Assembly (NCBI GenBank): GCA_903887485.1
Contig: CAISPV010000077.1
Span: forward strand, 1 to 50,180
Reading direction: 5' to 3'
DNA length: 50,180 nucleotides
Source of the DNA: an uncultured Desulfobulbaceae bacterium
Lineage (GTDB): Bacteria; Desulfobacterota; Desulfobulbia; Desulfobulbales; Desulfocapsaceae
The stretch's first letter is position 1, and each line of letters begins with the position of its first letter. The notes below the pieces were generated by a model, which was not told the DNA's origin, searched no databases, and saw only the letters and a program-made list of their open reading frames with translations. The position numbers were made by a program, and so were the translations under genes. Shown here piece by piece: positions 1 through 50,180 of the stretch.

Positions 1-323
1 AACCGAAAGGTAAGTTCAATCTCTGGTATCAGATTCATCATGAAAATCCGTTTGTCTGGTTCCGAGTTCATGAATCTGGTGTACGCATAGCGTTCCCATT
101 TTGTATCCAGGCCACAGGTGCTAATGAGTGCTTTTCTTGTTTTCACATCCATCAGTTTTAACTGAGGACGTACAAAATCTCGTTTTTTCCAGACCTTTTC
201 TATCAATTCCAACCCAATAAGCTCATTATCAGTGAGCGGATTACTGACAATTTTGATCCTTTCCATCCAGCGTAGTGTTTTAAGCGGAATCTTAGAGGTC
301 TTCGCATATTCTTTGATGTCCAT
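1..323 (-). CDS. Small HTH-like protein of the mobile element, 3' end beyond left edge
   Basis: An open frame starts with ATG at 323 and stays open to base 1, giving 107 visible residues, so the gene is cut by the left edge. A CAGGAG ribosome site lies about 10 bases before the ATG. The protein begins MDIKEYAKTSKIPLKTLRWM, which resembles the first helix-turn-helix of MerR or excisionase-like proteins; the rest is not recognised. It overlaps the end of the upstream sigma-like gene by about 30 bases in another frame, so the two are probably cotranscribed. Start and frame are well supported by the ribosome site; the function is inferred only from the short N-terminal pattern and the neighbouring regulatory genes. 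Confidence 0.6.
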   Translation of the reverse strand, partial: MDIKEYAKTSKIPLKTLRWMERIKIVSNPLTDNELIGLELIEKVWKKRDFVRPQLKLMDVKTRKALISTCGLDTKWERYAYTRFMNSEPDKRIFMMNLIPEIELTFR

Positions 324-834
324 AAGCCTCTATTCTCCTGATAGTATTTGATAAAATCATTCTGACCGATTGGATATGAATCCCGAAATGATTGGCAATA
401 GTGTAAAAGCTGACGGGTTTTGGCTGTGAAAGAATCCACTGGGAAACCAGCCTTTGTCGATCAGTTAGTGCAGACAATGCCTCGGTAATGACTGATTCAT
501 CCAGATCAGATGGTTCATCCAGGTCTTGGGATTGTTCTTTTTGAATTGCCACTGTTGCCTGTTGTTCGTTAGCTAAGGCAACGCCAGCGGCCATCTGGAT
601 ACATCTGGTGCGAAAGACAATACGGAAATACTTGCCCGTAAAGGACAAATCCTTGTTTTGATCGATTAAGACCGAGATTACCTGATACACGGCAAGCTGG
701 GCCTCTCCGGCCAAGTCGTAAGAATCGCATGACATATATCGATAATATGGTGCGGCTATGTACCATATCAACACCCTATTGGAGTGCACCCAGGATTGAG
801 CCAGTGGCCAGATAATTTTTTTATCTGCACTCAC
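292..834 (-). CDS. Sigma-70-like factor (region 2 / region 4 type), 180 aa
   Basis: The middle part, around YDLAGEAQLAVYQV and later GKYFRIVFRTRCIQMA, resembles sigma-factor region 2. The C-terminal 60 residues hold an ALTDRQRLVSQWIL stretch followed by a helix-turn-helix (YTIANHFGIHIQSVRMIL), as in sigma region 4. The start is GTG at 834, four bases after the stop of the preceding gene, so it belongs to the leftward regulatory operon. Such sigma-like proteins in mobile elements can redirect RNA polymerase to element promoters; that role here is inference. It could also act only as a DNA-binding activator without core binding. Confidence 0.6.
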   Translation of the reverse strand: MSADKKIIWPLAQSWVHSNRVLIWYIAAPYYRYMSCDSYDLAGEAQLAVYQVISVLIDQNKDLSFTGKYFRIVFRTRCIQMAAGVALANEQQATVAIQKEQSQDLDEPSDLDESVITEALSALTDRQRLVSQWILSQPKPVSFYTIANHFGIHIQSVRMILSNTIRRIEAYGHQRICEDL

Positions 835-838
835 ATTT

Positions 839-1159
839 CTACCGTGTTAAAATTACGGTCGATTTTCTTCTGCGACCAAGTGGCTGCTTTGCATTTTCCC
901 CTTTGATTGATTTTTCCAAAAAAATGTCGAGGTCAATTTTTCGGAAAAGCAGTTTCCCTTTTTGTTGTTCAGATGGTCTTGAATATGGAATTATTCGTTG
1001 TTCTACGGCAAGCCGTCTAAAATGATCCGGCGAAAAACCAACATATTTGGCAGCTTCTTTCAGGCTCATCACCCCAGGAGAATTGGTTTTGTTGACCAAA
1101 AGATCAATAATTCGCCTTTGACTCTCTTCTATTGCTGCCAATCTGATATCAATATCCAT
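839..1159 (-). CDS. Excisionase-like HTH DNA-binding protein
   Basis: The C-terminal half has the MerR/Xis-type winged-helix pattern: SLKEAAKYVGFSPDHFRRLA, then a basic loop and RKIDLDIFLEKSIK, the usual layout of 'helix-turn-helix domain' excisionases. The N-terminal 40 residues look like a short coiled coil. I chose ATG 1159 because it follows the upstream Cro-like stop (1167-1169) without overlap; an in-frame ATG at 1195 would overlap that gene and has no better ribosome site. The last residues are basic (GRRRKSTVILTR). With an integrase in the same element, a role as recombination directionality factor or regulator is plausible but not proven. Confidence 0.6.
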   Translation of the reverse strand: MDIDIRLAAIEESQRRIIDLLVNKTNSPGVMSLKEAAKYVGFSPDHFRRLAVEQRIIPYSRPSEQQKGKLLFRKIDLDIFLEKSIKGENAKQPLGRRRKSTVILTR

Positions 1160-1166
1160 AATTTTC

Positions 1167-1385
1167 TCATTTAGAGTATATAAACTGCTCCACATTTTTT
1201 CTGATTTCTTCAGGAGATTCCCATACCCAGACAGATCTATCAATTCCAGTTACTTCCTCCAGTCGAACTGCCACCAAAGGAGGACAACGACGCCTGCCCC
1301 GCAGGATATGACTAAAAAAGTCAGGGCCAATATTGGCCATAATGGCTATTTTCTTCTTAGTTGTTTTCTTTTTTGGTGTGCGCAT
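1167..1385 (-). CDS. Cro-like small HTH repressor, 72 aa
   Basis: A short basic protein with a Cro/YdaS-like helix-turn-helix: IAIMANIGPDFFSHILRGRR followed by CPPLVAVRLEEVTGIDRSVW. It is divergent from the CI-like repressor gene at 1494 with only 108 bases between, the classic phage-switch arrangement. First gene of a leftward regulatory operon that continues with the excisionase-like and sigma-like genes; its TGA lies eight bases before the next ATG. The N-terminus is lysine-rich (PKKKTTKKK). Function as the opposing repressor of the switch follows from position and fold pattern. Confidence 0.65.
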   Translation of the reverse strand: MRTPKKKTTKKKIAIMANIGPDFFSHILRGRRRCPPLVAVRLEEVTGIDRSVWVWESPEEIRKNVEQFIYSK

Positions 1386-1493
1386 GGTCTATTTTTTATG
1401 TATTTGAGAAATAAAGTCAAATAAAAATTGACCAAATATGCAGAAAATGATTTTTTTCTTGAATTTCTTGAGCAGTTGCTCTATTATTGACTC
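1386..1493. promoter_or_regulatory. Divergent operator/promoter region of the CI/Cro-like switch
   Basis: Rightward promoter: TTGAAT at 1459-1464, 17-base spacer, TATTAT at 1482-1487. Transcription should begin about base 1494, the A of the repressor ATG, so the mRNA would be nearly leaderless; no ribosome site is visible there. Leftward promoter candidate: TTGACT (complement of 1415-1420) with a weak TAAAAA box at 1393-1398, 16-base spacer. A 17-bp dyad, GTCAA at 1416-1420 and TTGAC at 1428-1432, covers the leftward -35 box and is a candidate operator. The region is AT-rich. Boxes are read directly; their use is inference. Confidence 0.6.
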
Positions 1494-2072
1494 ATGATTC
1501 AATCCGTTGCTAAACAATTTCATGCTGCATTAACTCGTCTGTTGAGTGAGGAGGGTAGGGGCGCGCAAACTCGTCTTGCTAATGAACAGCAGATCGATCG
1601 CGGCTACTTGAACGCTATTGTCAAACAGCGAAAGCTCGGGTCAGACAAAATTCGGGAAAGAATTGCCGATCATTTCAAGATGACCTTTGAGGAGATGTTG
1701 TCGCTTGGGCGACGCATATTGAGTGGGGAAGATCTTTCTGTATTGAAAAAAAATAAGATGGTAGAGGTACTTGCGAGTGCTCCCCATCTTGACGAACAGA
1801 CAAAAGATATCAGCAAATTTTACCTTGCCCCAAAACAAGAGCTGGCGTCATTAAGTATCCCTGATAAAATCATACAAGTAATTGAGATACTTAACGCTGG
1901 TAGTGGCTATGATAATCTCATGTCTGATTTCATTGGTGCGGTCCATGATATGGTTAGCACCAAGAAAGAAAATGAGGCGTTGAAAAATCAATTAAGAGAG
2001 ATTGAGGCACGACTTGCTATCTTGGAGAAACAGACTGATTCTGAAAAAGAAAATATGCAAAAACTGGCATAA
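1494..2072 (+). CDS. CI-like repressor of the mobile element, 192 aa
   Basis: The N-terminal 70 residues form an Xre/CI-type helix-turn-helix (TRLANEQQIDRGYLNAIVKQ, then KIRERIADHFKMTFEEML). Residues about 110-160 are not recognised and the last 40 residues are a strong coiled coil (KKENEALKNQLREIEARL), which would allow dimer or higher assembly. There is no LexA-type S24 peptidase domain, so it is not a self-cleaving repressor of the lambda kind. Divergent to the Cro-like gene across a shared operator region. The start is the only sensible ATG and coincides with the predicted transcription start. Likely keeps the element quiescent. Confidence 0.7.
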   Translation: MIQSVAKQFHAALTRLLSEEGRGAQTRLANEQQIDRGYLNAIVKQRKLGSDKIRERIADHFKMTFEEMLSLGRRILSGEDLSVLKKNKMVEVLASAPHLDEQTKDISKFYLAPKQELASLSIPDKIIQVIEILNAGSGYDNLMSDFIGAVHDMVSTKKENEALKNQLREIEARLAILEKQTDSEKENMQKLA

Positions 2073-2388
2073 GGCATTCAGGGCGTAGGCGAAAAAGAAC
2101 TGCTGATGGAAAGATTATCTGGTTGTTTGAGTATGAATGAGAGCTTTATTGTCTTCTTGACCAGGCAGGAGCTTATGCAGGGATAAAAGTTGTCTTCGCT
2201 TCATTTCGCGGATTTTGAGCAAACTCTTTTGGGGCAGAAATTATTGTCGAGTTGTGAAAACCAAGACGATACAATGCTGCATCGTTGTAAGTGTTTTCTT
2301 GAAATTATGGCGATAAATAAGTATAAATTTTAAATTTATACAGAAAATATGTATTTTGTGGCGAATGTAACTGTTTTTAAGGGATGAG
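2073..2388. other. Noncoding gap with an AT-rich palindrome before the Fic gene
   Basis: No gene is supported here; a 27-codon frame from 2106 has no family resemblance. The last 70 bases are very AT-rich and hold a perfect 19-bp palindrome, TATAAATTT-T-AAATTTATA, at 2322-2340, about 50 bases before the Fic start. It may be an operator or simply an AT-rich promoter segment. No terminator-like hairpin was found after the repressor gene. Confidence 0.4.
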
Positions 2389-3897
2389 ATGATTCTGGAT
2401 GCGGTAAAGAACCGGTTGGCAGGATATGCGTTCTTGATTGAAAAGTACCGATTGAGCGCCATGCGGAACTGGCATGTCTCCTCGGTTAGTCAGGCAGGAA
2501 TGCTTCGTTCAATTATTCATGAGGGCCAAGCCGAATCTGTTTTCCCCCTGTCTTACTGGCCAGGTGACAACATTGGCGATCATCTTGAGTTTGCCCTGAA
2601 GTATGATGGGGTGAATCTCGCTATTCTGTCCGTCTTGTTCAAGTCGATTCCCGAAGACGAAATTCTTGGCTACATTACCTCAAAACCTATGGGAAAATAT
2701 GCCAGGCGCATCTGGTTTTTCTTTGAGTTTTTGACGGGAAAAGAGTTGCCCCTGCCGAATTTGACCAAGGGGAACTATGTAGAAGTTCTGGAACCGGATC
2801 GTTATTATACCACTGCTCCCGGTCGGCGTGTTCAGCGCCAGCGGGTACTCGACAATCTTCTTGGTGGGCGCTTATTCTGCCCCGTTATCAGGCGCACTGA
2901 AAAGCTTTTAGCCATGGAAGGGGACGATCTGCGCAAGCGTTGCGAAGATGTCGTCACCGCCTATCCTCCTGAACTTCTTCGTCGAGCACTGGGCTATCTT
3001 TACAACAAAGAGACCATGTCCTCCTTCGAGATTGAGCATATCAAACCGAGTGCGTCTCGGGTCGAAAAATTCATCGGCTTGTTGGAAATGGCAGAGCATA
3101 AGGATTTTTGCGATAAATCCTTGTTGATTGATGTGCAAAACCGTATCGTTGACCCCCGGTTCCGCGATTCCGATTATCGGAAGACTCAGAATTACGTTGG
3201 ACAGCCTCTTTCCGGCCAGAAACAACTTATTCATTACATCTGTCCCAAGCCTGTTGATCTTCCCAATCTCATGGAGGGGCTACTGTTATCACATTCCATG
3301 ATGAAAGAGAGCTCAGTCCCGGCTGTTATACATGCTGCCGCGATCTCTTATGGCTTTGTTTTCCTCCATCCATTTGAAGATGGAAACGGCCGCATCCATC
3401 GGTTTCTCATTCACAATATCCTATCACGTCGTGAACTGATTCCGAAAGGGTTGATGTTCCCTGTTTCTGCTGCCATGCTGAAAAATCCGGCAATCTACGA
3501 TTCTTCTCTGGAATTGCTTTCACGCTCGATTATGAGTCTTATCGAATACACGATAGATGATATCGGGCAGATGACTGTGCAGGGAGAGACTGGCCACTGG
3601 TATCAATACATCGACATGACGGCCCAGGCTGAGGCACTGTGCGATTTTGTCCGCCTTACCATTGAAAAGGAGTTGGTGGAGGAGCTTGATTTCTTGGTTA
3701 GCTACGATAGGACGAAACAGGAAATTCAATCCATTGTGGACATGCCCGATCGTCTCATTGATCTTTTCATTCAGCTCTGTCTGCAAAACAAAGGTCACCT
3801 TTCTGCCCGAAAGCGGGTTGATTTTTACAGTTTCCTGGCCGATGACGAGGTGGCCAGAATAGAAAATGCTGTTCGTGCAGGATACAACAAAGATTGA
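2389..3897 (+). CDS. Fic-domain AMPylase-type protein, 502 aa
   Basis: Carries the complete Fic active-site motif HPFEDGNGRIHR at residues 327-338, with the catalytic His and the phosphate-binding GNGR loop. Fic enzymes transfer AMP or other nucleotide parts to hydroxyl side chains of target proteins. Upstream, residues about 210-216 read SSFEIEH, the place where this family carries its self-inhibitory helix, with the key Glu present. Residues 1-180 and the C-terminal 130 residues are not recognised; the C-terminus probably holds a winged-helix-like segment. A GGGATGAG stretch precedes the ATG. It lies inside the integrated element between repressor and integrase, so it is probably cargo; target unknown. 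Confidence 0.85.
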   Translation: MILDAVKNRLAGYAFLIEKYRLSAMRNWHVSSVSQAGMLRSIIHEGQAESVFPLSYWPGDNIGDHLEFALKYDGVNLAILSVLFKSIPEDEILGYITSKPMGKYARRIWFFFEFLTGKELPLPNLTKGNYVEVLEPDRYYTTAPGRRVQRQRVLDNLLGGRLFCPVIRRTEKLLAMEGDDLRKRCEDVVTAYPPELLRRALGYLYNKETMSSFEIEHIKPSASRVEKFIGLLEMAEHKDFCDKSLLIDVQNRIVDPRFRDSDYRKTQNYVGQPLSGQKQLIHYICPKPVDLPNLMEGLLLSHSMMKESSVPAVIHAAAISYGFVFLHPFEDGNGRIHRFLIHNILSRRELIPKGLMFPVSAAMLKNPAIYDSSLELLSRSIMSLIEYTIDDIGQMTVQGETGHWYQYIDMTAQAEALCDFVRLTIEKELVEELDFLVSYDRTKQEIQSIVDMPDRLIDLFIQLCLQNKGHLSARKRVDFYSFLADDEVARIENAVRAGYNKD

Positions 3898-3947
3898 ATG
3901 CGATTTCCCTTGAATATATCCACCATCGAAAAGTCAATTTGATATTT

Positions 3948-5009
3948 TTATTCCAGCCCTAATGAGTTGATCAGATCAACAGCTTTCAATTTGTGATCAT
4001 TGAGAAGATGGGTATAGCGATGAACCATCTGTAGTGTTTTATGCCCCAGAATCTCCGCTAAAGTTCTGATATCTACTCCAGCCATGAGGAGATGGCTGGC
4101 TGCGGTATGGCGCAAGTCGTGGAGGTGTACATCTTCGAGACCTGCTTTGGTTCTGGCTGTTTCAAAAGACCGTCTGAAATAGAGACAAGGAAGACCGGTA
4201 CTTTTTTTTAAGGGTTCGCTACTCGGCGGTAAAAACACATACATGTCTTTTCCTGTGTCTGTTGGGCGGATGGAACGAAGCACATTTTCAGCCACTTCTG
4301 TGAGCGGTACATACCGCATATCGGTTTTTGTTATTTCGAGCTTAACGAGTCGCGCATCCAAATCGACATCCCCCCATGTTAAACCAGCTGCTTCGCTTGG
4401 GCGCATCCCTGTGTGCATCATGACCAGGAGGTAAGGGTGAAGATTTTTGTTCCGGCTTTTTTGGGCGATATCCAATAATTTTTGGGCCTCTTCGTTGGTA
4501 AGAAAACGGGTACGGCCATTACGAACCTTTGGTCGAGTTACTTCTGGTACTGGATTATCAACTTGAAGTCCCCATTCACGACGCGCAATGTTAAACATGT
4601 GGGAGAGTAGAGCAAATTCTTTTTGAATCGTTGATGGTAAAACGTTTTTCAGGCGCGCGTCACGGTAAACTACTAACCGTTGCGGGTTTACATCGGCCAA
4701 AGATATTTCCGAACCCATAACATTGAGGATCGCCTTAGCCGAATCTCTATCGCGACGCTCAGAGTTTGGTCGCTTTGTCGTTGAAACTTGATCTATGTAT
4801 TTATTTAACGCTTCAGAAAATGTTAATTTTTCTGCAGGGCGCGCGTCTTGGTATCGTCCCATCCGCATTTCCCTTTCTATATTAGCAACCCAACTTTTCG
4901 CTTCGCCCTTAGTGTCGAAAGTCCTGGCTACTGGAGTAAAACCTTTAATTCGTACAGTAGCCGTAAACGTCGTTCTGCTTTTTCCTTTTCGGGTTTGAAT
5001 GCGTGCCAT
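3948..5009 (-). CDS. int: Tyrosine recombinase / phage-type integrase, 353 aa
   Basis: Full tyrosine-recombinase set: Arg203 (HTGMRPSEA), His297 and Arg300 (HDLRH), His323 (LGHK) and the nucleophile Tyr332 (HRYTHL). The N-terminal 60 residues match the arm-binding (AP2-like) domain of lambda-type integrases, followed by a SAM-like core-binding domain at about 65-150. A GGGGAG ribosome site lies 10 bases before the ATG. The gene reads away from tRNA-Arg(TCT), 156 bases distant, the standard geometry for an element integrated at the 3' end of that tRNA. Intact by length and motifs. Confidence 0.93.
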   Translation of the reverse strand: MARIQTRKGKSRTTFTATVRIKGFTPVARTFDTKGEAKSWVANIEREMRMGRYQDARPAEKLTFSEALNKYIDQVSTTKRPNSERRDRDSAKAILNVMGSEISLADVNPQRLVVYRDARLKNVLPSTIQKEFALLSHMFNIARREWGLQVDNPVPEVTRPKVRNGRTRFLTNEEAQKLLDIAQKSRNKNLHPYLLVMMHTGMRPSEAAGLTWGDVDLDARLVKLEITKTDMRYVPLTEVAENVLRSIRPTDTGKDMYVFLPPSSEPLKKSTGLPCLYFRRSFETARTKAGLEDVHLHDLRHTAASHLLMAGVDIRTLAEILGHKTLQMVHRYTHLLNDHKLKAVDLINSLGLE

Positions 5010-5031
5010 AGCGTAGATCTCCCCATGTTTT

Positions 5032-5109
5032 TTTGTTCCATTTTTGTTCCACTTTTATGTCAAACCATACAATAATAAAGCAGAAAAAAGCAATAGCGAA
5101 TGGAACAAA
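5032..5109. promoter_or_regulatory. Candidate integrase arm-binding sites
   Basis: The 9-mer TTTGTTCCA occurs at 5032-5040 and 5043-5051, eleven bases apart (one helical turn), and inverted as TGGAACAAA at 5101-5109. All three lie between integrase and tRNA, where attP arm sites of lambda-type integrases are expected. Motif copies are seen directly; binding is inferred. Confidence 0.5.
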
Positions 5110-5114
5110 TCGCA

Positions 5115-5155
5115 TAAAAAAAGGGGCTAACCAGTTGATAGTTCTGGTTAACCCC
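5115..5155 (-). terminator. Rho-independent terminator of tRNA-Arg
   Basis: On the minus strand a hairpin (GGGG, one mismatch, TAACCAG paired with CTGGTTA and CCCC; arms 5123-5134 and 5144-5155) is followed by a run of seven to eight T residues. It lies ten bases after the tRNA CCA end. Confidence 0.85.
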
Positions 5156-5165
5156 TTGATTTTAT

Positions 5166-5242
<77 letters not shown>

Positions 5243-5340
5243 ATATTTTTTATGAAGACAAATTATTTTAATCGAATGGGGCTAAAAAGCAACTGCATTC
5301 TCTCGCTTGCCTCCATGTCAACCTTAACCGTTGTATTGAA

Positions 5341-8300
5341 TCAGTTCTGTTTGATCAGATCCAGCAGATCATCAGCGCTCATCTTGGCGCTGATATCAGT
5401 CCCTTCGAGTAAGCTTCCGGCAAGATCCCGTTTTTCTTGATGAAGTTTGACGATTTTTTCTTCAATAGTTTGTTTACAGATGAGCCTGTAGATGGTGACG
5501 GGGCGTGTCTGGCCAATACGATGGGCTCGGTCGGACGCCTGATCTTCAATGGCTGGATTCCACCAGGGATCCATGTGGATAACGTAATCAGCCGCAGTCA
5601 GGTTCAGTCCAAGTCCGCCTGCCTTAAGGCTGATGAGAAAGAGGTCGCTTTCCCCTGATTGGAATTCATCAACCTGCTGTTTTCGCTTGGCGCTGCTCGT
5701 TGAACCGTCCAGATATTTGTAGGCAATTCCCTTGCTATCCAGATGCTCACGCAGGATCTGAAGATGACCGATAAATTGGCTGAACACCAGGGCCTTATGG
5801 CGACCGCCCAACAGTTCCTCAATGACCGCTGAAAATACTTCAAGTTTAGCGCTGGGGATATTGGTGTCCGGGGCAATCAGGCGGGGATTGCAACAGGCCT
5901 GACGTAATTTCATGATCTCGGTCAGGATTTGCAGATGCCTTCCTTTTTTCTCCTGATTGTTTTCAAGGGTCTGCAGTGCATTTTGTCGCAGGGCCTCATA
6001 AAAATGAGTCTCCTCTGTGCTCATGGCCACGTGGAGGGTAATCTCTGTACGTGGTGGTAACTCTTCCAGCACTTCCGATTTGAGACGTCTCAGGATAAAG
6101 GGACGAATGAGTTTTTTCAGTTTCAGTCGGGCCTCGCGGTCGTGGTAGCGTTCGATGGGAATGGCAAAGCGTTCGTTGAAGCGATTCAGTGAACCCAGCA
6201 GGCCAGGATTGATAAAGTGAAAGAGGTTCCAGAGCTCTCCCAGGTGGTTTTCAATGGGGGTGCCGGTAGTGATGAGTCTGAATCTGGCCTGGATGGCCAT
6301 GGCGGCCTTGGATCGTTTGGTCGCCGCATTTTTTATGGCCTGGGCCTCATCGAGAATAACGGTCTGCCATTTGACCTGGGATAAGAGCTCGTTTTCTTGT
6401 TGGAGCAGGGTATAGGTGGTGATCAGGAGATCAAATTTCCCTAATTCCTGGATGGTTTTTCCGCGATTTTTCCCAGTCAGAGTTTTGATGTTGAGAGTGG
6501 GAGCAAAGCGATTCACCTCTGATTCCCAGTTGGTGGAGACGGAAGTGGGGGCAATCACCAGCGACGGCCCTTCCGAGGCCAGTTCCAAGATGATGGCCAG
6601 AGACTGGATGGTCTTGCCCAGCCCCATGTCATCGGCCAGACAGCCACCAACGCCCCAGTGAACAAGGCGAGCCAGCCAGTTATAGCCTTCGAGCTGATAA
6701 TCCCGTAATTCTGCCTGGAGAGTGGATGGAAGCTTGGGGGTGTAGGATTGGAGATCTTTGAGTCTGGCCTGTTGCGTCTCCCAGCCGGCATCGGTATTGA
6801 TCTTTGCCTGTTCGATCAGTTGTTCCAGTGGGAGGGCAGCCAGGGGGTGCAGGAGAATCTCGTTGCCGCTGTCTGGATCCAGTCCTTCAGAGTAGATGTT
6901 CAGTTCTTCCAGTCGTTTTTTAAATTCCTGGGTAAGGGCCAGAAATTGGCCTTCCCCAATCTGCACAAAACGGCCTGAAGTCCCTTTGACCTTGGCGAGC
7001 AGCTCGCGCAGGTCAATAACGGTATCCTGGTCAAGTTCCAGGTGTCCGGACAGGGCAAACCAGTTCTGACGATTGGTGCGGATTTTCAGATTCAAATTTT
7101 TCAGGGAGGCCTGATGGCTGACTGTCAGTTTTTCACCTTCCGGCCACTCAATGATGACCTGATCATGAATGGCCTGCAACTCCATCAGGGCCTGCAGGCA
7201 GTCATCCGGGTCCTGCAGGTGCCATTCCCGGTCATTTTCTTGTTCGATGTCAATGGCCAGATCCAGAATGGGGCAGGATTCTTCAATCCCTCTGGCCTTT
7301 TCTTCTTCGAGTGCCAGATTGCGCCGTGTTTGCAGACGTTTTCCCCGCACCTCCGCCATGATATTCTCAACTCCCTGCCCCGGTTTCAGGTAATGACCGC
7401 CTTCAGCAAAGGGTTTGACAAACATCTCCAGGCGGAAGCCTGTGCCAAAGGGGAGCAAGTGGATGTAAATGGAGGGGTCGGCCTCGACAAATTCGATATG
7501 GGTGTTTTTATTGGTGGTGGCATCGGCGGCAATTGCCGAATGAACCGTCATATAGGAAGAGATATTGCCAATAGCGGTGAGTACCTGTTCGCTTGCCGAA
7601 AGGGGAACACTGAGACCGTCAGGGCCGGTAATCTGGGCAATGCGGCGATGATTGTCATTGATGGCAATGATCTTGAAACGTGTCGGTGTTTCCTGAAAGA
7701 CGGTAATCGAATTTTTGGTTACTGCCTGGGCAAAACGAATGTGAAGTTGTCCGCCTCTCTCTTCCACCAGAAGTTCAGGCTCGCCGGTAATAAATTCAAC
7801 AGATGAAGTTGGTGACTGGCTCAGAAAGAGCAGCGGATGGTTAATCATGGCGACCAGGGCCTGATCCATGTCAAAGTGATAACTGAGCCCGTGGGTTTCA
7901 GGATGTTGGACTTTTTTGATGGCCGCACAGATCTTGCGATCCTGGATGCTCAGATAGGGGAGCATCTCACCCGAGTAGAGACGGGAAAGTGATATAGGCC
8001 GGCCTTTACTCCATTGTCCTTCGGGGGAGATTTTTTGTTCTTTTGGACTGATGGTGAGCACATCATTTTTGTAGTCGACGAACCAAGCCATTCTGATGGT
8101 CTGGTCCCTCGCGGAGTGAGGTTGGACGGTTGTGGCCTGGATCAGTGCCTGCAGGCTTCGTTTCCAGGGATCTTCAGGCTCAAGGATGGAGACCAAAGAG
8201 ACTTGGCCTGTCTGTTCCTGGAGCGTCTGCATGGTTGCCAGATATTCACTGGTGTCCGCGGAGGTCTTGGCCAGAATATTCGCCAGATTCAGGGTGAAAA

Positions 8301-9513
8301 AGTGATAGTGATTGGCCTTGGCCTGTTGATACAGGGCCTGAATTTTCTTTTCGGTATCCGGCTTGATCGTGCTGTTCAGCCAGTAGTCGCAGAGTCCGGC
8401 AACAAGGATGGTCAGGGCGGGGGCTTTTTTATCATGAATGAGGTCGAACACGTCATCTGTGAGCTTGCTATTGCTTTGGGCGCTGAGCAGGGCGGCCAGA
8501 AAATGGTAGGCCTTTTCTTCTACCATGCCGGGAAAGAGTGACAGGGTAAGCCCGATACGGTGGGCAACAGTCTGGTTGCGGTCGGTAGTGTCTTCCTCAA
8601 GGCAGGCCAGAAGATGAAAGAGTCCTGGGGGACCAATAAAGGCCACCTTGTCATTGTCGCTGAGTTTTTGAAGGGCCTGGATGTCGTCGGCAAAAGATTG
8701 CCGGGCTTGGCTGTACTGGCCGCGCAGAAAAGAAAGAGATCCTGCGGCGCCAGTTCCGCTGAAGCTTTCTGGTTGCTCGCTGATCAGGTGTTCTGCAGCG
8801 TCCAGTTCTCCCTGGAGGAGGAGTTGGTTAAAAAGCAGGCGTTGAAAAGGGAGCCTTTCGTCGTTGTCAAGGCCCTGGAAATTTTCCTTATCTTGGAGAA
8901 ATTTTAGAATTTCCGGGAAGGACGATAATTTGGACTGGGCAAAACGAAGGGCCTGATCGGTTAAGAAAAACTGGAAGGAGGGGGCAAGAGTTCGAAACCA
9001 AACGGGATCAAAGGGATTGGTGATGACCTGGACCGTGGGGGATATGGTCGAGAAGAGTTCTTGGTCCTGGCTGCCAAGAAAATCGAGGGCGTCGTCGATA
9101 AGATCAAACTGTTGAGTATAGATCCCGATACGGAGCTCACGCATGGCCCGCCAGCAACGGGTTGTCCATTTCCCGTAATAATAGGAGACCGGGGCTTCCT
9201 GGCGGATTACTTGCGCAAAAGAGGCAAAAGTTCCTTGGGCAACCGAGATCCGGCTGAATATTTCGGTAAGCTCCGGCACGCATTGCCGTTCTTTGGTGAC
9301 GAGGCCGAGTTTCTGGAATTTATTAAAATAATGGGTGAGATTGGCCGCAGTGGGACAGCTACCCCGTGGACTCCGCATGTCCAATTTGGTAAGACAGTTA
9401 ATCAATAAGGTGATATGAGGTGGCTCACAAACAATGGACAGAAATTGAAGAAAGGTCTGCTCGAATTGGTTGAGTGTGTCATAGCGCTGCAGAAGAGGGT
9501 GTTGGTCGGTCAT
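5341..9513 (-). CDS. Large SNF2-family DNA helicase/translocase, about 1390 aa
   Basis: The C-terminal 450 residues are a complete SWI2/SNF2 ATPase: Walker A DDMGLGKT at about residue 960, DEAQ box near 1050, [15 protein letters not shown], and a helicase C domain with [26 protein letters not shown] and DRAHRIGQT. The N-terminal two thirds are mostly helical, with a stretch of TPR- or HEAT-like helices, and are not recognised; bacterial RapA/HepA-like and SWIM-type SNF2 proteins have similar long N-terminal regions. I prefer ATG 9513 ([12 protein letters not shown]) over an in-frame start at 9606 because the 31 extra residues look non-coding; ribosome sites are weak at both. Bacterial SNF2 proteins remodel nucleoprotein or recycle RNA polymerase; a defence role is possible but unsupported. 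Confidence 0.9.
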   Translation of the reverse strand: [1390 protein letters not shown]

Positions 9514-9722
9514 AGTCAATGCGGCCTTGTCCTGATTGGAAAGATCGTTGGTTCGGAAATGAAAATATGGATTGAGCTGAAAATGGCGAACATGCCATGA
9601 CACCACAGGTGTCAGTTGCTATGACATGGAAGTGGATTCAGGGCAGGAATTGAAAGAGAAACCATTGTTGGGGGTGGCAAGCCCGCAATAGTTCCTCTTT
9701 ATGGATCTCTTCAAGATGCTTT

Positions 9723-11627
9723 TCAGTTCAAGATATCTTTATTGATAGATATCTTGCTCTTTTTTTCCAGCTGTTTCAGCCAGGAAGAAAGCAACTGATC
9801 TTGTTTTTGTTTGAGTAGAGTGGCGGTATATTCTTTTCTGGTGGCAGCATTCAAACTGGCAGCTTCTGGTAATTTTCGTTCCAGAAACTGCAAGATGTAT
9901 AAATCATCTCCCACGGCCAAGGCCTCTTTGGGAAAGGAATTTTTGACGCTCAGCCGCAAGGCCTGATCAATAAGAGAAGGCGGAAGTACAGGGTCTGGAG
10001 TCGCATTGTTTTTACTCAAGGGCCCTGAGTTCTGGGCTTGCAATTTTGCCTCACTGGTCGTTTTCTCAAAATCAGCTCCTCCCTGCACCTTGGTCAGGAT
10101 GGCCGTTGCGGTCTCTTTGGCCATTTTGCGAGCCTTGGTCAACTTGTAATCTTTGGTTACTTGCTCCTTAACCTCTTCGAGCTTCGGAGGAGCTGGTTCC
10201 TGGATTGCCTCCGCAAAAAGGATGAAATAGCCGGATGGAGTTTCAATGAGTGAGCTGAGTTCACCCTGTTTCAGGGCAAAAACGGTATCCATGAACTTGG
10301 GGTCATGCTCCAGTGTTGCGGGCGGGGCGGTTCGACTGAAAAAATCAGTTGTAACAACGGTTTTGTCGGCATGTTTTCCAGCGTATGCCGGCAAGTTGCC
10401 GGCAGCAATAATGCCTTCATAGGCCTCGTTCGCCATCTGGAAAGTTACGGGTTTTGCTTGTTCGCTTTGGAGTTTTGCAATAATGGCGGCGCGAACTTCC
10501 TCTATCGATTGGGTCGTGGCGGGCATGATCTTGTCGAGCTTGATAATATGATAACCAAATTGTGTCTGGATGATATCGCTGATAGCGTTTGGTTGCATGG
10601 AGAAGACCGCATCGTCAAATTCTTTAATCATCTTACCTTTGGCAAATGTTCCCAGGTCTCCACCCTTGGTCTTGGATGGATCTTCGGAGTAAGTTGTGGC
10701 CAGCTTTGAAAAATCTTCCCCTGCGCGGGCCTTGACCAGGATTTCTTCTGCTTTTTTCCGTTGTTCCGCCCGCTTTTCCGGGGAGGCGTTTTCTTCTGCT
10801 TTCAATAAGATGTGCCTGGCCTGCCGTTTTTCGGGAACCTGGTAAGTATCCTTCTCTTTTTCGTATTGGGCCAGAACCTGTTCGGCACTGATCGTTACTT
10901 TGTCTATCTGGGCCTTGTAGGGAAAGCTGAGATAGTTCAGTTTGATTTTCTGCTTGGTCTTGTAGGTGTTTTTTTCTGTTTCAAACCAAGCAGCAAGATC
11001 TTGAGGATCAACTACTATCTTGTCATTGAAGAGATCGGGCGTAACCTTGACAACCTTGACGCTCACTGTTTCCTGATCCCGTTGATACATCTCGTTTATC
11101 TCGGTCTCACTTGCTGTGGTGGCAAAGTTATTGATAGAGGCGATCACTTTTTCGCCAAGCAGGTCATGACCGATGGAGGCCTCGAATTTATGTGGGGTCA
11201 GGCGGTTGGAGTTGAGGATGGCCTGGTAGGCATTTATGTTAAAAGCACCCTCTTGCTGGAATTGGGGCATTTTCTGGATGGTGGTCTGGATTTCAACAGG
11301 GGTTGCCATGATTCCCATGGCATTTGCGCCTTGACGCAGCAGCGCAGCCTGAGTCAATTGGTTGACAACCTGTTGCTTGACCCCGAGACCTTTGAGGATT
11401 TCGTCGGAGATGGCATCACCAAATTGCCGCCGGTAGCCGGTTATTGCCTGGTCGTAGCTCCGTTGAAATTCCTGGAAGGTGATCTCTTCATTGTTGATAG
11501 TGATGGCGGTATTCCGACTATTCATCATCTTGGTGCCCACACCCCAGAAGATAAAAACCAGGGCGATAATCAGAACCATGGCCTGAATAACGAAGGATTG
11601 TGCTTTATTGCGGAGGATTTGCAGCAT
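9723..11627 (-). CDS. ppiD: PpiD-like membrane-anchored periplasmic peptidyl-prolyl isomerase, 634 aa
   Basis: One N-terminal membrane segment (residues about 12-32, FVIQAMVLIIALVFIFWGVG) anchors the protein, followed by a SurA/PpiD-type N-terminal chaperone domain (about 40-180) and a parvulin isomerase domain at about 265-370 (ARHILLKAEE ... YSEDPSKTKGGDLGTFAKG ... QFGYHIIKLDKI). A second, degenerate parvulin-like segment and a helical tail follow. PpiD helps nascent proteins fold as they leave the Sec translocon. Length agrees with E. coli PpiD (about 620 aa). The gene stands alone on the minus strand, divergent from purL. The ribosome site before ATG 11627 is weak, but the membrane anchor fixes the start. 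Confidence 0.88.
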   Translation of the reverse strand: MLQILRNKAQSFVIQAMVLIIALVFIFWGVGTKMMNSRNTAITINNEEITFQEFQRSYDQAITGYRRQFGDAISDEILKGLGVKQQVVNQLTQAALLRQGANAMGIMATPVEIQTTIQKMPQFQQEGAFNINAYQAILNSNRLTPHKFEASIGHDLLGEKVIASINNFATTASETEINEMYQRDQETVSVKVVKVTPDLFNDKIVVDPQDLAAWFETEKNTYKTKQKIKLNYLSFPYKAQIDKVTISAEQVLAQYEKEKDTYQVPEKRQARHILLKAEENASPEKRAEQRKKAEEILVKARAGEDFSKLATTYSEDPSKTKGGDLGTFAKGKMIKEFDDAVFSMQPNAISDIIQTQFGYHIIKLDKIMPATTQSIEEVRAAIIAKLQSEQAKPVTFQMANEAYEGIIAAGNLPAYAGKHADKTVVTTDFFSRTAPPATLEHDPKFMDTVFALKQGELSSLIETPSGYFILFAEAIQEPAPPKLEEVKEQVTKDYKLTKARKMAKETATAILTKVQGGADFEKTTSEAKLQAQNSGPLSKNNATPDPVLPPSLIDQALRLSVKNSFPKEALAVGDDLYILQFLERKLPEAASLNAATRKEYTATLLKQKQDQLLSSWLKQLEKKSKISINKDILN

Positions 11628-12101
11628 GGCAATACTCTGGAAAAAGGGTTGTTCCTGCCTGGTAGCAAAAAGGTAGGATTGATTGTCATGCCAAAAGCAT
11701 GCTAAATGAAATGCAGAATATTATAAATTTACTCTTTCTCACCTTTCTCTGCAAGGAAAAAGGCGGAACGGCCGTCCGTCCGGCGGATAACATGCAAGGA
11801 GCCGTTCTGGCCATTTAGGTGGCCCTGTGATTTATTGACAGCGGCTTGGTGAATCGTGTGGACAATAAAAAACATCTGTATTGTTTTTTTGTATTCTTTG
11901 CGGTTATTTTTGCGCATTGAGGAGAAAAGTTACAACAGGAGAATGCAAGGGGTTTCAGGACAATGGGTTTCATGATACAGTTGAACTGCTGTGTTAAAAA
12001 AATATGATGTCAGACTTGGCGTGTCTCCATGGCTTGCCATTTCTGTTGAAGGATCTTTGAGCTTCGGGTTTGGGGATAACCGAGCAAGGAAAAGGGAAAA
12101 A
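11628..12101. promoter_or_regulatory. Intergenic region with purL promoter
   Basis: Between divergent ppiD and purL. TTGAAC at 11981-11986, a 16-base spacer and TATGAT at 12003-12008 form a good sigma-70 promoter, predicting transcription from about 12015, after any upstream in-frame start and before ATG 12102. A 62-codon minus-strand frame (11729-11917) has no ribosome site and is not called. No other feature seen. Confidence 0.6.
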
Positions 12102-15100
12102 ATGGGATCGAGAGTTACGCAGTTATATCGCAGGATTGATGAGGGCCGGGCCTATTGCTTTAATGTGGAATCCACCCGGCAGTTGACCGCGACCGAGATG
12201 GAGTGTCTGCGGCTGGTGCTGGCCGATGGTTTTCTTCCGGAAACGGTATCGCTTACGCCGCTGCTTCAGGGTGAGCGGGTAGTCGAGGTGGGGCCGCGGC
12301 TCAATTTCGCCACGGCCTGGTCATCGAATATGGTTTCTATCTGCAGGGCTACCGGTATTGACTGTGTGACCAGGGTGGAGCGGTCGCGTCGCTATCTGGT
12401 GCCGGATGGCCAGGACGTGCAGGCCTTTATCGCCAGCCACCATGACCGGATGACCGAGTGTCCGTATCCAGAAACCTTGCACACCTTCGAGACCGGAGTC
12501 GTGCCGGAGGCGGTCTATGAAGTGGATCTCAAGGGCGGCGGGCCGGATGCTCTGCTCACTATCCCCGGCATCTCCATGGACGAGTGGGATCGCAATTTTT
12601 ATTACGACTATTTTGTTACCAAGCATGACCGGAATCCGACCATTGTCGAGATCCTCGATCTCAATAATGCCAACTCCGAGCATTCCCGTCATGGTTTTTT
12701 CAAGGGTAAACAGGTGATTGACGGCCAGGAGCAGGAGCAGACCCTGTTCGAGCTGGTCATTGACACCCTGACCGCCAATCCCAAGGGCTCAGTGATTGCC
12801 TTTAAGGATAACTCCAGCGTGGTTGAGGGCTATGATATCAAGACCCTCCATCCATCTCGGCCGGGAGAGCCTTCCGCTTTTGGGGTCAAGGATGTCCGTT
12901 ATCATCCCTTGCTTACTGCTGAAACCCATAACTTCCCCACCGGTGTCGCTCCCTTTCCAGGCGCTGAAACCGGGACCGGCGGCAGGATCCGCGATGTCCA
13001 GGGTACGGGCAGGGGTGGTTTCGTCATCGCCGGCACTGCCGGTTATTGCGTGGGCAATCTCCATATCCCCGGCTATGCCATGAGCTGGGAAAATAAGTAT
13101 CCCTGTTCCGATAATCTGGCGTCAGCCCTGCAGATTGAGATCGATGCCAGCAATGGCGCCTCGGATTACGGTAATAAGTTCGGCGAGCCGCTGATCCAGG
13201 GATTTACCCGTTCCTTTGATCTGCGTCTGGCGAATGGCGAGCGTTGGGGCTATCTGAAACCGATCATGTTCACCGCCGGTGTGGGTCAGATTGATGACCG
13301 GCATACCCAAAAGAATAAAGAGCAGAAAGGCATGCTCATTGTTCAGGTGGGCGGGCCTGCCTATCGGGTCGGCTTTGGTGGCGGCGCCGCTTCCAGTATG
13401 CTGCAGGGGGAAAATGCCTCGGAACTTGACTTCAATGCGGTGCAGCGCGGCGATGCCGAGATGGAACAGAAAATGAACCGGGTCATTCGCGCTTGCAACG
13501 AGATGGGCGACCAGACCCTGATTGATGTGATCCATGATCAGGGTGCGGGCGGGCCTGCCAATGTGCTGAAGGAGTTGGTGGAGAAATCCGGCGGCCGGGT
13601 GGAGGTCCGCAATATCAGGGTGGGCGATCCCACCATGTCGGTGCTGGAGATCTATGTTGCCGAATACCAGGAGCGTAACGGCTTCCTGATCCGCCCGGAG
13701 AATATCGAGCAGTTTCAGGCCATCTGTGCCCGGGAAAAGGTGAATTGCGAGGTGCTGGGCGAGGTCACCGGTGACCTGCGTTTTGTCCTCCATGACGCGG
13801 CCGATGACTCCACGCCGGTGGATATCGAGCTCGATGTCCTGCTCGGCAATATCCCGCAGAAGACCTTTACGGATGCGCGGCGTGATCCTGGTCTGCAACC
13901 CCTGGTCCTGCCTCAAAACCTGAGCGTGACCTCGGCCCTGCATGATGTGTTGCGGCTGCTGTCGGTGGGTTCCAAGCGTTTTTTGACCAACAAGGTGGAT
14001 CGCGCGGTCTCCGGCCTTATTGCCCGGCAGCAGTGTTGCGGCCCGCTCCAGCTTCCGGTCAGCGATGTGGCCGTGGTGGCCCAGAGCCATTTCGGCCTGA
14101 CCGGGATCGCAACGGCCATTGGTGAGCAGCCGATCAAGATGCTGGTTGATCCGGCGGCAGGCGCCAGGATGGCCGTGGGCGAGGCCCTGACCAATCTGGT
14201 CTGGGCCGGGATCGAGGATCTGGAGCAGGTCAAGTGTTCGGCCAACTGGATGTGGGCCCCCAAGCTGCCTGGTGAGGGCGCGGCTATTTATGACGCGGCC
14301 CGGGCCATGCGCGATGCCATGGTCGCCATCGGTATCGCCGTAGATGGCGGCAAGGACAGTCTGTCCATGGCCACTATGGTGGCTGGCGAGACGGTGAAAT
14401 CCCCCCGTCAGCTGGTTATTTCGGTCTATGCGGCGGTGCCTGATATCAGGGCGGTGATCACCCCGGATATCAAGGAGCCGGGCAGTGTGCTGGTGCTCAT
14501 TGATCTATCTGGCGGTAAAAACCGGCTGGGCGGCACGGCCCTGGCCCAGGTACAGGGACAGCTTGGCAACGAGAGCCCGGACATGGATGATCCTCGTCAG
14601 TTCAAACGGGCCTTTGGCGCAGTGCAAGAGCTTATTCGCCGGCACCTGATCCTGGCTGGCCATGATCGCAGTGACGGCGGTCTGATCACCACCCTGCTGG
14701 AGATGGCTTTCAGTGGCAACTGTGGCCTGGAGATTGATCTTGCGAGCAGCGATTCGGCCCTGACCTCTCTGTTTACGGAGGAGTTGGGTCTGGTTGTCGA
14801 GTGCCGGCAGGATGATCTGGATGTGCTTGCGGCCCTGCTGACTGCCAGTGATATCCCCCATGGCGTTATCGGTAGGAGTACTGTTGCCAAACAGATCCAT
14901 GTCCACTGCAATGGTGAAGTGGTGCTTGATGAAAAGATGCAGACCCTGCGCCAGATCTGGGAGGAGACCAGTTATCAGCTCGAACGGCTGCAGATGAATC
15001 CCGTCTGTGCCGAAGAAGAAAAAGCAAATATCGCTGATCGCCAGGGGCCGGCCTATCATTTGAGCTTTACGCCGGAACTTACCCCTTCCCATATCCTCGA

Positions 15101-15905
15101 GAAAAAGGAGAAGCCGAGAGTCGCCATCCTCCGTGATGAGGGATCCAACTCTGACCGTGAGATGACCTCCGCCTTTTACGCCGCCGGATTTGAACCCTGG
15201 GATATCTGCATGAACGACCTGCTGGCCGGCAGGATCACCCTTGACGGTTTTCGGGGGCTGGCGGCAGTGGGTGGTTTTTCCTATGGCGATGTCCCTGAGT
15301 CGGCCAAGGGCTGGGCGGCTACCATTCTCTTTAATGAACAGCTCAAGACCATGTTCAATGAATTCTATAACCGGCCCGACACCTTTACCCTCGGGATCTG
15401 TAACGGCTGCCAGCTCTTCGGTTTGCTGGGTTGGGTGCCATGGCAGGGGATAGCGCCTGCCAGCCAACCCCGATTTGCCCACAATACCTCGGGCCGCTTT
15501 GAATCGCGCTGGGTGACGGTCAAGGTCCAGCCCTCAAAGGCGATCATGTTCAAGGGCATGGAGGATCTGGTATTCGGCATCCATCTCGATCATGGCGAGG
15601 GTCGGCTCCATTTTCCTGATCCCGCAGTGCGGCAGCAGGTGGAGGCGGGCAACATGACCCCCATGGTCTATGTTGATGACAGCGGTCAGGCCACCGAGGC
15701 CTATCCCTTTAACCCCAACGGCTCACCGGACGGCCTGGCCGCTCTCTGTTCGCCGGATGGCCGTCATCTGGCCCTGATGCCCCATCCCGAGCGGGCCTTC
15801 CTGCCATGGCAGCTCCATTATCTGCCGGAGTCGATGAAGGATATCCAGGCCTCGCCCTGGCTCAAGATGTTCCAGAACGCCTATACGTGGTGCATGAATG
15901 AGTAA
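12102..15905 (+). CDS. purL: Phosphoribosylformylglycinamidine synthase, single-chain, 1267 aa
   Basis: Converts FGAR, glutamine and ATP to FGAM in purine synthesis. The order is that of the large PurL: PurS-like N-terminal domain (about 1-140), linker, two AIRS-type ATP-binding halves (for example NFPTGVAPFPGAETGTGGRI and the second half around DGGKDSLSMAT), and a C-terminal class I glutaminase. The glutaminase has its nucleophile Cys1100 in GICNGCQ and the HPER dyad segment (MPHPERAF). An upstream in-frame start exists at 11991, but I chose ATG 12102: it has an AAGGAAAAGGG ribosome site and the promoter lies inside the longer frame. Length matches the E. coli enzyme (1295 aa). Followed by an ArsA-like gene 53 bases downstream. 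Confidence 0.95.
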   Translation: MGSRVTQLYRRIDEGRAYCFNVESTRQLTATEMECLRLVLADGFLPETVSLTPLLQGERVVEVGPRLNFATAWSSNMVSICRATGIDCVTRVERSRRYLVPDGQDVQAFIASHHDRMTECPYPETLHTFETGVVPEAVYEVDLKGGGPDALLTIPGISMDEWDRNFYYDYFVTKHDRNPTIVEILDLNNANSEHSRHGFFKGKQVIDGQEQEQTLFELVIDTLTANPKGSVIAFKDNSSVVEGYDIKTLHPSRPGEPSAFGVKDVRYHPLLTAETHNFPTGVAPFPGAETGTGGRIRDVQGTGRGGFVIAGTAGYCVGNLHIPGYAMSWENKYPCSDNLASALQIEIDASNGASDYGNKFGEPLIQGFTRSFDLRLANGERWGYLKPIMFTAGVGQIDDRHTQKNKEQKGMLIVQVGGPAYRVGFGGGAASSMLQGENASELDFNAVQRGDAEMEQKMNRVIRACNEMGDQTLIDVIHDQGAGGPANVLKELVEKSGGRVEVRNIRVGDPTMSVLEIYVAEYQERNGFLIRPENIEQFQAICAREKVNCEVLGEVTGDLRFVLHDAADDSTPVDIELDVLLGNIPQKTFTDARRDPGLQPLVLPQNLSVTSALHDVLRLLSVGSKRFLTNKVDRAVSGLIARQQCCGPLQLPVSDVAVVAQSHFGLTGIATAIGEQPIKMLVDPAAGARMAVGEALTNLVWAGIEDLEQVKCSANWMWAPKLPGEGAAIYDAARAMRDAMVAIGIAVDGGKDSLSMATMVAGETVKSPRQLVISVYAAVPDIRAVITPDIKEPGSVLVLIDLSGGKNRLGGTALAQVQGQLGNESPDMDDPRQFKRAFGAVQELIRRHLILAGHDRSDGGLITTLLEMAFSGNCGLEIDLASSDSALTSLFTEELGLVVECRQDDLDVLAALLTASDIPHGVIGRSTVAKQIHVHCNGEVVLDEKMQTLRQIWEETSYQLERLQMNPVCAEEEKANIADRQGPAYHLSFTPELTPSHILEKKEKPRVAILRDEGSNSDREMTSAFYAAGFEPWDICMNDLLAGRITLDGFRGLAAVGGFSYGDVPESAKGWAATILFNEQLKTMFNEFYNRPDTFTLGICNGCQLFGLLGWVPWQGIAPASQPRFAHNTSGRFESRWVTVKVQPSKAIMFKGMEDLVFGIHLDHGEGRLHFPDPAVRQQVEAGNMTPMVYVDDSGQATEAYPFNPNGSPDGLAALCSPDGRHLALMPHPERAFLPWQLHYLPESMKDIQASPWLKMFQNAYTWCMNE

Positions 15906-15958
15906 GGACGACAGTCCTGGGGAATGATGGCGCGATCTTTGCTGATGGGGTTGCAGGC

Positions 15959-16840
15959 ATGACCAGGATCGAGATGTTTACCGGCAAAGGCGGGGTCGGG
16001 AAGACGACGATGGCGGTTGCCACTGCCTTAAAATATGCCCAATCCGGTAAAACGCTGCTGATCTCGACAGACCCTTCCGGTTCTCTCTCGGAGATCTTTT
16101 CTCAGGCCTTAGACCAGCAGGTGACTGAGGTGGCGAGCAACCTTGATGCCGTTGAGCTGACCCGGAAACTGGTTCTTGATCTCTGGCGGGAAAAATTTGG
16201 GGATGAGATCTACACGGTCTTGTCCTCTTTCCTGCCGGTTGGACGGGAGATTATCGACTATATCGAAGGGGCTCCGGGGATTGAGGACGAGTTTATGCTC
16301 GATTATCTCCTGACCAAAGCGCAAAGCAATATCTACCAGACAATTGTCTGGGATACGGCGCCGACGGTAACCACCCTCAACCTGCTTTTCATTCAGCAGC
16401 TTTTTTACACCCATCTCACCCAGGCCCAGAAGGTGTATCTGAAGGTTAAGGGTGTCTTCACCCACGTTGACCCACTTGCCTTGATCAACAAGTGGCAACA
16501 GCTGACGGCGCAGATCATAGCCATGCTGCAATCAGAAACCACTGCCTGGGTGGTTGCCAACCCGGAGCGTTTGCCGGTGGAACAGGCGCTCAACATTGCG
16601 GCCTCGCTGACCGCCTTTGGCATCAAGGTGAATGGTTTTATTCTCAATAAAATGCTTCCCCTTGAGCTGTGTAACACCCATCCTTTCTGGCAGGCAAAGT
16701 TTGAGTCGCAGCAGCGCTGGCGGGAGAGGCTGTTGCAGGCGGCTGATGGCCAGAGGGTTACAGAGATTCCGGAACTGTCCGGCGAGAAGATGGCCCACGG
16801 TTTCCTGGCAGAGGTTTCAGAGCTTCTGGGAAAACCGTGA
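15959..16840 (+). CDS. ArsA/Get3-family anion-transporting-type ATPase, 293 aa
   Basis: Starts with the deviant Walker A FTGKGGVGKTTMAVATAL (residues 7-24) of the SIMIBI ArsA/Get3/MinD class and the switch-like STDPSGSLSEIF (residues 37-48). IVWDTAPTVTTLNLL at about 125-140 is the Walker B/switch II equivalent. At 293 residues it holds one ATPase unit, unlike the duplicated ArsA of arsenic operons, and no arsenite efflux gene is near. Single-domain bacterial members have mixed or unknown roles. Begins with ATG 15959 behind a weak GGGG ribosome site. Downstream the sequence changes abruptly to toxin-antitoxin remnants, so its 3' end marks the left border of the accessory block. Confidence 0.82.
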   Translation: MTRIEMFTGKGGVGKTTMAVATALKYAQSGKTLLISTDPSGSLSEIFSQALDQQVTEVASNLDAVELTRKLVLDLWREKFGDEIYTVLSSFLPVGREIIDYIEGAPGIEDEFMLDYLLTKAQSNIYQTIVWDTAPTVTTLNLLFIQQLFYTHLTQAQKVYLKVKGVFTHVDPLALINKWQQLTAQIIAMLQSETTAWVVANPERLPVEQALNIAASLTAFGIKVNGFILNKMLPLELCNTHPFWQAKFESQQRWRERLLQAADGQRVTEIPELSGEKMAHGFLAEVSELLGKP

Positions 16841-16841
16841 T

Positions 16842-16955
16842 CAGCATTCCCATCGGTTGCGGGTTGGACGTTACCGGGTAATGTTTGAGGCAGACGGGGA
16901 CGTACGCATTATTCGTATAGAAGAGGTGAAAAAACGCGATGATCGAACCTACTAA
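16842..16955 (+). pseudogene. RelE/HigB-type toxin remnant (C-terminal ~37 residues)
   Basis: In the frame ending at TAA 16953-16955 the sequence reads HRLRVGRYRVMFEADGDV, then IIRIEEVKKRDDRTY. This is the typical C-terminal strand pair of RelE-superfamily mRNA interferases (xLRVGxYRVxFE ... VxxRxxxY). Everything before it in this frame is the shadow of the ArsA-like gene, so the first 50 or so residues are missing and no start codon fits. Its stop overlaps the antitoxin start by 17 bases, the usual toxin-first layout. The toxin is therefore dead unless a start further upstream is used. Confidence 0.75.
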
Positions 16956-17304
16956 AATTCAACCGATCTACCAGGGCGGGGTGCCTGCTTTCGTGGTTAT
17001 CCCTTTTGCTGATTTTGCCCGTGAACATCCGGTCGAAGCAGCGCAAATAAAACTACAAACTCCCCGAATTCCTGAAGGAGATTACATCCCCCATGAGGTC
17101 GTCGGCCTGCATGTGCAGAATGGCCTTCCGCTGGTCCGCGCCTGGCGGGAATATCTTGGCCTTACTCAGGTCGAGGTTGCAGAACGGGCCGGGATCACCC
17201 AGGCCGCGCTTTCCCAGATGGAGTCGGGTGAGGTGAAACTGCGCAAGGCTACACGGGAAAAGCTGGCGCTGGCCATGGGCCTAATCCCTGAACAGTTGAG
17301 ATAA
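16939..17304 (+). CDS. Xre-family antitoxin, 121 aa
   Basis: The C-terminal half is a clear Cro/CI helix-turn-helix: WREYLGLTQVEVAERAGITQ, AALSQMESGEVKLRKATREK. The N-terminal half (MIEPTKIQPIYQGGVPAFVV ...) resembles the toxin-binding part of antitoxins paired with RelE/HigB toxins. ATG 16939 follows a GAAGAGGTG ribosome site and overlaps the end of the toxin remnant. The antitoxin frame is intact while its toxin is broken, so it is an orphan that may still repress its own promoter or protect against a related toxin elsewhere. Confidence 0.82.
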   Translation: MIEPTKIQPIYQGGVPAFVVIPFADFAREHPVEAAQIKLQTPRIPEGDYIPHEVVGLHVQNGLPLVRAWREYLGLTQVEVAERAGITQAALSQMESGEVKLRKATREKLALAMGLIPEQLR

Positions 17305-17323
17305 TCGACCCTGCCGGTACTCC

Positions 17324-17449
17324 ATGCCCCTTTCCTGGAACGAAATCCGCAGTCGCGCCCTCGCCTTTTCCCGTGAATGGGAGGGCGAATCATCCGAAGA
17401 TGCCGAGGCCAAAAGCTTCTGGGACGGCTTTGCGGTCACTCGGAGGTGA
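17324..17449 (+). pseudogene. Remnant of a DNA methyltransferase gene (N-terminal 36 residues)
   Basis: From ATG 17324 the frame reads MPLSWNEIRSRALAFSREWE then GESSEDAEAKSFWDGF before it leaves the family pattern and stops at TGA 17447-17449. This opening is characteristic, from my knowledge of the family, of large restriction-linked class I SAM-dependent DNA methyltransferases whose next residues would be a long catalytic chain. None of that chain follows, so most of the gene has been deleted. Family assignment rests on 36 residues only. Confidence 0.55.
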
Positions 17450-17549
17450 GTCGCATTTACGCCGACGGCCATAAGAAAGGTAACGATTTTTATGAAACGG
17501 AGCAGGTACATCCTGCTATAACATTTCCTATATTTAAAGGAACCCGCTG
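17450..17549. promoter_or_regulatory. Leader of the TPR-MazG-helicase operon
   Basis: A 6-bp inverted repeat, AGCAGG-TACAT-CCTGCT (17501-17517), stands 33 bases before the GTG start, followed by TATAAC and TATATT, either of which could be a -10 box; no good -35 box is spaced to them. AAAGGAA at 17536-17542 is the ribosome site for GTG 17550. The repeat could be an operator, for example for the C-terminal S24/LexA-like protein of the operon or the Xre protein; this is inference. Confidence 0.35.
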
Positions 17550-19499
17550 GTGGCTTTACTAATTGTCCCACTTAAACAAATTATCCTTGATCCGTCTAAC
17601 TTGATAGACCTTTCCACTCTTCCCGAGCCGGAGGCCATCCGGCTCATCAAGGAATCGTATGGCTTTCTTTCGGCATCCCTTGACGTTTCGATCAGGGACG
17701 GACTTGCCGTGATCGAACTGAAAGAGGAACGCCCCGTAGCCCGCATCAACGATGCGCAGAAAACCTTTCAGAAAGGGGTTCGGGAGGCGCAGCAGGGAGA
17801 TTACCGGAAGGCGATCAAGACGTTCACAAAGGTTCTCGAAATAATCCCGAACCATGTCGATGCCCGACGCAACCTTGCCATGGCCCATCTGGAACTCGGT
17901 AATGTGGCCAAGGCCAAGGAACATCTTGAGGAATGTCTGAAGCTTGACCCGGCCAATGCCTGGTCGTTCGTTCTGCTCGGTAACATCTACGCCAAACATG
18001 AGCGGAACCAGCCCGTCGCCGAATTCTATTATGAGGCGGGATTGACAACTTCCCCAAACGATAACATCCTCCTCAATAATTATGCCGCGTTGCAGATGGA
18101 GCAGGGAAATAGTGTCAAGGCAAAGAAGCTGTTCGAAAGGGCGCTGGTGGCAGATTCATCATATCCGAATACCTATTACGGTCTGGCGTATCTCTATCAG
18201 ATAAACCGTGAACCAGCCGCCGCCATAGCCATTCTGGACCGCTTGTTCGATCAGCCGAAATCGTCTGATATGAGAAGTGAGTCGGTTTACCGGAATGCCC
18301 GTGCGCTCTACCTCGAACTCTCTGATGAATTGGCCCGCCAAGATAGCACGCGGCTCATGGGGCTGATTCAAGAGAAAAAGTCGGAACTGGAACATGCTGC
18401 CGGCCAACGTATCAGCATCGAAGAGGACAATTCATTGGAGTACGTTTCAGCCGTCGCCCAGATGGCGTGGAAGCATGGGCGGGACGAACACAGGGTGCGC
18501 TATCGGATGAAATCTGAAGCGGTCACCCCCCACCTGGTGGCCCACGAACTGGAGCATATCGTCCTCGAACAGCAGGCTCGCGCAGAAGGAAGAAACCTGT
18601 TTTTTGTCACCACTGCTGAAACCCGGACGGCCGCCGTCCATTCAGTTGCAAGCCATGTTTCGAAATTGCAGCAACAGGGTTATGCGGAAAAAAACATTGC
18701 CGAAGTCATCCCCCAACTCATCCACGGGCTATGTAACCAGATTTTCAACTGTCCGCTCGACATGGTTGTCGAACACAACCTTTATGCAAAGTACCCGGAA
18801 TTACAGCGAAGCCAATTCGTCTCGCTCCACCAGATGTACCAAGAGGCACTGAAAGCCTTTACCAGCCCAGAAATAAAAAAGCTTACCCCCCCCTCCATAT
18901 TTCGTGCCAGCAACACGCTTAACTGTGCCTACGCCCTCTTTATCGACCATTTGTATCAAGGCCGCACCGACTATTCCTCTGCCTACCGCTCTTCCGAAAT
19001 ATTCTCGACTGGGAAAAACCTCTTCGACATCTGGAAAAAGCAGATGGAAGTCTTCCAACCTGGTGACGAGTACGCCCTGGTGGACGAATTTGCCCGTCTT
19101 CTCAAGCTGCGTTCCTGGTATATTTGGAAAACGGATGACGTCCCGGACTTGAGCGTTACAGAGCTACCCTCAGCAACAAATACTGTTCCTCTTACTACCG
19201 ATAAACCGGAAGCGTACATCTACTGTCTCGATGCCCTTCGCCGGTTCGACGGCAAGAGCCGTGACGAGATTTTCGCTGTCGCTTCCGAGATTGGCATCCT
19301 CGGTATGAACGGCATCGACCACACCTCTGAAAAAACTTACTCTCTCAAAGCTTATCCTGGCGAAACCTTCACCGGCCTATCCCTTCTCTGTCTCATGTAC
19401 GTCGGTTTCAAACTGTATGACCCGTCAGTCAATAGCGGCCTCGATTTTGCCGAGGCTTATGAAATGGCGCTCGAGGCACATAAGGCAGCGGTGCACTAA
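17550..19499 (+). CDS. TPR protein with HExxH putative zinc metallopeptidase domain, 649 aa
   Basis: Residues about 68-235 form four to five tetratricopeptide repeats (for example AIKTFTKVLEIIPNHVDARR and AKEHLEECLKLDPANAWSFV), a protein-binding scaffold. Residues 332-336 are HELEH in the context PHLVAHELEHIVLE, a zincin-type HExxH zinc site; Glu408 in DMVVEHN is a candidate third ligand. The remaining C-terminal 240 residues are helical and unrecognised. No signal peptide or membrane segment, so it should be cytoplasmic. Starts with GTG 17550 behind AAAGGAA. Its TAA overlaps the next ATG by one base (TAATG), so translation is coupled to the MazG-like gene. A protease that recognises a target through TPRs is the simplest reading; protease activity is unproven. 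Confidence 0.72.
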   Translation: MALLIVPLKQIILDPSNLIDLSTLPEPEAIRLIKESYGFLSASLDVSIRDGLAVIELKEERPVARINDAQKTFQKGVREAQQGDYRKAIKTFTKVLEIIPNHVDARRNLAMAHLELGNVAKAKEHLEECLKLDPANAWSFVLLGNIYAKHERNQPVAEFYYEAGLTTSPNDNILLNNYAALQMEQGNSVKAKKLFERALVADSSYPNTYYGLAYLYQINREPAAAIAILDRLFDQPKSSDMRSESVYRNARALYLELSDELARQDSTRLMGLIQEKKSELEHAAGQRISIEEDNSLEYVSAVAQMAWKHGRDEHRVRYRMKSEAVTPHLVAHELEHIVLEQQARAEGRNLFFVTTAETRTAAVHSVASHVSKLQQQGYAEKNIAEVIPQLIHGLCNQIFNCPLDMVVEHNLYAKYPELQRSQFVSLHQMYQEALKAFTSPEIKKLTPPSIFRASNTLNCAYALFIDHLYQGRTDYSSAYRSSEIFSTGKNLFDIWKKQMEVFQPGDEYALVDEFARLLKLRSWYIWKTDDVPDLSVTELPSATNTVPLTTDKPEAYIYCLDALRRFDGKSRDEIFAVASEIGILGMNGIDHTSEKTYSLKAYPGETFTGLSLLCLMYVGFKLYDPSVNSGLDFAEAYEMALEAHKAAVH

Positions 19500-19852
19500 T
19501 GGAAAGACAGTCACTTGCAGATCTTGCAGCAAAACTAAGGACCTTCGCCTCCGAGCGTGACTGGGACCAGTTCCATTCTCCCAAGAATCTCGTCATGGCC
19601 CTGTCGGTTGAAGTCTCGGAGCTCATGGAGCATTTCCAGTGGTTGACGGAGGAGCAGAGTTCTGGATTGCCTCCGGAAAAACTGCAGCAGGTGCGGGAGG
19701 AGATCGCCGATGTCCTGATCTATCTGACCCGGTTGGCTGACAAGCTTGGAGTAGATATGTTGGAAGAAGCTGCAAAGAAGCTCGAGGTGAACCGGGGCAA
19801 GTACCCAGCGGACAAGGTGCGGGGTTCTGCCAAAAAGTATACCGAGTTGTAA
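19499..19852 (+). CDS. MazG-like nucleotide pyrophosphohydrolase, 117 aa
   Basis: All-alpha NTP pyrophosphatase of the MazG/dCTPase (RS21-C6) type: metal-binding ExxE at Glu38/Glu41 (EVSELMEHFQW) and ExxD at Glu68/Asp71 (EEIADVLIYL), with the family signature RDWDQFHSPKNL at 20-31. Such enzymes hydrolyse dCTP or other, often modified, (d)NTPs to the monophosphate. The chain is a single complete domain. Its ATG shares a base with the preceding stop, so it is the second gene of the operon; the helicase fusion follows after 60 bases. In a defence setting it could deplete nucleotides or clean modified ones; that is inference. Confidence 0.9.
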   Translation: MERQSLADLAAKLRTFASERDWDQFHSPKNLVMALSVEVSELMEHFQWLTEEQSSGLPPEKLQQVREEIADVLIYLTRLADKLGVDMLEEAAKKLEVNRGKYPADKVRGSAKKYTEL

Positions 19853-19912
19853 ATCAACGGGCAGCACCGGCAGTACCAATAAATCGTTCATCCTTCTTTC
19901 GGAGCAGACCTC

Positions 19913-22318
19913 TTGATCGTTTATTCTTCCACGAAAGCAAAATTCAAAGAGGACGTCATGACGAATGATATCGGCACTATCATTTATGACGCCTACAGAT
20001 CTGCCACGGGAAGAAATACTGGCAAGTCGGAAATCGATTCGTGGATAAACTCCCTGCAGTTCATGGATCGCGTGTTATGCGATGATGAAATTCCGCATGA
20101 TGCGGGTGTCGCCATTGAATATCACCTGCCACAGTCTTCAAAACGCATCGACTTTATCCTGACTGGCATGGATCATAACCAGCGGGAATCAGCAATCCTT
20201 ATCGAACTCAAGCAGTGGCAGCAGGCCCAGATGACGGACAGCGACGCCATTGTCATCACGCAATTTAGGCGCGGAGCCCGCGAAACCCTTCATCCCTCCT
20301 ACCAGGCATGGTCGTACAAGCGCCTGCTGGAAGACTTCAACCAGACGGTACAGGAAGAAAATATCCAGCTGTACCCCTGCGCTTATCTTCACAATTACGA
20401 GGAAGACGATGTCCTTACCAATGAGTTTTATAGCGAGCACATCAGCAATGCCCCACTTTTTTTCAAAAAAGATGCCCTGAAACTGCAGCAGTTCATCAAG
20501 GCCAACGTGAAATACGGGGACAAGAATGATATCATGTACCGTATTGACCACGGGAAGATCAAGCCGTCCAAGAATCTTGCCGACCAGCTCCTGTCCATGC
20601 TCAAGGGCAATGAAGAGTTTGTCCTGATTGATGATCAGAAGGTCGTTTTTGAGACGGTCATCAAATTGGCGAAAAAATCTTCTGAAAAAATGAAGAAGGT
20701 GCTGATCGTTGAGGGTGGACCAGGTACCGGTAAGTCAGTCGTGGCAATAAATCTGCTCGTGGCGCTCACAGAGCGCCAGCATGTTGCAAAGTACGTTACG
20801 CGCAACTCGGCTCCCCGCCTGGTGTATGAGGCCAAACTCACTGGCTCGTTCACAAGAACGCACATTTCAAACATGTTTTCCGGCTCGGGTTCCTTCCATG
20901 GAGTGCAGCCAAACAGTTTTTACTGTCTGCTTGTCGATGAAGCGCATCGTCTTAACGAAAAATCAGGGATGTTCAATCACCTTGGTGTGAACCAGATCAA
21001 GGAAATCATCAAGGCCAGTCAACTCAGTGTGTTTTTCATCGACGAAGATCAGAAAGTGACGTTGAAAGACATAGGTGACAAAGAGGAAATCCGCCGCTGG
21101 GCAGCAGAACTGAAAGCAGAGGTTACCGAACTCAGTCTGGAATCACAATTTCGCTGTAATGGCTCTGACGGCTATCTGTCCTGGCTCGATAACACGCTGC
21201 AGATCCGGCCAACAGCAAATGAGACGCTGGAAACAAGAGACTACGATTTCCGGATCGTAGGCAGCCCCACCGAACTGCATGAACTGATCCGGAACAAGAA
21301 CAAGGCGAAGAACAAAGCCCGTATGGTAGCCGGCTACTGCTGGAAGTGGATCAGCAAGAAAAATCCTCTGCTCAAAGACATTGTCATTGGCAGTTACAAG
21401 GCAACCTGGAATCTCGATTCTGACGGCCAGGCCTGGATTATCAAGCCAAATTCAGTCAACGAAGTCGGCTGCATTCACACCTACCAGGGACTGGAAGTTG
21501 ACTATATCGGCGTAATCGTCGGACCAGATCTCGTGGTACGTAATGGTACGGTCATCACCCTGCCAGGTGAGCGTCCCAGCACAGACAGATCAATCCATGG
21601 CTGGAAGGCCCTGTTTAAAGAAAACCCAGCCATTGCCACTATTCGCCTCGACGCCATTATCAAGAACACCTATCGTACACTTATGACTCGCGGACAAAAG
21701 GGCTGTTACGTCTACTTTGTTGATGATGAGACACGGCAGTTCTTTGCGAATCGAATAGTGTCAACCCCTGTCTGCGAGCAAGTTCCTGAAACAGAATTGG
21801 TTCCAGCAGCCGATCAGGAAGTGGTTATTCTGCCATTTCGCCGTCTGTCGCCGAAAGAAGTCAGACCCTTTGAAAATTGCGTCCCTCTTTATGATCTCAA
21901 GGCGGCTGCAGGTCAATTCAGCGATGAGCAGCAAATTTCCGATATAAATTGGGTCGAACTCCCCGACATCTTTCGTCCCCAGCGGAGCCTTTTCGTGATT
22001 CAGGTTGTTGGTGAATCGATGAACCGCCGAATTCCGAGCGGTTCATGGTGTCTATTCAAGAAAATCCCAGCAGGAAGCCGCCAGGGGAAGGTTGTGCTTG
22101 TTCAACATCGCGAAATTTCTGACAATGATACTGGTGGGCATTACACAGTAAAGATTTACGACAGCAAAAAAATAATTCACGAAGATGGTACATGGCAGCA
22201 CACATCAATAATCCTGCGCCCTGACACAACGGCTACTGGCTATGAGCCAATAGTGCTTGGCGAGCGCCAGAGCGAAGAGTTACAGGTAGTCGGGGAGTTT
22301 GTGGCGGTCTTGGGATGA
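19913..22318 (+). CDS. Nuclease-like / DUF2075 helicase / LexA-type S24 peptidase fusion, 801 aa
   Basis: Three parts in one chain. Residues about 60-130 hold a PD-(D/E)XK-like core: Asp80 (KRIDFIL) and Glu98-x-Lys100 (ILIELKQW). Residues about 235-620 are a DUF2075 superfamily 1 helicase: Walker A GGPGTGKS at 268-275, DEAH at 342-345, and motif VI-like TYRTLMTRGQKG at 586-597. Residues about 655-801 are an S24 (LexA/UmuD) peptidase: Ser702 in GESMNRRIPSG, Lys747 in YTVKIYD, and an Ala666-Gly667 bond 36 residues before the serine. The start is TTG 19913, with GGAG eight bases upstream; the family opening IVYSSTKAKF confirms it. Third gene of the operon. Could be a DNA-damage- or phage-triggered effector; activity is inferred. 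Confidence 0.85.
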   Translation: MIVYSSTKAKFKEDVMTNDIGTIIYDAYRSATGRNTGKSEIDSWINSLQFMDRVLCDDEIPHDAGVAIEYHLPQSSKRIDFILTGMDHNQRESAILIELKQWQQAQMTDSDAIVITQFRRGARETLHPSYQAWSYKRLLEDFNQTVQEENIQLYPCAYLHNYEEDDVLTNEFYSEHISNAPLFFKKDALKLQQFIKANVKYGDKNDIMYRIDHGKIKPSKNLADQLLSMLKGNEEFVLIDDQKVVFETVIKLAKKSSEKMKKVLIVEGGPGTGKSVVAINLLVALTERQHVAKYVTRNSAPRLVYEAKLTGSFTRTHISNMFSGSGSFHGVQPNSFYCLLVDEAHRLNEKSGMFNHLGVNQIKEIIKASQLSVFFIDEDQKVTLKDIGDKEEIRRWAAELKAEVTELSLESQFRCNGSDGYLSWLDNTLQIRPTANETLETRDYDFRIVGSPTELHELIRNKNKAKNKARMVAGYCWKWISKKNPLLKDIVIGSYKATWNLDSDGQAWIIKPNSVNEVGCIHTYQGLEVDYIGVIVGPDLVVRNGTVITLPGERPSTDRSIHGWKALFKENPAIATIRLDAIIKNTYRTLMTRGQKGCYVYFVDDETRQFFANRIVSTPVCEQVPETELVPAADQEVVILPFRRLSPKEVRPFENCVPLYDLKAAAGQFSDEQQISDINWVELPDIFRPQRSLFVIQVVGESMNRRIPSGSWCLFKKIPAGSRQGKVVLVQHREISDNDTGGHYTVKIYDSKKIIHEDGTWQHTSIILRPDTTATGYEPIVLGERQSEELQVVGEFVAVLG

Positions 22319-22576
22319 AAAATTACTTTAAAGGAGACTCGGTCGTCTTCCTGTTCAAAGATTAAGGGGGACGCCATATTTTTTACGCACATTCTGTCAT
22401 GTGGGTGGCAAGTTTGTGCTGTGAGCAGTTTCTTTTTGCACGGAAAGAATAAGATGAAATTCCCCAATTGTCAGGCCACATGATATCTGATAAGGAATGT
22501 AGATGTAAAGAAGCCTTTTTTGTCAGAAGGTGACTGAATGAGAAGGAGTGGATTTCTATGAAAAGGAGGAGGTGTC
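22319..22576. other. Gap between the accessory operon and the DsrE-like gene
   Basis: 258 bases without a supported gene. AGGAGGAGGTGTC just before 22577 is the ribosome site of the next gene. No clear terminator hairpin follows the helicase fusion. This gap is the right border of the accessory block. Confidence 0.4.
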
Positions 22577-22927
22577 ATGGACTATAAAGCAGTTTTTCAT
22601 GTGGATCAGAAGAATGAGCAGGTCTTTAATCTGGCCCTTAATAATGTCATCAATCTGTTGAGTGCCATTCCCGGTCAGGAACATGATCTGATTGTGTTGC
22701 TGAATGGTCCGGCGGTCGGCCTGGTGGCCAGGGAGGAGGCGGCCTCTTTTCTGGAGAGGATTCAAACGCTTTCGGCTCAGGGTGTACGTTTCCAGGTTTG
22801 TGAGAATGCCCTGAAACGTTTTGAGGTCAGTCGTGACAGCCTGATTGCAGAATGTCAGGTCATTCCCGCGGGTATTGTCGGGCTCATTGATCTGCAGAAT
22901 CAGGGCTTTGCTTATATCAAGCCGTAG
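22577..22927 (+). CDS. DsrE/DsrF-like family protein, 116 aa
   Basis: Small alpha/beta protein of the DsrE-like superfamily: alternating strands and helices with LIVLLNGPAVGLV, GVRFQVCENALKRF and CQVIPAGIVGLIDLQNQGFA, ending in the conserved aromatic-lysine tail. Some family members carry sulfur on a cysteine; here Cys79 (FQVCENAL) lies where the reactive cysteine often is, and a second cysteine is in ECQVIP. A very strong ribosome site (GGAGGAGG) precedes ATG 22577. The last 11 bases overlap the convergent folA end. Consistent with the sulfur-metabolism flavour of the region, but substrate unknown. Confidence 0.8.
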   Translation: MDYKAVFHVDQKNEQVFNLALNNVINLLSAIPGQEHDLIVLLNGPAVGLVAREEAASFLERIQTLSAQGVRFQVCENALKRFEVSRDSLIAECQVIPAGIVGLIDLQNQGFAYIKP

Positions 22928-23411
22928 TGGTTGCTGACCGTTTGCGCTGATAGGTGATGCGGGTGTAGGGGAGTGGTCCGGGTATGGTCGTTCGGCTGGT
23001 CTCGATAAAATCCTGTTCCGGGACAGGGGGAAAAAAGGTGTCGCCTTCAATCTCCTGAGCGAGGATACTGAGGATAATGGTGTCGGTCATGGGTAGGGCC
23101 AGGGTGTAAATCTGGGCGCCGCCGGCAATGAAGACCTTTTCCTGCCCCGCACACAGGGCCAGGGCCTGATGTACGCTCTGAGCCATGGTGCAGCCTGGAA
23201 AAGAGCGGCCCGGATTGTGACTGATGACAAAGGTGGTGCGGCCGGGCAGGGGACGGCCAATGGATTCATAGGTCTTGCGGCCCATGATCAGGGCATGGCC
23301 CATGGTGGTGGCCTTGAACCATTGCAGCTCTTCCGGGATGTGCCAGGGGATGGTGTTTCCGCGGCCGATGACCCGGTTGGCGGCCATGGCCGCGATGATA
23401 ATGACCTCCAC
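22917..23411 (-). CDS. folA: Dihydrofolate reductase, 164 aa
   Basis: Reduces dihydrofolate to tetrahydrofolate with NADPH. Hallmarks in order: IIIAAMAANRVIGRGNTIPW (substrate loop with Trp), the acidic PEELQWFK helix, LIMGRKTYESIGRPLPGRTT (NADPH binding), VFIAGGAQIYTLAL and GDTFFP. Length is normal. The start is GTG 23411; the first internal ATG would remove the first strand, so GTG is required. Convergent with the DsrE-like gene, sharing 11 bases, and 26 bases after deaD, so probably cotranscribed with it. Confidence 0.96.
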   Translation of the reverse strand: MEVIIIAAMAANRVIGRGNTIPWHIPEELQWFKATTMGHALIMGRKTYESIGRPLPGRTTFVISHNPGRSFPGCTMAQSVHQALALCAGQEKVFIAGGAQIYTLALPMTDTIILSILAQEIEGDTFFPPVPEQDFIETSRTTIPGPLPYTRITYQRKRSATTTA

Positions 23412-23437
23412 GATGGCTGCTCTCTGAGCGGTCGCTT

Positions 23438-25441
23438 TTACTCTTTAACTCTTTTTTTTCTGGCGGCGACTGATGGGGCGCTCATCTGGCCCCGTCTTCG
23501 GGCACGACCTATGGCCGTCTCTCTTCTCTGGGTCTTTTGCTCGGTTTTTCTTACCAGTTCTGGTAGGTGTGGTCGTTCCTGCGTTGTTCTTGGCGCCCGT
23601 GACACTGTGCTGTCAATCGCCTGCGGTTGATTATGGGGTTGAACCTTTGATTCATTCAGTCGGCTGATTCTGAGTTGTTTTTCAGCCACCCGTACTCTTT
23701 GCAGGAGAGTCAGGGTCTCTTCCGATAACCCGACTGGCAGGTCGACGGTGCTGTGATCGTCAAAGATCGAGATCCGGCCGATGTGCTTACTGCTGAGATC
23801 GGCCTCATTGGCAATGGCCCCGACAATGTTCCCCGGTTTTACCCCCTGGTTGAGACCTACCTCAATGCGAAAGCGCTCCATGCCCTGATCCGGTTCGGAG
23901 GCATACTTCGGACCTTTCGATTCTTTTGATTCCCATGGTTCCTTGGTTTCCCTGATTTTCTTGGGCTCACGGTATTCCTTGAATTCCCTGGCCTCTCTGA
24001 ATTCTCGTGGTTCCTCCCTTCTCTCCCTGGAAAATGGTCGGTCAGATTTTTCAAACTTCCGGACCGGTCGGGTGGTGCGGTCAAAAGGAACGGGGCTGGG
24101 AACAGGGATATCTTTCAGCAACAGGGGTTTGTCACCCTGGGCCAGGCTGGCCAGGGCCGCGGCCACAAGGTCTGCCGGAACGTCATGTTCACCCAGATAT
24201 TCCTCGATCAGCCGTTGATAAAAATCAAGATTGTCAGCGGTAAGGGTATCAGTGATCCGCTGCTTGAATTCCATGATCCGCTTGTCGTTGATGGCCTCGG
24301 TGGAGGGCAGCTTCATCAGCTCGATCTTTTGGCGGGTCGCCCGCTCAATGGTGCCCACCATCTGTCGCTCACGGGTGGTGACAAAGAGGATGGCCTCACC
24401 GCTGCGTCCGGCGCGGCCGGTGCGGCCAATGCGATGGATGTACGATTCGGTGTCATAAGGGATGTCAAAATTGAGCACATGGCTGATCCGCTCCACATCC
24501 AGGCCGCGGGCCGCCACATCAGTTGCCACCAGGATATCCAGTTGGCCGCTTTTTAGCTGCTCTACAGTCCGCTGCCGCTGGTTCTGCTGGATGTCGCCGT
24601 TGAGCGGGGCCACGGAATAGCCGCGGGCCGCCAGCTTCTCGGCCAGTTCCAGGGTCTGGTTTTTGGTGCGGACAAAGATCAACATCCCTTCAAAGGATTC
24701 GGCCTCGAGCACTCTGGTCAGAGAGTCGAGTTTATGAAAGCCGCTGGTGACGAGAAAGCGTTGCCGGATATTCTGGGCGGTGCTGGTCTTGCCCTTGATG
24801 GTGATCTCCTGGGGATTGTTGAGGTACTTCTGGGCGATGCGGCGGATACTGACGGGCATGGTGGCCGAGAACAGCGCGATCTGCCGGTTTTCCGGAGTCT
24901 GCTCCAGGATCCATTCGACATCATCAATAAAACCCATGCGCAGCATCTCGTCTGCCTCATCAAGGACCAGGCACTTAAGTTCTTTCAGGTTCAGGGTCTC
25001 GCGGCGGATATGATCCATGACCCGGCCCGGGGTGCCGACCACGACATGAACGCCGCGTTCCAGCTGGCGGAGCTGGATCTTGTAATCCTGGCCGCCATAG
25101 ATGGGCACTACCTGAAAGCCCGGCATATGGGCGGCATAGGCATGAAATGCCTCAGCTACCTGGATGGCCAGTTCCCGGGTCGGGGCCAGTACCAGGACCT
25201 GCGGTTTTCTCTTTTTCAGATCGAGCCGGGATAAAAGCGGCAAGGCGAAGGCTGCTGTCTTGCCGGTTCCGGTCTGGGCCTGACCCACTACATCCTCCCC
25301 TGCCATCACGTGGGGAATGATGCTGGACTGGATCGGGGTGGGGGACTCGTATCCGGCCTCACCCAGAGCCTTGAGAATGGCCGGGATGAAGGCGAAATCT
25401 GAAAACGCGGCCTGGGGCTGATCGTGATCGTCAAAAGACAT
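23438..25441 (-). CDS. deaD: DEAD-box RNA helicase of the DeaD/CsdA type, 667 aa
   Basis: ATP-dependent RNA helicase acting in ribosome assembly and RNA decay, often induced by cold. Motifs: Q motif (GYESPTPIQ), Walker A AQTGTGKT, PTRELAIQ, VLDEADEML, SAT, and DVAARGLD plus HRIGRTGRAG in the second RecA domain. Residues about 470-530 form a charged Arg/Glu/Lys-rich linker with repeated RE/KE/EP units. A DbpA-type RNA-binding domain (RFRIEVGLNQGVKPGNIVGA) at about 535-605 precedes a basic tail. AAGGAT ribosome site before ATG 25441. Followed by folA. Confidence 0.95.
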   Translation of the reverse strand: MSFDDHDQPQAAFSDFAFIPAILKALGEAGYESPTPIQSSIIPHVMAGEDVVGQAQTGTGKTAAFALPLLSRLDLKKRKPQVLVLAPTRELAIQVAEAFHAYAAHMPGFQVVPIYGGQDYKIQLRQLERGVHVVVGTPGRVMDHIRRETLNLKELKCLVLDEADEMLRMGFIDDVEWILEQTPENRQIALFSATMPVSIRRIAQKYLNNPQEITIKGKTSTAQNIRQRFLVTSGFHKLDSLTRVLEAESFEGMLIFVRTKNQTLELAEKLAARGYSVAPLNGDIQQNQRQRTVEQLKSGQLDILVATDVAARGLDVERISHVLNFDIPYDTESYIHRIGRTGRAGRSGEAILFVTTRERQMVGTIERATRQKIELMKLPSTEAINDKRIMEFKQRITDTLTADNLDFYQRLIEEYLGEHDVPADLVAAALASLAQGDKPLLLKDIPVPSPVPFDRTTRPVRKFEKSDRPFSRERREEPREFREAREFKEYREPKKIRETKEPWESKESKGPKYASEPDQGMERFRIEVGLNQGVKPGNIVGAIANEADLSSKHIGRISIFDDHSTVDLPVGLSEETLTLLQRVRVAEKQLRISRLNESKVQPHNQPQAIDSTVSRAPRTTQERPHLPELVRKTEQKTQRRETAIGRARRRGQMSAPSVAARKKRVKE

Positions 25442-25497
25442 GGTGGATCCTTGTGGGCAAAAAGGGGGGATACAGCGATACGACGTGTTTGTGCTGT

Positions 25498-25779
25498 TTA
25501 TTTATAGAGGCAGAGATAAGCGGTTTCAGTCTGCATCCGAACGCCGAATTTGACGTTGGCTGCGACTTCAAAACTCTCACCGGCCTTGATGGTTTTCCAG
25601 GTTTCGCTGCCTGGTAATTTGATATCCATAGCTCCGGAGATCACAGACATAATCTCCACGGAAGCTGTTCCGAATTCATATTCGCCGATTGCCATGACCC
25701 CAACGGTGGCGGGTCCCTCTGTACTGGTAAAGGCGATGGATTTTACCTTGCCGTCAAAATACTCATTTACTTTGAACAT
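25498..25779 (-). CDS. ppnP: Pyrimidine/purine nucleoside phosphorylase PpnP, 93 aa
   Basis: Complete single-domain cupin of the YaiE/PpnP family: [54 protein letters not shown] and the C-terminal [16 protein letters not shown]. PpnP splits ribonucleosides with phosphate in nucleoside salvage. AAGGAAAA ribosome site before ATG 25779. Ends 57 bases before the deaD start, so the two may share transcripts. Confidence 0.93.
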
Positions 25780-26211
25780 TTGTTTTTTCCTTATATTTTT
25801 TCTGGAGTATGAAAAATACTTTTTTAATTATGACATATTTCAGAGAAATTTACGACATATTATGTGGGGAGGTTTCTCAAGGGATGCCATATGGCTATGC
25901 CGGGGCCTGCAGTGCAAGCAGGAAGAATGTGGTTGCAAATGTTGCACAATGCATCGTATCTTTCTGTATATGCATCATTTTTTTATCATGATGCACTATG
26001 CAATAGCCGTGTTTCAATGGGAAACAGTTTTTCCTTGACAGAGGATTTTACGAGTAGTAATCATGCCAGCAATTTTCCAATATCGTAAGGTTACAACGGG
26101 ATAAGAAGGGATAAAAGAGGGGAGTGACCAGGTGAAGCAGAACTCATAGTGTGTGGTTTTATTTTTCATATTCGTTTTATTTTTTAGGAAGTCAACAAGG
26201 AGGAAACAAAG
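25780..26211. promoter_or_regulatory. Divergent intergenic region before ppnP and the first TSUP unit
   Basis: About 430 AT-rich bases with no gene. Contains an 8-bp perfect inverted repeat, TGCATCAT at 25971-25978 and ATGATGCA at 25988-25995, in a patch rich in TGCA half-sites (25933-25998); it may be a regulator site. A TTGACA at 26035-26040 has no good -10 partner. AAGGAGG at 26198-26204 is the ribosome site of the exporter gene. Confidence 0.4.
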
Positions 26212-27267
26212 ATGCAAAGGAACATCAAGGAAAAGGCGGGGGTGTTATTGGCCTCTCTCGTGTGTACAATCATGCTGAGCCCGGTCTGGACCATGGCTCA
26301 GGAAGTGACAGCCATGTCCCCGGTGCCGGTCTCCAGTCCGGAAGACTGGTGGAAATGGCCGTTGCTCCTGCTGGGAGTCACCTTTGTTATGGGGATTATC
26401 GCAGTGCTGGGTGGTGTTGGCGGCGGTGTGTTGTATGTGCCGATCATGAGCGGGTTCTTCCCTTTTCACATTGACTTTGTCCGCGGTACCGGACTGCTCG
26501 TGGCCCTGTGTGGTGCGCTCGCCGCTGGCCCTGGTCTGCTCAAGGCCAATCTGGCCAGTCTGCGCCTGGCCCTGCCGGTGGCCCTGATCGCCTCCACCAT
26601 GGCCATTGTCGGCGCCATGGTGGGCTTAGCTATGCCGCCTCATGTCGTCCAGCTTTCTTTGGGGGCTACTATCCTTGGTATCGTCGCTATCATGCTCTCG
26701 GCCAAGAAATCAGCAGTTCCCGATGTCCCTGCCGCCGATGCCCTGTCCTCGGCCCTGCGGATTTGCGGTATCTATCACGATTATGCCACCAAGCAGGATA
26801 TCAATTGGAAGATCCATCGCACTATCCCTGGCCTGATGCTCTTTGTTATTATCGGCTTTATGGCCGGTATGTTCGGGCTCGGCGCCGGCTGGGCCAATGT
26901 GCCGGTGCTGAATCTGCTGATGGGCGCACCGCTCAAGATCTCGGTGGCCACCTCCAAGTTCCTTCTTTCCATCACTGATACTTCGGCTGCCTGGATCTAT
27001 TTCAATCAGGGCTGTATTATTCCGATGATGGTAGTGCCCTCGCTCATCGGGATCATGCTCGGTTCCTTTGTTGGTGTGCGTCTGCTCAAGGTGGCAAAAC
27101 CTGGTTTTATCCGTTGGATGGTTATCTTTGTTCTCCTTTTCTCAGGTGGCAAGGCTATCCAGAAGGGGTACTCTGAATATCAGAAGGTGAATAATGCTAA
27201 ACCTGCGGTGTCACAACAGGTGGCGGCACCTGCACAGGCGCCAGTCGAGGCCAAGACCCATCAGTAA
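26212..27267 (+). CDS. TauE/SafE-family (TSUP) anion exporter, 351 aa
   Basis: Membrane protein with an N-terminal signal-like segment (residues 9-29) and about eight transmembrane helices. The paired family motifs are present: VMGIIAVLGGVGGGVLYVPI near 60-80 and FMAGMFGLGAGWANVPVLNL near 220-240, the two pseudo-symmetric halves of TSUP carriers. Family members export sulfite, sulfoacetate or related sulfur anions. The C-terminal 35 residues are a soluble Ala/Pro/Gln tail. AAGGAGG ribosome site. Followed after 61 bases by the DUF1634 partner, with which it forms a two-gene unit. Substrate inferred from family only. Confidence 0.88.
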   Translation: MQRNIKEKAGVLLASLVCTIMLSPVWTMAQEVTAMSPVPVSSPEDWWKWPLLLLGVTFVMGIIAVLGGVGGGVLYVPIMSGFFPFHIDFVRGTGLLVALCGALAAGPGLLKANLASLRLALPVALIASTMAIVGAMVGLAMPPHVVQLSLGATILGIVAIMLSAKKSAVPDVPAADALSSALRICGIYHDYATKQDINWKIHRTIPGLMLFVIIGFMAGMFGLGAGWANVPVLNLLMGAPLKISVATSKFLLSITDTSAAWIYFNQGCIIPMMVVPSLIGIMLGSFVGVRLLKVAKPGFIRWMVIFVLLFSGGKAIQKGYSEYQKVNNAKPAVSQQVAAPAQAPVEAKTHQ

Positions 27268-27328
27268 TGGGCGGCGTCCTTTTGTGATTAATTATGAGAG
27301 GCACAGCGTGCCTAAGGAGAAATAGATT

Positions 27329-27877
27329 ATGAGTACAACAAACGCACCAACAAAAGAAGCATCCATTGAACAGCTCCAGTATGCCAGGATCCTCGAGAAG
27401 GGGATGTATACTGGGCTGCTTCTGATGGTTATCACCTTTGCCCTGTATGTCTTCGGGATCGTCAAGCCCCTTATCCCTTTGCAGGATATTTCCACCTTGT
27501 GGGCCACGAAATCAGGCATTTACCTGACCACTGTCGAAAACAAGTATATTCCGGAAGGTCATTCCCTCAAGGTCAAGGTTCATGCCCAGCAAGATGCGGC
27601 AGCACCGCAGGCTCAGGGGCACGAGGCCAAGGCCGGTGCTCATCATAGTCAACAACATGTGTTGAGCGGCTGGGCCTGGGCCACTCTCTTGTCCTATTCC
27701 GATTTTCTTAATTTCCTGCCGGTGGCCATTCTTGCTGGGATTACCATCCTCTGCTACGGCACTATCATCCCCGGTCTTTTTGCCCGTGGTGACAAGGCTA
27801 TGGGGATTATGGCCATTGTTGAGATCGCTATTCTGGTGCTTGCTGCCAGCGGTATCCTCAAGGTGGGCGGTCATTAA
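27329..27877 (+). CDS. DUF1634-like membrane partner of the TSUP exporter, 182 aa
   Basis: Three to four membrane helices: MYTGLLLMVITFALYVFGIV (about 26-45), one around FLNFLPVAILAGITILCYGT (about 128-147) and a C-terminal one (IMAIVEIAILVLAASGILKV). The layout matches the DUF1634 proteins that commonly sit beside TSUP genes. Between helices one and two lies a soluble loop with a His-rich stretch (HEAKAGAHHSQQH, about 99-111) that could bind metal. AAGGAG ribosome site. Role in transport is inferred from neighbourhood. Confidence 0.7.
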   Translation: MSTTNAPTKEASIEQLQYARILEKGMYTGLLLMVITFALYVFGIVKPLIPLQDISTLWATKSGIYLTTVENKYIPEGHSLKVKVHAQQDAAAPQAQGHEAKAGAHHSQQHVLSGWAWATLLSYSDFLNFLPVAILAGITILCYGTIIPGLFARGDKAMGIMAIVEIAILVLAASGILKVGGH

Positions 27878-27909
27878 TATCTAAGGATCTCAACCATCGT
27901 TCTCTGTTC

Positions 27910-27963
27910 AGGGGATCTTTGCAAATGTGCTGTTGCCGCTTGCGAAGATCCCCTGCTTTTTTT
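27910..27963 (+). terminator. Rho-independent terminator after the first TSUP unit
   Basis: AGGGGATCTT (27910-27919) pairs with AAGATCCCCT (27945-27954), with further GCAA/TTGC pairing inside the loop, followed by a seven-T run at 27957-27963. It lies between this unit and the convergent regulator gene. Confidence 0.85.
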
Positions 27964-29323
27964 ATCCTTCCACCTCATATTTCTTGATCTTGCGCCACAG
28001 AGAGACCCGGTCAATCCCCAGCGCTTGGGCGGCCAGGCTCTTATTGTCCCCTTGTTCCTTTAATACCCATTCAATATAGGCCCGCTCTTGGTCGGCAAGA
28101 CTGGGGATGGTGCCACTCTTCCGGCGGAAGGTCTGAAAACAGGTGCCCCGCAGGTCTTCGGGCAGATGCCCGACCTCAATGGTGTCGCCGCTGGCAAGGG
28201 CCACCCCGCGCTCAATGATATTTTCCAACTCCCTCACATTTCCCGGAAAATCATAGCGGAGCAGGATGTCAACCACCTCTGGGTCAATATTGCTGACCTC
28301 TTTATTCATTAATGCCCCGTATTTCTTGATGAAATACTGAATGAGCAAGGGGAGGTCATCCTTGCGCTCGGCCAGGGGGGGGATGTTGAGGGCAACAACA
28401 TTGATCCGGTAAAACAGATCCTGACGGAAATGGCCCTGTTTTACCTCTTCTGCCAGATTCCTGTTGGTGGCTGCCAGAAAACGGACATTGACCTGGATTG
28501 GCGCGACCCCGCCCAGATGCATCACCTCTTTTTCCTGGATCACCCGGAGGAGTTTCACCTGCATGGCCAGAGATATCTCGGTGATCTCGTCAAGAAAAAG
28601 GGTGCCGCCATCGGCCATCTCCACCAATCCTTTTTTGGCCTCCATGGCGCCGGTGAAGGCCCCTTTCTCATGGCCGAAGAGTTCATTGGCCAGCAACTCC
28701 TCTTGAAAGGCTCCGCAATTCACGGATATCAGGGGGCCATTGCGGCGGTTGCTGCAGGCGTGGACAAAACGGGCCAGCAGTTCCTTGCCGGTGCCCGACT
28801 CTCCACAGATGACGATGTTGCTGTCAGAGGCGGCGACCTGACTGGCCATGGCCAGCAACTTCTTCATGCCCGGATTGTTCGTAACCAGGCGGGCTTCTCC
28901 CTGGAAGACCTTCAGAGATTCACGCAACCTGCTGTTTTCCCGTTTCAGCCCGATCTTTTCCAGCGCCTCCCGGACAATCTTCCGCGCCTCGTCCAGTTTG
29001 TAGGGCTTGGCGATGTAGTGATAAGCCCCTGCCTTCATTGCCTCAATGGCGGAGTCCACGGTGGCATAGCCGGTGATCATGATCACCTCGATATCGGGAT
29101 AGAGCTCCCGGACGCGCTTTAAAATCTGCATCCCGCCCACCTTTTCCATCTTCAGATCAGTCAGGACAAGATCAAAATTATGCTCTTCCAGAAGCTGGAG
29201 GGCGCGCTGGCCACTTTGTGAGGCCGTCACATCGTACCCTTCTTTTTTCAGGACATGCTTGAGATTGTGCAGGGCTATCTCTTCATCGTCAACGATCAGT
29301 ATCTTTGCGGTCTCATTACTCAT
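27962..29323 (-). CDS. NtrC-family sigma-54 response regulator, 453 aa
   Basis: Receiver domain (ILIVDDEE, phosphoacceptor Asp in DLVLTDLKM, TGYATVD, PYKLDE), AAA+ domain with Walker A GESGTGKE, sigma-54 contact loop GAFTGA (GHEKGAFTGAMEAKKG), Walker B GGTLFLDEI, and a Fis-type C-terminal helix-turn-helix (KSLAAQALGIDRVSLWRKIK). It activates sigma-54 promoters when phosphorylated. I chose ATG 29323 (MSNETAKILIV), with AGGAAA upstream; an in-frame start at 29539 would lie inside the kinase gene. The kinase stop is one base before this ATG, so the pair is one operon. Likely target: the sigma-54 promoter at 31050. Confidence 0.93.
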   Translation of the reverse strand: MSNETAKILIVDDEEIALHNLKHVLKKEGYDVTASQSGQRALQLLEEHNFDLVLTDLKMEKVGGMQILKRVRELYPDIEVIMITGYATVDSAIEAMKAGAYHYIAKPYKLDEARKIVREALEKIGLKRENSRLRESLKVFQGEARLVTNNPGMKKLLAMASQVAASDSNIVICGESGTGKELLARFVHACSNRRNGPLISVNCGAFQEELLANELFGHEKGAFTGAMEAKKGLVEMADGGTLFLDEITEISLAMQVKLLRVIQEKEVMHLGGVAPIQVNVRFLAATNRNLAEEVKQGHFRQDLFYRINVVALNIPPLAERKDDLPLLIQYFIKKYGALMNKEVSNIDPEVVDILLRYDFPGNVRELENIIERGVALASGDTIEVGHLPEDLRGTCFQTFRRKSGTIPSLADQERAYIEWVLKEQGDNKSLAAQALGIDRVSLWRKIKKYEVEG

Positions 29324-29324
29324 A

Positions 29325-30770
29325 TTAACTTTCCTGTTGTGTTTCCGGTAACCATATAATGAAGGTGGTGCCAAGACCGGGCCTGCTGTCCACGGTGATG
29401 CTCCCTCCATGCCACTCAATAATGTCATGCACAATAAACAGGCCAAGACCGGAGCCTTTTCCCACGTCCTTGGTGGTAAAAAACGGGTCAAAGATCTTCT
29501 TGAGCTGTTCCGCCTCAATCCCCGGCCCGTCATCTTCAATCAATATCTCCACTCCGTTATAGCTGGAATAATATCCGGTATTGGAGGCGGAAATCCAGAT
29601 ATGGCCATTTTCCTCGATGGCGTCTATCCCGTTTTTGATCAGGTTGAGCAGAACCTGCTGCATCCGCTGTTTGTCAGCAATGATGGTGAGGTCTTCCGGG
29701 ATTTCGACGGCGATGATGACGTTATCAGGTGCGTGTCCCCGCACGAGCAGGATGGTCTCATCCGTCAGCTTTTTGAGGAGGAGCTTTTCTTTTTTGAACT
29801 CCTTGATCCGGGAAAATTCGAGAAGGGTTTTGACAATATCCCGGGCCTTGTCTGCCTGGGTCTCAATCTGGGTAATGAGATTTTTCTTGAATTCCACATC
29901 GCCTTCTTCGATTTCCTCACTCAGGATCTGGGCCGAGGTGGAGATATTGGACAAGGGATTGTTCAGTTCATGGGCCACCCCGGATAACAGGGTGCCGAGG
30001 GCTGCCAGTTTTTCCGATTGTACCAGTTGATGCTGCCGGATCTGTAATTCCTTGGTCATGCGGTTAAAGGCGGTGAGCAGTGAGCGGATCTCCTGTTCTC
30101 CTTCACCTACCGAAATTTCGACAAAATCACCTTGGGAAATGATCTTGGTATATCCCTCCAGCATTTTTAGAGAGTTGACTACCCGTCTCCCTAAAAAAGC
30201 GGCGATGGCCAAGGCGGCAACAAAGAGACAGAGCATCGAGACCAGGAGGATGTTCTGGGTGGTCTTTAGGAGCAGCTTGATCTTTTGTTTGACGGTATCC
30301 CTGGTCTTCTCGCCAAACTCGGTGAGTTCTTTGCCGGAAGACCGGACCTGTTCTTCCAGATGCTCCAGGCTGGCGCTGCTTTCATTTTTGTTACCAATCT
30401 TCTGATCATATCCATGTAACTGCCCCATATATTCATTATAGGCGGTAATGACATGTGCCAACCGTTGAATATCAGCGGATGAAACTACCAGATGCAGGGC
30501 GGAAGAATTATTTTCAAAGATGTCCCGTATCTTCAGCCAGTAGAGTTGATTTTCCTGAAAGTCCTTTTCCTGGTGGTAGAGGAAGTAATTTTTTTCGAAT
30601 CGGCGCACCTCCAGGGTCGTATTGAAAAAATCTTCAACAATTTCACTGAAGGTCACCTGTCTCTCAACCCGTTTGACGATGGCAAAAGTTAGGATAGCCG
30701 AGCCCACCGTGATGATGAGCAAGAGATAAAATCCGTAGGTAATTTTCTTGCGGATGCCAAGTTGAAACAT
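29325..30770 (-). CDS. Membrane histidine kinase (HAMP-HisKA-HATPase), 481 aa
   Basis: Two membrane helices (about 12-32 and 173-194) enclose a helical periplasmic sensor of about 140 residues, like four-helix-bundle sensors. HAMP (about 195-248), phosphoacceptor His267 in LSGVAHELNNPLSN, and a complete ATPase domain (N box NLIKNGIDAI, DDGPGI, FFTTKDVGKGSGLGL) follow. Partner of the NtrC-type regulator directly downstream. AAGG precedes ATG 30770. The sensed signal is unknown; the neighbouring exporters suggest a sulfur anion or envelope stress. Confidence 0.93.
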   Translation of the reverse strand: MFQLGIRKKITYGFYLLLIITVGSAILTFAIVKRVERQVTFSEIVEDFFNTTLEVRRFEKNYFLYHQEKDFQENQLYWLKIRDIFENNSSALHLVVSSADIQRLAHVITAYNEYMGQLHGYDQKIGNKNESSASLEHLEEQVRSSGKELTEFGEKTRDTVKQKIKLLLKTTQNILLVSMLCLFVAALAIAAFLGRRVVNSLKMLEGYTKIISQGDFVEISVGEGEQEIRSLLTAFNRMTKELQIRQHQLVQSEKLAALGTLLSGVAHELNNPLSNISTSAQILSEEIEEGDVEFKKNLITQIETQADKARDIVKTLLEFSRIKEFKKEKLLLKKLTDETILLVRGHAPDNVIIAVEIPEDLTIIADKQRMQQVLLNLIKNGIDAIEENGHIWISASNTGYYSSYNGVEILIEDDGPGIEAEQLKKIFDPFFTTKDVGKGSGLGLFIVHDIIEWHGGSITVDSRPGLGTTFIIWLPETQQES

Positions 30771-31153
30771 GATCAGCCTTTTTTATTTAAGAGATTTTGG
30801 ATCAGTTAGAGGCAAGGGTGATCCTGTCTGTATTCTGATTATGTACACCATACTTCCAGCCTGGAATAAAGTCCAGAGGTTGCATTTAGTAACAGTGTGT
30901 TTTTTATTGTAACAATATTATAACATGTCAATTTTATTAAGTTATATTTTTTTACGTGCTGCCTGTGTTGCATAATCACAACGAAAGCACTTGGACGAGG
31001 TATTGGTGTAACTATTTGAAACAAAGTGTAAAAAAACATTATGACCGAGTGGCATGGTTGTTGCTTTATGAGGTGGTGCAAGACAGAGTCGCTCAAGGGG
31101 TTAGCCCTGGTAGCTTACTGAATGAACCAATTTTTTTTATTACGAAGCAACCC
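30771..31153. promoter_or_regulatory. Divergent region: kinase promoter and sigma-54 promoter of the Usp/TSUP unit
   Basis: Minus strand: extended -10 TGTTATAAT (complement of 30917-30925) for the kinase/regulator operon. Plus strand: TGGCATG-GTTG-TTGCT at 31050-31065, with GG and GC exactly ten bases apart, an almost perfect sigma-54 -24/-12 element; transcription should start near 31076, 78 bases before ATG 31154. AT-rich dyads upstream could hold regulator sites. An in-frame start at 30956 lies before the promoter and is rejected. Confidence 0.7.
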
Positions 31154-31678
31154 ATGAGTCTTTTGGCAAACATTTTAGAGAAACTTGAAAAATCCATGAC
31201 CGCGGCAACCTTTGCCGAGGCCGGTGAGTTCGAGATCGCCCGTCAGTTTCTTAAACCTAACAAGAACGCTTATAAGCGTGTGCTCCTTGGGACCGACAGA
31301 ACGGAGATCAATCCCAAGGCCTTGCAGTATGCCATGCGGCTCTGCCAGCGTATTGGCGGCAATTTGGAGATTTTCCATGTGATTCATGGGGTTGAAGAGA
31401 GCGGTGCTTTTGTAACGGGACAAAAGAGCAGATTGGTTGAGGAGGTTCAAAGTTCATTACAGCAGAAGGGCATTGTCTATCAGTTGGTCATGGGAGAAGA
31501 GTGTCTGGCAGAGGAGGTTCTTAAATATACAGTCAACAGGCGGAATCTTCTCTGTGTTGTCTTTGATGCCATAGAGGCTGGCAATGCAAGTTGCCAGAAG
31601 GCCAGAGAAACCATGCTGGCAAAATTTCATACATTGCACTGCCCGGTGGTGGTTTATGCCGAACAACCGGTGGCGTGA
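31154..31678 (+). CDS. Usp-like single-domain protein with AEAGE N-terminal motif, 174 aa
   Basis: Residues about 45-170 follow the universal-stress-protein alpha/beta order (RVLLGTDRTEINPKALQYAM, LEIFHVI, and CPVVVYAEQPVA as last strand), although the ATP loop Gly-x2-Gly-x9-Gly is not obvious, so it may not bind ATP. The N-terminal 40 residues contain MTAATFAEAGEFEIARQFLK, nearly repeated in the next protein. Start ATG 31154 follows the sigma-54 promoter; the ribosome site is weak. First gene of the unit that includes the second exporter. Confidence 0.65.
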   Translation: MSLLANILEKLEKSMTAATFAEAGEFEIARQFLKPNKNAYKRVLLGTDRTEINPKALQYAMRLCQRIGGNLEIFHVIHGVEESGAFVTGQKSRLVEEVQSSLQQKGIVYQLVMGEECLAEEVLKYTVNRRNLLCVVFDAIEAGNASCQKARETMLAKFHTLHCPVVVYAEQPVA

Positions 31679-31729
31679 ATACGTCATATGCAGTTAACAG
31701 TACATTTAACAAAAGAGGGGAGAAGTGAA

Positions 31730-32071
31730 ATGGAAGCAACACAATTTGACAAAAACATGATGGCGGTAGCATTTGCCGAAGCAGGAGAACAGGGGACTGC
31801 TAAGGAAATCCTGAAAGGCGGAAAGAAAAGTACGGCGACCGCTCCGGCGCCGGTGAAAAGCAAACCCTACCTGAAGACTGCTTTTTTTGGGGCAATCTCG
31901 ATTTCTGCCTATGTCCTGCTGTTTAAAAATGAACAACTGGTAACGGACACCTTTACCATGGGCGGTTGGCGCTGGGTCTATCCTGTAGGAGCCGCTTTCT
32001 TCTTTTCTTTTATTCATGGGACCTTTGCCAGTAATCTGTTGAGCAGTCTGGGTCTTGAGGCCAAGAAATAA
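31730..32071 (+). CDS. Small membrane protein with AEAGE motif, 113 aa
   Basis: A soluble N-terminal stretch (MMAVAFAEAGEQGTAKEILK) is followed by a basic linker and two membrane helices (about 47-65 and 80-105). It has no family I can name. The AFAEAGE motif is shared with the upstream Usp-like protein, which suggests both bind the same partner. GAGGGGAGAAG precedes ATG 31730. Middle of the exporter unit; probably an accessory subunit of the TSUP carrier. Confidence 0.65.
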   Translation: MEATQFDKNMMAVAFAEAGEQGTAKEILKGGKKSTATAPAPVKSKPYLKTAFFGAISISAYVLLFKNEQLVTDTFTMGGWRWVYPVGAAFFFSFIHGTFASNLLSSLGLEAKK

Positions 32072-32124
32072 TTTTAGCTATTTATCAGTTACTTATAAGT
32101 TAGCACAAAGGAGATGTACCCAAA

Positions 32125-33462
32125 ATGAAGAAGTTATTGCTTATCTGCCTGTTTGTCCTCGCCGCGTTGCCAGTTTTGACCCAGTCTGCCTTTGCCGCTG
32201 GTGCCGGGCCATCCAAGGATATGCTTAAGGGCATTGTTACCCAGGTCAATGGTGCAGAGCGCACGGTAGTTTTTGTGAAAGATGGTACCAAGGAAGTCAG
32301 GACCCTGGCCCTTGGTGAAAAGATGAAAATTGAAGATATGAAGATGAACACCAAGGTCTTGATCAACCTTGATAAACATGCCGGCGAAAATGTGATGAAA
32401 GATTTCTCGGTCATGTTCATGGATATGACCGTGAGCAAGCTTTTGGCCCTGCTCGCCATTGGTGCCATTGGTGGACTGCTCTCCGGCTTTATCGGTTCCG
32501 GCGGTGCCTTTGTCATGACCCCGGCCATGATGTCTCTTGGCGTACCAGGTGCTGTGGCCGTAGCCAGTAATATGTGCCACAAGTTCCCCAAGGCCATGGT
32601 TGGTGCTTACAAGCGTTGGAAATACGGTCAGGCCGATATTAAGCTCGGTCTGGTCATGGCCTCCACTGCCATTATTGGGGTGCAGATCGGCATCGAGATC
32701 CAGAAATACATCCTGCATAAATTTGGTGGTGCTGGCTCAAACCTTTACATCAGTGCAGTTTTCATGGTTGTCCTGGTTTTTGTTGGCGGTTATGTTTTTT
32801 ACGATGCCTGGAAGATGGTGAAGGGTGGTGGTGAAGAGACGGTGAGTAAACTGGCTATTGCCATGCAGAAGATCAATCTTCCCCCAATGATTCATTTCAA
32901 GACTGCCAATGTGACCATCTCTGCCTGGATCACCGTTCCGGTTGGTGTCCTCACCGGTATGCTGGCCGCGACCATCGCTGTGGGTGGCTTTGTCGGCGTC
33001 CCAGGTATGATCTATGTGGTTGGTGTCTCTGCTGTGGTTGCCAGTGCTACTGAGTTGATCATTGCCTTTGTTATGGGCGCTTGGGGTTCCGTCCAGTGGG
33101 GATTAAGCGGTTTGATTGATATCCGTCTTTCCCTGTTGCTCCTGGCCACCTCTCTTATCGGCGTGCAACTTGGGGCCTTGGGTACAACCTATGTTAAGGA
33201 TTACATCATCAAGGTGGTTATGGCCACCACCATGCTGATTGTTGCGGTCAGCCGTGGCGTCATGGTTCCCGGTTACCTGGCTGATGTTGGATTCATCGCC
33301 CCGATCAATGCGGGTACTATTACCGTGCTCGAAAGAGTCAGTTACTGGTCTCTGCTCCTTGCCCTTTGTTCTGCTGGTCTGATCATTGTTGTGGCTATGG
33401 TCAAGGGAATGACTGCGGACCGGAGAAGCAGAAAGGCCCTTACAGGAGTCCAACATGGCTAA
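32125..33462 (+). CDS. TSUP exporter with signal peptide and extra periplasmic domain, 445 aa
   Basis: A cleavable-type signal peptide (residues 1-24, ending SAFA-A) leads into a small beta-rich domain (about 30-95: GIVTQVNGAERTVVFVKDGT ... KVLINLDKHAG) before about eight membrane helices. TSUP motifs: IGAIGGLLSGFIGSGGAFVM and LTGMLAATIAVGGFVGVPGM. Compared with the usual 250-300 residue TSUP protein it is long because of the extra domain, which resembles OB-like folds. AAAGGAG ribosome site. The end overlaps the tandem Usp gene by eight bases, so they are translated together. Confidence 0.87.
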   Translation: MKKLLLICLFVLAALPVLTQSAFAAGAGPSKDMLKGIVTQVNGAERTVVFVKDGTKEVRTLALGEKMKIEDMKMNTKVLINLDKHAGENVMKDFSVMFMDMTVSKLLALLAIGAIGGLLSGFIGSGGAFVMTPAMMSLGVPGAVAVASNMCHKFPKAMVGAYKRWKYGQADIKLGLVMASTAIIGVQIGIEIQKYILHKFGGAGSNLYISAVFMVVLVFVGGYVFYDAWKMVKGGGEETVSKLAIAMQKINLPPMIHFKTANVTISAWITVPVGVLTGMLAATIAVGGFVGVPGMIYVVGVSAVVASATELIIAFVMGAWGSVQWGLSGLIDIRLSLLLLATSLIGVQLGALGTTYVKDYIIKVVMATTMLIVAVSRGVMVPGYLADVGFIAPINAGTITVLERVSYWSLLLALCSAGLIIVVAMVKGMTADRRSRKALTGVQHG

Positions 33463-34309
33463 ATACCGGAAGATCCTGGTGGCCTATGATGGTTCATCCT
33501 CTGCTAAAAATGCCCTTTCCCTGGCCGGGAAACTTGCCAGGGAAGACAAGAGCTGGATCAAGGTGTTGGCTGTGGTGCCAAAGTATGAGGGCGATCTTGA
33601 TCTTATCGGTGTTGCTAATATCAAAGAGGCCATTGCCGGGCCGGGTGAGCGGTTGCTGGCCGAGGCCCGGAAGATTGCCGAGAGTGAAGATATTCACATC
33701 CTGACCGATCTGGAACAAGGCGAGCCGTATGAACAGATCGTGCGTGTAGCCGCTGAGGAGAACTGTGATCTCATTATCATGGGTCGCCGGGGCGGTGGTA
33801 ATCTGGAGCGGGAACTCATGGGCAGCGTTACCGCCAGGGTTATCGGCCATACCAGTAAAGATGTCCTGGTAATTCCGGAAAAGAGCGCTCTTGCCTGGGG
33901 GAATATTCTGTTGGCAACGGATGGTTCGCCATCGTGTGATAACGCTCTGGCCAGATCGCTGGAGATCGCCCAGGAGCGAGGTTCAAAATTTGCTGCGGTT
34001 TCTGTGGTCTATACTAATGATGAGTTTTACGCCATGGGGCAGACCATTATTCAAGGGTTGTACAAGGAGGCAGACAAGGTGCTGGACAAGGTGAAGAAGT
34101 GGGCCGGCGATCTTGGGGTGCAAGCGGAAATATTCATAAAAGATGGAGAACCCCATCTGGCCATTGTTGATCTGGCCACAGAACGGGCAAGCGATCTTGT
34201 GGTCATGGGTTCCCATGGTCGGAAAGGATTGACCCGCCTGCTCATGGGCAGCGTTACCGAACGGGTTATCGGCTATGCCAATTGCCCAGTTTTAGTTTGT
34301 CATATATAA
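33455..34309 (+). CDS. Tandem universal stress protein, 284 aa
   Basis: Two UspA domains (about 1-140 and 145-284). Each begins with the ILVAYDGSSSAKNAL / ILLATDGSPSCDNAL strand and carries the ATP-binding signature: IIMGRRGGGNLERELMGSVT in the first and VVMGSHGRKGLTRLLMGSVT in the second, so both are predicted to bind ATP. Overlaps the exporter end by eight bases behind AGGAGT; last gene of the unit. Tandem Usps are common partners of transporters; a regulatory role on the exporter is inference. Confidence 0.93.
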   Translation: MAKYRKILVAYDGSSSAKNALSLAGKLAREDKSWIKVLAVVPKYEGDLDLIGVANIKEAIAGPGERLLAEARKIAESEDIHILTDLEQGEPYEQIVRVAAEENCDLIIMGRRGGGNLERELMGSVTARVIGHTSKDVLVIPEKSALAWGNILLATDGSPSCDNALARSLEIAQERGSKFAAVSVVYTNDEFYAMGQTIIQGLYKEADKVLDKVKKWAGDLGVQAEIFIKDGEPHLAIVDLATERASDLVVMGSHGRKGLTRLLMGSVTERVIGYANCPVLVCHI

Positions 34310-34355
34310 GATCGTGACCTTCAGGTAAGAAACTGAAGGTTGTAGGGAAAAGGCT

Positions 34356-34403
34356 AAAAGGCCCGCTTTGTTTCACTATCAGGTGAAACAAAGCGGGCCT
34401 TTT
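34356..34403. terminator. Perfect 21-bp bidirectional terminator
   Basis: AAAAGGCCCGC... (34356-34376) and its exact complement (34383-34403) around loop TATCAG, with A-run and T-run on either side. It serves the plus-strand Usp gene and the convergent GAF protein gene ending at 34438. A second small hairpin (ACCTTCAG/CTGAAGGT, 34317-34340) precedes it. Confidence 0.9.
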
Positions 34404-34437
34404 GCATCTTCAATCTGTTGCAGGCAATCAATTTATC

Positions 34438-36096
34438 TTACCTCAACGCCACAATTTTTGTTGCCCCCACGTAGTCGCGGCTTTCAAAGCCAGTCATGGT
34501 TGTCATCTTTCGGGTCAGCTCGCCGATATTCTTCAGATTTCTGATAATGGTCTGCACGTCGGCCGTGAGTTCCGCAGATTCCAGTTCTTCTTCCAGCAAC
34601 TGGGCTGTGCCGAGAGCGGCAAAGAGGGGGGAATTGATCTCATGGGCGACTGTCCCCGCTAGTTCCACCACCCCCTGCAGCTTGACCCGCTCCAGATGTT
34701 CCTGCTCCAGTTGCCGCTTGGCGGTGATATCGCGAATGATCTCGATCACAAATTCAACGTCTCCATTCTCTCCCAACATGGGTGAGGCCGTTCGTTCAAC
34801 CCAGTGTGGGCCATCAGCCTTGACCAGTTGATGTTCGTGGCTGGCGGTCTGACCCGTTGCCAGTACCTGTTCCACCGGGCAGTTCTCAGCAAGGCAATCC
34901 TGGTCCTGCCACAGGGTGTGATAGTCAGCGCCCAGAAGCTCCTGTTCCCCCTTGCCCATGGCGGCAAGAAAGACCCGATTGGCCAGCACCAGATGTCGGT
35001 TTTTGTCCACTACCAGAAGTTGTGGGCGGATGCAGTTGAGGATATTGGCAACAAATCGTTCACTCTCTTCCACTTGATTGAAAAGAAGGGTTATCTGCTG
35101 ATAGGTTCTTGCATTCTGGATGGCGGTGCCGCCGATTTCGGCGATGGTGACAGCAAAGTTGATCTCGCTGTTGGTAAAATAATGGTGGACGTCTGAGAGG
35201 ATACGGATGATGCCGATGACCTCCCCTTTGACCTTGAGAGGAACGGCCAGCAGGGATTTTATTCCCTCTTTTTCCATATCGATTTTGTAGAGCACCCGCT
35301 CGTCGCGGCTCACATCATAAATGGAGACCGGGGCGCCGGTGAGGGCAACGGCGATATTTCTTTCTCCTTCAATCTGTCCCCGGTGCTGATATTCCTCGGA
35401 GATCCCATGGGCGGCCACCAGTTCCAGATGGTTGGTCTCCGGCCGCAGCAGGCGGATAGTGCAGGCCTTGCAGCCCATACTGCGGGGCAGCCGTTCGACA
35501 ATCGTATTCAGGACTGAATCAAGATCCAGGGTGGCGTTGACCAGGGCCGAGATATTCTGCACCTCCTGCATGAAGTCAATCTGATTTTCCATTTCCTTGA
35601 ACATCCGGCCATTGGAGATGGCAATGCCCACCTGCTCGGCCAGTGCCATGGAAAAAGAGATCTCTTCCGCGGTGAAGATCCGGTTGCGTCGGGTTAGCAG
35701 TCGCAGGATGCCGATGACCGAATCCTGAAAGAGGATGGGCAGGGTGAGCACGCTCTTGATCCCCTCCTGGCTGATCAGGCCGTGTTCACTGAAATGGCTG
35801 TCCTGGTCCACATCGGTTTTGGCCACGGGATATCCCGAATTGATCATGGTCATGGTCTCGTCGGTATCAATATGGCTGCGGGAAAGGTATTCCCTGGACA
35901 GGCCGTGGGCCGCGCCCATGACAAAGGTGTTGGTCGAGGGGTCAAGCAGACGGATGGTGGCGGCGTCGATATCGAGCAGACCGGGCAGCTCCCGGACAAT
36001 GGTATCCATCACCTGCTGGTGATCGAGTACCATGCTGATCAGCTTGGTCACCTTTTGCAAGACCTTGAGATATTTCAGCTCGTTGATTGGTTTCAT
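34438..36096 (-). CDS. GAF-GAF-PAS-DHp sensor protein lacking the ATPase domain, 552 aa
   Basis: Two GAF domains (about 15-165 and 185-330), a PAS domain (about 350-470, including HLVLANRVFLAAMGKG) and a HisKA helix pair with His485 in AGTVAHEINSPLFAALG. The protein ends 67 residues after this histidine, in RDYVGATKIVALR, so no N, G1 or G2 box of a histidine kinase ATPase exists. The same ending occurs in other Desulfobacterota proteins known to me, so it is not a recent frameshift. It may be phosphorylated by a partner kinase or act as a scaffold. Last gene of the leftward cluster; weak ribosome site. Confidence 0.85.
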   Translation of the reverse strand: MKPINELKYLKVLQKVTKLISMVLDHQQVMDTIVRELPGLLDIDAATIRLLDPSTNTFVMGAAHGLSREYLSRSHIDTDETMTMINSGYPVAKTDVDQDSHFSEHGLISQEGIKSVLTLPILFQDSVIGILRLLTRRNRIFTAEEISFSMALAEQVGIAISNGRMFKEMENQIDFMQEVQNISALVNATLDLDSVLNTIVERLPRSMGCKACTIRLLRPETNHLELVAAHGISEEYQHRGQIEGERNIAVALTGAPVSIYDVSRDERVLYKIDMEKEGIKSLLAVPLKVKGEVIGIIRILSDVHHYFTNSEINFAVTIAEIGGTAIQNARTYQQITLLFNQVEESERFVANILNCIRPQLLVVDKNRHLVLANRVFLAAMGKGEQELLGADYHTLWQDQDCLAENCPVEQVLATGQTASHEHQLVKADGPHWVERTASPMLGENGDVEFVIEIIRDITAKRQLEQEHLERVKLQGVVELAGTVAHEINSPLFAALGTAQLLEEELESAELTADVQTIIRNLKNIGELTRKMTTMTGFESRDYVGATKIVALR

Positions 36097-36112
36097 TTTA
36101 AGGCCGAAGGTG

Positions 36113-36166
36113 GAAGGCTGAAGACTGAAGGTGGAAGAAAAAAACTTCAGCCTTCAGCCTTCAGTC
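36113..36166. repeat. Interlocking inverted repeats between molybdoenzyme and GAF gene
   Basis: Arm pair 1: GAAGGCTGAAG (36113-36123) with CTTCAGCCTTC (36145-36155). Arm pair 2: GACTGAAGG (36123-36131) with CCTTCAGTC (36158-36166). The pairs cross, so they cannot both form a simple hairpin. Built from a CTGAAGG unit repeated directly and inverted. Confidence 0.6.
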
Positions 36167-36175
36167 TGTTCACCT

Positions 36176-39025
36176 TTAAGCTTTCCGGATATTGGTCTTG
36201 ATATACTTCAACGGCGGTGTTCCCGTCCATTTGCAGGCCACGTTGGGCGGCATCAGGACATTGGTGTTGAATCCCTTGAACTGCGGGTATTTGGGGTCGC
36301 CTTCCAGTCCGTATTTATGGCCAAAGCCACCGGCCGCCGCCAGGACTCCCTGGCGGATATCCCAGGTGATGAAGGCCTTGGCTCTGGTCTCGCCCCAGGG
36401 CGAGGCGATCACCACCTCGTCACCGCTTGTAATCCCTAAATTCTTGGCATCGACAAAGTTGATCCATACCGGGTTGGTGCCGCACTGTTTCATCAGGGCC
36501 ACATTCCAGAAGGTGCTGGTATGCTCATGTTCCAGAACCCGGAAATAGCCGGTGATCATGGGGAACTGCTCATCCGGCTGGAGCTCCGGCCAATCCGCCC
36601 ACGGATCTTTGTAGTCGGGCAGTCCATCCACCCCGTTTTCTTCGGCCAGGGGATTCATGAAATTGTACTTGCCGGTCTTGGTGTTTCCTGAAGCGCCATA
36701 TCCGGCAGGCGGATTCATCGAGCCCCAGCTCTTGTACTTGTAGAACTCCTGTTGATTGGTGATGGAGTAGCCGGTCTTGCGCAGTTCCTCAAGGCTGATC
36801 GACTGGTTGCGCATCTGGTTTTCCATGTACTCCTCGTCACTTTTCCAGGGGAAATATTCACCAAAGCCAAGGCGTCTGGCCAGTTCCGAGAAGATGGAGA
36901 CGATGGACCGGGACTGGTACATGGGGTTGATCGCCTTCTGCCCGAGCGAGAGGAAGGCCTCGTACATCCAGTCGGAGACCACCCGGCTCTGCTCCAGATA
37001 GGTGCAGTCCGGCAGCACCACGTCGCAGAGTTCGGTGGTGTTGGACATGAAGCAGTCAATGGAACAGGTGAATTCCAGCTTTTCAATGGCGCGCCTGATG
37101 GAGGGTTCGTTGCCGCAGGACATGACCGGATTGCCGAAATAGCAGAGCAGGGCCTTGAGTTTGCCCGCGTCCACATCCTTTTCAAAATAGCCGGGGATCC
37201 AGCCGCTCCACAGATGGCCCTTGTCCAGTTTGACCTTGGCCGCATTGTTCGGGGGCTTGGGTTGGTCCTCGGCCCAGGGTGAGGCCAGTTTGATCTTGCT
37301 GACCAGCGCCGGGCCGCCGGGGGCATCAAAGCAGCCCATCAAGGCATTGAGGGCGATCAGGGCCTGAACGGCGTGCAGGGTGTTGGCGCCCTGGGAGACG
37401 CCGGTCCAGGAGTTGGCGCCGGCGGCAGGCGATGCGGCGGCAAATTCATGGGCCAGCCGTCGGATGGTCTCGGCCGAAACACCGCAGATCTCCGCCGCCC
37501 ATTCGGGAGTGCGCTCAATGCCGTTCTCTTCGCCCAGCAGACGTTTCTGAAAGGCCTCGAATCCATAGGTCCATTTTTCGACAAAGTCCTGGTTGTACAG
37601 TCCCTCCTTGACCAGCGTATGACACATGGCCATGGCCATGGCCCCGTCGGTGCCCGGTTTGATGGCGATCCATTCGGTGGCGATGGCTGCGGTCTCGCAG
37701 CGGCGGGGATCAACCACCACCAGTTTGGCCCCGTTCTTGACCGCCTGCTTGAGCAGGGTGACCTTGCGCTGGCCGGCCGAGGTGGCCAGCTCATTGATGC
37801 CAAAGAGGAGGATGAACTGGGAGTGGGCATAGTCAATCCAGGGCCGTTTCTCGCTGTAGTTTTTCTCGTTGGCCATGCGCGCCGGGTTGTCGCACATCTG
37901 GCGATGGCTGACCTTGTTGGGTGTGCCGTAGGCGGCCATCACCGCGTCATGGCACCACATGTTGAAGTCGTTGCCCTGGTGGAAACCGACCTGAACCGGA
38001 TCAATTTTTTTCAGATTCTGGACGATCCGCTCCATGGCCTCGTCCCAGCCGGCCTTGCGAAAGCGGCCGTTCTCTTTGATCAACGGGGTCTTGAGCCGAT
38101 AGGCACTGTAGGTGTTGTTGTGGGCGTTGGCCCCCTTGATGCAGAGCCTGCCGCCACCCTTGGGATCTCCGGCCAGACCCTTGCAGCCGGTGATGATGTT
38201 GTCCTTGACCTTGACCTCCTGGCCGCAGAGTCCCAGGCAGATGTAGCAGTGGGTGTTGACGCTGCGCAACTTCTCCGGCACCACGGCCCCAACGGCTATG
38301 GTGGTGTACTCCTCGCCCAGATCGAGGGTGGCGACGGCCGCCGCCATCTGTTCGAGGATGGTGACATAGGCCTGACTGGTGTTTTGTTCTGAAAGCATGG
38401 AGAACGAAAACATCCGTTCATTGAAAAGATAACTCATGGTCAGTTCGGAGAGGCCACGATAGAAGGAACTTTTGGCGGCCGAGGCGAGCACCGCACAGAA
38501 CTCCACGGTCCAGCCCATAAGGTGGTTGCGCAGGAAGGTGAACTGTTGTTGCTGACCCTCGTTTGTATGGGCCGCCCGCTCTGCCAGATAGCGCATGAAT
38601 TCGAGCTCGACGGCGATATGGTCATCGAGATCAAAATAATCGGGATTCTTGTGGACCCCGGCCTTATTCAGGGCAGCGCGGATGGCGACAACCGGTTCCT
38701 GCATGACCAGCGGTTCCCGGGTGGCGTAACAGGATTCATAGGGAAAGGCCGGATTGTTGCCGGCGTTCAAGAAAAGGTCGGCATACTCGTAGCGCAGTTC
38801 ATTGAAGACGTCTTCCGCACTTCCTGATTGGAGCCCTGAGGTCATCTTGGTAAGACCGGAGCAGAAATCCTGGATGGTGCAGATCTCTTGTAGTGCATCG
38901 ATCCGATCTAAAAAATCGCGGCTCTTCATCTGTGTTATCAGATGCAGGGGGATCTCGTCTCGATACATGGCAGAAAGAAAGTGATAGAGCTTGGCCCGGG
39001 CCAGATTTATTGCCTTAATATCCAT
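36176..39025 (-). CDS. TorD-like chaperone fused to molybdopterin oxidoreductase, 949 aa
   Basis: Residues about 1-210 resemble the TorD/DmsD/NarJ maturation chaperones (NLARAKLYHFLSAMYRDE, ELRYEYADLFLNAG, DDHIAVELEFMRYLAE). From about 255 a DMSO-reductase-family catalytic chain follows: a [4Fe-4S] site at Cys260, Cys263, Cys267 and Cys295, then Cys378 (YGTPNKVSHRQMC) as the candidate molybdenum ligand, and a C-terminal molybdopterin dinucleotide domain. No Tat signal, so it is probably cytoplasmic. Related chains include polysulfide, thiosulfate and arsenate reductases; the substrate cannot be read. GGAGG before ATG 39025. Shares an operon with kinases and a receiver. Confidence 0.85.
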   Translation of the reverse strand: MDIKAINLARAKLYHFLSAMYRDEIPLHLITQMKSRDFLDRIDALQEICTIQDFCSGLTKMTSGLQSGSAEDVFNELRYEYADLFLNAGNNPAFPYESCYATREPLVMQEPVVAIRAALNKAGVHKNPDYFDLDDHIAVELEFMRYLAERAAHTNEGQQQQFTFLRNHLMGWTVEFCAVLASAAKSSFYRGLSELTMSYLFNERMFSFSMLSEQNTSQAYVTILEQMAAAVATLDLGEEYTTIAVGAVVPEKLRSVNTHCYICLGLCGQEVKVKDNIITGCKGLAGDPKGGGRLCIKGANAHNNTYSAYRLKTPLIKENGRFRKAGWDEAMERIVQNLKKIDPVQVGFHQGNDFNMWCHDAVMAAYGTPNKVSHRQMCDNPARMANEKNYSEKRPWIDYAHSQFILLFGINELATSAGQRKVTLLKQAVKNGAKLVVVDPRRCETAAIATEWIAIKPGTDGAMAMAMCHTLVKEGLYNQDFVEKWTYGFEAFQKRLLGEENGIERTPEWAAEICGVSAETIRRLAHEFAAASPAAGANSWTGVSQGANTLHAVQALIALNALMGCFDAPGGPALVSKIKLASPWAEDQPKPPNNAAKVKLDKGHLWSGWIPGYFEKDVDAGKLKALLCYFGNPVMSCGNEPSIRRAIEKLEFTCSIDCFMSNTTELCDVVLPDCTYLEQSRVVSDWMYEAFLSLGQKAINPMYQSRSIVSIFSELARRLGFGEYFPWKSDEEYMENQMRNQSISLEELRKTGYSITNQQEFYKYKSWGSMNPPAGYGASGNTKTGKYNFMNPLAEENGVDGLPDYKDPWADWPELQPDEQFPMITGYFRVLEHEHTSTFWNVALMKQCGTNPVWINFVDAKNLGITSGDEVVIASPWGETRAKAFITWDIRQGVLAAAGGFGHKYGLEGDPKYPQFKGFNTNVLMPPNVACKWTGTPPLKYIKTNIRKA

Positions 39026-39042
39026 GGGAAAGTATCCTCCAA

Positions 39043-39429
39043 TTATACGTTGATACTGCTTTTTTTATCCTTGGCTTTCAAGACCTTTTCCACCTTCTCT
39101 TCCAGTTCTTCGCGGTCAATGGGTTTGACGCAGTATTCGTCCGCCCCGAGGCTGATGGCCTCACGGGCTGTTTCCACCGTCGGATAGCCGGTGAGCATGA
39201 TGACCCGCATCTCCGGGGCCATTGCTTTGAGCAGCCCCAGCACCTCGATGCCGCTCATCTTCTTCAGCTTGATGTCAAGGATGGCCAGATCCACCTTGTT
39301 GGTCTTGGCGTAGGCAATGGCCTCGTCCTCTTCGGTAAAGGTGTGCACATTATGACCCTTCTTGGTTAAAATCTTGCCAATGAGTACGGTCGCATCCTGG
39401 ACATCATCCAATGCTAATATTTCAGCCAT
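39043..39429 (-). CDS. Stand-alone receiver-domain response regulator, 128 aa
   Basis: Single CheY-like domain: acidic pair in ILALDDVQD, phosphoacceptor Asp in LAILDIKLKK (about residue 52), Thr in MLTGYP and Lys in CVKPID. No output domain; the tail is lysine-rich. GGAGGGTG ribosome site before ATG 39429. Between the PAS kinase and the molybdoenzyme fusion, so probably a phosphate carrier or a partner of the DHp-only protein downstream. Confidence 0.93.
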   Translation of the reverse strand: MAEILALDDVQDATVLIGKILTKKGHNVHTFTEEDEAIAYAKTNKVDLAILDIKLKKMSGIEVLGLLKAMAPEMRVIMLTGYPTVETAREAISLGADEYCVKPIDREELEEKVEKVLKAKDKKSSINV

Positions 39430-39491
39430 GATTCACCCTCCCATAAAGTTTACGTAGCCATCTATTTGATGACTTCATTTTTTTCCAGACA

Positions 39492-41060
39492 TCATTCGCG
39501 GACACTTGTTGTTTCAACCAGCGTTACCGGAATCTTGATGTGAAACGCTGCTCCCGGCATTTTTTCGCCAGACGGCCTGTCGGCAACCGGACTTTCCACC
39601 TCTATCCGTCCGCCATGGTCCTGGATGATCCCGTAGGAGACCGATAGTCCCAGGCCGGTTCCCTTGCCCACCGATTTGGTGGTGAAAAACGGGTCAAAGA
39701 TCCGGGCCTGGATCTTTTCCGGGATGCCATGGCCGGTATCCTGGAAGGTAGCCACCACTTCATGGGTGTCAGGATGATAGCGGGTGATCATGGTCAGCTC
39801 CCCTGACCCCTGTTGTTCCATGGCATGATGGGCATTGTTGACCAGATTGACAAAGACCTGCCGCAACCGTTCGGTATCGCCGACAATGAGGGGCAGATCC
39901 CGCGCAAAATCCTGTCGCACATTGATGTGGTCCATGTTCAGGGAGTGCTGGGTCACGGCAATTACATCCCTCAAGATCTCATTTATAGAGATATCTTCCC
40001 GGGCACTTTCCGATTGCCGGGAAAACTTGAGCAGATCGGCCACGATCTTCCGACAGGCCTTGGTCTGCCGTTCAATGATGGCCAGGTTTTGTCCCTGGTC
40101 GCTCTCCGGCGTAAAATCGTCCATCATTAACTGCGAGTATCCAAGGATGATTCCAAGGGGGGTGTTGATCTCATGGGCCACTCCGGCTGCCATCTGGCCT
40201 ATTGAGGCCATTTTTTCACTGGCGGCCAGTTGGACCATCATCGTTTTGATCCGGGTGAGATCCTTGACGATGCCTTCACAACCGCTGAAATGGCCGGTAT
40301 CATCATACACAGCAGTGGCGGAGAGGAGAACGTAGATACCTGTGCCATCCGTTTTGGCGAATTCCACCTCCAGATCTTCCACAAACCCCTGAGCGAGCAG
40401 GGTTTCATAGTATTTGTCCAGATCGTCTTCATCCTTGAATATATCGCGGAGATTCAGTACCGGGGCACCCTGGATGGGATAGCCAAGCATCTCAAGGCCG
40501 GCGCCATTCATGGTCAGAAGCTGGTTTGTGGCATTACTGAAATAGACCATGTCCTTGGAGTTGTTAAAAAGATTCCGAAATTTTTTTTCCGAGGCCGAGA
40601 GCTCAAGCGTTCGTTCGGCAACCATCTCTTCCAGGTGCAGGTTCATCCCCTGAAGCTGGTCGGCCGCGATTTCCAGTTGATCGTAGGCCTCTTTCAGGCT
40701 CCTGGCCTTCTTGTTAATGGCTTGGTAGCCCTCAATGCCCTTATGGTAGTAGATGGTGACGGCTGCCAAGGAGATCATGAGCAGGGTGTTGGTGCCTCCG
40801 GAAATGGGAGAGATGGCCTGCCACAACTCTTGCTTGTCAGCAAAGAGCAGGACATGTTTCAGCAGATGTCCTATGGCCCGGGAGACGGCAAAGGCGGCAA
40901 GGGTCATACAAAAGTAAAAGAGAAATCCCCAGAGAAAATTCTCCGGCTGTTTTTTGGTCAGAAGCCAGGCATAGCGCAGGGAAAGAAACGAAAAGATAAT
41001 GATGAACAGCGATCCCATCATATCGGTGACAATGGCTGGAGACAGGGGCAGGCTGGTCAT
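39492..41060 (-). CDS. Membrane PAS histidine kinase, 523 aa
   Basis: Three membrane helices (about 15-34, 42-60, 90-105) lead into a coiled coil, a PAS domain (about 157-270), DHp with His296 ([14 protein letters not shown]) and a full ATPase domain ([32 protein letters not shown]). ATG 41060 overlaps the upstream stop in ATGA, so it is translationally coupled to the membrane protein before it; an in-frame start at 41327 would lie within that gene. GGAAAAGA ribosome site. The membrane part and its partner likely sense a signal together. Confidence 0.92.
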
Positions 41061-41536
41061 TTCTTTTCCGCCGCATCTGAGGAGCGATAGAGGGAGCGCA
41101 GGCTCAGGAAGAGGAAAAACAGGGCTGGGACGCTGAGCAGGTGGTCCAGGGTGGCGCTGAAATAGATCAGTTTGATGACGGAGAGAGGCCCCGTTATTTG
41201 TGACGAAAAGTATCCTGACGGATGGATGATGTCGGAATCGGCAATGTGAAATCCCAGCCAGTGGCCGGAAAAGGCCACGAGATTCCAGAGGATCATGAGA
41301 ACGCAGAAGATCTGAAGATAGCGCCACCCCTTGCCGGGAAAGGCGTTCCGCCCCACATCCCAGAAAAGATAGCCCAAGGCTGCCGAATAAAAGAGGTGGG
41401 CCAGTTGGTGCACATAAATGCTCTCTGTGGCACCATGCGATTGTAGTGCCCAGGCCTGATCCGGGGCAAGAAGCAGGGCCAGGGGCAGGAGCAGCATGAA
41501 CGCATTGATTCTTCTGATTCTTCCAAATAGATTCAT
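41057..41536 (-). CDS. Membrane protein coupled to the PAS kinase, 159 aa
   Basis: Signal-like N-terminus (residues about 10-31, ending WALQSHG) and about four membrane helices with several histidines near helix ends (VHQLAHLFY, FSGHWLGFH, DIIHPSGYF, LDHLLSV), as in heme- or metal-binding membrane sensors. Family not recognised. Its stop shares ATGA with the kinase start, so the two are made together and may form one sensor. ATG 41536 has a poor ribosome site; residue 14 (ATG) is an alternative start. Lies about 65 bases after a candidate sigma-54 promoter start. Confidence 0.7.
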   Translation of the reverse strand: MNLFGRIRRINAFMLLLPLALLLAPDQAWALQSHGATESIYVHQLAHLFYSAALGYLFWDVGRNAFPGKGWRYLQIFCVLMILWNLVAFSGHWLGFHIADSDIIHPSGYFSSQITGPLSVIKLIYFSATLDHLLSVPALFFLFLSLRSLYRSSDAAEKK

Positions 41537-41858
41537 AGGGCCGGGGAGCAGAAAATATTTCTGTGTTGAGGTTGATGAACAGGAATCAGCTCGATGTGAC
41601 GGTAGGTACTATGCACATTGAGCGCCAGAAAAAGAAATGAGAGGAAAAAACAGAAAATGTTTTGTGATGTAGAGCTGTTATGTGTGGTCCCTGTTGGGAG
41701 TAGTCATGGTGAATAGCGTGTTTTTCTTTCAATGACCCTTTGTGGACTGCAACAAAAAAGAGACAGTGAAACATTCAGGTGTCACTTCTCTCCTGATGTG
41801 GCTGTCCCGTCAGGATGTGGAAGGAGGTGGGGGATGAATTTTTTCCCCCGGGTATCAT
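41537..41858 (-). promoter_or_regulatory. Candidate sigma-54 promoter of the sensor/molybdoenzyme operon
   Basis: On the minus strand TGGCGCT-CAAT-GTGCA (complement of 41612-41627) has GG and GC ten bases apart and matches most of the -24/-12 consensus. Transcription would begin about 41600, ahead of ATG 41536. The upstream neighbour gene encodes a sigma-54 activator. No gene is supported in these 322 bases. Confidence 0.55.
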
Positions 41859-43280
41859 TCAGGCTGTTCTAAAGATGTCGGCATCGATTTGATGACGGCG
41901 CATCAGCCGTTGAAAGGCCTGACGTTCCATGCCGCTGGCCTTGGCCGCGGCCGAGACATTGCCCTTGGAGTTCGTCAGGCAGTGCCGCAGATAGGCGCTG
42001 GTGAAGGGGCCGATCACCTCTTCCTTGGCCTGTCGATAGGGGAGCTGGTACACGCAGGCGGGAACCTGGCCTTGCGCTTCTCCCTTCCTGCCGTTGTCCT
42101 CGAAGCTGGTCAGTTCATGGGGGGTGATCTTGCGGCTGTCGGAGAGGAGGACTGCCCGGTTGATGATATTCTGCAATTGACGGACATTGCCCTTCCACTG
42201 CCGGCGCATCAGGCATTGCAGGGCCTCGGGTGTGAATTCCATCCCTTCCCGGTCATATTCCCGGGCATACTGGACCAGAAAATGCTGGGCCAGCAGGGGG
42301 ATATCGTCTTTGATCTCCGCCAGGGTGGGCAGGGTGACGGTCATCACGTTGAGGCGGTAGAAGAGATCTTCCCGGAATTCCCCCCTGGCCATCTTGGCCT
42401 CAAGGTCCTGGTTGGTGGCGGCCAGGACCCGGACATCAACCTTGATGGTCCTGGTCTGGCCCAGGGGTTGGATCTCTTTTTCCTGCAGGACACGCAGGAG
42501 TTTGGTCTGGAGTCCCAAGGGGAGATCGGCGATTTCGTCAAGGAAGATAGTGGAGCCATCCGCTTCCAGAAAGAGGCCGGTCTTGTCATGATCGGCGCCG
42601 GTGAAAGCCCCCTTGCAATAGCCAAACAGTTCACTTTCCAGGATCTGCTCAGGCAGGGCCGGACAGTTGACCGTGATCATCTTTTTGGCGGCCCGTTTGC
42701 TCATGGCATGGATGGCGCGGGCGGCCACTTCCTTGCCGGTGCCTGATTCCCCGCGAATGAGCACGGTGGCGTCGCTTTTTCCCAGCCGCGACAGGAGGTC
42801 AATGGTTCGTTGCAATGGCGGTGAATGGCCCACAAATCCGGTCAGTCCGTTTTTACTGGTCAGGCGCTGCTGGAGTTGCAGGTTTTCGCGCAGCAGGTAG
42901 GTCCGTTCCAGGGCGCGTCGGACTACCCGGCTGATCTTGTCGTTATCAAAGGGTTTCTCAAAAAAATCATAGGCGCCGTCTTTCAGGGCCTGGACGGCGA
43001 TTTCAATGGTGCCGTAGCCGGTCATGATGATGGTGCTGATGGTGGGGTCAATGGTGGTGATGGACTGCAGAAGCTGCAGGCCGTCCATGTCCGGCATGAT
43101 GATATCGGTGAGCACTACATCCGGCTCCCAGCTCCTGACCAGTTCCACGGCCTCCAGGCTTGAGGAGGTCAAGGCAACATCGCAGCCGCATTTTTTGGCC
43201 AGGACTTTTTTGAGCAGATCAAGGAGATCCTGTTCATCATCAACAATTAACAACCGCTTTGCTTTCTGTTCCTGCTGCAT
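41859..43280 (-). CDS. NtrC-family sigma-54 response regulator, 473 aa
   Basis: Receiver (LLIVDDEQD, Asp in DVVLTDIIMPDMDG, MTGYGT, EKPFDND), AAA+ domain (GESGTGKE, GYCKGAFTGADHDKTG with the intact GAFTGA loop, GSTIFLDEI) and Fis-type DNA-binding end (GNVSAAAKASGMERQAFQRL). AAGGAAA precedes ATG 43280. It stands just upstream of, and in the same direction as, the membrane sensor/kinase/molybdoenzyme operon with its candidate sigma-54 promoter, so it probably activates that operon after phosphorylation by the PAS kinase. Confidence 0.93.
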   Translation of the reverse strand: MQQEQKAKRLLIVDDEQDLLDLLKKVLAKKCGCDVALTSSSLEAVELVRSWEPDVVLTDIIMPDMDGLQLLQSITTIDPTISTIIMTGYGTIEIAVQALKDGAYDFFEKPFDNDKISRVVRRALERTYLLRENLQLQQRLTSKNGLTGFVGHSPPLQRTIDLLSRLGKSDATVLIRGESGTGKEVAARAIHAMSKRAAKKMITVNCPALPEQILESELFGYCKGAFTGADHDKTGLFLEADGSTIFLDEIADLPLGLQTKLLRVLQEKEIQPLGQTRTIKVDVRVLAATNQDLEAKMARGEFREDLFYRLNVMTVTLPTLAEIKDDIPLLAQHFLVQYAREYDREGMEFTPEALQCLMRRQWKGNVRQLQNIINRAVLLSDSRKITPHELTSFEDNGRKGEAQGQVPACVYQLPYRQAKEEVIGPFTSAYLRHCLTNSKGNVSAAAKASGMERQAFQRLMRRHQIDADIFRTA

Positions 43281-43353
43281 AATCGTTTTTTGTTTTCCTT
43301 ATTCTTGGGTATCCTGGGTCAGATGAGGTCTGCAAGTCAACTGGAGATTGGCG

Positions 43354-44487
43354 TTATTTTTCTTTTGTCTTCTCGCCTTGCCGGTACTCATGAACTGCCT
43401 GATTATGTTCGGAAAGATTTTTGGAAAATTGGTGGGTGCCGTTGTTTCTGGAGACAAAATAAAAAAAGTCGGTGCTGGCAGGATGCAGAACAGCCTCTAT
43501 GGCCTTCTGTCCAGGATTGCAGATGGGGCCGGCCGGCAAGGCTGGAATGACATAGGTGTTATAGGGATGGTCGGTCCGAAGATCGGTTCTGGTCAGATCC
43601 CCTGAAAAATCTTTCAGGCCATAGATAACGGTGGGGTCTGACTGCAGACGCATGCCGGTTTTGAGCCGGTTGAAAAAGACGGAGGCAATCATCGGCCGTT
43701 CCGCCGCATCACCCGTCTCCTTTTCCACCACCGAGGCCAGGGTGATAATGTCATGACGGTTCATAGGCTGTTTGGCATTATTGTCCAGTCCAGCCCATAT
43801 CTTCAGGAAACGGTTCACCTGCATGGCCACCAGGCTTTTGGTATCCCGCAGATCTTTGGTCAGATAATAGGTGTCGGGATAGAGATAACCTTCCAGGCTG
43901 GACACAGATTTGAGTCCCAGGGACTGAATAAACTCCGGATCATGGGCCAGAGCAATGAAGTGGTCGCGATCACACCAGGCCCCGGCGGCAAAGATATCCG
44001 CCACTTCCTCTATTCGCAGTCCTTCGGGGATGGTTACGGCATATTCAACTTGTTTGGCCGTTGCCAGTTGCCGCAAGACGTCTCCCGGCCTTTGTCCAAG
44101 GGTCAACCGGTACTCACCGGCGGGCAGTTTTCCGGCCAGACCGAGATACTTTGTCAGGAGGAGAAAACGGATATCGTCATGAATGAGTCCGGCCTTGGCC
44201 AGGATCTGGCCAATATCTTTTGTCCTTGTAGCCGGTGGGATACGAACAATGGCGTATTTTTCTTCATGAGCTGGCCCTGATCGCAGGCTGTATAAGGCCA
44301 GCCAGCCCCCGAGCGCCAAGGGGCAAAGCAGCAGGAAGAGGGCCGTCCAGCGAACGGCCCTCTTCTTTGAGAAAGCAGATGGGGCAGGTGGTCGTTCTTC
44401 CGCCAAGGGGGGCTTGGGAACGACGGGTTCCGGGTGGGTATCCTTGCCCGGCGGGCACTTGGGGTTTTGTTCGCCGCTTGCGTCCAA
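43354..44487 (-). CDS. mltG: Endolytic transglycosylase MltG, 377 aa
   Basis: Cleaves nascent peptidoglycan strands at the inner membrane. One membrane helix (about 46-66) after a proline-rich cytoplasmic start; LysM-like and YceG domains follow, with LEGYLYPDTYYL and the catalytic Glu255 in ASVVEKET, plus SDPTVIYGL and NTYVIPALPAGPICNPG. The start is TTG 44487, three bases after the lon stop, with GGAAG about ten bases upstream; no ATG precedes the membrane helix. It is therefore coupled to lon. Confidence 0.93.
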   Translation of the reverse strand: MDASGEQNPKCPPGKDTHPEPVVPKPPLAEERPPAPSAFSKKRAVRWTALFLLLCPLALGGWLALYSLRSGPAHEEKYAIVRIPPATRTKDIGQILAKAGLIHDDIRFLLLTKYLGLAGKLPAGEYRLTLGQRPGDVLRQLATAKQVEYAVTIPEGLRIEEVADIFAAGAWCDRDHFIALAHDPEFIQSLGLKSVSSLEGYLYPDTYYLTKDLRDTKSLVAMQVNRFLKIWAGLDNNAKQPMNRHDIITLASVVEKETGDAAERPMIASVFFNRLKTGMRLQSDPTVIYGLKDFSGDLTRTDLRTDHPYNTYVIPALPAGPICNPGQKAIEAVLHPASTDFFYFVSRNNGTHQFSKNLSEHNQAVHEYRQGEKTKEK

Positions 44488-44489
44488 TA

Positions 44490-46886
44490 TTATTTAGCTT
44501 CCAGTTTTTGTGCCCGTCCAAAGGCAATCTTTACTACCTCGTCCATGTCCTTGACCGGAAAGAATTGCATCTTCTCCCGGATATCTTTGGGGATATCGGC
44601 AAGATCTTTTTTATTCTGCTCAGGGATAATCACCTTGGTGATACCGGCACGCAGGGCAGCCAGGGCCTTTTCTTTCAAGCCGCCAATGGGCAGCACCCGA
44701 CCCCGCAGGGTTACCTCGCCGGTCATGGCCAGACCTTTGATCAGCTCCTGTTTGGTGATGGCGGAGTAAATGGCCGTGGCCATGGTAATGCCGGCAGAGG
44801 GGCCATCTTTGGGAATGGCGCCGGCCGGGACATGGACATGGATATCAGTTTTTTCAAAAAAGCTGTCTTCCACCCCCATTTCCTGGGAGCGGCTGCGGCA
44901 ATAGGTGAGCGCGGCCTGAACCGACTCCTTCATTACATCGCCAAGCTGACCGGTAAGGGTTAAGGTACCCTTACCCGGCATGAGATTGACCTCGATATGG
45001 AGGATCTCGCCGCCTACCTCGGTCCACGCTAATCCGGTGACCAGTCCCGGCTGCGACAGGCTGTCAAGCTCTGACTCGGGAATATTTTTGGGCGGGCCGA
45101 GATAGCGGTCAATGGTGGCTATGGTGATGCTGTACGGTCCTTTTCCGCCTTCGGCGATCTTTCGGGCCACCTTGCGGCAGACCTTGCCGATCTCGCGCTC
45201 GAGATTCCGCAGGCCGGCCTCGTAAGTGTAATGGCTGATAATGTATTGCAGGGTTTCATCCTGCAGGCGGATATGACTGGCCTTGATGCCGTTTTCCTTT
45301 ATTTGCCGGGGCAGCAGGTAGCGTCTGGCGATGGCCAGTTTTTCCTCCTGGGTATAGCCGGAAAGCCGGATTACCTCCATCCGGTCGAGGAGCGGGCCGG
45401 GGATGGTGTCGGTCATATTGGCGGTGGTGATGAACATGACCTTGGACAGATCAAAGGGCATGTTCATATAGTGGTCGGTGAACTCGAAATTCTGCTCCGG
45501 ATCGAGGACCTCAAGCAGGGCGGAAGAGGGATCGCCGCGATAATCAGAGCCGATCTTGTCAATCTCATCCATCATGAAGATGGGATTATTGGAATCGACC
45601 AGTTTCAACCCCTGGATAATTCGCCCCGGCATGGCCCCGATATAGGTGCGGCGATGGCCGCGAATCTCGGCCTCATCCCGCATCCCGCCCAGCGACATCC
45701 GGTGAAACTTGCGGCCCATGGCCCGGGCGATGGATTTGCCGAGCGAGGTCTTGCCCACCCCTGGGGGGCCTACAAAACAAAGGATTGGACCCTTGGTGGT
45801 GGTATTGAGCTTGCGCACAGCCAGATATTCAAGAATGCGTTCCTTGACCTTTTCCAGACCGTGATGATCCTCGTCCAGAACCGCTCTGGCGGCCACGAGA
45901 TCCAGGCGATCCTGGGTGGACTTGCGCCAGGGGATGTCAAGGATCCAGTCAATATAGGTGCGGATAATGGTGGCCTCGGAAGAATCAGGATGCATCATCT
46001 CCATGCGGCTGATCTGTTTTTCAGCCTCTTTGCGCACGGTTTTTGGCATCTTCTTTTTTTTGAGCAGCTTATAGAGATCTTCAATCTCCTGCACCCGCTC
46101 GTCACCGTCACCCAACTCTTTTTGCAGGGCATGAAGTTGTTCGCGCAGATAATATTCCCGCTGCGATTTTCCCATCTCCTCCTTGGCGTCGGACTGGATC
46201 TTGGCCTGGACGGTCGTGACCTCAAGTTCTTTGGTCAGCAGGGTGTTGACGAGTTTCAAACGGGCAACAGAATCAACCTCTTCGAGAATGGACTGTGATT
46301 CGGCAATCTTCAGGCGCAGGTTGGAGCCAACCAGGTCAGCCAGTCGTCCCGGTTCTTCGATGTTATTGATGATGGTCATCAGGTCAACAGAGAGAATGCC
46401 GCGCAGAGACATGATCTTTTCGGTCTGCTCGCGCACGCTGCGCATCAGGGCCTCAATCTTGACCGTGACTTTTTCCGGCTCAATCTCCTGCAGCACTTCA
46501 ATCTTCACCTGATAAAAAGGCTCTTTCTGGACATATTCCTGAATACGGGCCTTGGAAACTGCCTGCACCAGCACCTTTAGGCGGCCATCGGGCAGCTTCA
46601 GGGTGCGCATGACCATGCAGACCATGCCGACTGAGTACAGATCATCAGATTCGGGATTGTCCTGGGTTGAATCTTTTTGCGTGACCAGCATCAACAGCTT
46701 GTCTTTCTTCAGCGCCTCGCCCACGGCCTCAACTGATCCAGGTCGGCCGACAAAAAGGGGAATGATCATATAGTTAAAGATTACCACATCCCGGACTGCC
46801 ATCATCGGCAGGGAATCCGGAATCTTCATATTCTCGCTGTCGGAAAAATCATCCATACCAATGGATAATGAATCATTAAATTCCAC
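44490..46886 (-). CDS. lon: ATP-dependent protease Lon, 798 aa
   Basis: Degrades damaged and regulatory proteins. LON substrate-binding domain ([20 protein letters not shown]), long coiled coil, AAA+ domain ([24 protein letters not shown]) and peptidase with catalytic dyad Ser697 (PKDGPSAG) and Lys740 (GGLKEK). The start is GTG 46886: AGGAGGT lies six bases before it, while an in-frame start at 46991 has no ribosome site. Length fits the E. coli enzyme (784 aa). Followed at once by mltG. Confidence 0.97.
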
Positions 46887-47197
46887 GCAAACCTCCTGAT
46901 CCAGCGCAACTGGATAAGTGACTTTTATTAAGTTCGGGAGTTGCTCCCGATAATTTCTTGGTAATGGAGTGGGTCTCACAGAAACCGTCAAACCGACCGA
47001 AAAAACTAAACATTGCTTCGGTCGAAGTCAAGACTGCAAATGCGGAAGGGACAAGGTAAAGAATGAAAGTTGCAGGATTAAAAGTGAAAGTTCCTGTTTT
47101 TTCTTGAATTAACGCCTTCTTTCAATCATAATTATTTGTCTTTATCTGTTGATGATCTCTTGCGGTTCAATGTTTTTTCTTTTTGTGGAGTCCAGTT
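46887..47197. promoter_or_regulatory. Divergent region before lon and the beta-helix gene
   Basis: Plus strand: TTGAAT (47104-47109), 17-base spacer, CATAAT (47127-47132) is a good promoter for the gene at 47198. Minus strand: TTGACT (complement of 47027-47032 region) with a weak -10 could serve lon. An 8-bp inverted repeat, CGACCGAA (46994-47001) and TTCGGTCG (47017-47024), and a CGGGAG-TTG-CTCCCG hairpin near 46935-46949 lie in the lon leader. No heat-shock CIRCE element was seen. Confidence 0.5.
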
Positions 47198-47998
47198 ATG
47201 CTTTCCCCTCGCTCTTTTTTTGACCTCTCTGAGTTTTCGCATGCGTTACTTTTTCTCGAAAGTGACTATGTCTGGACGGCCCTGACCAGATTGAAAGGGT
47301 ATATGGACGGGCATCTGTATCCACGACTCCAAAGCCCCTTGCTCCCGGACGCAGAGCCCTTGGCCAAGACGGTTGTTCTGCATGACGGGCAGATTCTTTC
47401 GGCAACAGGATTAACCATTGTCTACGGCGATACCACTAAAGAGCAACTGCAGGTCAGCGCCGATGGACGTGTGCTTGCCGGGGCCACCGTGATCATGGCC
47501 GGGGCCGTACTCATGGGCAGCCGGATAGCCATAGGAAAGGGGGTGCTTATTGAGAGCGGGGCCCTGATCAAGTCGCCTGCCATTATTGGCGACTATACCG
47601 AGATCCGGCAGGGGGCCTATCTGCGCGGCTATTGCCTGACCGGGACTCATTGCGTCATTGGCCACACCACTGAGGTGAAGCATTCCATTTTTCTCGATCA
47701 TGCCAAGGCCGGTCATTTTGCCTATCTTGGCGACTCCATCCTGGGGCGGGACGTCAATCTAGGGGCGGGAACCAAGTTTGCCAATCTCCGGTTTCTGCCA
47801 GGCAATGTGTTAATTCGCACCAGCGAAGCGTCCATTGATACCGGTCGCCGCAAGTTTGGCGCGATCCTCGGAGACAAGGCCCAGACTGGCTGCAACTCCG
47901 TGACCAACCCCGGCACCCTGATCGGCAAAGAAGGTATCCTGATGCCCAACACCACCGCCCCTTCCGGTTATCACCAGCCCCGAACCATTCTGCGTTGA
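47198..47998 (+). CDS. GlmU-like left-handed beta-helix protein, 266 aa
   Basis: Residues about 85-260 are built from hexapeptide repeats ([LIV]-G-x4), for example IAIGKGVLIESGALIKSPAI and CVIGHTTEVKHSIFLDHAKA, forming a left-handed beta helix as in the acyltransferase half of GlmU; the KHSIFLDHAKAGHFAYLGDS stretch matches the GlmU active-site region. The N-terminal 80 residues are not a nucleotidyltransferase, so it is a half-GlmU-type protein. ATG 47198 has GGAG eight bases upstream and a promoter at 47104; a TTG at 47183 is rejected. Probably a sugar-nucleotide acyltransferase; substrate unknown. Confidence 0.8.
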   Translation: MLSPRSFFDLSEFSHALLFLESDYVWTALTRLKGYMDGHLYPRLQSPLLPDAEPLAKTVVLHDGQILSATGLTIVYGDTTKEQLQVSADGRVLAGATVIMAGAVLMGSRIAIGKGVLIESGALIKSPAIIGDYTEIRQGAYLRGYCLTGTHCVIGHTTEVKHSIFLDHAKAGHFAYLGDSILGRDVNLGAGTKFANLRFLPGNVLIRTSEASIDTGRRKFGAILGDKAQTGCNSVTNPGTLIGKEGILMPNTTAPSGYHQPRTILR

Positions 47999-48034
47999 TT
48001 CGTTGATCAAAAGGCTGATTTTCGATTGTTCAGA

Positions 48035-50180
48035 TCAACTGGTGAGGGTCCGGTAAATTTCCGGTACCCGCAGCGGTAGCTTCTTCACATCATTGATAAA
48101 GGTGTAATTTATTTCGCCAAATATGTGGCCCAGATAATCCTGGGCCTCCTTATCAATGGAAATACAAAACGGATGAATACCGGCAGCCTTGGCCTCTATC
48201 AGGGCATGGCGGGTATCTTCGATGGCATATTCCCCTTTATAGTCATCATAATCCTCCGGTTTACCGTCAGTTAAAATAATCAAAAGCCTGACTCGGGCAT
48301 CAACATCCTTGAGAACCTTGGTAAAATGGCGGACAGGAGGCCCCATGCGGGTATAGTCCATGGGAGAAATGGCGGCAATACGTCCTTTGATCTCATCTGA
48401 ATAAGGCTCGGTAAAACCTTTCACATGGAAAATTTCGCTTCTTGTCCGGCGCATTCCGGAAAAACCGTAGATGGCATAGCGGTCCCCCAGAGAATGCAGG
48501 GCTTCACTGAGAAGAACCAGTGATTCTTTCAGGGCTGTGCCCACCCATCCCTCGGTGGAAGAGGACATGTCAACGAGAAAAAGCGCGGCAATGTCACGCT
48601 CGTCTCTCTGCAGCCGGACAAAGAGCCTCTCCGAGGGAACGAGACCGGCCCGGACATCGGCGTATGCTTCCGTCAGGGCGTCAAGATCGATATCGTCCCC
48701 ATCTTTCTGTCGTTTAACGAAACGCTGCTGGGTGCGCATCATCTCAAACTGGCGTTTCAGCTGCAGGATCTGGCCCCGATATTTTTCCATGGTATGGCTG
48801 ACAAAGGTCCCTTTGGCAGGGACGATTCGTTTTTCAATGAGCGAGCACCAGTTTTTACGAAAACCGCAGCGCCGGAAATCCCATTCATCATAGAGCAGAC
48901 CTCCGTGCAATGGCAGCCCTTCTTCCGGCTGAAGATTTATACCCGGGGCTCTGCCTCTCCCCCCAGCCATCTGGCTGGCGCTGGCAATATAGAATGAAGG
49001 CACTGCTCCCAGATCATCTTCTATTTCCTTGGCAACATGGCGCAGCTCCTCCGGTAGCTCCAGATGCTCATCATCAAGGCAGATATAACGGGGATCATCT
49101 TGTCTGTCCTCCTCCGGTTTTTCTTTTTTGCCATCTTGATGCATTGGTGAAACGCTGGCCCCGCTTTCACTGACCTCAGGTGCCTGATTTTTTTCTGCCG
49201 ACTCCGCTTCTGTTTGTGTCGCGGCCGACCGAGAAGTGATGACAGCGGCCAGGGCCTTAATAAACTGCTGTTTGTGCTCTTCTCTTCTTGATAAACGGGC
49301 CATCCTGGCTTCCTGGGGACGGAGTTCTCCCTGAAAGAACAGCGGGCATGGCGGGGTGAAATCTCCCTGGTGACAACGCACTCTCTCATAGAAATTTGTT
49401 GTGGCGGCAAACACCTCCTTATGGTGGGTGTCTGTGGCTACAACTTTCCGGATAATGGATTCTGTCTCCCCGGAAAGTTCTGGTAAGGGGTCATTGGCGC
49501 AATAGGCCAGAAGCCATGAGCGCACCGCGGCAAACTCGTTCCCTGTTTCTGGTGAAATATCCGCCAAATCAGCCTCCTTGCGCAAACGTCGGAAAAAGGT
49601 CTGCCCGTCCCGTATCAGTCCCGGCAAGTATGCTTTCAGGAAATCAGCTACGCGCACAGTCTGCAGTAGATGGTAGCATGCCATTGCCAGTTTCTGATCC
49701 TCAAAGGAGAGAATAAAATTCTCCAGGGTTTCTGGATCCGTCTGCTGTTGGCAGTAAATATCTTTCTCAATGCCTGCCCACAGGAAAGAGGCCAGCAATT
49801 TATAGATATAAAAATTGTGATTTACATTGGCGGGGGAAATAATTTCCCGGGGCAGAAAAATAATATTTGTATCCGTGTATAATGATACTGATTGCTGAAG
49901 TTCCAGTGTCCTCGGCGAAAGGCCTCGCATATAGGGTAGAAGTTTGGGGATGATTTCTGTCAGGGTAAGTCCTTTTTCCTCCCTGATTCTGCACAGGAAA
50001 TTGTTCTCCACATCATCCATGTACAGTCGGGCAGCCTGGAGGCCATCAGCCTCATAGACATCAAGTATCCCTTTTACCCAGTCGGGTAGCTGCCCGGTGC
50101 TGAGGCAACCCAGACCGTTTTGCAGATGACCAAGAAAATCAAAACAGAGCGCCGAACTTATCGGCCAGATAATCCCAAGC
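48035..50180 (-). CDS. NorD/CbbO-type VWA protein, 5' end beyond right edge
   Basis: The frame stays open to base 50180, so the true start lies outside; at least 714 residues are visible. The C-terminal 200 residues are a von Willebrand A domain with an intact metal site (LFLVDMSSST) and LLIILTDGKPEDYDDYKGEY, characteristic of NorD and CbbO, which work with MoxR/CbbQ AAA+ ATPases to activate metalloenzymes (nitric oxide reductase, RuBisCO). The N-terminal part is helical. An internal ATG at 50020 exists but coding sequence continues upstream. The partner ATPase is expected to the right of this window. Confidence 0.85.
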   Translation of the reverse strand, partial: LGIIWPISSALCFDFLGHLQNGLGCLSTGQLPDWVKGILDVYEADGLQAARLYMDDVENNFLCRIREEKGLTLTEIIPKLLPYMRGLSPRTLELQQSVSLYTDTNIIFLPREIISPANVNHNFYIYKLLASFLWAGIEKDIYCQQQTDPETLENFILSFEDQKLAMACYHLLQTVRVADFLKAYLPGLIRDGQTFFRRLRKEADLADISPETGNEFAAVRSWLLAYCANDPLPELSGETESIIRKVVATDTHHKEVFAATTNFYERVRCHQGDFTPPCPLFFQGELRPQEARMARLSRREEHKQQFIKALAAVITSRSAATQTEAESAEKNQAPEVSESGASVSPMHQDGKKEKPEEDRQDDPRYICLDDEHLELPEELRHVAKEIEDDLGAVPSFYIASASQMAGGRGRAPGINLQPEEGLPLHGGLLYDEWDFRRCGFRKNWCSLIEKRIVPAKGTFVSHTMEKYRGQILQLKRQFEMMRTQQRFVKRQKDGDDIDLDALTEAYADVRAGLVPSERLFVRLQRDERDIAALFLVDMSSSTEGWVGTALKESLVLLSEALHSLGDRYAIYGFSGMRRTRSEIFHVKGFTEPYSDEIKGRIAAISPMDYTRMGPPVRHFTKVLKDVDARVRLLIILTDGKPEDYDDYKGEYAIEDTRHALIEAKAAGIHPFCISIDKEAQDYLGHIFGEINYTFINDVKKLPLRVPEIYRTLTS

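Follow-up and report, generated by a model that had tools for sequence, protein, structure and literature searches.

A TorD-type chaperone domain and a DMSO reductase family catalytic chain in one polypeptide in a Desulfocapsaceae bacterium and its relatives

Known chaperone-enzyme pairs and the fused protein

Chaperones of the TorD/DmsD/YcdY/NarJ group (redox enzyme maturation proteins) are normally separate from their client enzymes. Among the enzymes of the DMSO reductase family, PhsA is exported and works with Fe-S and membrane subunits, while formate dehydrogenases carry a His after the metal ligand. NarJ, a member of the TorD family, serves the cytoplasmic NarGHI according to the available portion of PMC4464133, and export is therefore unnecessary for a chaperone role of this kind. 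Organisms related to ours also pair a molybdoenzyme with a TorD-type chaperone, as in the MOLY cluster (MolyABC) of sulfur disproportionators, where, in the accessible text of PMC12998232, the chaperone is a separate protein, the enzyme bears a Tat signal, and an Fe-S subunit is present.

The window analyzed here is the whole 50,180-nucleotide stretch of contig CAISPV010000077.1 (assembly GCA_903887485.1). An earlier note had placed a chaperone and a molybdoenzyme in a single polypeptide at 36176-39025 of it; these coordinates are right, and the gene lies on the minus strand, with the following parts:

36176..39025, minus strand: open reading frame of the fused protein, 949 aa (ORF call; full-length relatives)
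38411..39025, minus strand: TorD/DmsD-type chaperone domain, about residues 1-205 (Pfam, profile match to 1n1c, fold search)
38276..38410, minus strand: linker, about residues 206-250, the least conserved part, without a Tat motif
36179..38275, minus strand: DMSO reductase family catalytic chain, residues 251-949 (Pfam, fold)
38105..38266, minus strand: [4Fe-4S] domain, residues 254-307, with Cys260/263/267/295 (Pfam; Cys invariant in 46/46)
37892..37894, minus strand: codon of Cys378, the predicted Mo/W ligand, in an HRxMCDN motif (aligned with the cysteine of 2vpw and 2e7z; invariant in 46/46)

The frame runs unbroken between its ATG (39025) and its stop (36176), and a GGAGG stretch precedes the ATG. 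The profile check proposed for the two regions assigned the N-terminal one to the TorD family (PF02613, 100.2 bits against a cut-off of 22.2, a TorD/NarJ chaperone family; Nitrate_red_del at residues 54-178, 1.3e-28) and the rest to three molybdoenzyme models over their cut-offs, Molybdop_Fe4S4 (254-307), Molybdopterin (310-717) and Molydop_binding (828-941), that is, the Fe4S4, molybdopterin and dinucleotide-binding domains of Mo/W-bisPGD enzymes, with which the fold agrees. The PDB structure of TorD (1n1c) was matched by profile over residues 1-201. No chaperone appears among the 50 matches listed for the model of the whole protein (VIA-align structure listing) because the catalytic domain takes up the list, and the chaperone domain (residues 1-235) was therefore folded by itself with its own alignment, giving a pLDDT of 90. 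The fold search with this model returned seven PDB matches with E < 1e-3, namely three YcdY chains, three DmsD chains, and 1s9u, titled "putative anaerobic dehydrogenase component," which we take to be a DmsD. The likeness to the described chaperones thus lies in the fold and core motifs of residues 1-205, and the difference in their covalent attachment to a presumed client without a Tat motif.

Across 46 fused proteins, Cys260/263/267/295, Lys297, and Cys378 are invariant, and the TorD part is better conserved than the linker (mean top-residue fraction 0.62 vs. 0.44). None of the 46 has a Tat-type motif ([ST]RRx-type) ahead of the Fe-S motif, in line with the earlier claim that a Tat signal is missing, and the enzyme is thus probably cytoplasmic. 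The fusion of a TorD/DmsD-fold chaperone to the N-terminus of a complete DMSO reductase family chain is confirmed. In the available portions of the literature searched, including PMC10609526, PMC12998232, PMC3739170, PMC9751629, PMC12142623, PMC13047784, PMC12096430, and PMC4464133, no TorD-molybdoenzyme fusion is reported, and the words "fused" and "fusion" are absent from PMC4464133.

Spread of the fusion and identity of the catalytic chain

The fusion is carried by sulfate-reducing bacteria and their relatives. Among 58 related genomes, 13 carry it in full length, including the window's own; 11 of the other 12 copies are at 73-93% identity and one is at 49%. A sample of 395 genomes from across the phylum contains it in full length in 11 (matches to E 1e-75). 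In addition, the join is covered in 57 of the 66 scan loci, and a contig end cuts five more; the contig scan used two narrow peptide patterns and is not a basis for confining the fusion to this phylum. The same join occurs in the complete genome of Desulfosarcina widdelii PP31 and in the isolates Desulforhopalus vacuolatus DSM 9700 and Desulfofustis glycolicus DSM 9705. A sequencing or assembly join of two genes, which the earlier note had named as a possible source of error, is refuted by this recurrence in many separate assemblies, and we regard its probability as negligible; the N-terminal region, likewise, has the TorD-type fold. Some candidates did not qualify as fusions. A match covering 87% of the query on the E. 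coli plasmid CP027641.1 consists of a separate 181-aa TorD-like ORF followed by an enzyme with a Tat signal, and in G057 C10, where the match crosses a stop, a stand-alone TorD-like gene immediately precedes a Tat enzyme. Four contig-scan matches from other groups (L088-L091) cover the catalytic part only.

The suggested phylogeny of fused and separate forms placed the fused forms in a single clade in both trees (SH-aLRT 100; 18 fused of 42 rows in the first tree, 11 fused of 34 in the second). Both were "quick" trees with SH-aLRT support only, and the clade for the AU test was chosen with the first tree already known. L091, with its short frame, and L004, for which the wrong domain had been picked, were left out of the first tree. 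The second also omits L088, L089, L006, L108, TorA, seven fused proteins, L101, and L023, to reduce long branches and computing time.

The best sequence match and best Foldseek match of the catalytic chain was the PhsA/PsrA thiosulfate-polysulfide reductase 2vpw (tied with ArrA, 6cz7, in one structure comparison), with which it has the Fe-S motif and the Cys ligand in common. However, the Tat signal, the adjoining Fe-S subunit, and the membrane subunit of PhsA are absent, and identity with PhsA was rejected, as the protein scores 307.7 bits against an NCBIfam equivalog cut-off of 694 and forms a separate branch in the trees. The case for a sulfur substrate therefore rests on neighbors and hosts. 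Formate dehydrogenase alpha was rejected as well (237.2 bits against the cut-off of 666.25 for NCBIfam TIGR01591); the residue after the metal ligand is Asp in 46/46 fused proteins. Nor does the enzyme belong to a MOLY cluster, since its chaperone is fused and not a separate gene beside an exported enzyme and a B subunit. The window's own genome contains a MOLY look-alike with a separate chaperone on contig C102, whose enzyme branches with PhsA, apart from the fused clade.

Signaling neighborhood and the variable slot

The enzyme gene sits among signaling genes, as the earlier note had described. We find these to include a kinase, a lone receiver, a sigma-54 activator, and a GAF/PAS protein:

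34438..36096, minus strand: C5, GAF-GAF-PAS-HisKA protein with no ATPase domain found, directly downstream of the enzyme (Pfam)
39043..39429, minus strand: C2, receiver-only response regulator, 128 aa (Pfam; neighbor in relatives)
39492..41063, minus strand: C1, PAS-HisKA-HATPase histidine kinase (Pfam; a longer reading to 41327 runs into the next gene)
41057..41536, minus strand: C4, 159 aa, without a Pfam family, a putative membrane protein by inspection
41612..41627, minus strand: sigma-54-like site TGGCGCTCAATGTGCA, ahead of the C4-C1-C2-enzyme-C5 operon
41859..43280, minus strand: C3, response regulator with a sigma-54 activation domain (Pfam)

This two-component neighborhood recurs around the fused enzyme and is not universal: at least one of C1-C5 is present in 18 of 25 well-flanked loci, and none in the other seven, among them both well-flanked loci of cable bacteria. 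Phage matches to the receiver were all weak, none of those listed exceeding 35% identity. A TauE-type gene (C6 or C12) occurs in 27/62 loci (Pfam was run on three such proteins) and is absent from 13/25 well-flanked loci. Among the same-genus loci compared (n = 8), it is in the operon only in L033, and the window's TauE gene, which is of another subtype, lies 2.7 kb away from the enzyme on the opposite strand.

The claim that no electron-transfer or membrane subunit adjoins the enzyme also stands, and a conserved ferredoxin-type subunit was not found within 6 kb across 60 loci. A ferredoxin-type motif occurs within this distance of the fused gene in 8/60 loci, in proteins that are not shared save for one unrelated pair (L063, L078). 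In relatives with this module, what lies between the receiver and GAF/PAS genes varies: the slot contains either the fused enzyme, an unfused PhsA-like enzyme with an Fe-S protein, or nothing (empty in 7 of 28 C5-bearing genomes). In contrast to the fused gene, the unfused slot enzyme has a ferredoxin-type motif nearby in 10 of 11 loci, the miss being at a contig end, and an adjoining Fe-S gene in 9/11. It belongs to another branch than the fused clade; its likeness to PhsA shows in the scores of the two proteins tested (551 and 549 bits, cut-off 694), and complex I-like genes follow it and its Fe-S protein in two genomes. The signaling module also occurs where the fused enzyme is missing and its place is empty or taken by another molybdoenzyme, an observation beyond the reach of a single sequence.

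Sigma-54-like sites were called by a rule set in this analysis, which required GG and GC and a match at 8 or more of 10 letters. The window as a whole has no excess of the pattern (24 vs. 30.0 expected by chance), and only the position-specific test is informative. In a thinned set of 25 loci, which keeps L084, L085, and L087 without an identity test as they have no full enzyme to compare, sites were found before C4 (4/10 vs. 0.55 expected), the enzyme (5/22 vs. 1.09), and the TauE-type C6 (3/11 vs. 0.42), a minority even at these target genes (12/43). The other genes gave 0/13 vs. 0.91 (C1), 2/14 vs. 0.53 (C2), 1/8 vs. 0.41 (C3), 0/9 vs. 0.61 (C5), 0/4 vs. 0.06 (C9), and 0/2 vs. 0.08 (C8). 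The unthinned counts, which include near-copies, were 10/25 vs. 0.9 (C4), 14/55 vs. 2.1 (enzyme), and 9/23 vs. 0.9 (C6), with 2/33 vs. 1.8 (C1), 2/37 vs. 1.1 (C2), 1/26 vs. 1.7 (C3), 0/24 vs. 1.2 (C5), and 0/6 vs. 0.1 (C11) elsewhere. The enrichment before the operon, the enzyme, and the TauE-type permease, together with the neighboring sigma-54 activator, therefore favors a regulated output over a sensor; of the earlier suggestion of "a redox sensor or a regulated reductase," the regulated enzyme is the part that gains, and the sensor, given also the seven loci without C1-C5, the part that weakens.

Possible function and significance

With moderate confidence, we read the protein from its sequence as a soluble cytoplasmic Mo/W-bis(pyranopterin) oxidoreductase that has its own TorD-type chaperone in the same chain and probably acts on a sulfur compound. 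What sequence comparison establishes is the fusion, its single clade in both trees, the complete Fe-S and metal-ligand motifs, the lack of a Tat motif and of a conserved nearby partner, and a two-component neighborhood that recurs without being universal. The chaperone domain would hold the apo-enzyme and help cofactor insertion in cis, as would follow naturally from the fusion. The enzyme would stay in the cytoplasm, where a general soluble carrier may supply its electrons. It would be switched on by the kinase C1 (with C4) and the sigma-54 activator C3, in many relatives possibly together with a TauE/SafE-type permease. The substrate would most likely be a sulfur compound such as thiosulfate, polysulfide, or another sulfur oxyanion.

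It is unlikely, in our judgment, that the enzyme instead serves as a cytoplasmic redox or substrate sensor feeding the kinase, the lone receiver, or the GAF/PAS protein. The location of its gene between the receiver and GAF/PAS genes, the absence of an electron-transfer partner nearby, and the presence of C4 and C5 somewhere in all 16 genomes that have a fused enzyme, among 58, are consistent with such a role. However, the module exists with an empty slot, the enzyme exists without the module, several Desulfobacterales loci have a sigma-54-like site of their own at the enzyme, as for an output gene, and the other slot enzyme has the Fe-S protein and, in two genomes, the complex I-like genes. 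The same low standing applies to the fuller proposal that the genes form a conserved phosphorelay operon whose molybdoenzyme slot is interchangeable, and that the enzyme with its built-in chaperone is the sensor of the kinase-receiver-GAF/PAS module and not metabolic. Quite unlikely is a TorD part that survives as a relic or regulator, such as an oligomerization or docking domain no longer loading cofactor. The signal peptide that it would bind is gone, but copies with as little as 31% identity retain most of its core motifs (around YADLFLNAGxNPxFPYES and DLDDHIxVELEFM), all 46 sequences have the same residue at 18 of its 205 positions, and the example of NarJ speaks for a chaperone role independent of export.

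A non-redox W/Mo enzyme of the acetylene hydratase type, soluble, lacking a partner subunit, and with one Fe-S cluster, is very unlikely. Acetylene hydratase (2e7z) resembles the fused enzyme in its single subunit, its one Fe-S cluster, and its Cys ligand, a W ligand that aligns with Cys378; it was the second and third best PDB match in two sequence searches, and no electron partner lies near the fused gene. On the other hand, Asp13, just after the second Fe-S cysteine and specific to acetylene hydratase according to the available part of PMC12096430, is replaced in 46/46 fused proteins (Gly 24, Leu 20, Ala 1, Asn 1), and the fused clade stands apart from 2e7z in the trees, such that identity with acetylene hydratase was rejected.

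Cofactor hand-over by TorD-type chaperones is hard to study, as chaperone and enzyme stay together only briefly and the signal peptide complicates interpretation. With chaperone and enzyme naturally in one chain and no signal peptide present, the loading of the Mo/W cofactor could be tested in cis. Further, the fused enzyme often lies inside a signaling operon where other relatives hold a different enzyme or none, and two molybdoenzymes of different branches swapped within one such operon offer a natural comparison for the role of the regulator.

Architecture, conservation and spread of the fused protein

The gene of interest is an unbroken ORF with a GGAGG stretch ahead of its ATG:

36176-39025 (minus strand): 949-aa fused chaperone-molybdoenzyme

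The earlier note placed a chaperone domain at the N-terminus of the catalytic chain, and both profile and fold bear this out. Pfam identifies Nitrate_red_del (TorD/NarJ family) at residues 54-178, above cut-off, and residues 1-235 modelled alone (pLDDT 90) gave seven PDB matches with E < 1e-3, namely three chains each of YcdY and DmsD, plus 1s9u (“putative anaerobic dehydrogenase component”). Three DMSO-reductase-family modules follow (254-307, 310-717, and 828-941; all above cut-off). An AlphaFold model based on a 46-sequence alignment has a mean pLDDT of 86.7 and a pTM of 0.87, and in structure comparison its catalytic part resembles PsrA/PhsA 2vpw, ArrA 6cz7, formate dehydrogenases, periplasmic nitrate reductases, and acetylene hydratase. 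Conservation in this alignment is lowest in the linker.

Every one of the 46 aligned fused proteins keeps the four Fe-S cysteines, Lys297, and Cys378; Cys378 lies within an HRxMCDN motif and aligns with the cysteine at the metal-ligand place of 2vpw and 2e7z. Asp13 is specific to acetylene hydratases according to PMC12096430, whereas none of the 46 fused proteins has Asp at that position, after the second Fe-S cysteine, which is instead occupied by Gly (24), Leu (20), Ala (1), or Asn (1). A twin-arginine-type motif N-terminal of the Fe-S motif was found in 0 of 46, in agreement with the absence of a Tat signal noted previously.

The doubt that the ORF might be a sequencing join of two genes can be set aside, since the full-length fusion is present in 13 of 58 related genomes (own included) and a genome-contig scan returned 66 loci, 57 of which span the chaperone-enzyme join. 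It occurs in pieces at contig ends in three further relatives (G004, G010, and G035). Five more scan loci keep one side of the join at a contig end, and four from other groups (L088-L091) matched in the catalytic part alone. The other 62 loci have deltaproteobacterial or plain “Proteobacteria” titles, with hosts including Desulfocapsa, Desulforhopalus vacuolatus, Desulfofustis, cable bacteria (Electronema and Electrothrix), and Desulfosarcina widdelii. Across the phylum, 11 of 395 sampled genomes contain the full-length fusion (matches to E 1e-75), and the closest unfused matches among those listed share ~34% identity. In the phylogenetic comparison of fused and separate forms that had been proposed, the fused forms are a single clade (SH-aLRT 100) in two trees (18 fused of 42 rows and 11 of 34 rows). 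The fusion is real and old. At locus L139 (437-3415, minus strand), a TorD-like gene abuts a Tat enzyme gene (stop at 2651, next ATG at 2650), an arrangement that could give rise to a fusion.

The TorD family profile has two matches in the window’s genome, the fused protein and one on contig C102:

C102 (L003 272-3929): separate 196-aa TorD-type protein, 757-aa enzyme with a TRRKFLQ signal, and 270-aa Fe-S protein

This cluster resembles the MOLY cluster of PMC12998232, and its enzyme groups with PhsA, outside the fused clade, in both trees. Contig C81 (L140 4151-6205) encodes a 684-aa unfused molybdoenzyme without a Tat motif, and no TorD-like or Fe-S gene was seen near it within the 9 kb examined.

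Signalling neighbourhood and its enzyme slot

Neighbour gene clusters among 62 fused-enzyme loci, many on short contigs
C1, kinase (PAS-HisKA-HATPase in the window): 33
C2, lone receiver: 32
C3, sigma-54 activator: 25
C4, membrane protein (by reading): 25
C5, GAF-GAF-PAS-HisKA protein: 24
TauE/SafE-type permease: C6 in 23, C12 in 4

The reported setting among signalling genes is recurrent: at least one of C1-C5 occurs within 8 kb in 18 of the 25 loci with at least 5 kb on each side. It is not universal, as all five are absent within 8 kb in the other seven (L044, L050, L072, L075, L078, L080, and L086), and more distant phylum members (seven genomes) are often partial or empty. There the set is present but rearranged at G321 (59% identity) and partial at G127 and G384; C2 alone is visible at G165, at a contig end; and C1, C2, C4, and C5 are all missing near the enzyme at G345, G399, and G420, with a single 31% match to C3 at G399. 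C6 or C12 occurs in 12 of the 25 well-flanked loci, and the permease is often accompanied by a ~200-aa membrane protein. Among eight same-genus loci, a TauE-type permease lies inside the operon in L033 only. The window has these further genes:

27962-30770 (minus strand): second pair, a HAMP-HisKA-HATPase kinase and a sigma-54 activator, a few kb further down
32125-33462 (plus strand): TauE/SafE permease of another subtype, with ~108 extra N-terminal residues
30956-31678 (Pfam) and 33455-34309 (by reading): universal-stress-protein genes near that permease

A PhnD-type periplasmic binding protein occurs in six loci (L044, L058, L059, L064, L077, and L079; one tested, L058), in several of which it adjoins a long kinase or the fused enzyme; it is possibly an external sensor.

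C4 is present in 43 and C5 in 28 of the 58 relatives. Every one of the 16 fused-enzyme genomes has both; of the 42 without it, 27 have C4 and 12 have C5. Within the reach of the contigs, 15 of these 16 have the order C2-enzyme-C5, with G027 divergent. In four others of the 28 C5-bearing genomes (G014, G028, G051, and G013, the last read across two contigs), an unfused ~700-aa enzyme and a 150-168-aa Fe-S protein lie between C2 and C5; in G024 such an enzyme lies behind the permease at a contig end. The slot is empty in seven (G003, G005, G009, G017, G019, G020, and G026); in G017 and G019 an unfused enzyme is encoded at another place on that contig. A survey of 32 of the 43 C4-bearing genomes also found the unfused enzyme in the operon of four genomes without C5 (G021, G022, G030, and G033).

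Pfam found no TorD domain in the two unfused slot enzymes scanned, which score 551 and 549 bits against the PhsA profile (cut-off 694), and no Tat motif was flagged in eleven. Seven of these enzymes fall in a clade of their own (SH-aLRT 100), which joins 2vpw PhsA (99), and forcing fused and unfused slot enzymes into one clade was rejected (p-AU 0.0008). Hence one slot in one signalling operon is occupied by two molybdoenzymes from different branches. Two same-genus genomes have a complex I-like (nuo) gene run, assigned by reading and BLAST, behind the unfused slot enzyme and its Fe-S protein (G014 contig C65, L123 4121-17020; G013 contig C22, L131).

Electron-transfer partners and sigma-54-like sites

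A scan for the ferredoxin-type motif CxxCxxCxxxC[PVIA] up to 6 kb from the fused gene found none in the window, consistent with the view that no electron-transfer subunit adjoins it. Over 60 loci (window included) the motif occurs in eight, and in four of the 24 with 6 kb on each side. The matches are dissimilar proteins or a chance frame; only L063 and L078 have one in common, by reading unrelated. The identical scan at the unfused slot enzyme picked up the motif at 10 of 11 loci; the remaining one, L127, is cut by a contig end. The Fe-S gene is immediately beside the enzyme in nine of the 11 and apart in L136.

The fused enzyme had been viewed as a possible redox sensor or regulated reductase. 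Sigma-54-like sites, which are consensus matches and not proof, are enriched upstream of C4 (the first gene of the operon), the fused enzyme, and C6 (12 of 43 in a thinned set, 2.1 expected); upstream of C1, C2, C3, and C5 they number 3 of 44 (2.5 expected). The window has one such site:

41612-41627: sigma-54-like site

This pattern fits control by the adjacent sigma-54 activator (Pfam), and the enrichment and this neighbour favour a regulated output over a sensor.

Proposed role

The constituent families are already known. No TorD-molybdoenzyme fusion was reported in the literature searched, with most subscription journals and all supplements outside it; to that extent, both the joining of the two in a single chain and the slot with exchangeable enzymes are new. 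A TorD-family chaperone is not bound to an export role, since NarJ is a TorD relative whose client enzyme is cytoplasmic, according to PMC4464133. On our best reading, the fused protein would be a putative Mo/W enzyme that stays in the cytoplasm, is served by its own chaperone domain on the same chain, and is turned on by a two-component sigma-54 system. Its predicted substrate is likely a sulfur compound, as suggested by the TauE-type neighbours, the PhsA-like slot mate, and the sulfur-metabolising hosts, and drawing nothing from the enzyme’s own tree branch.
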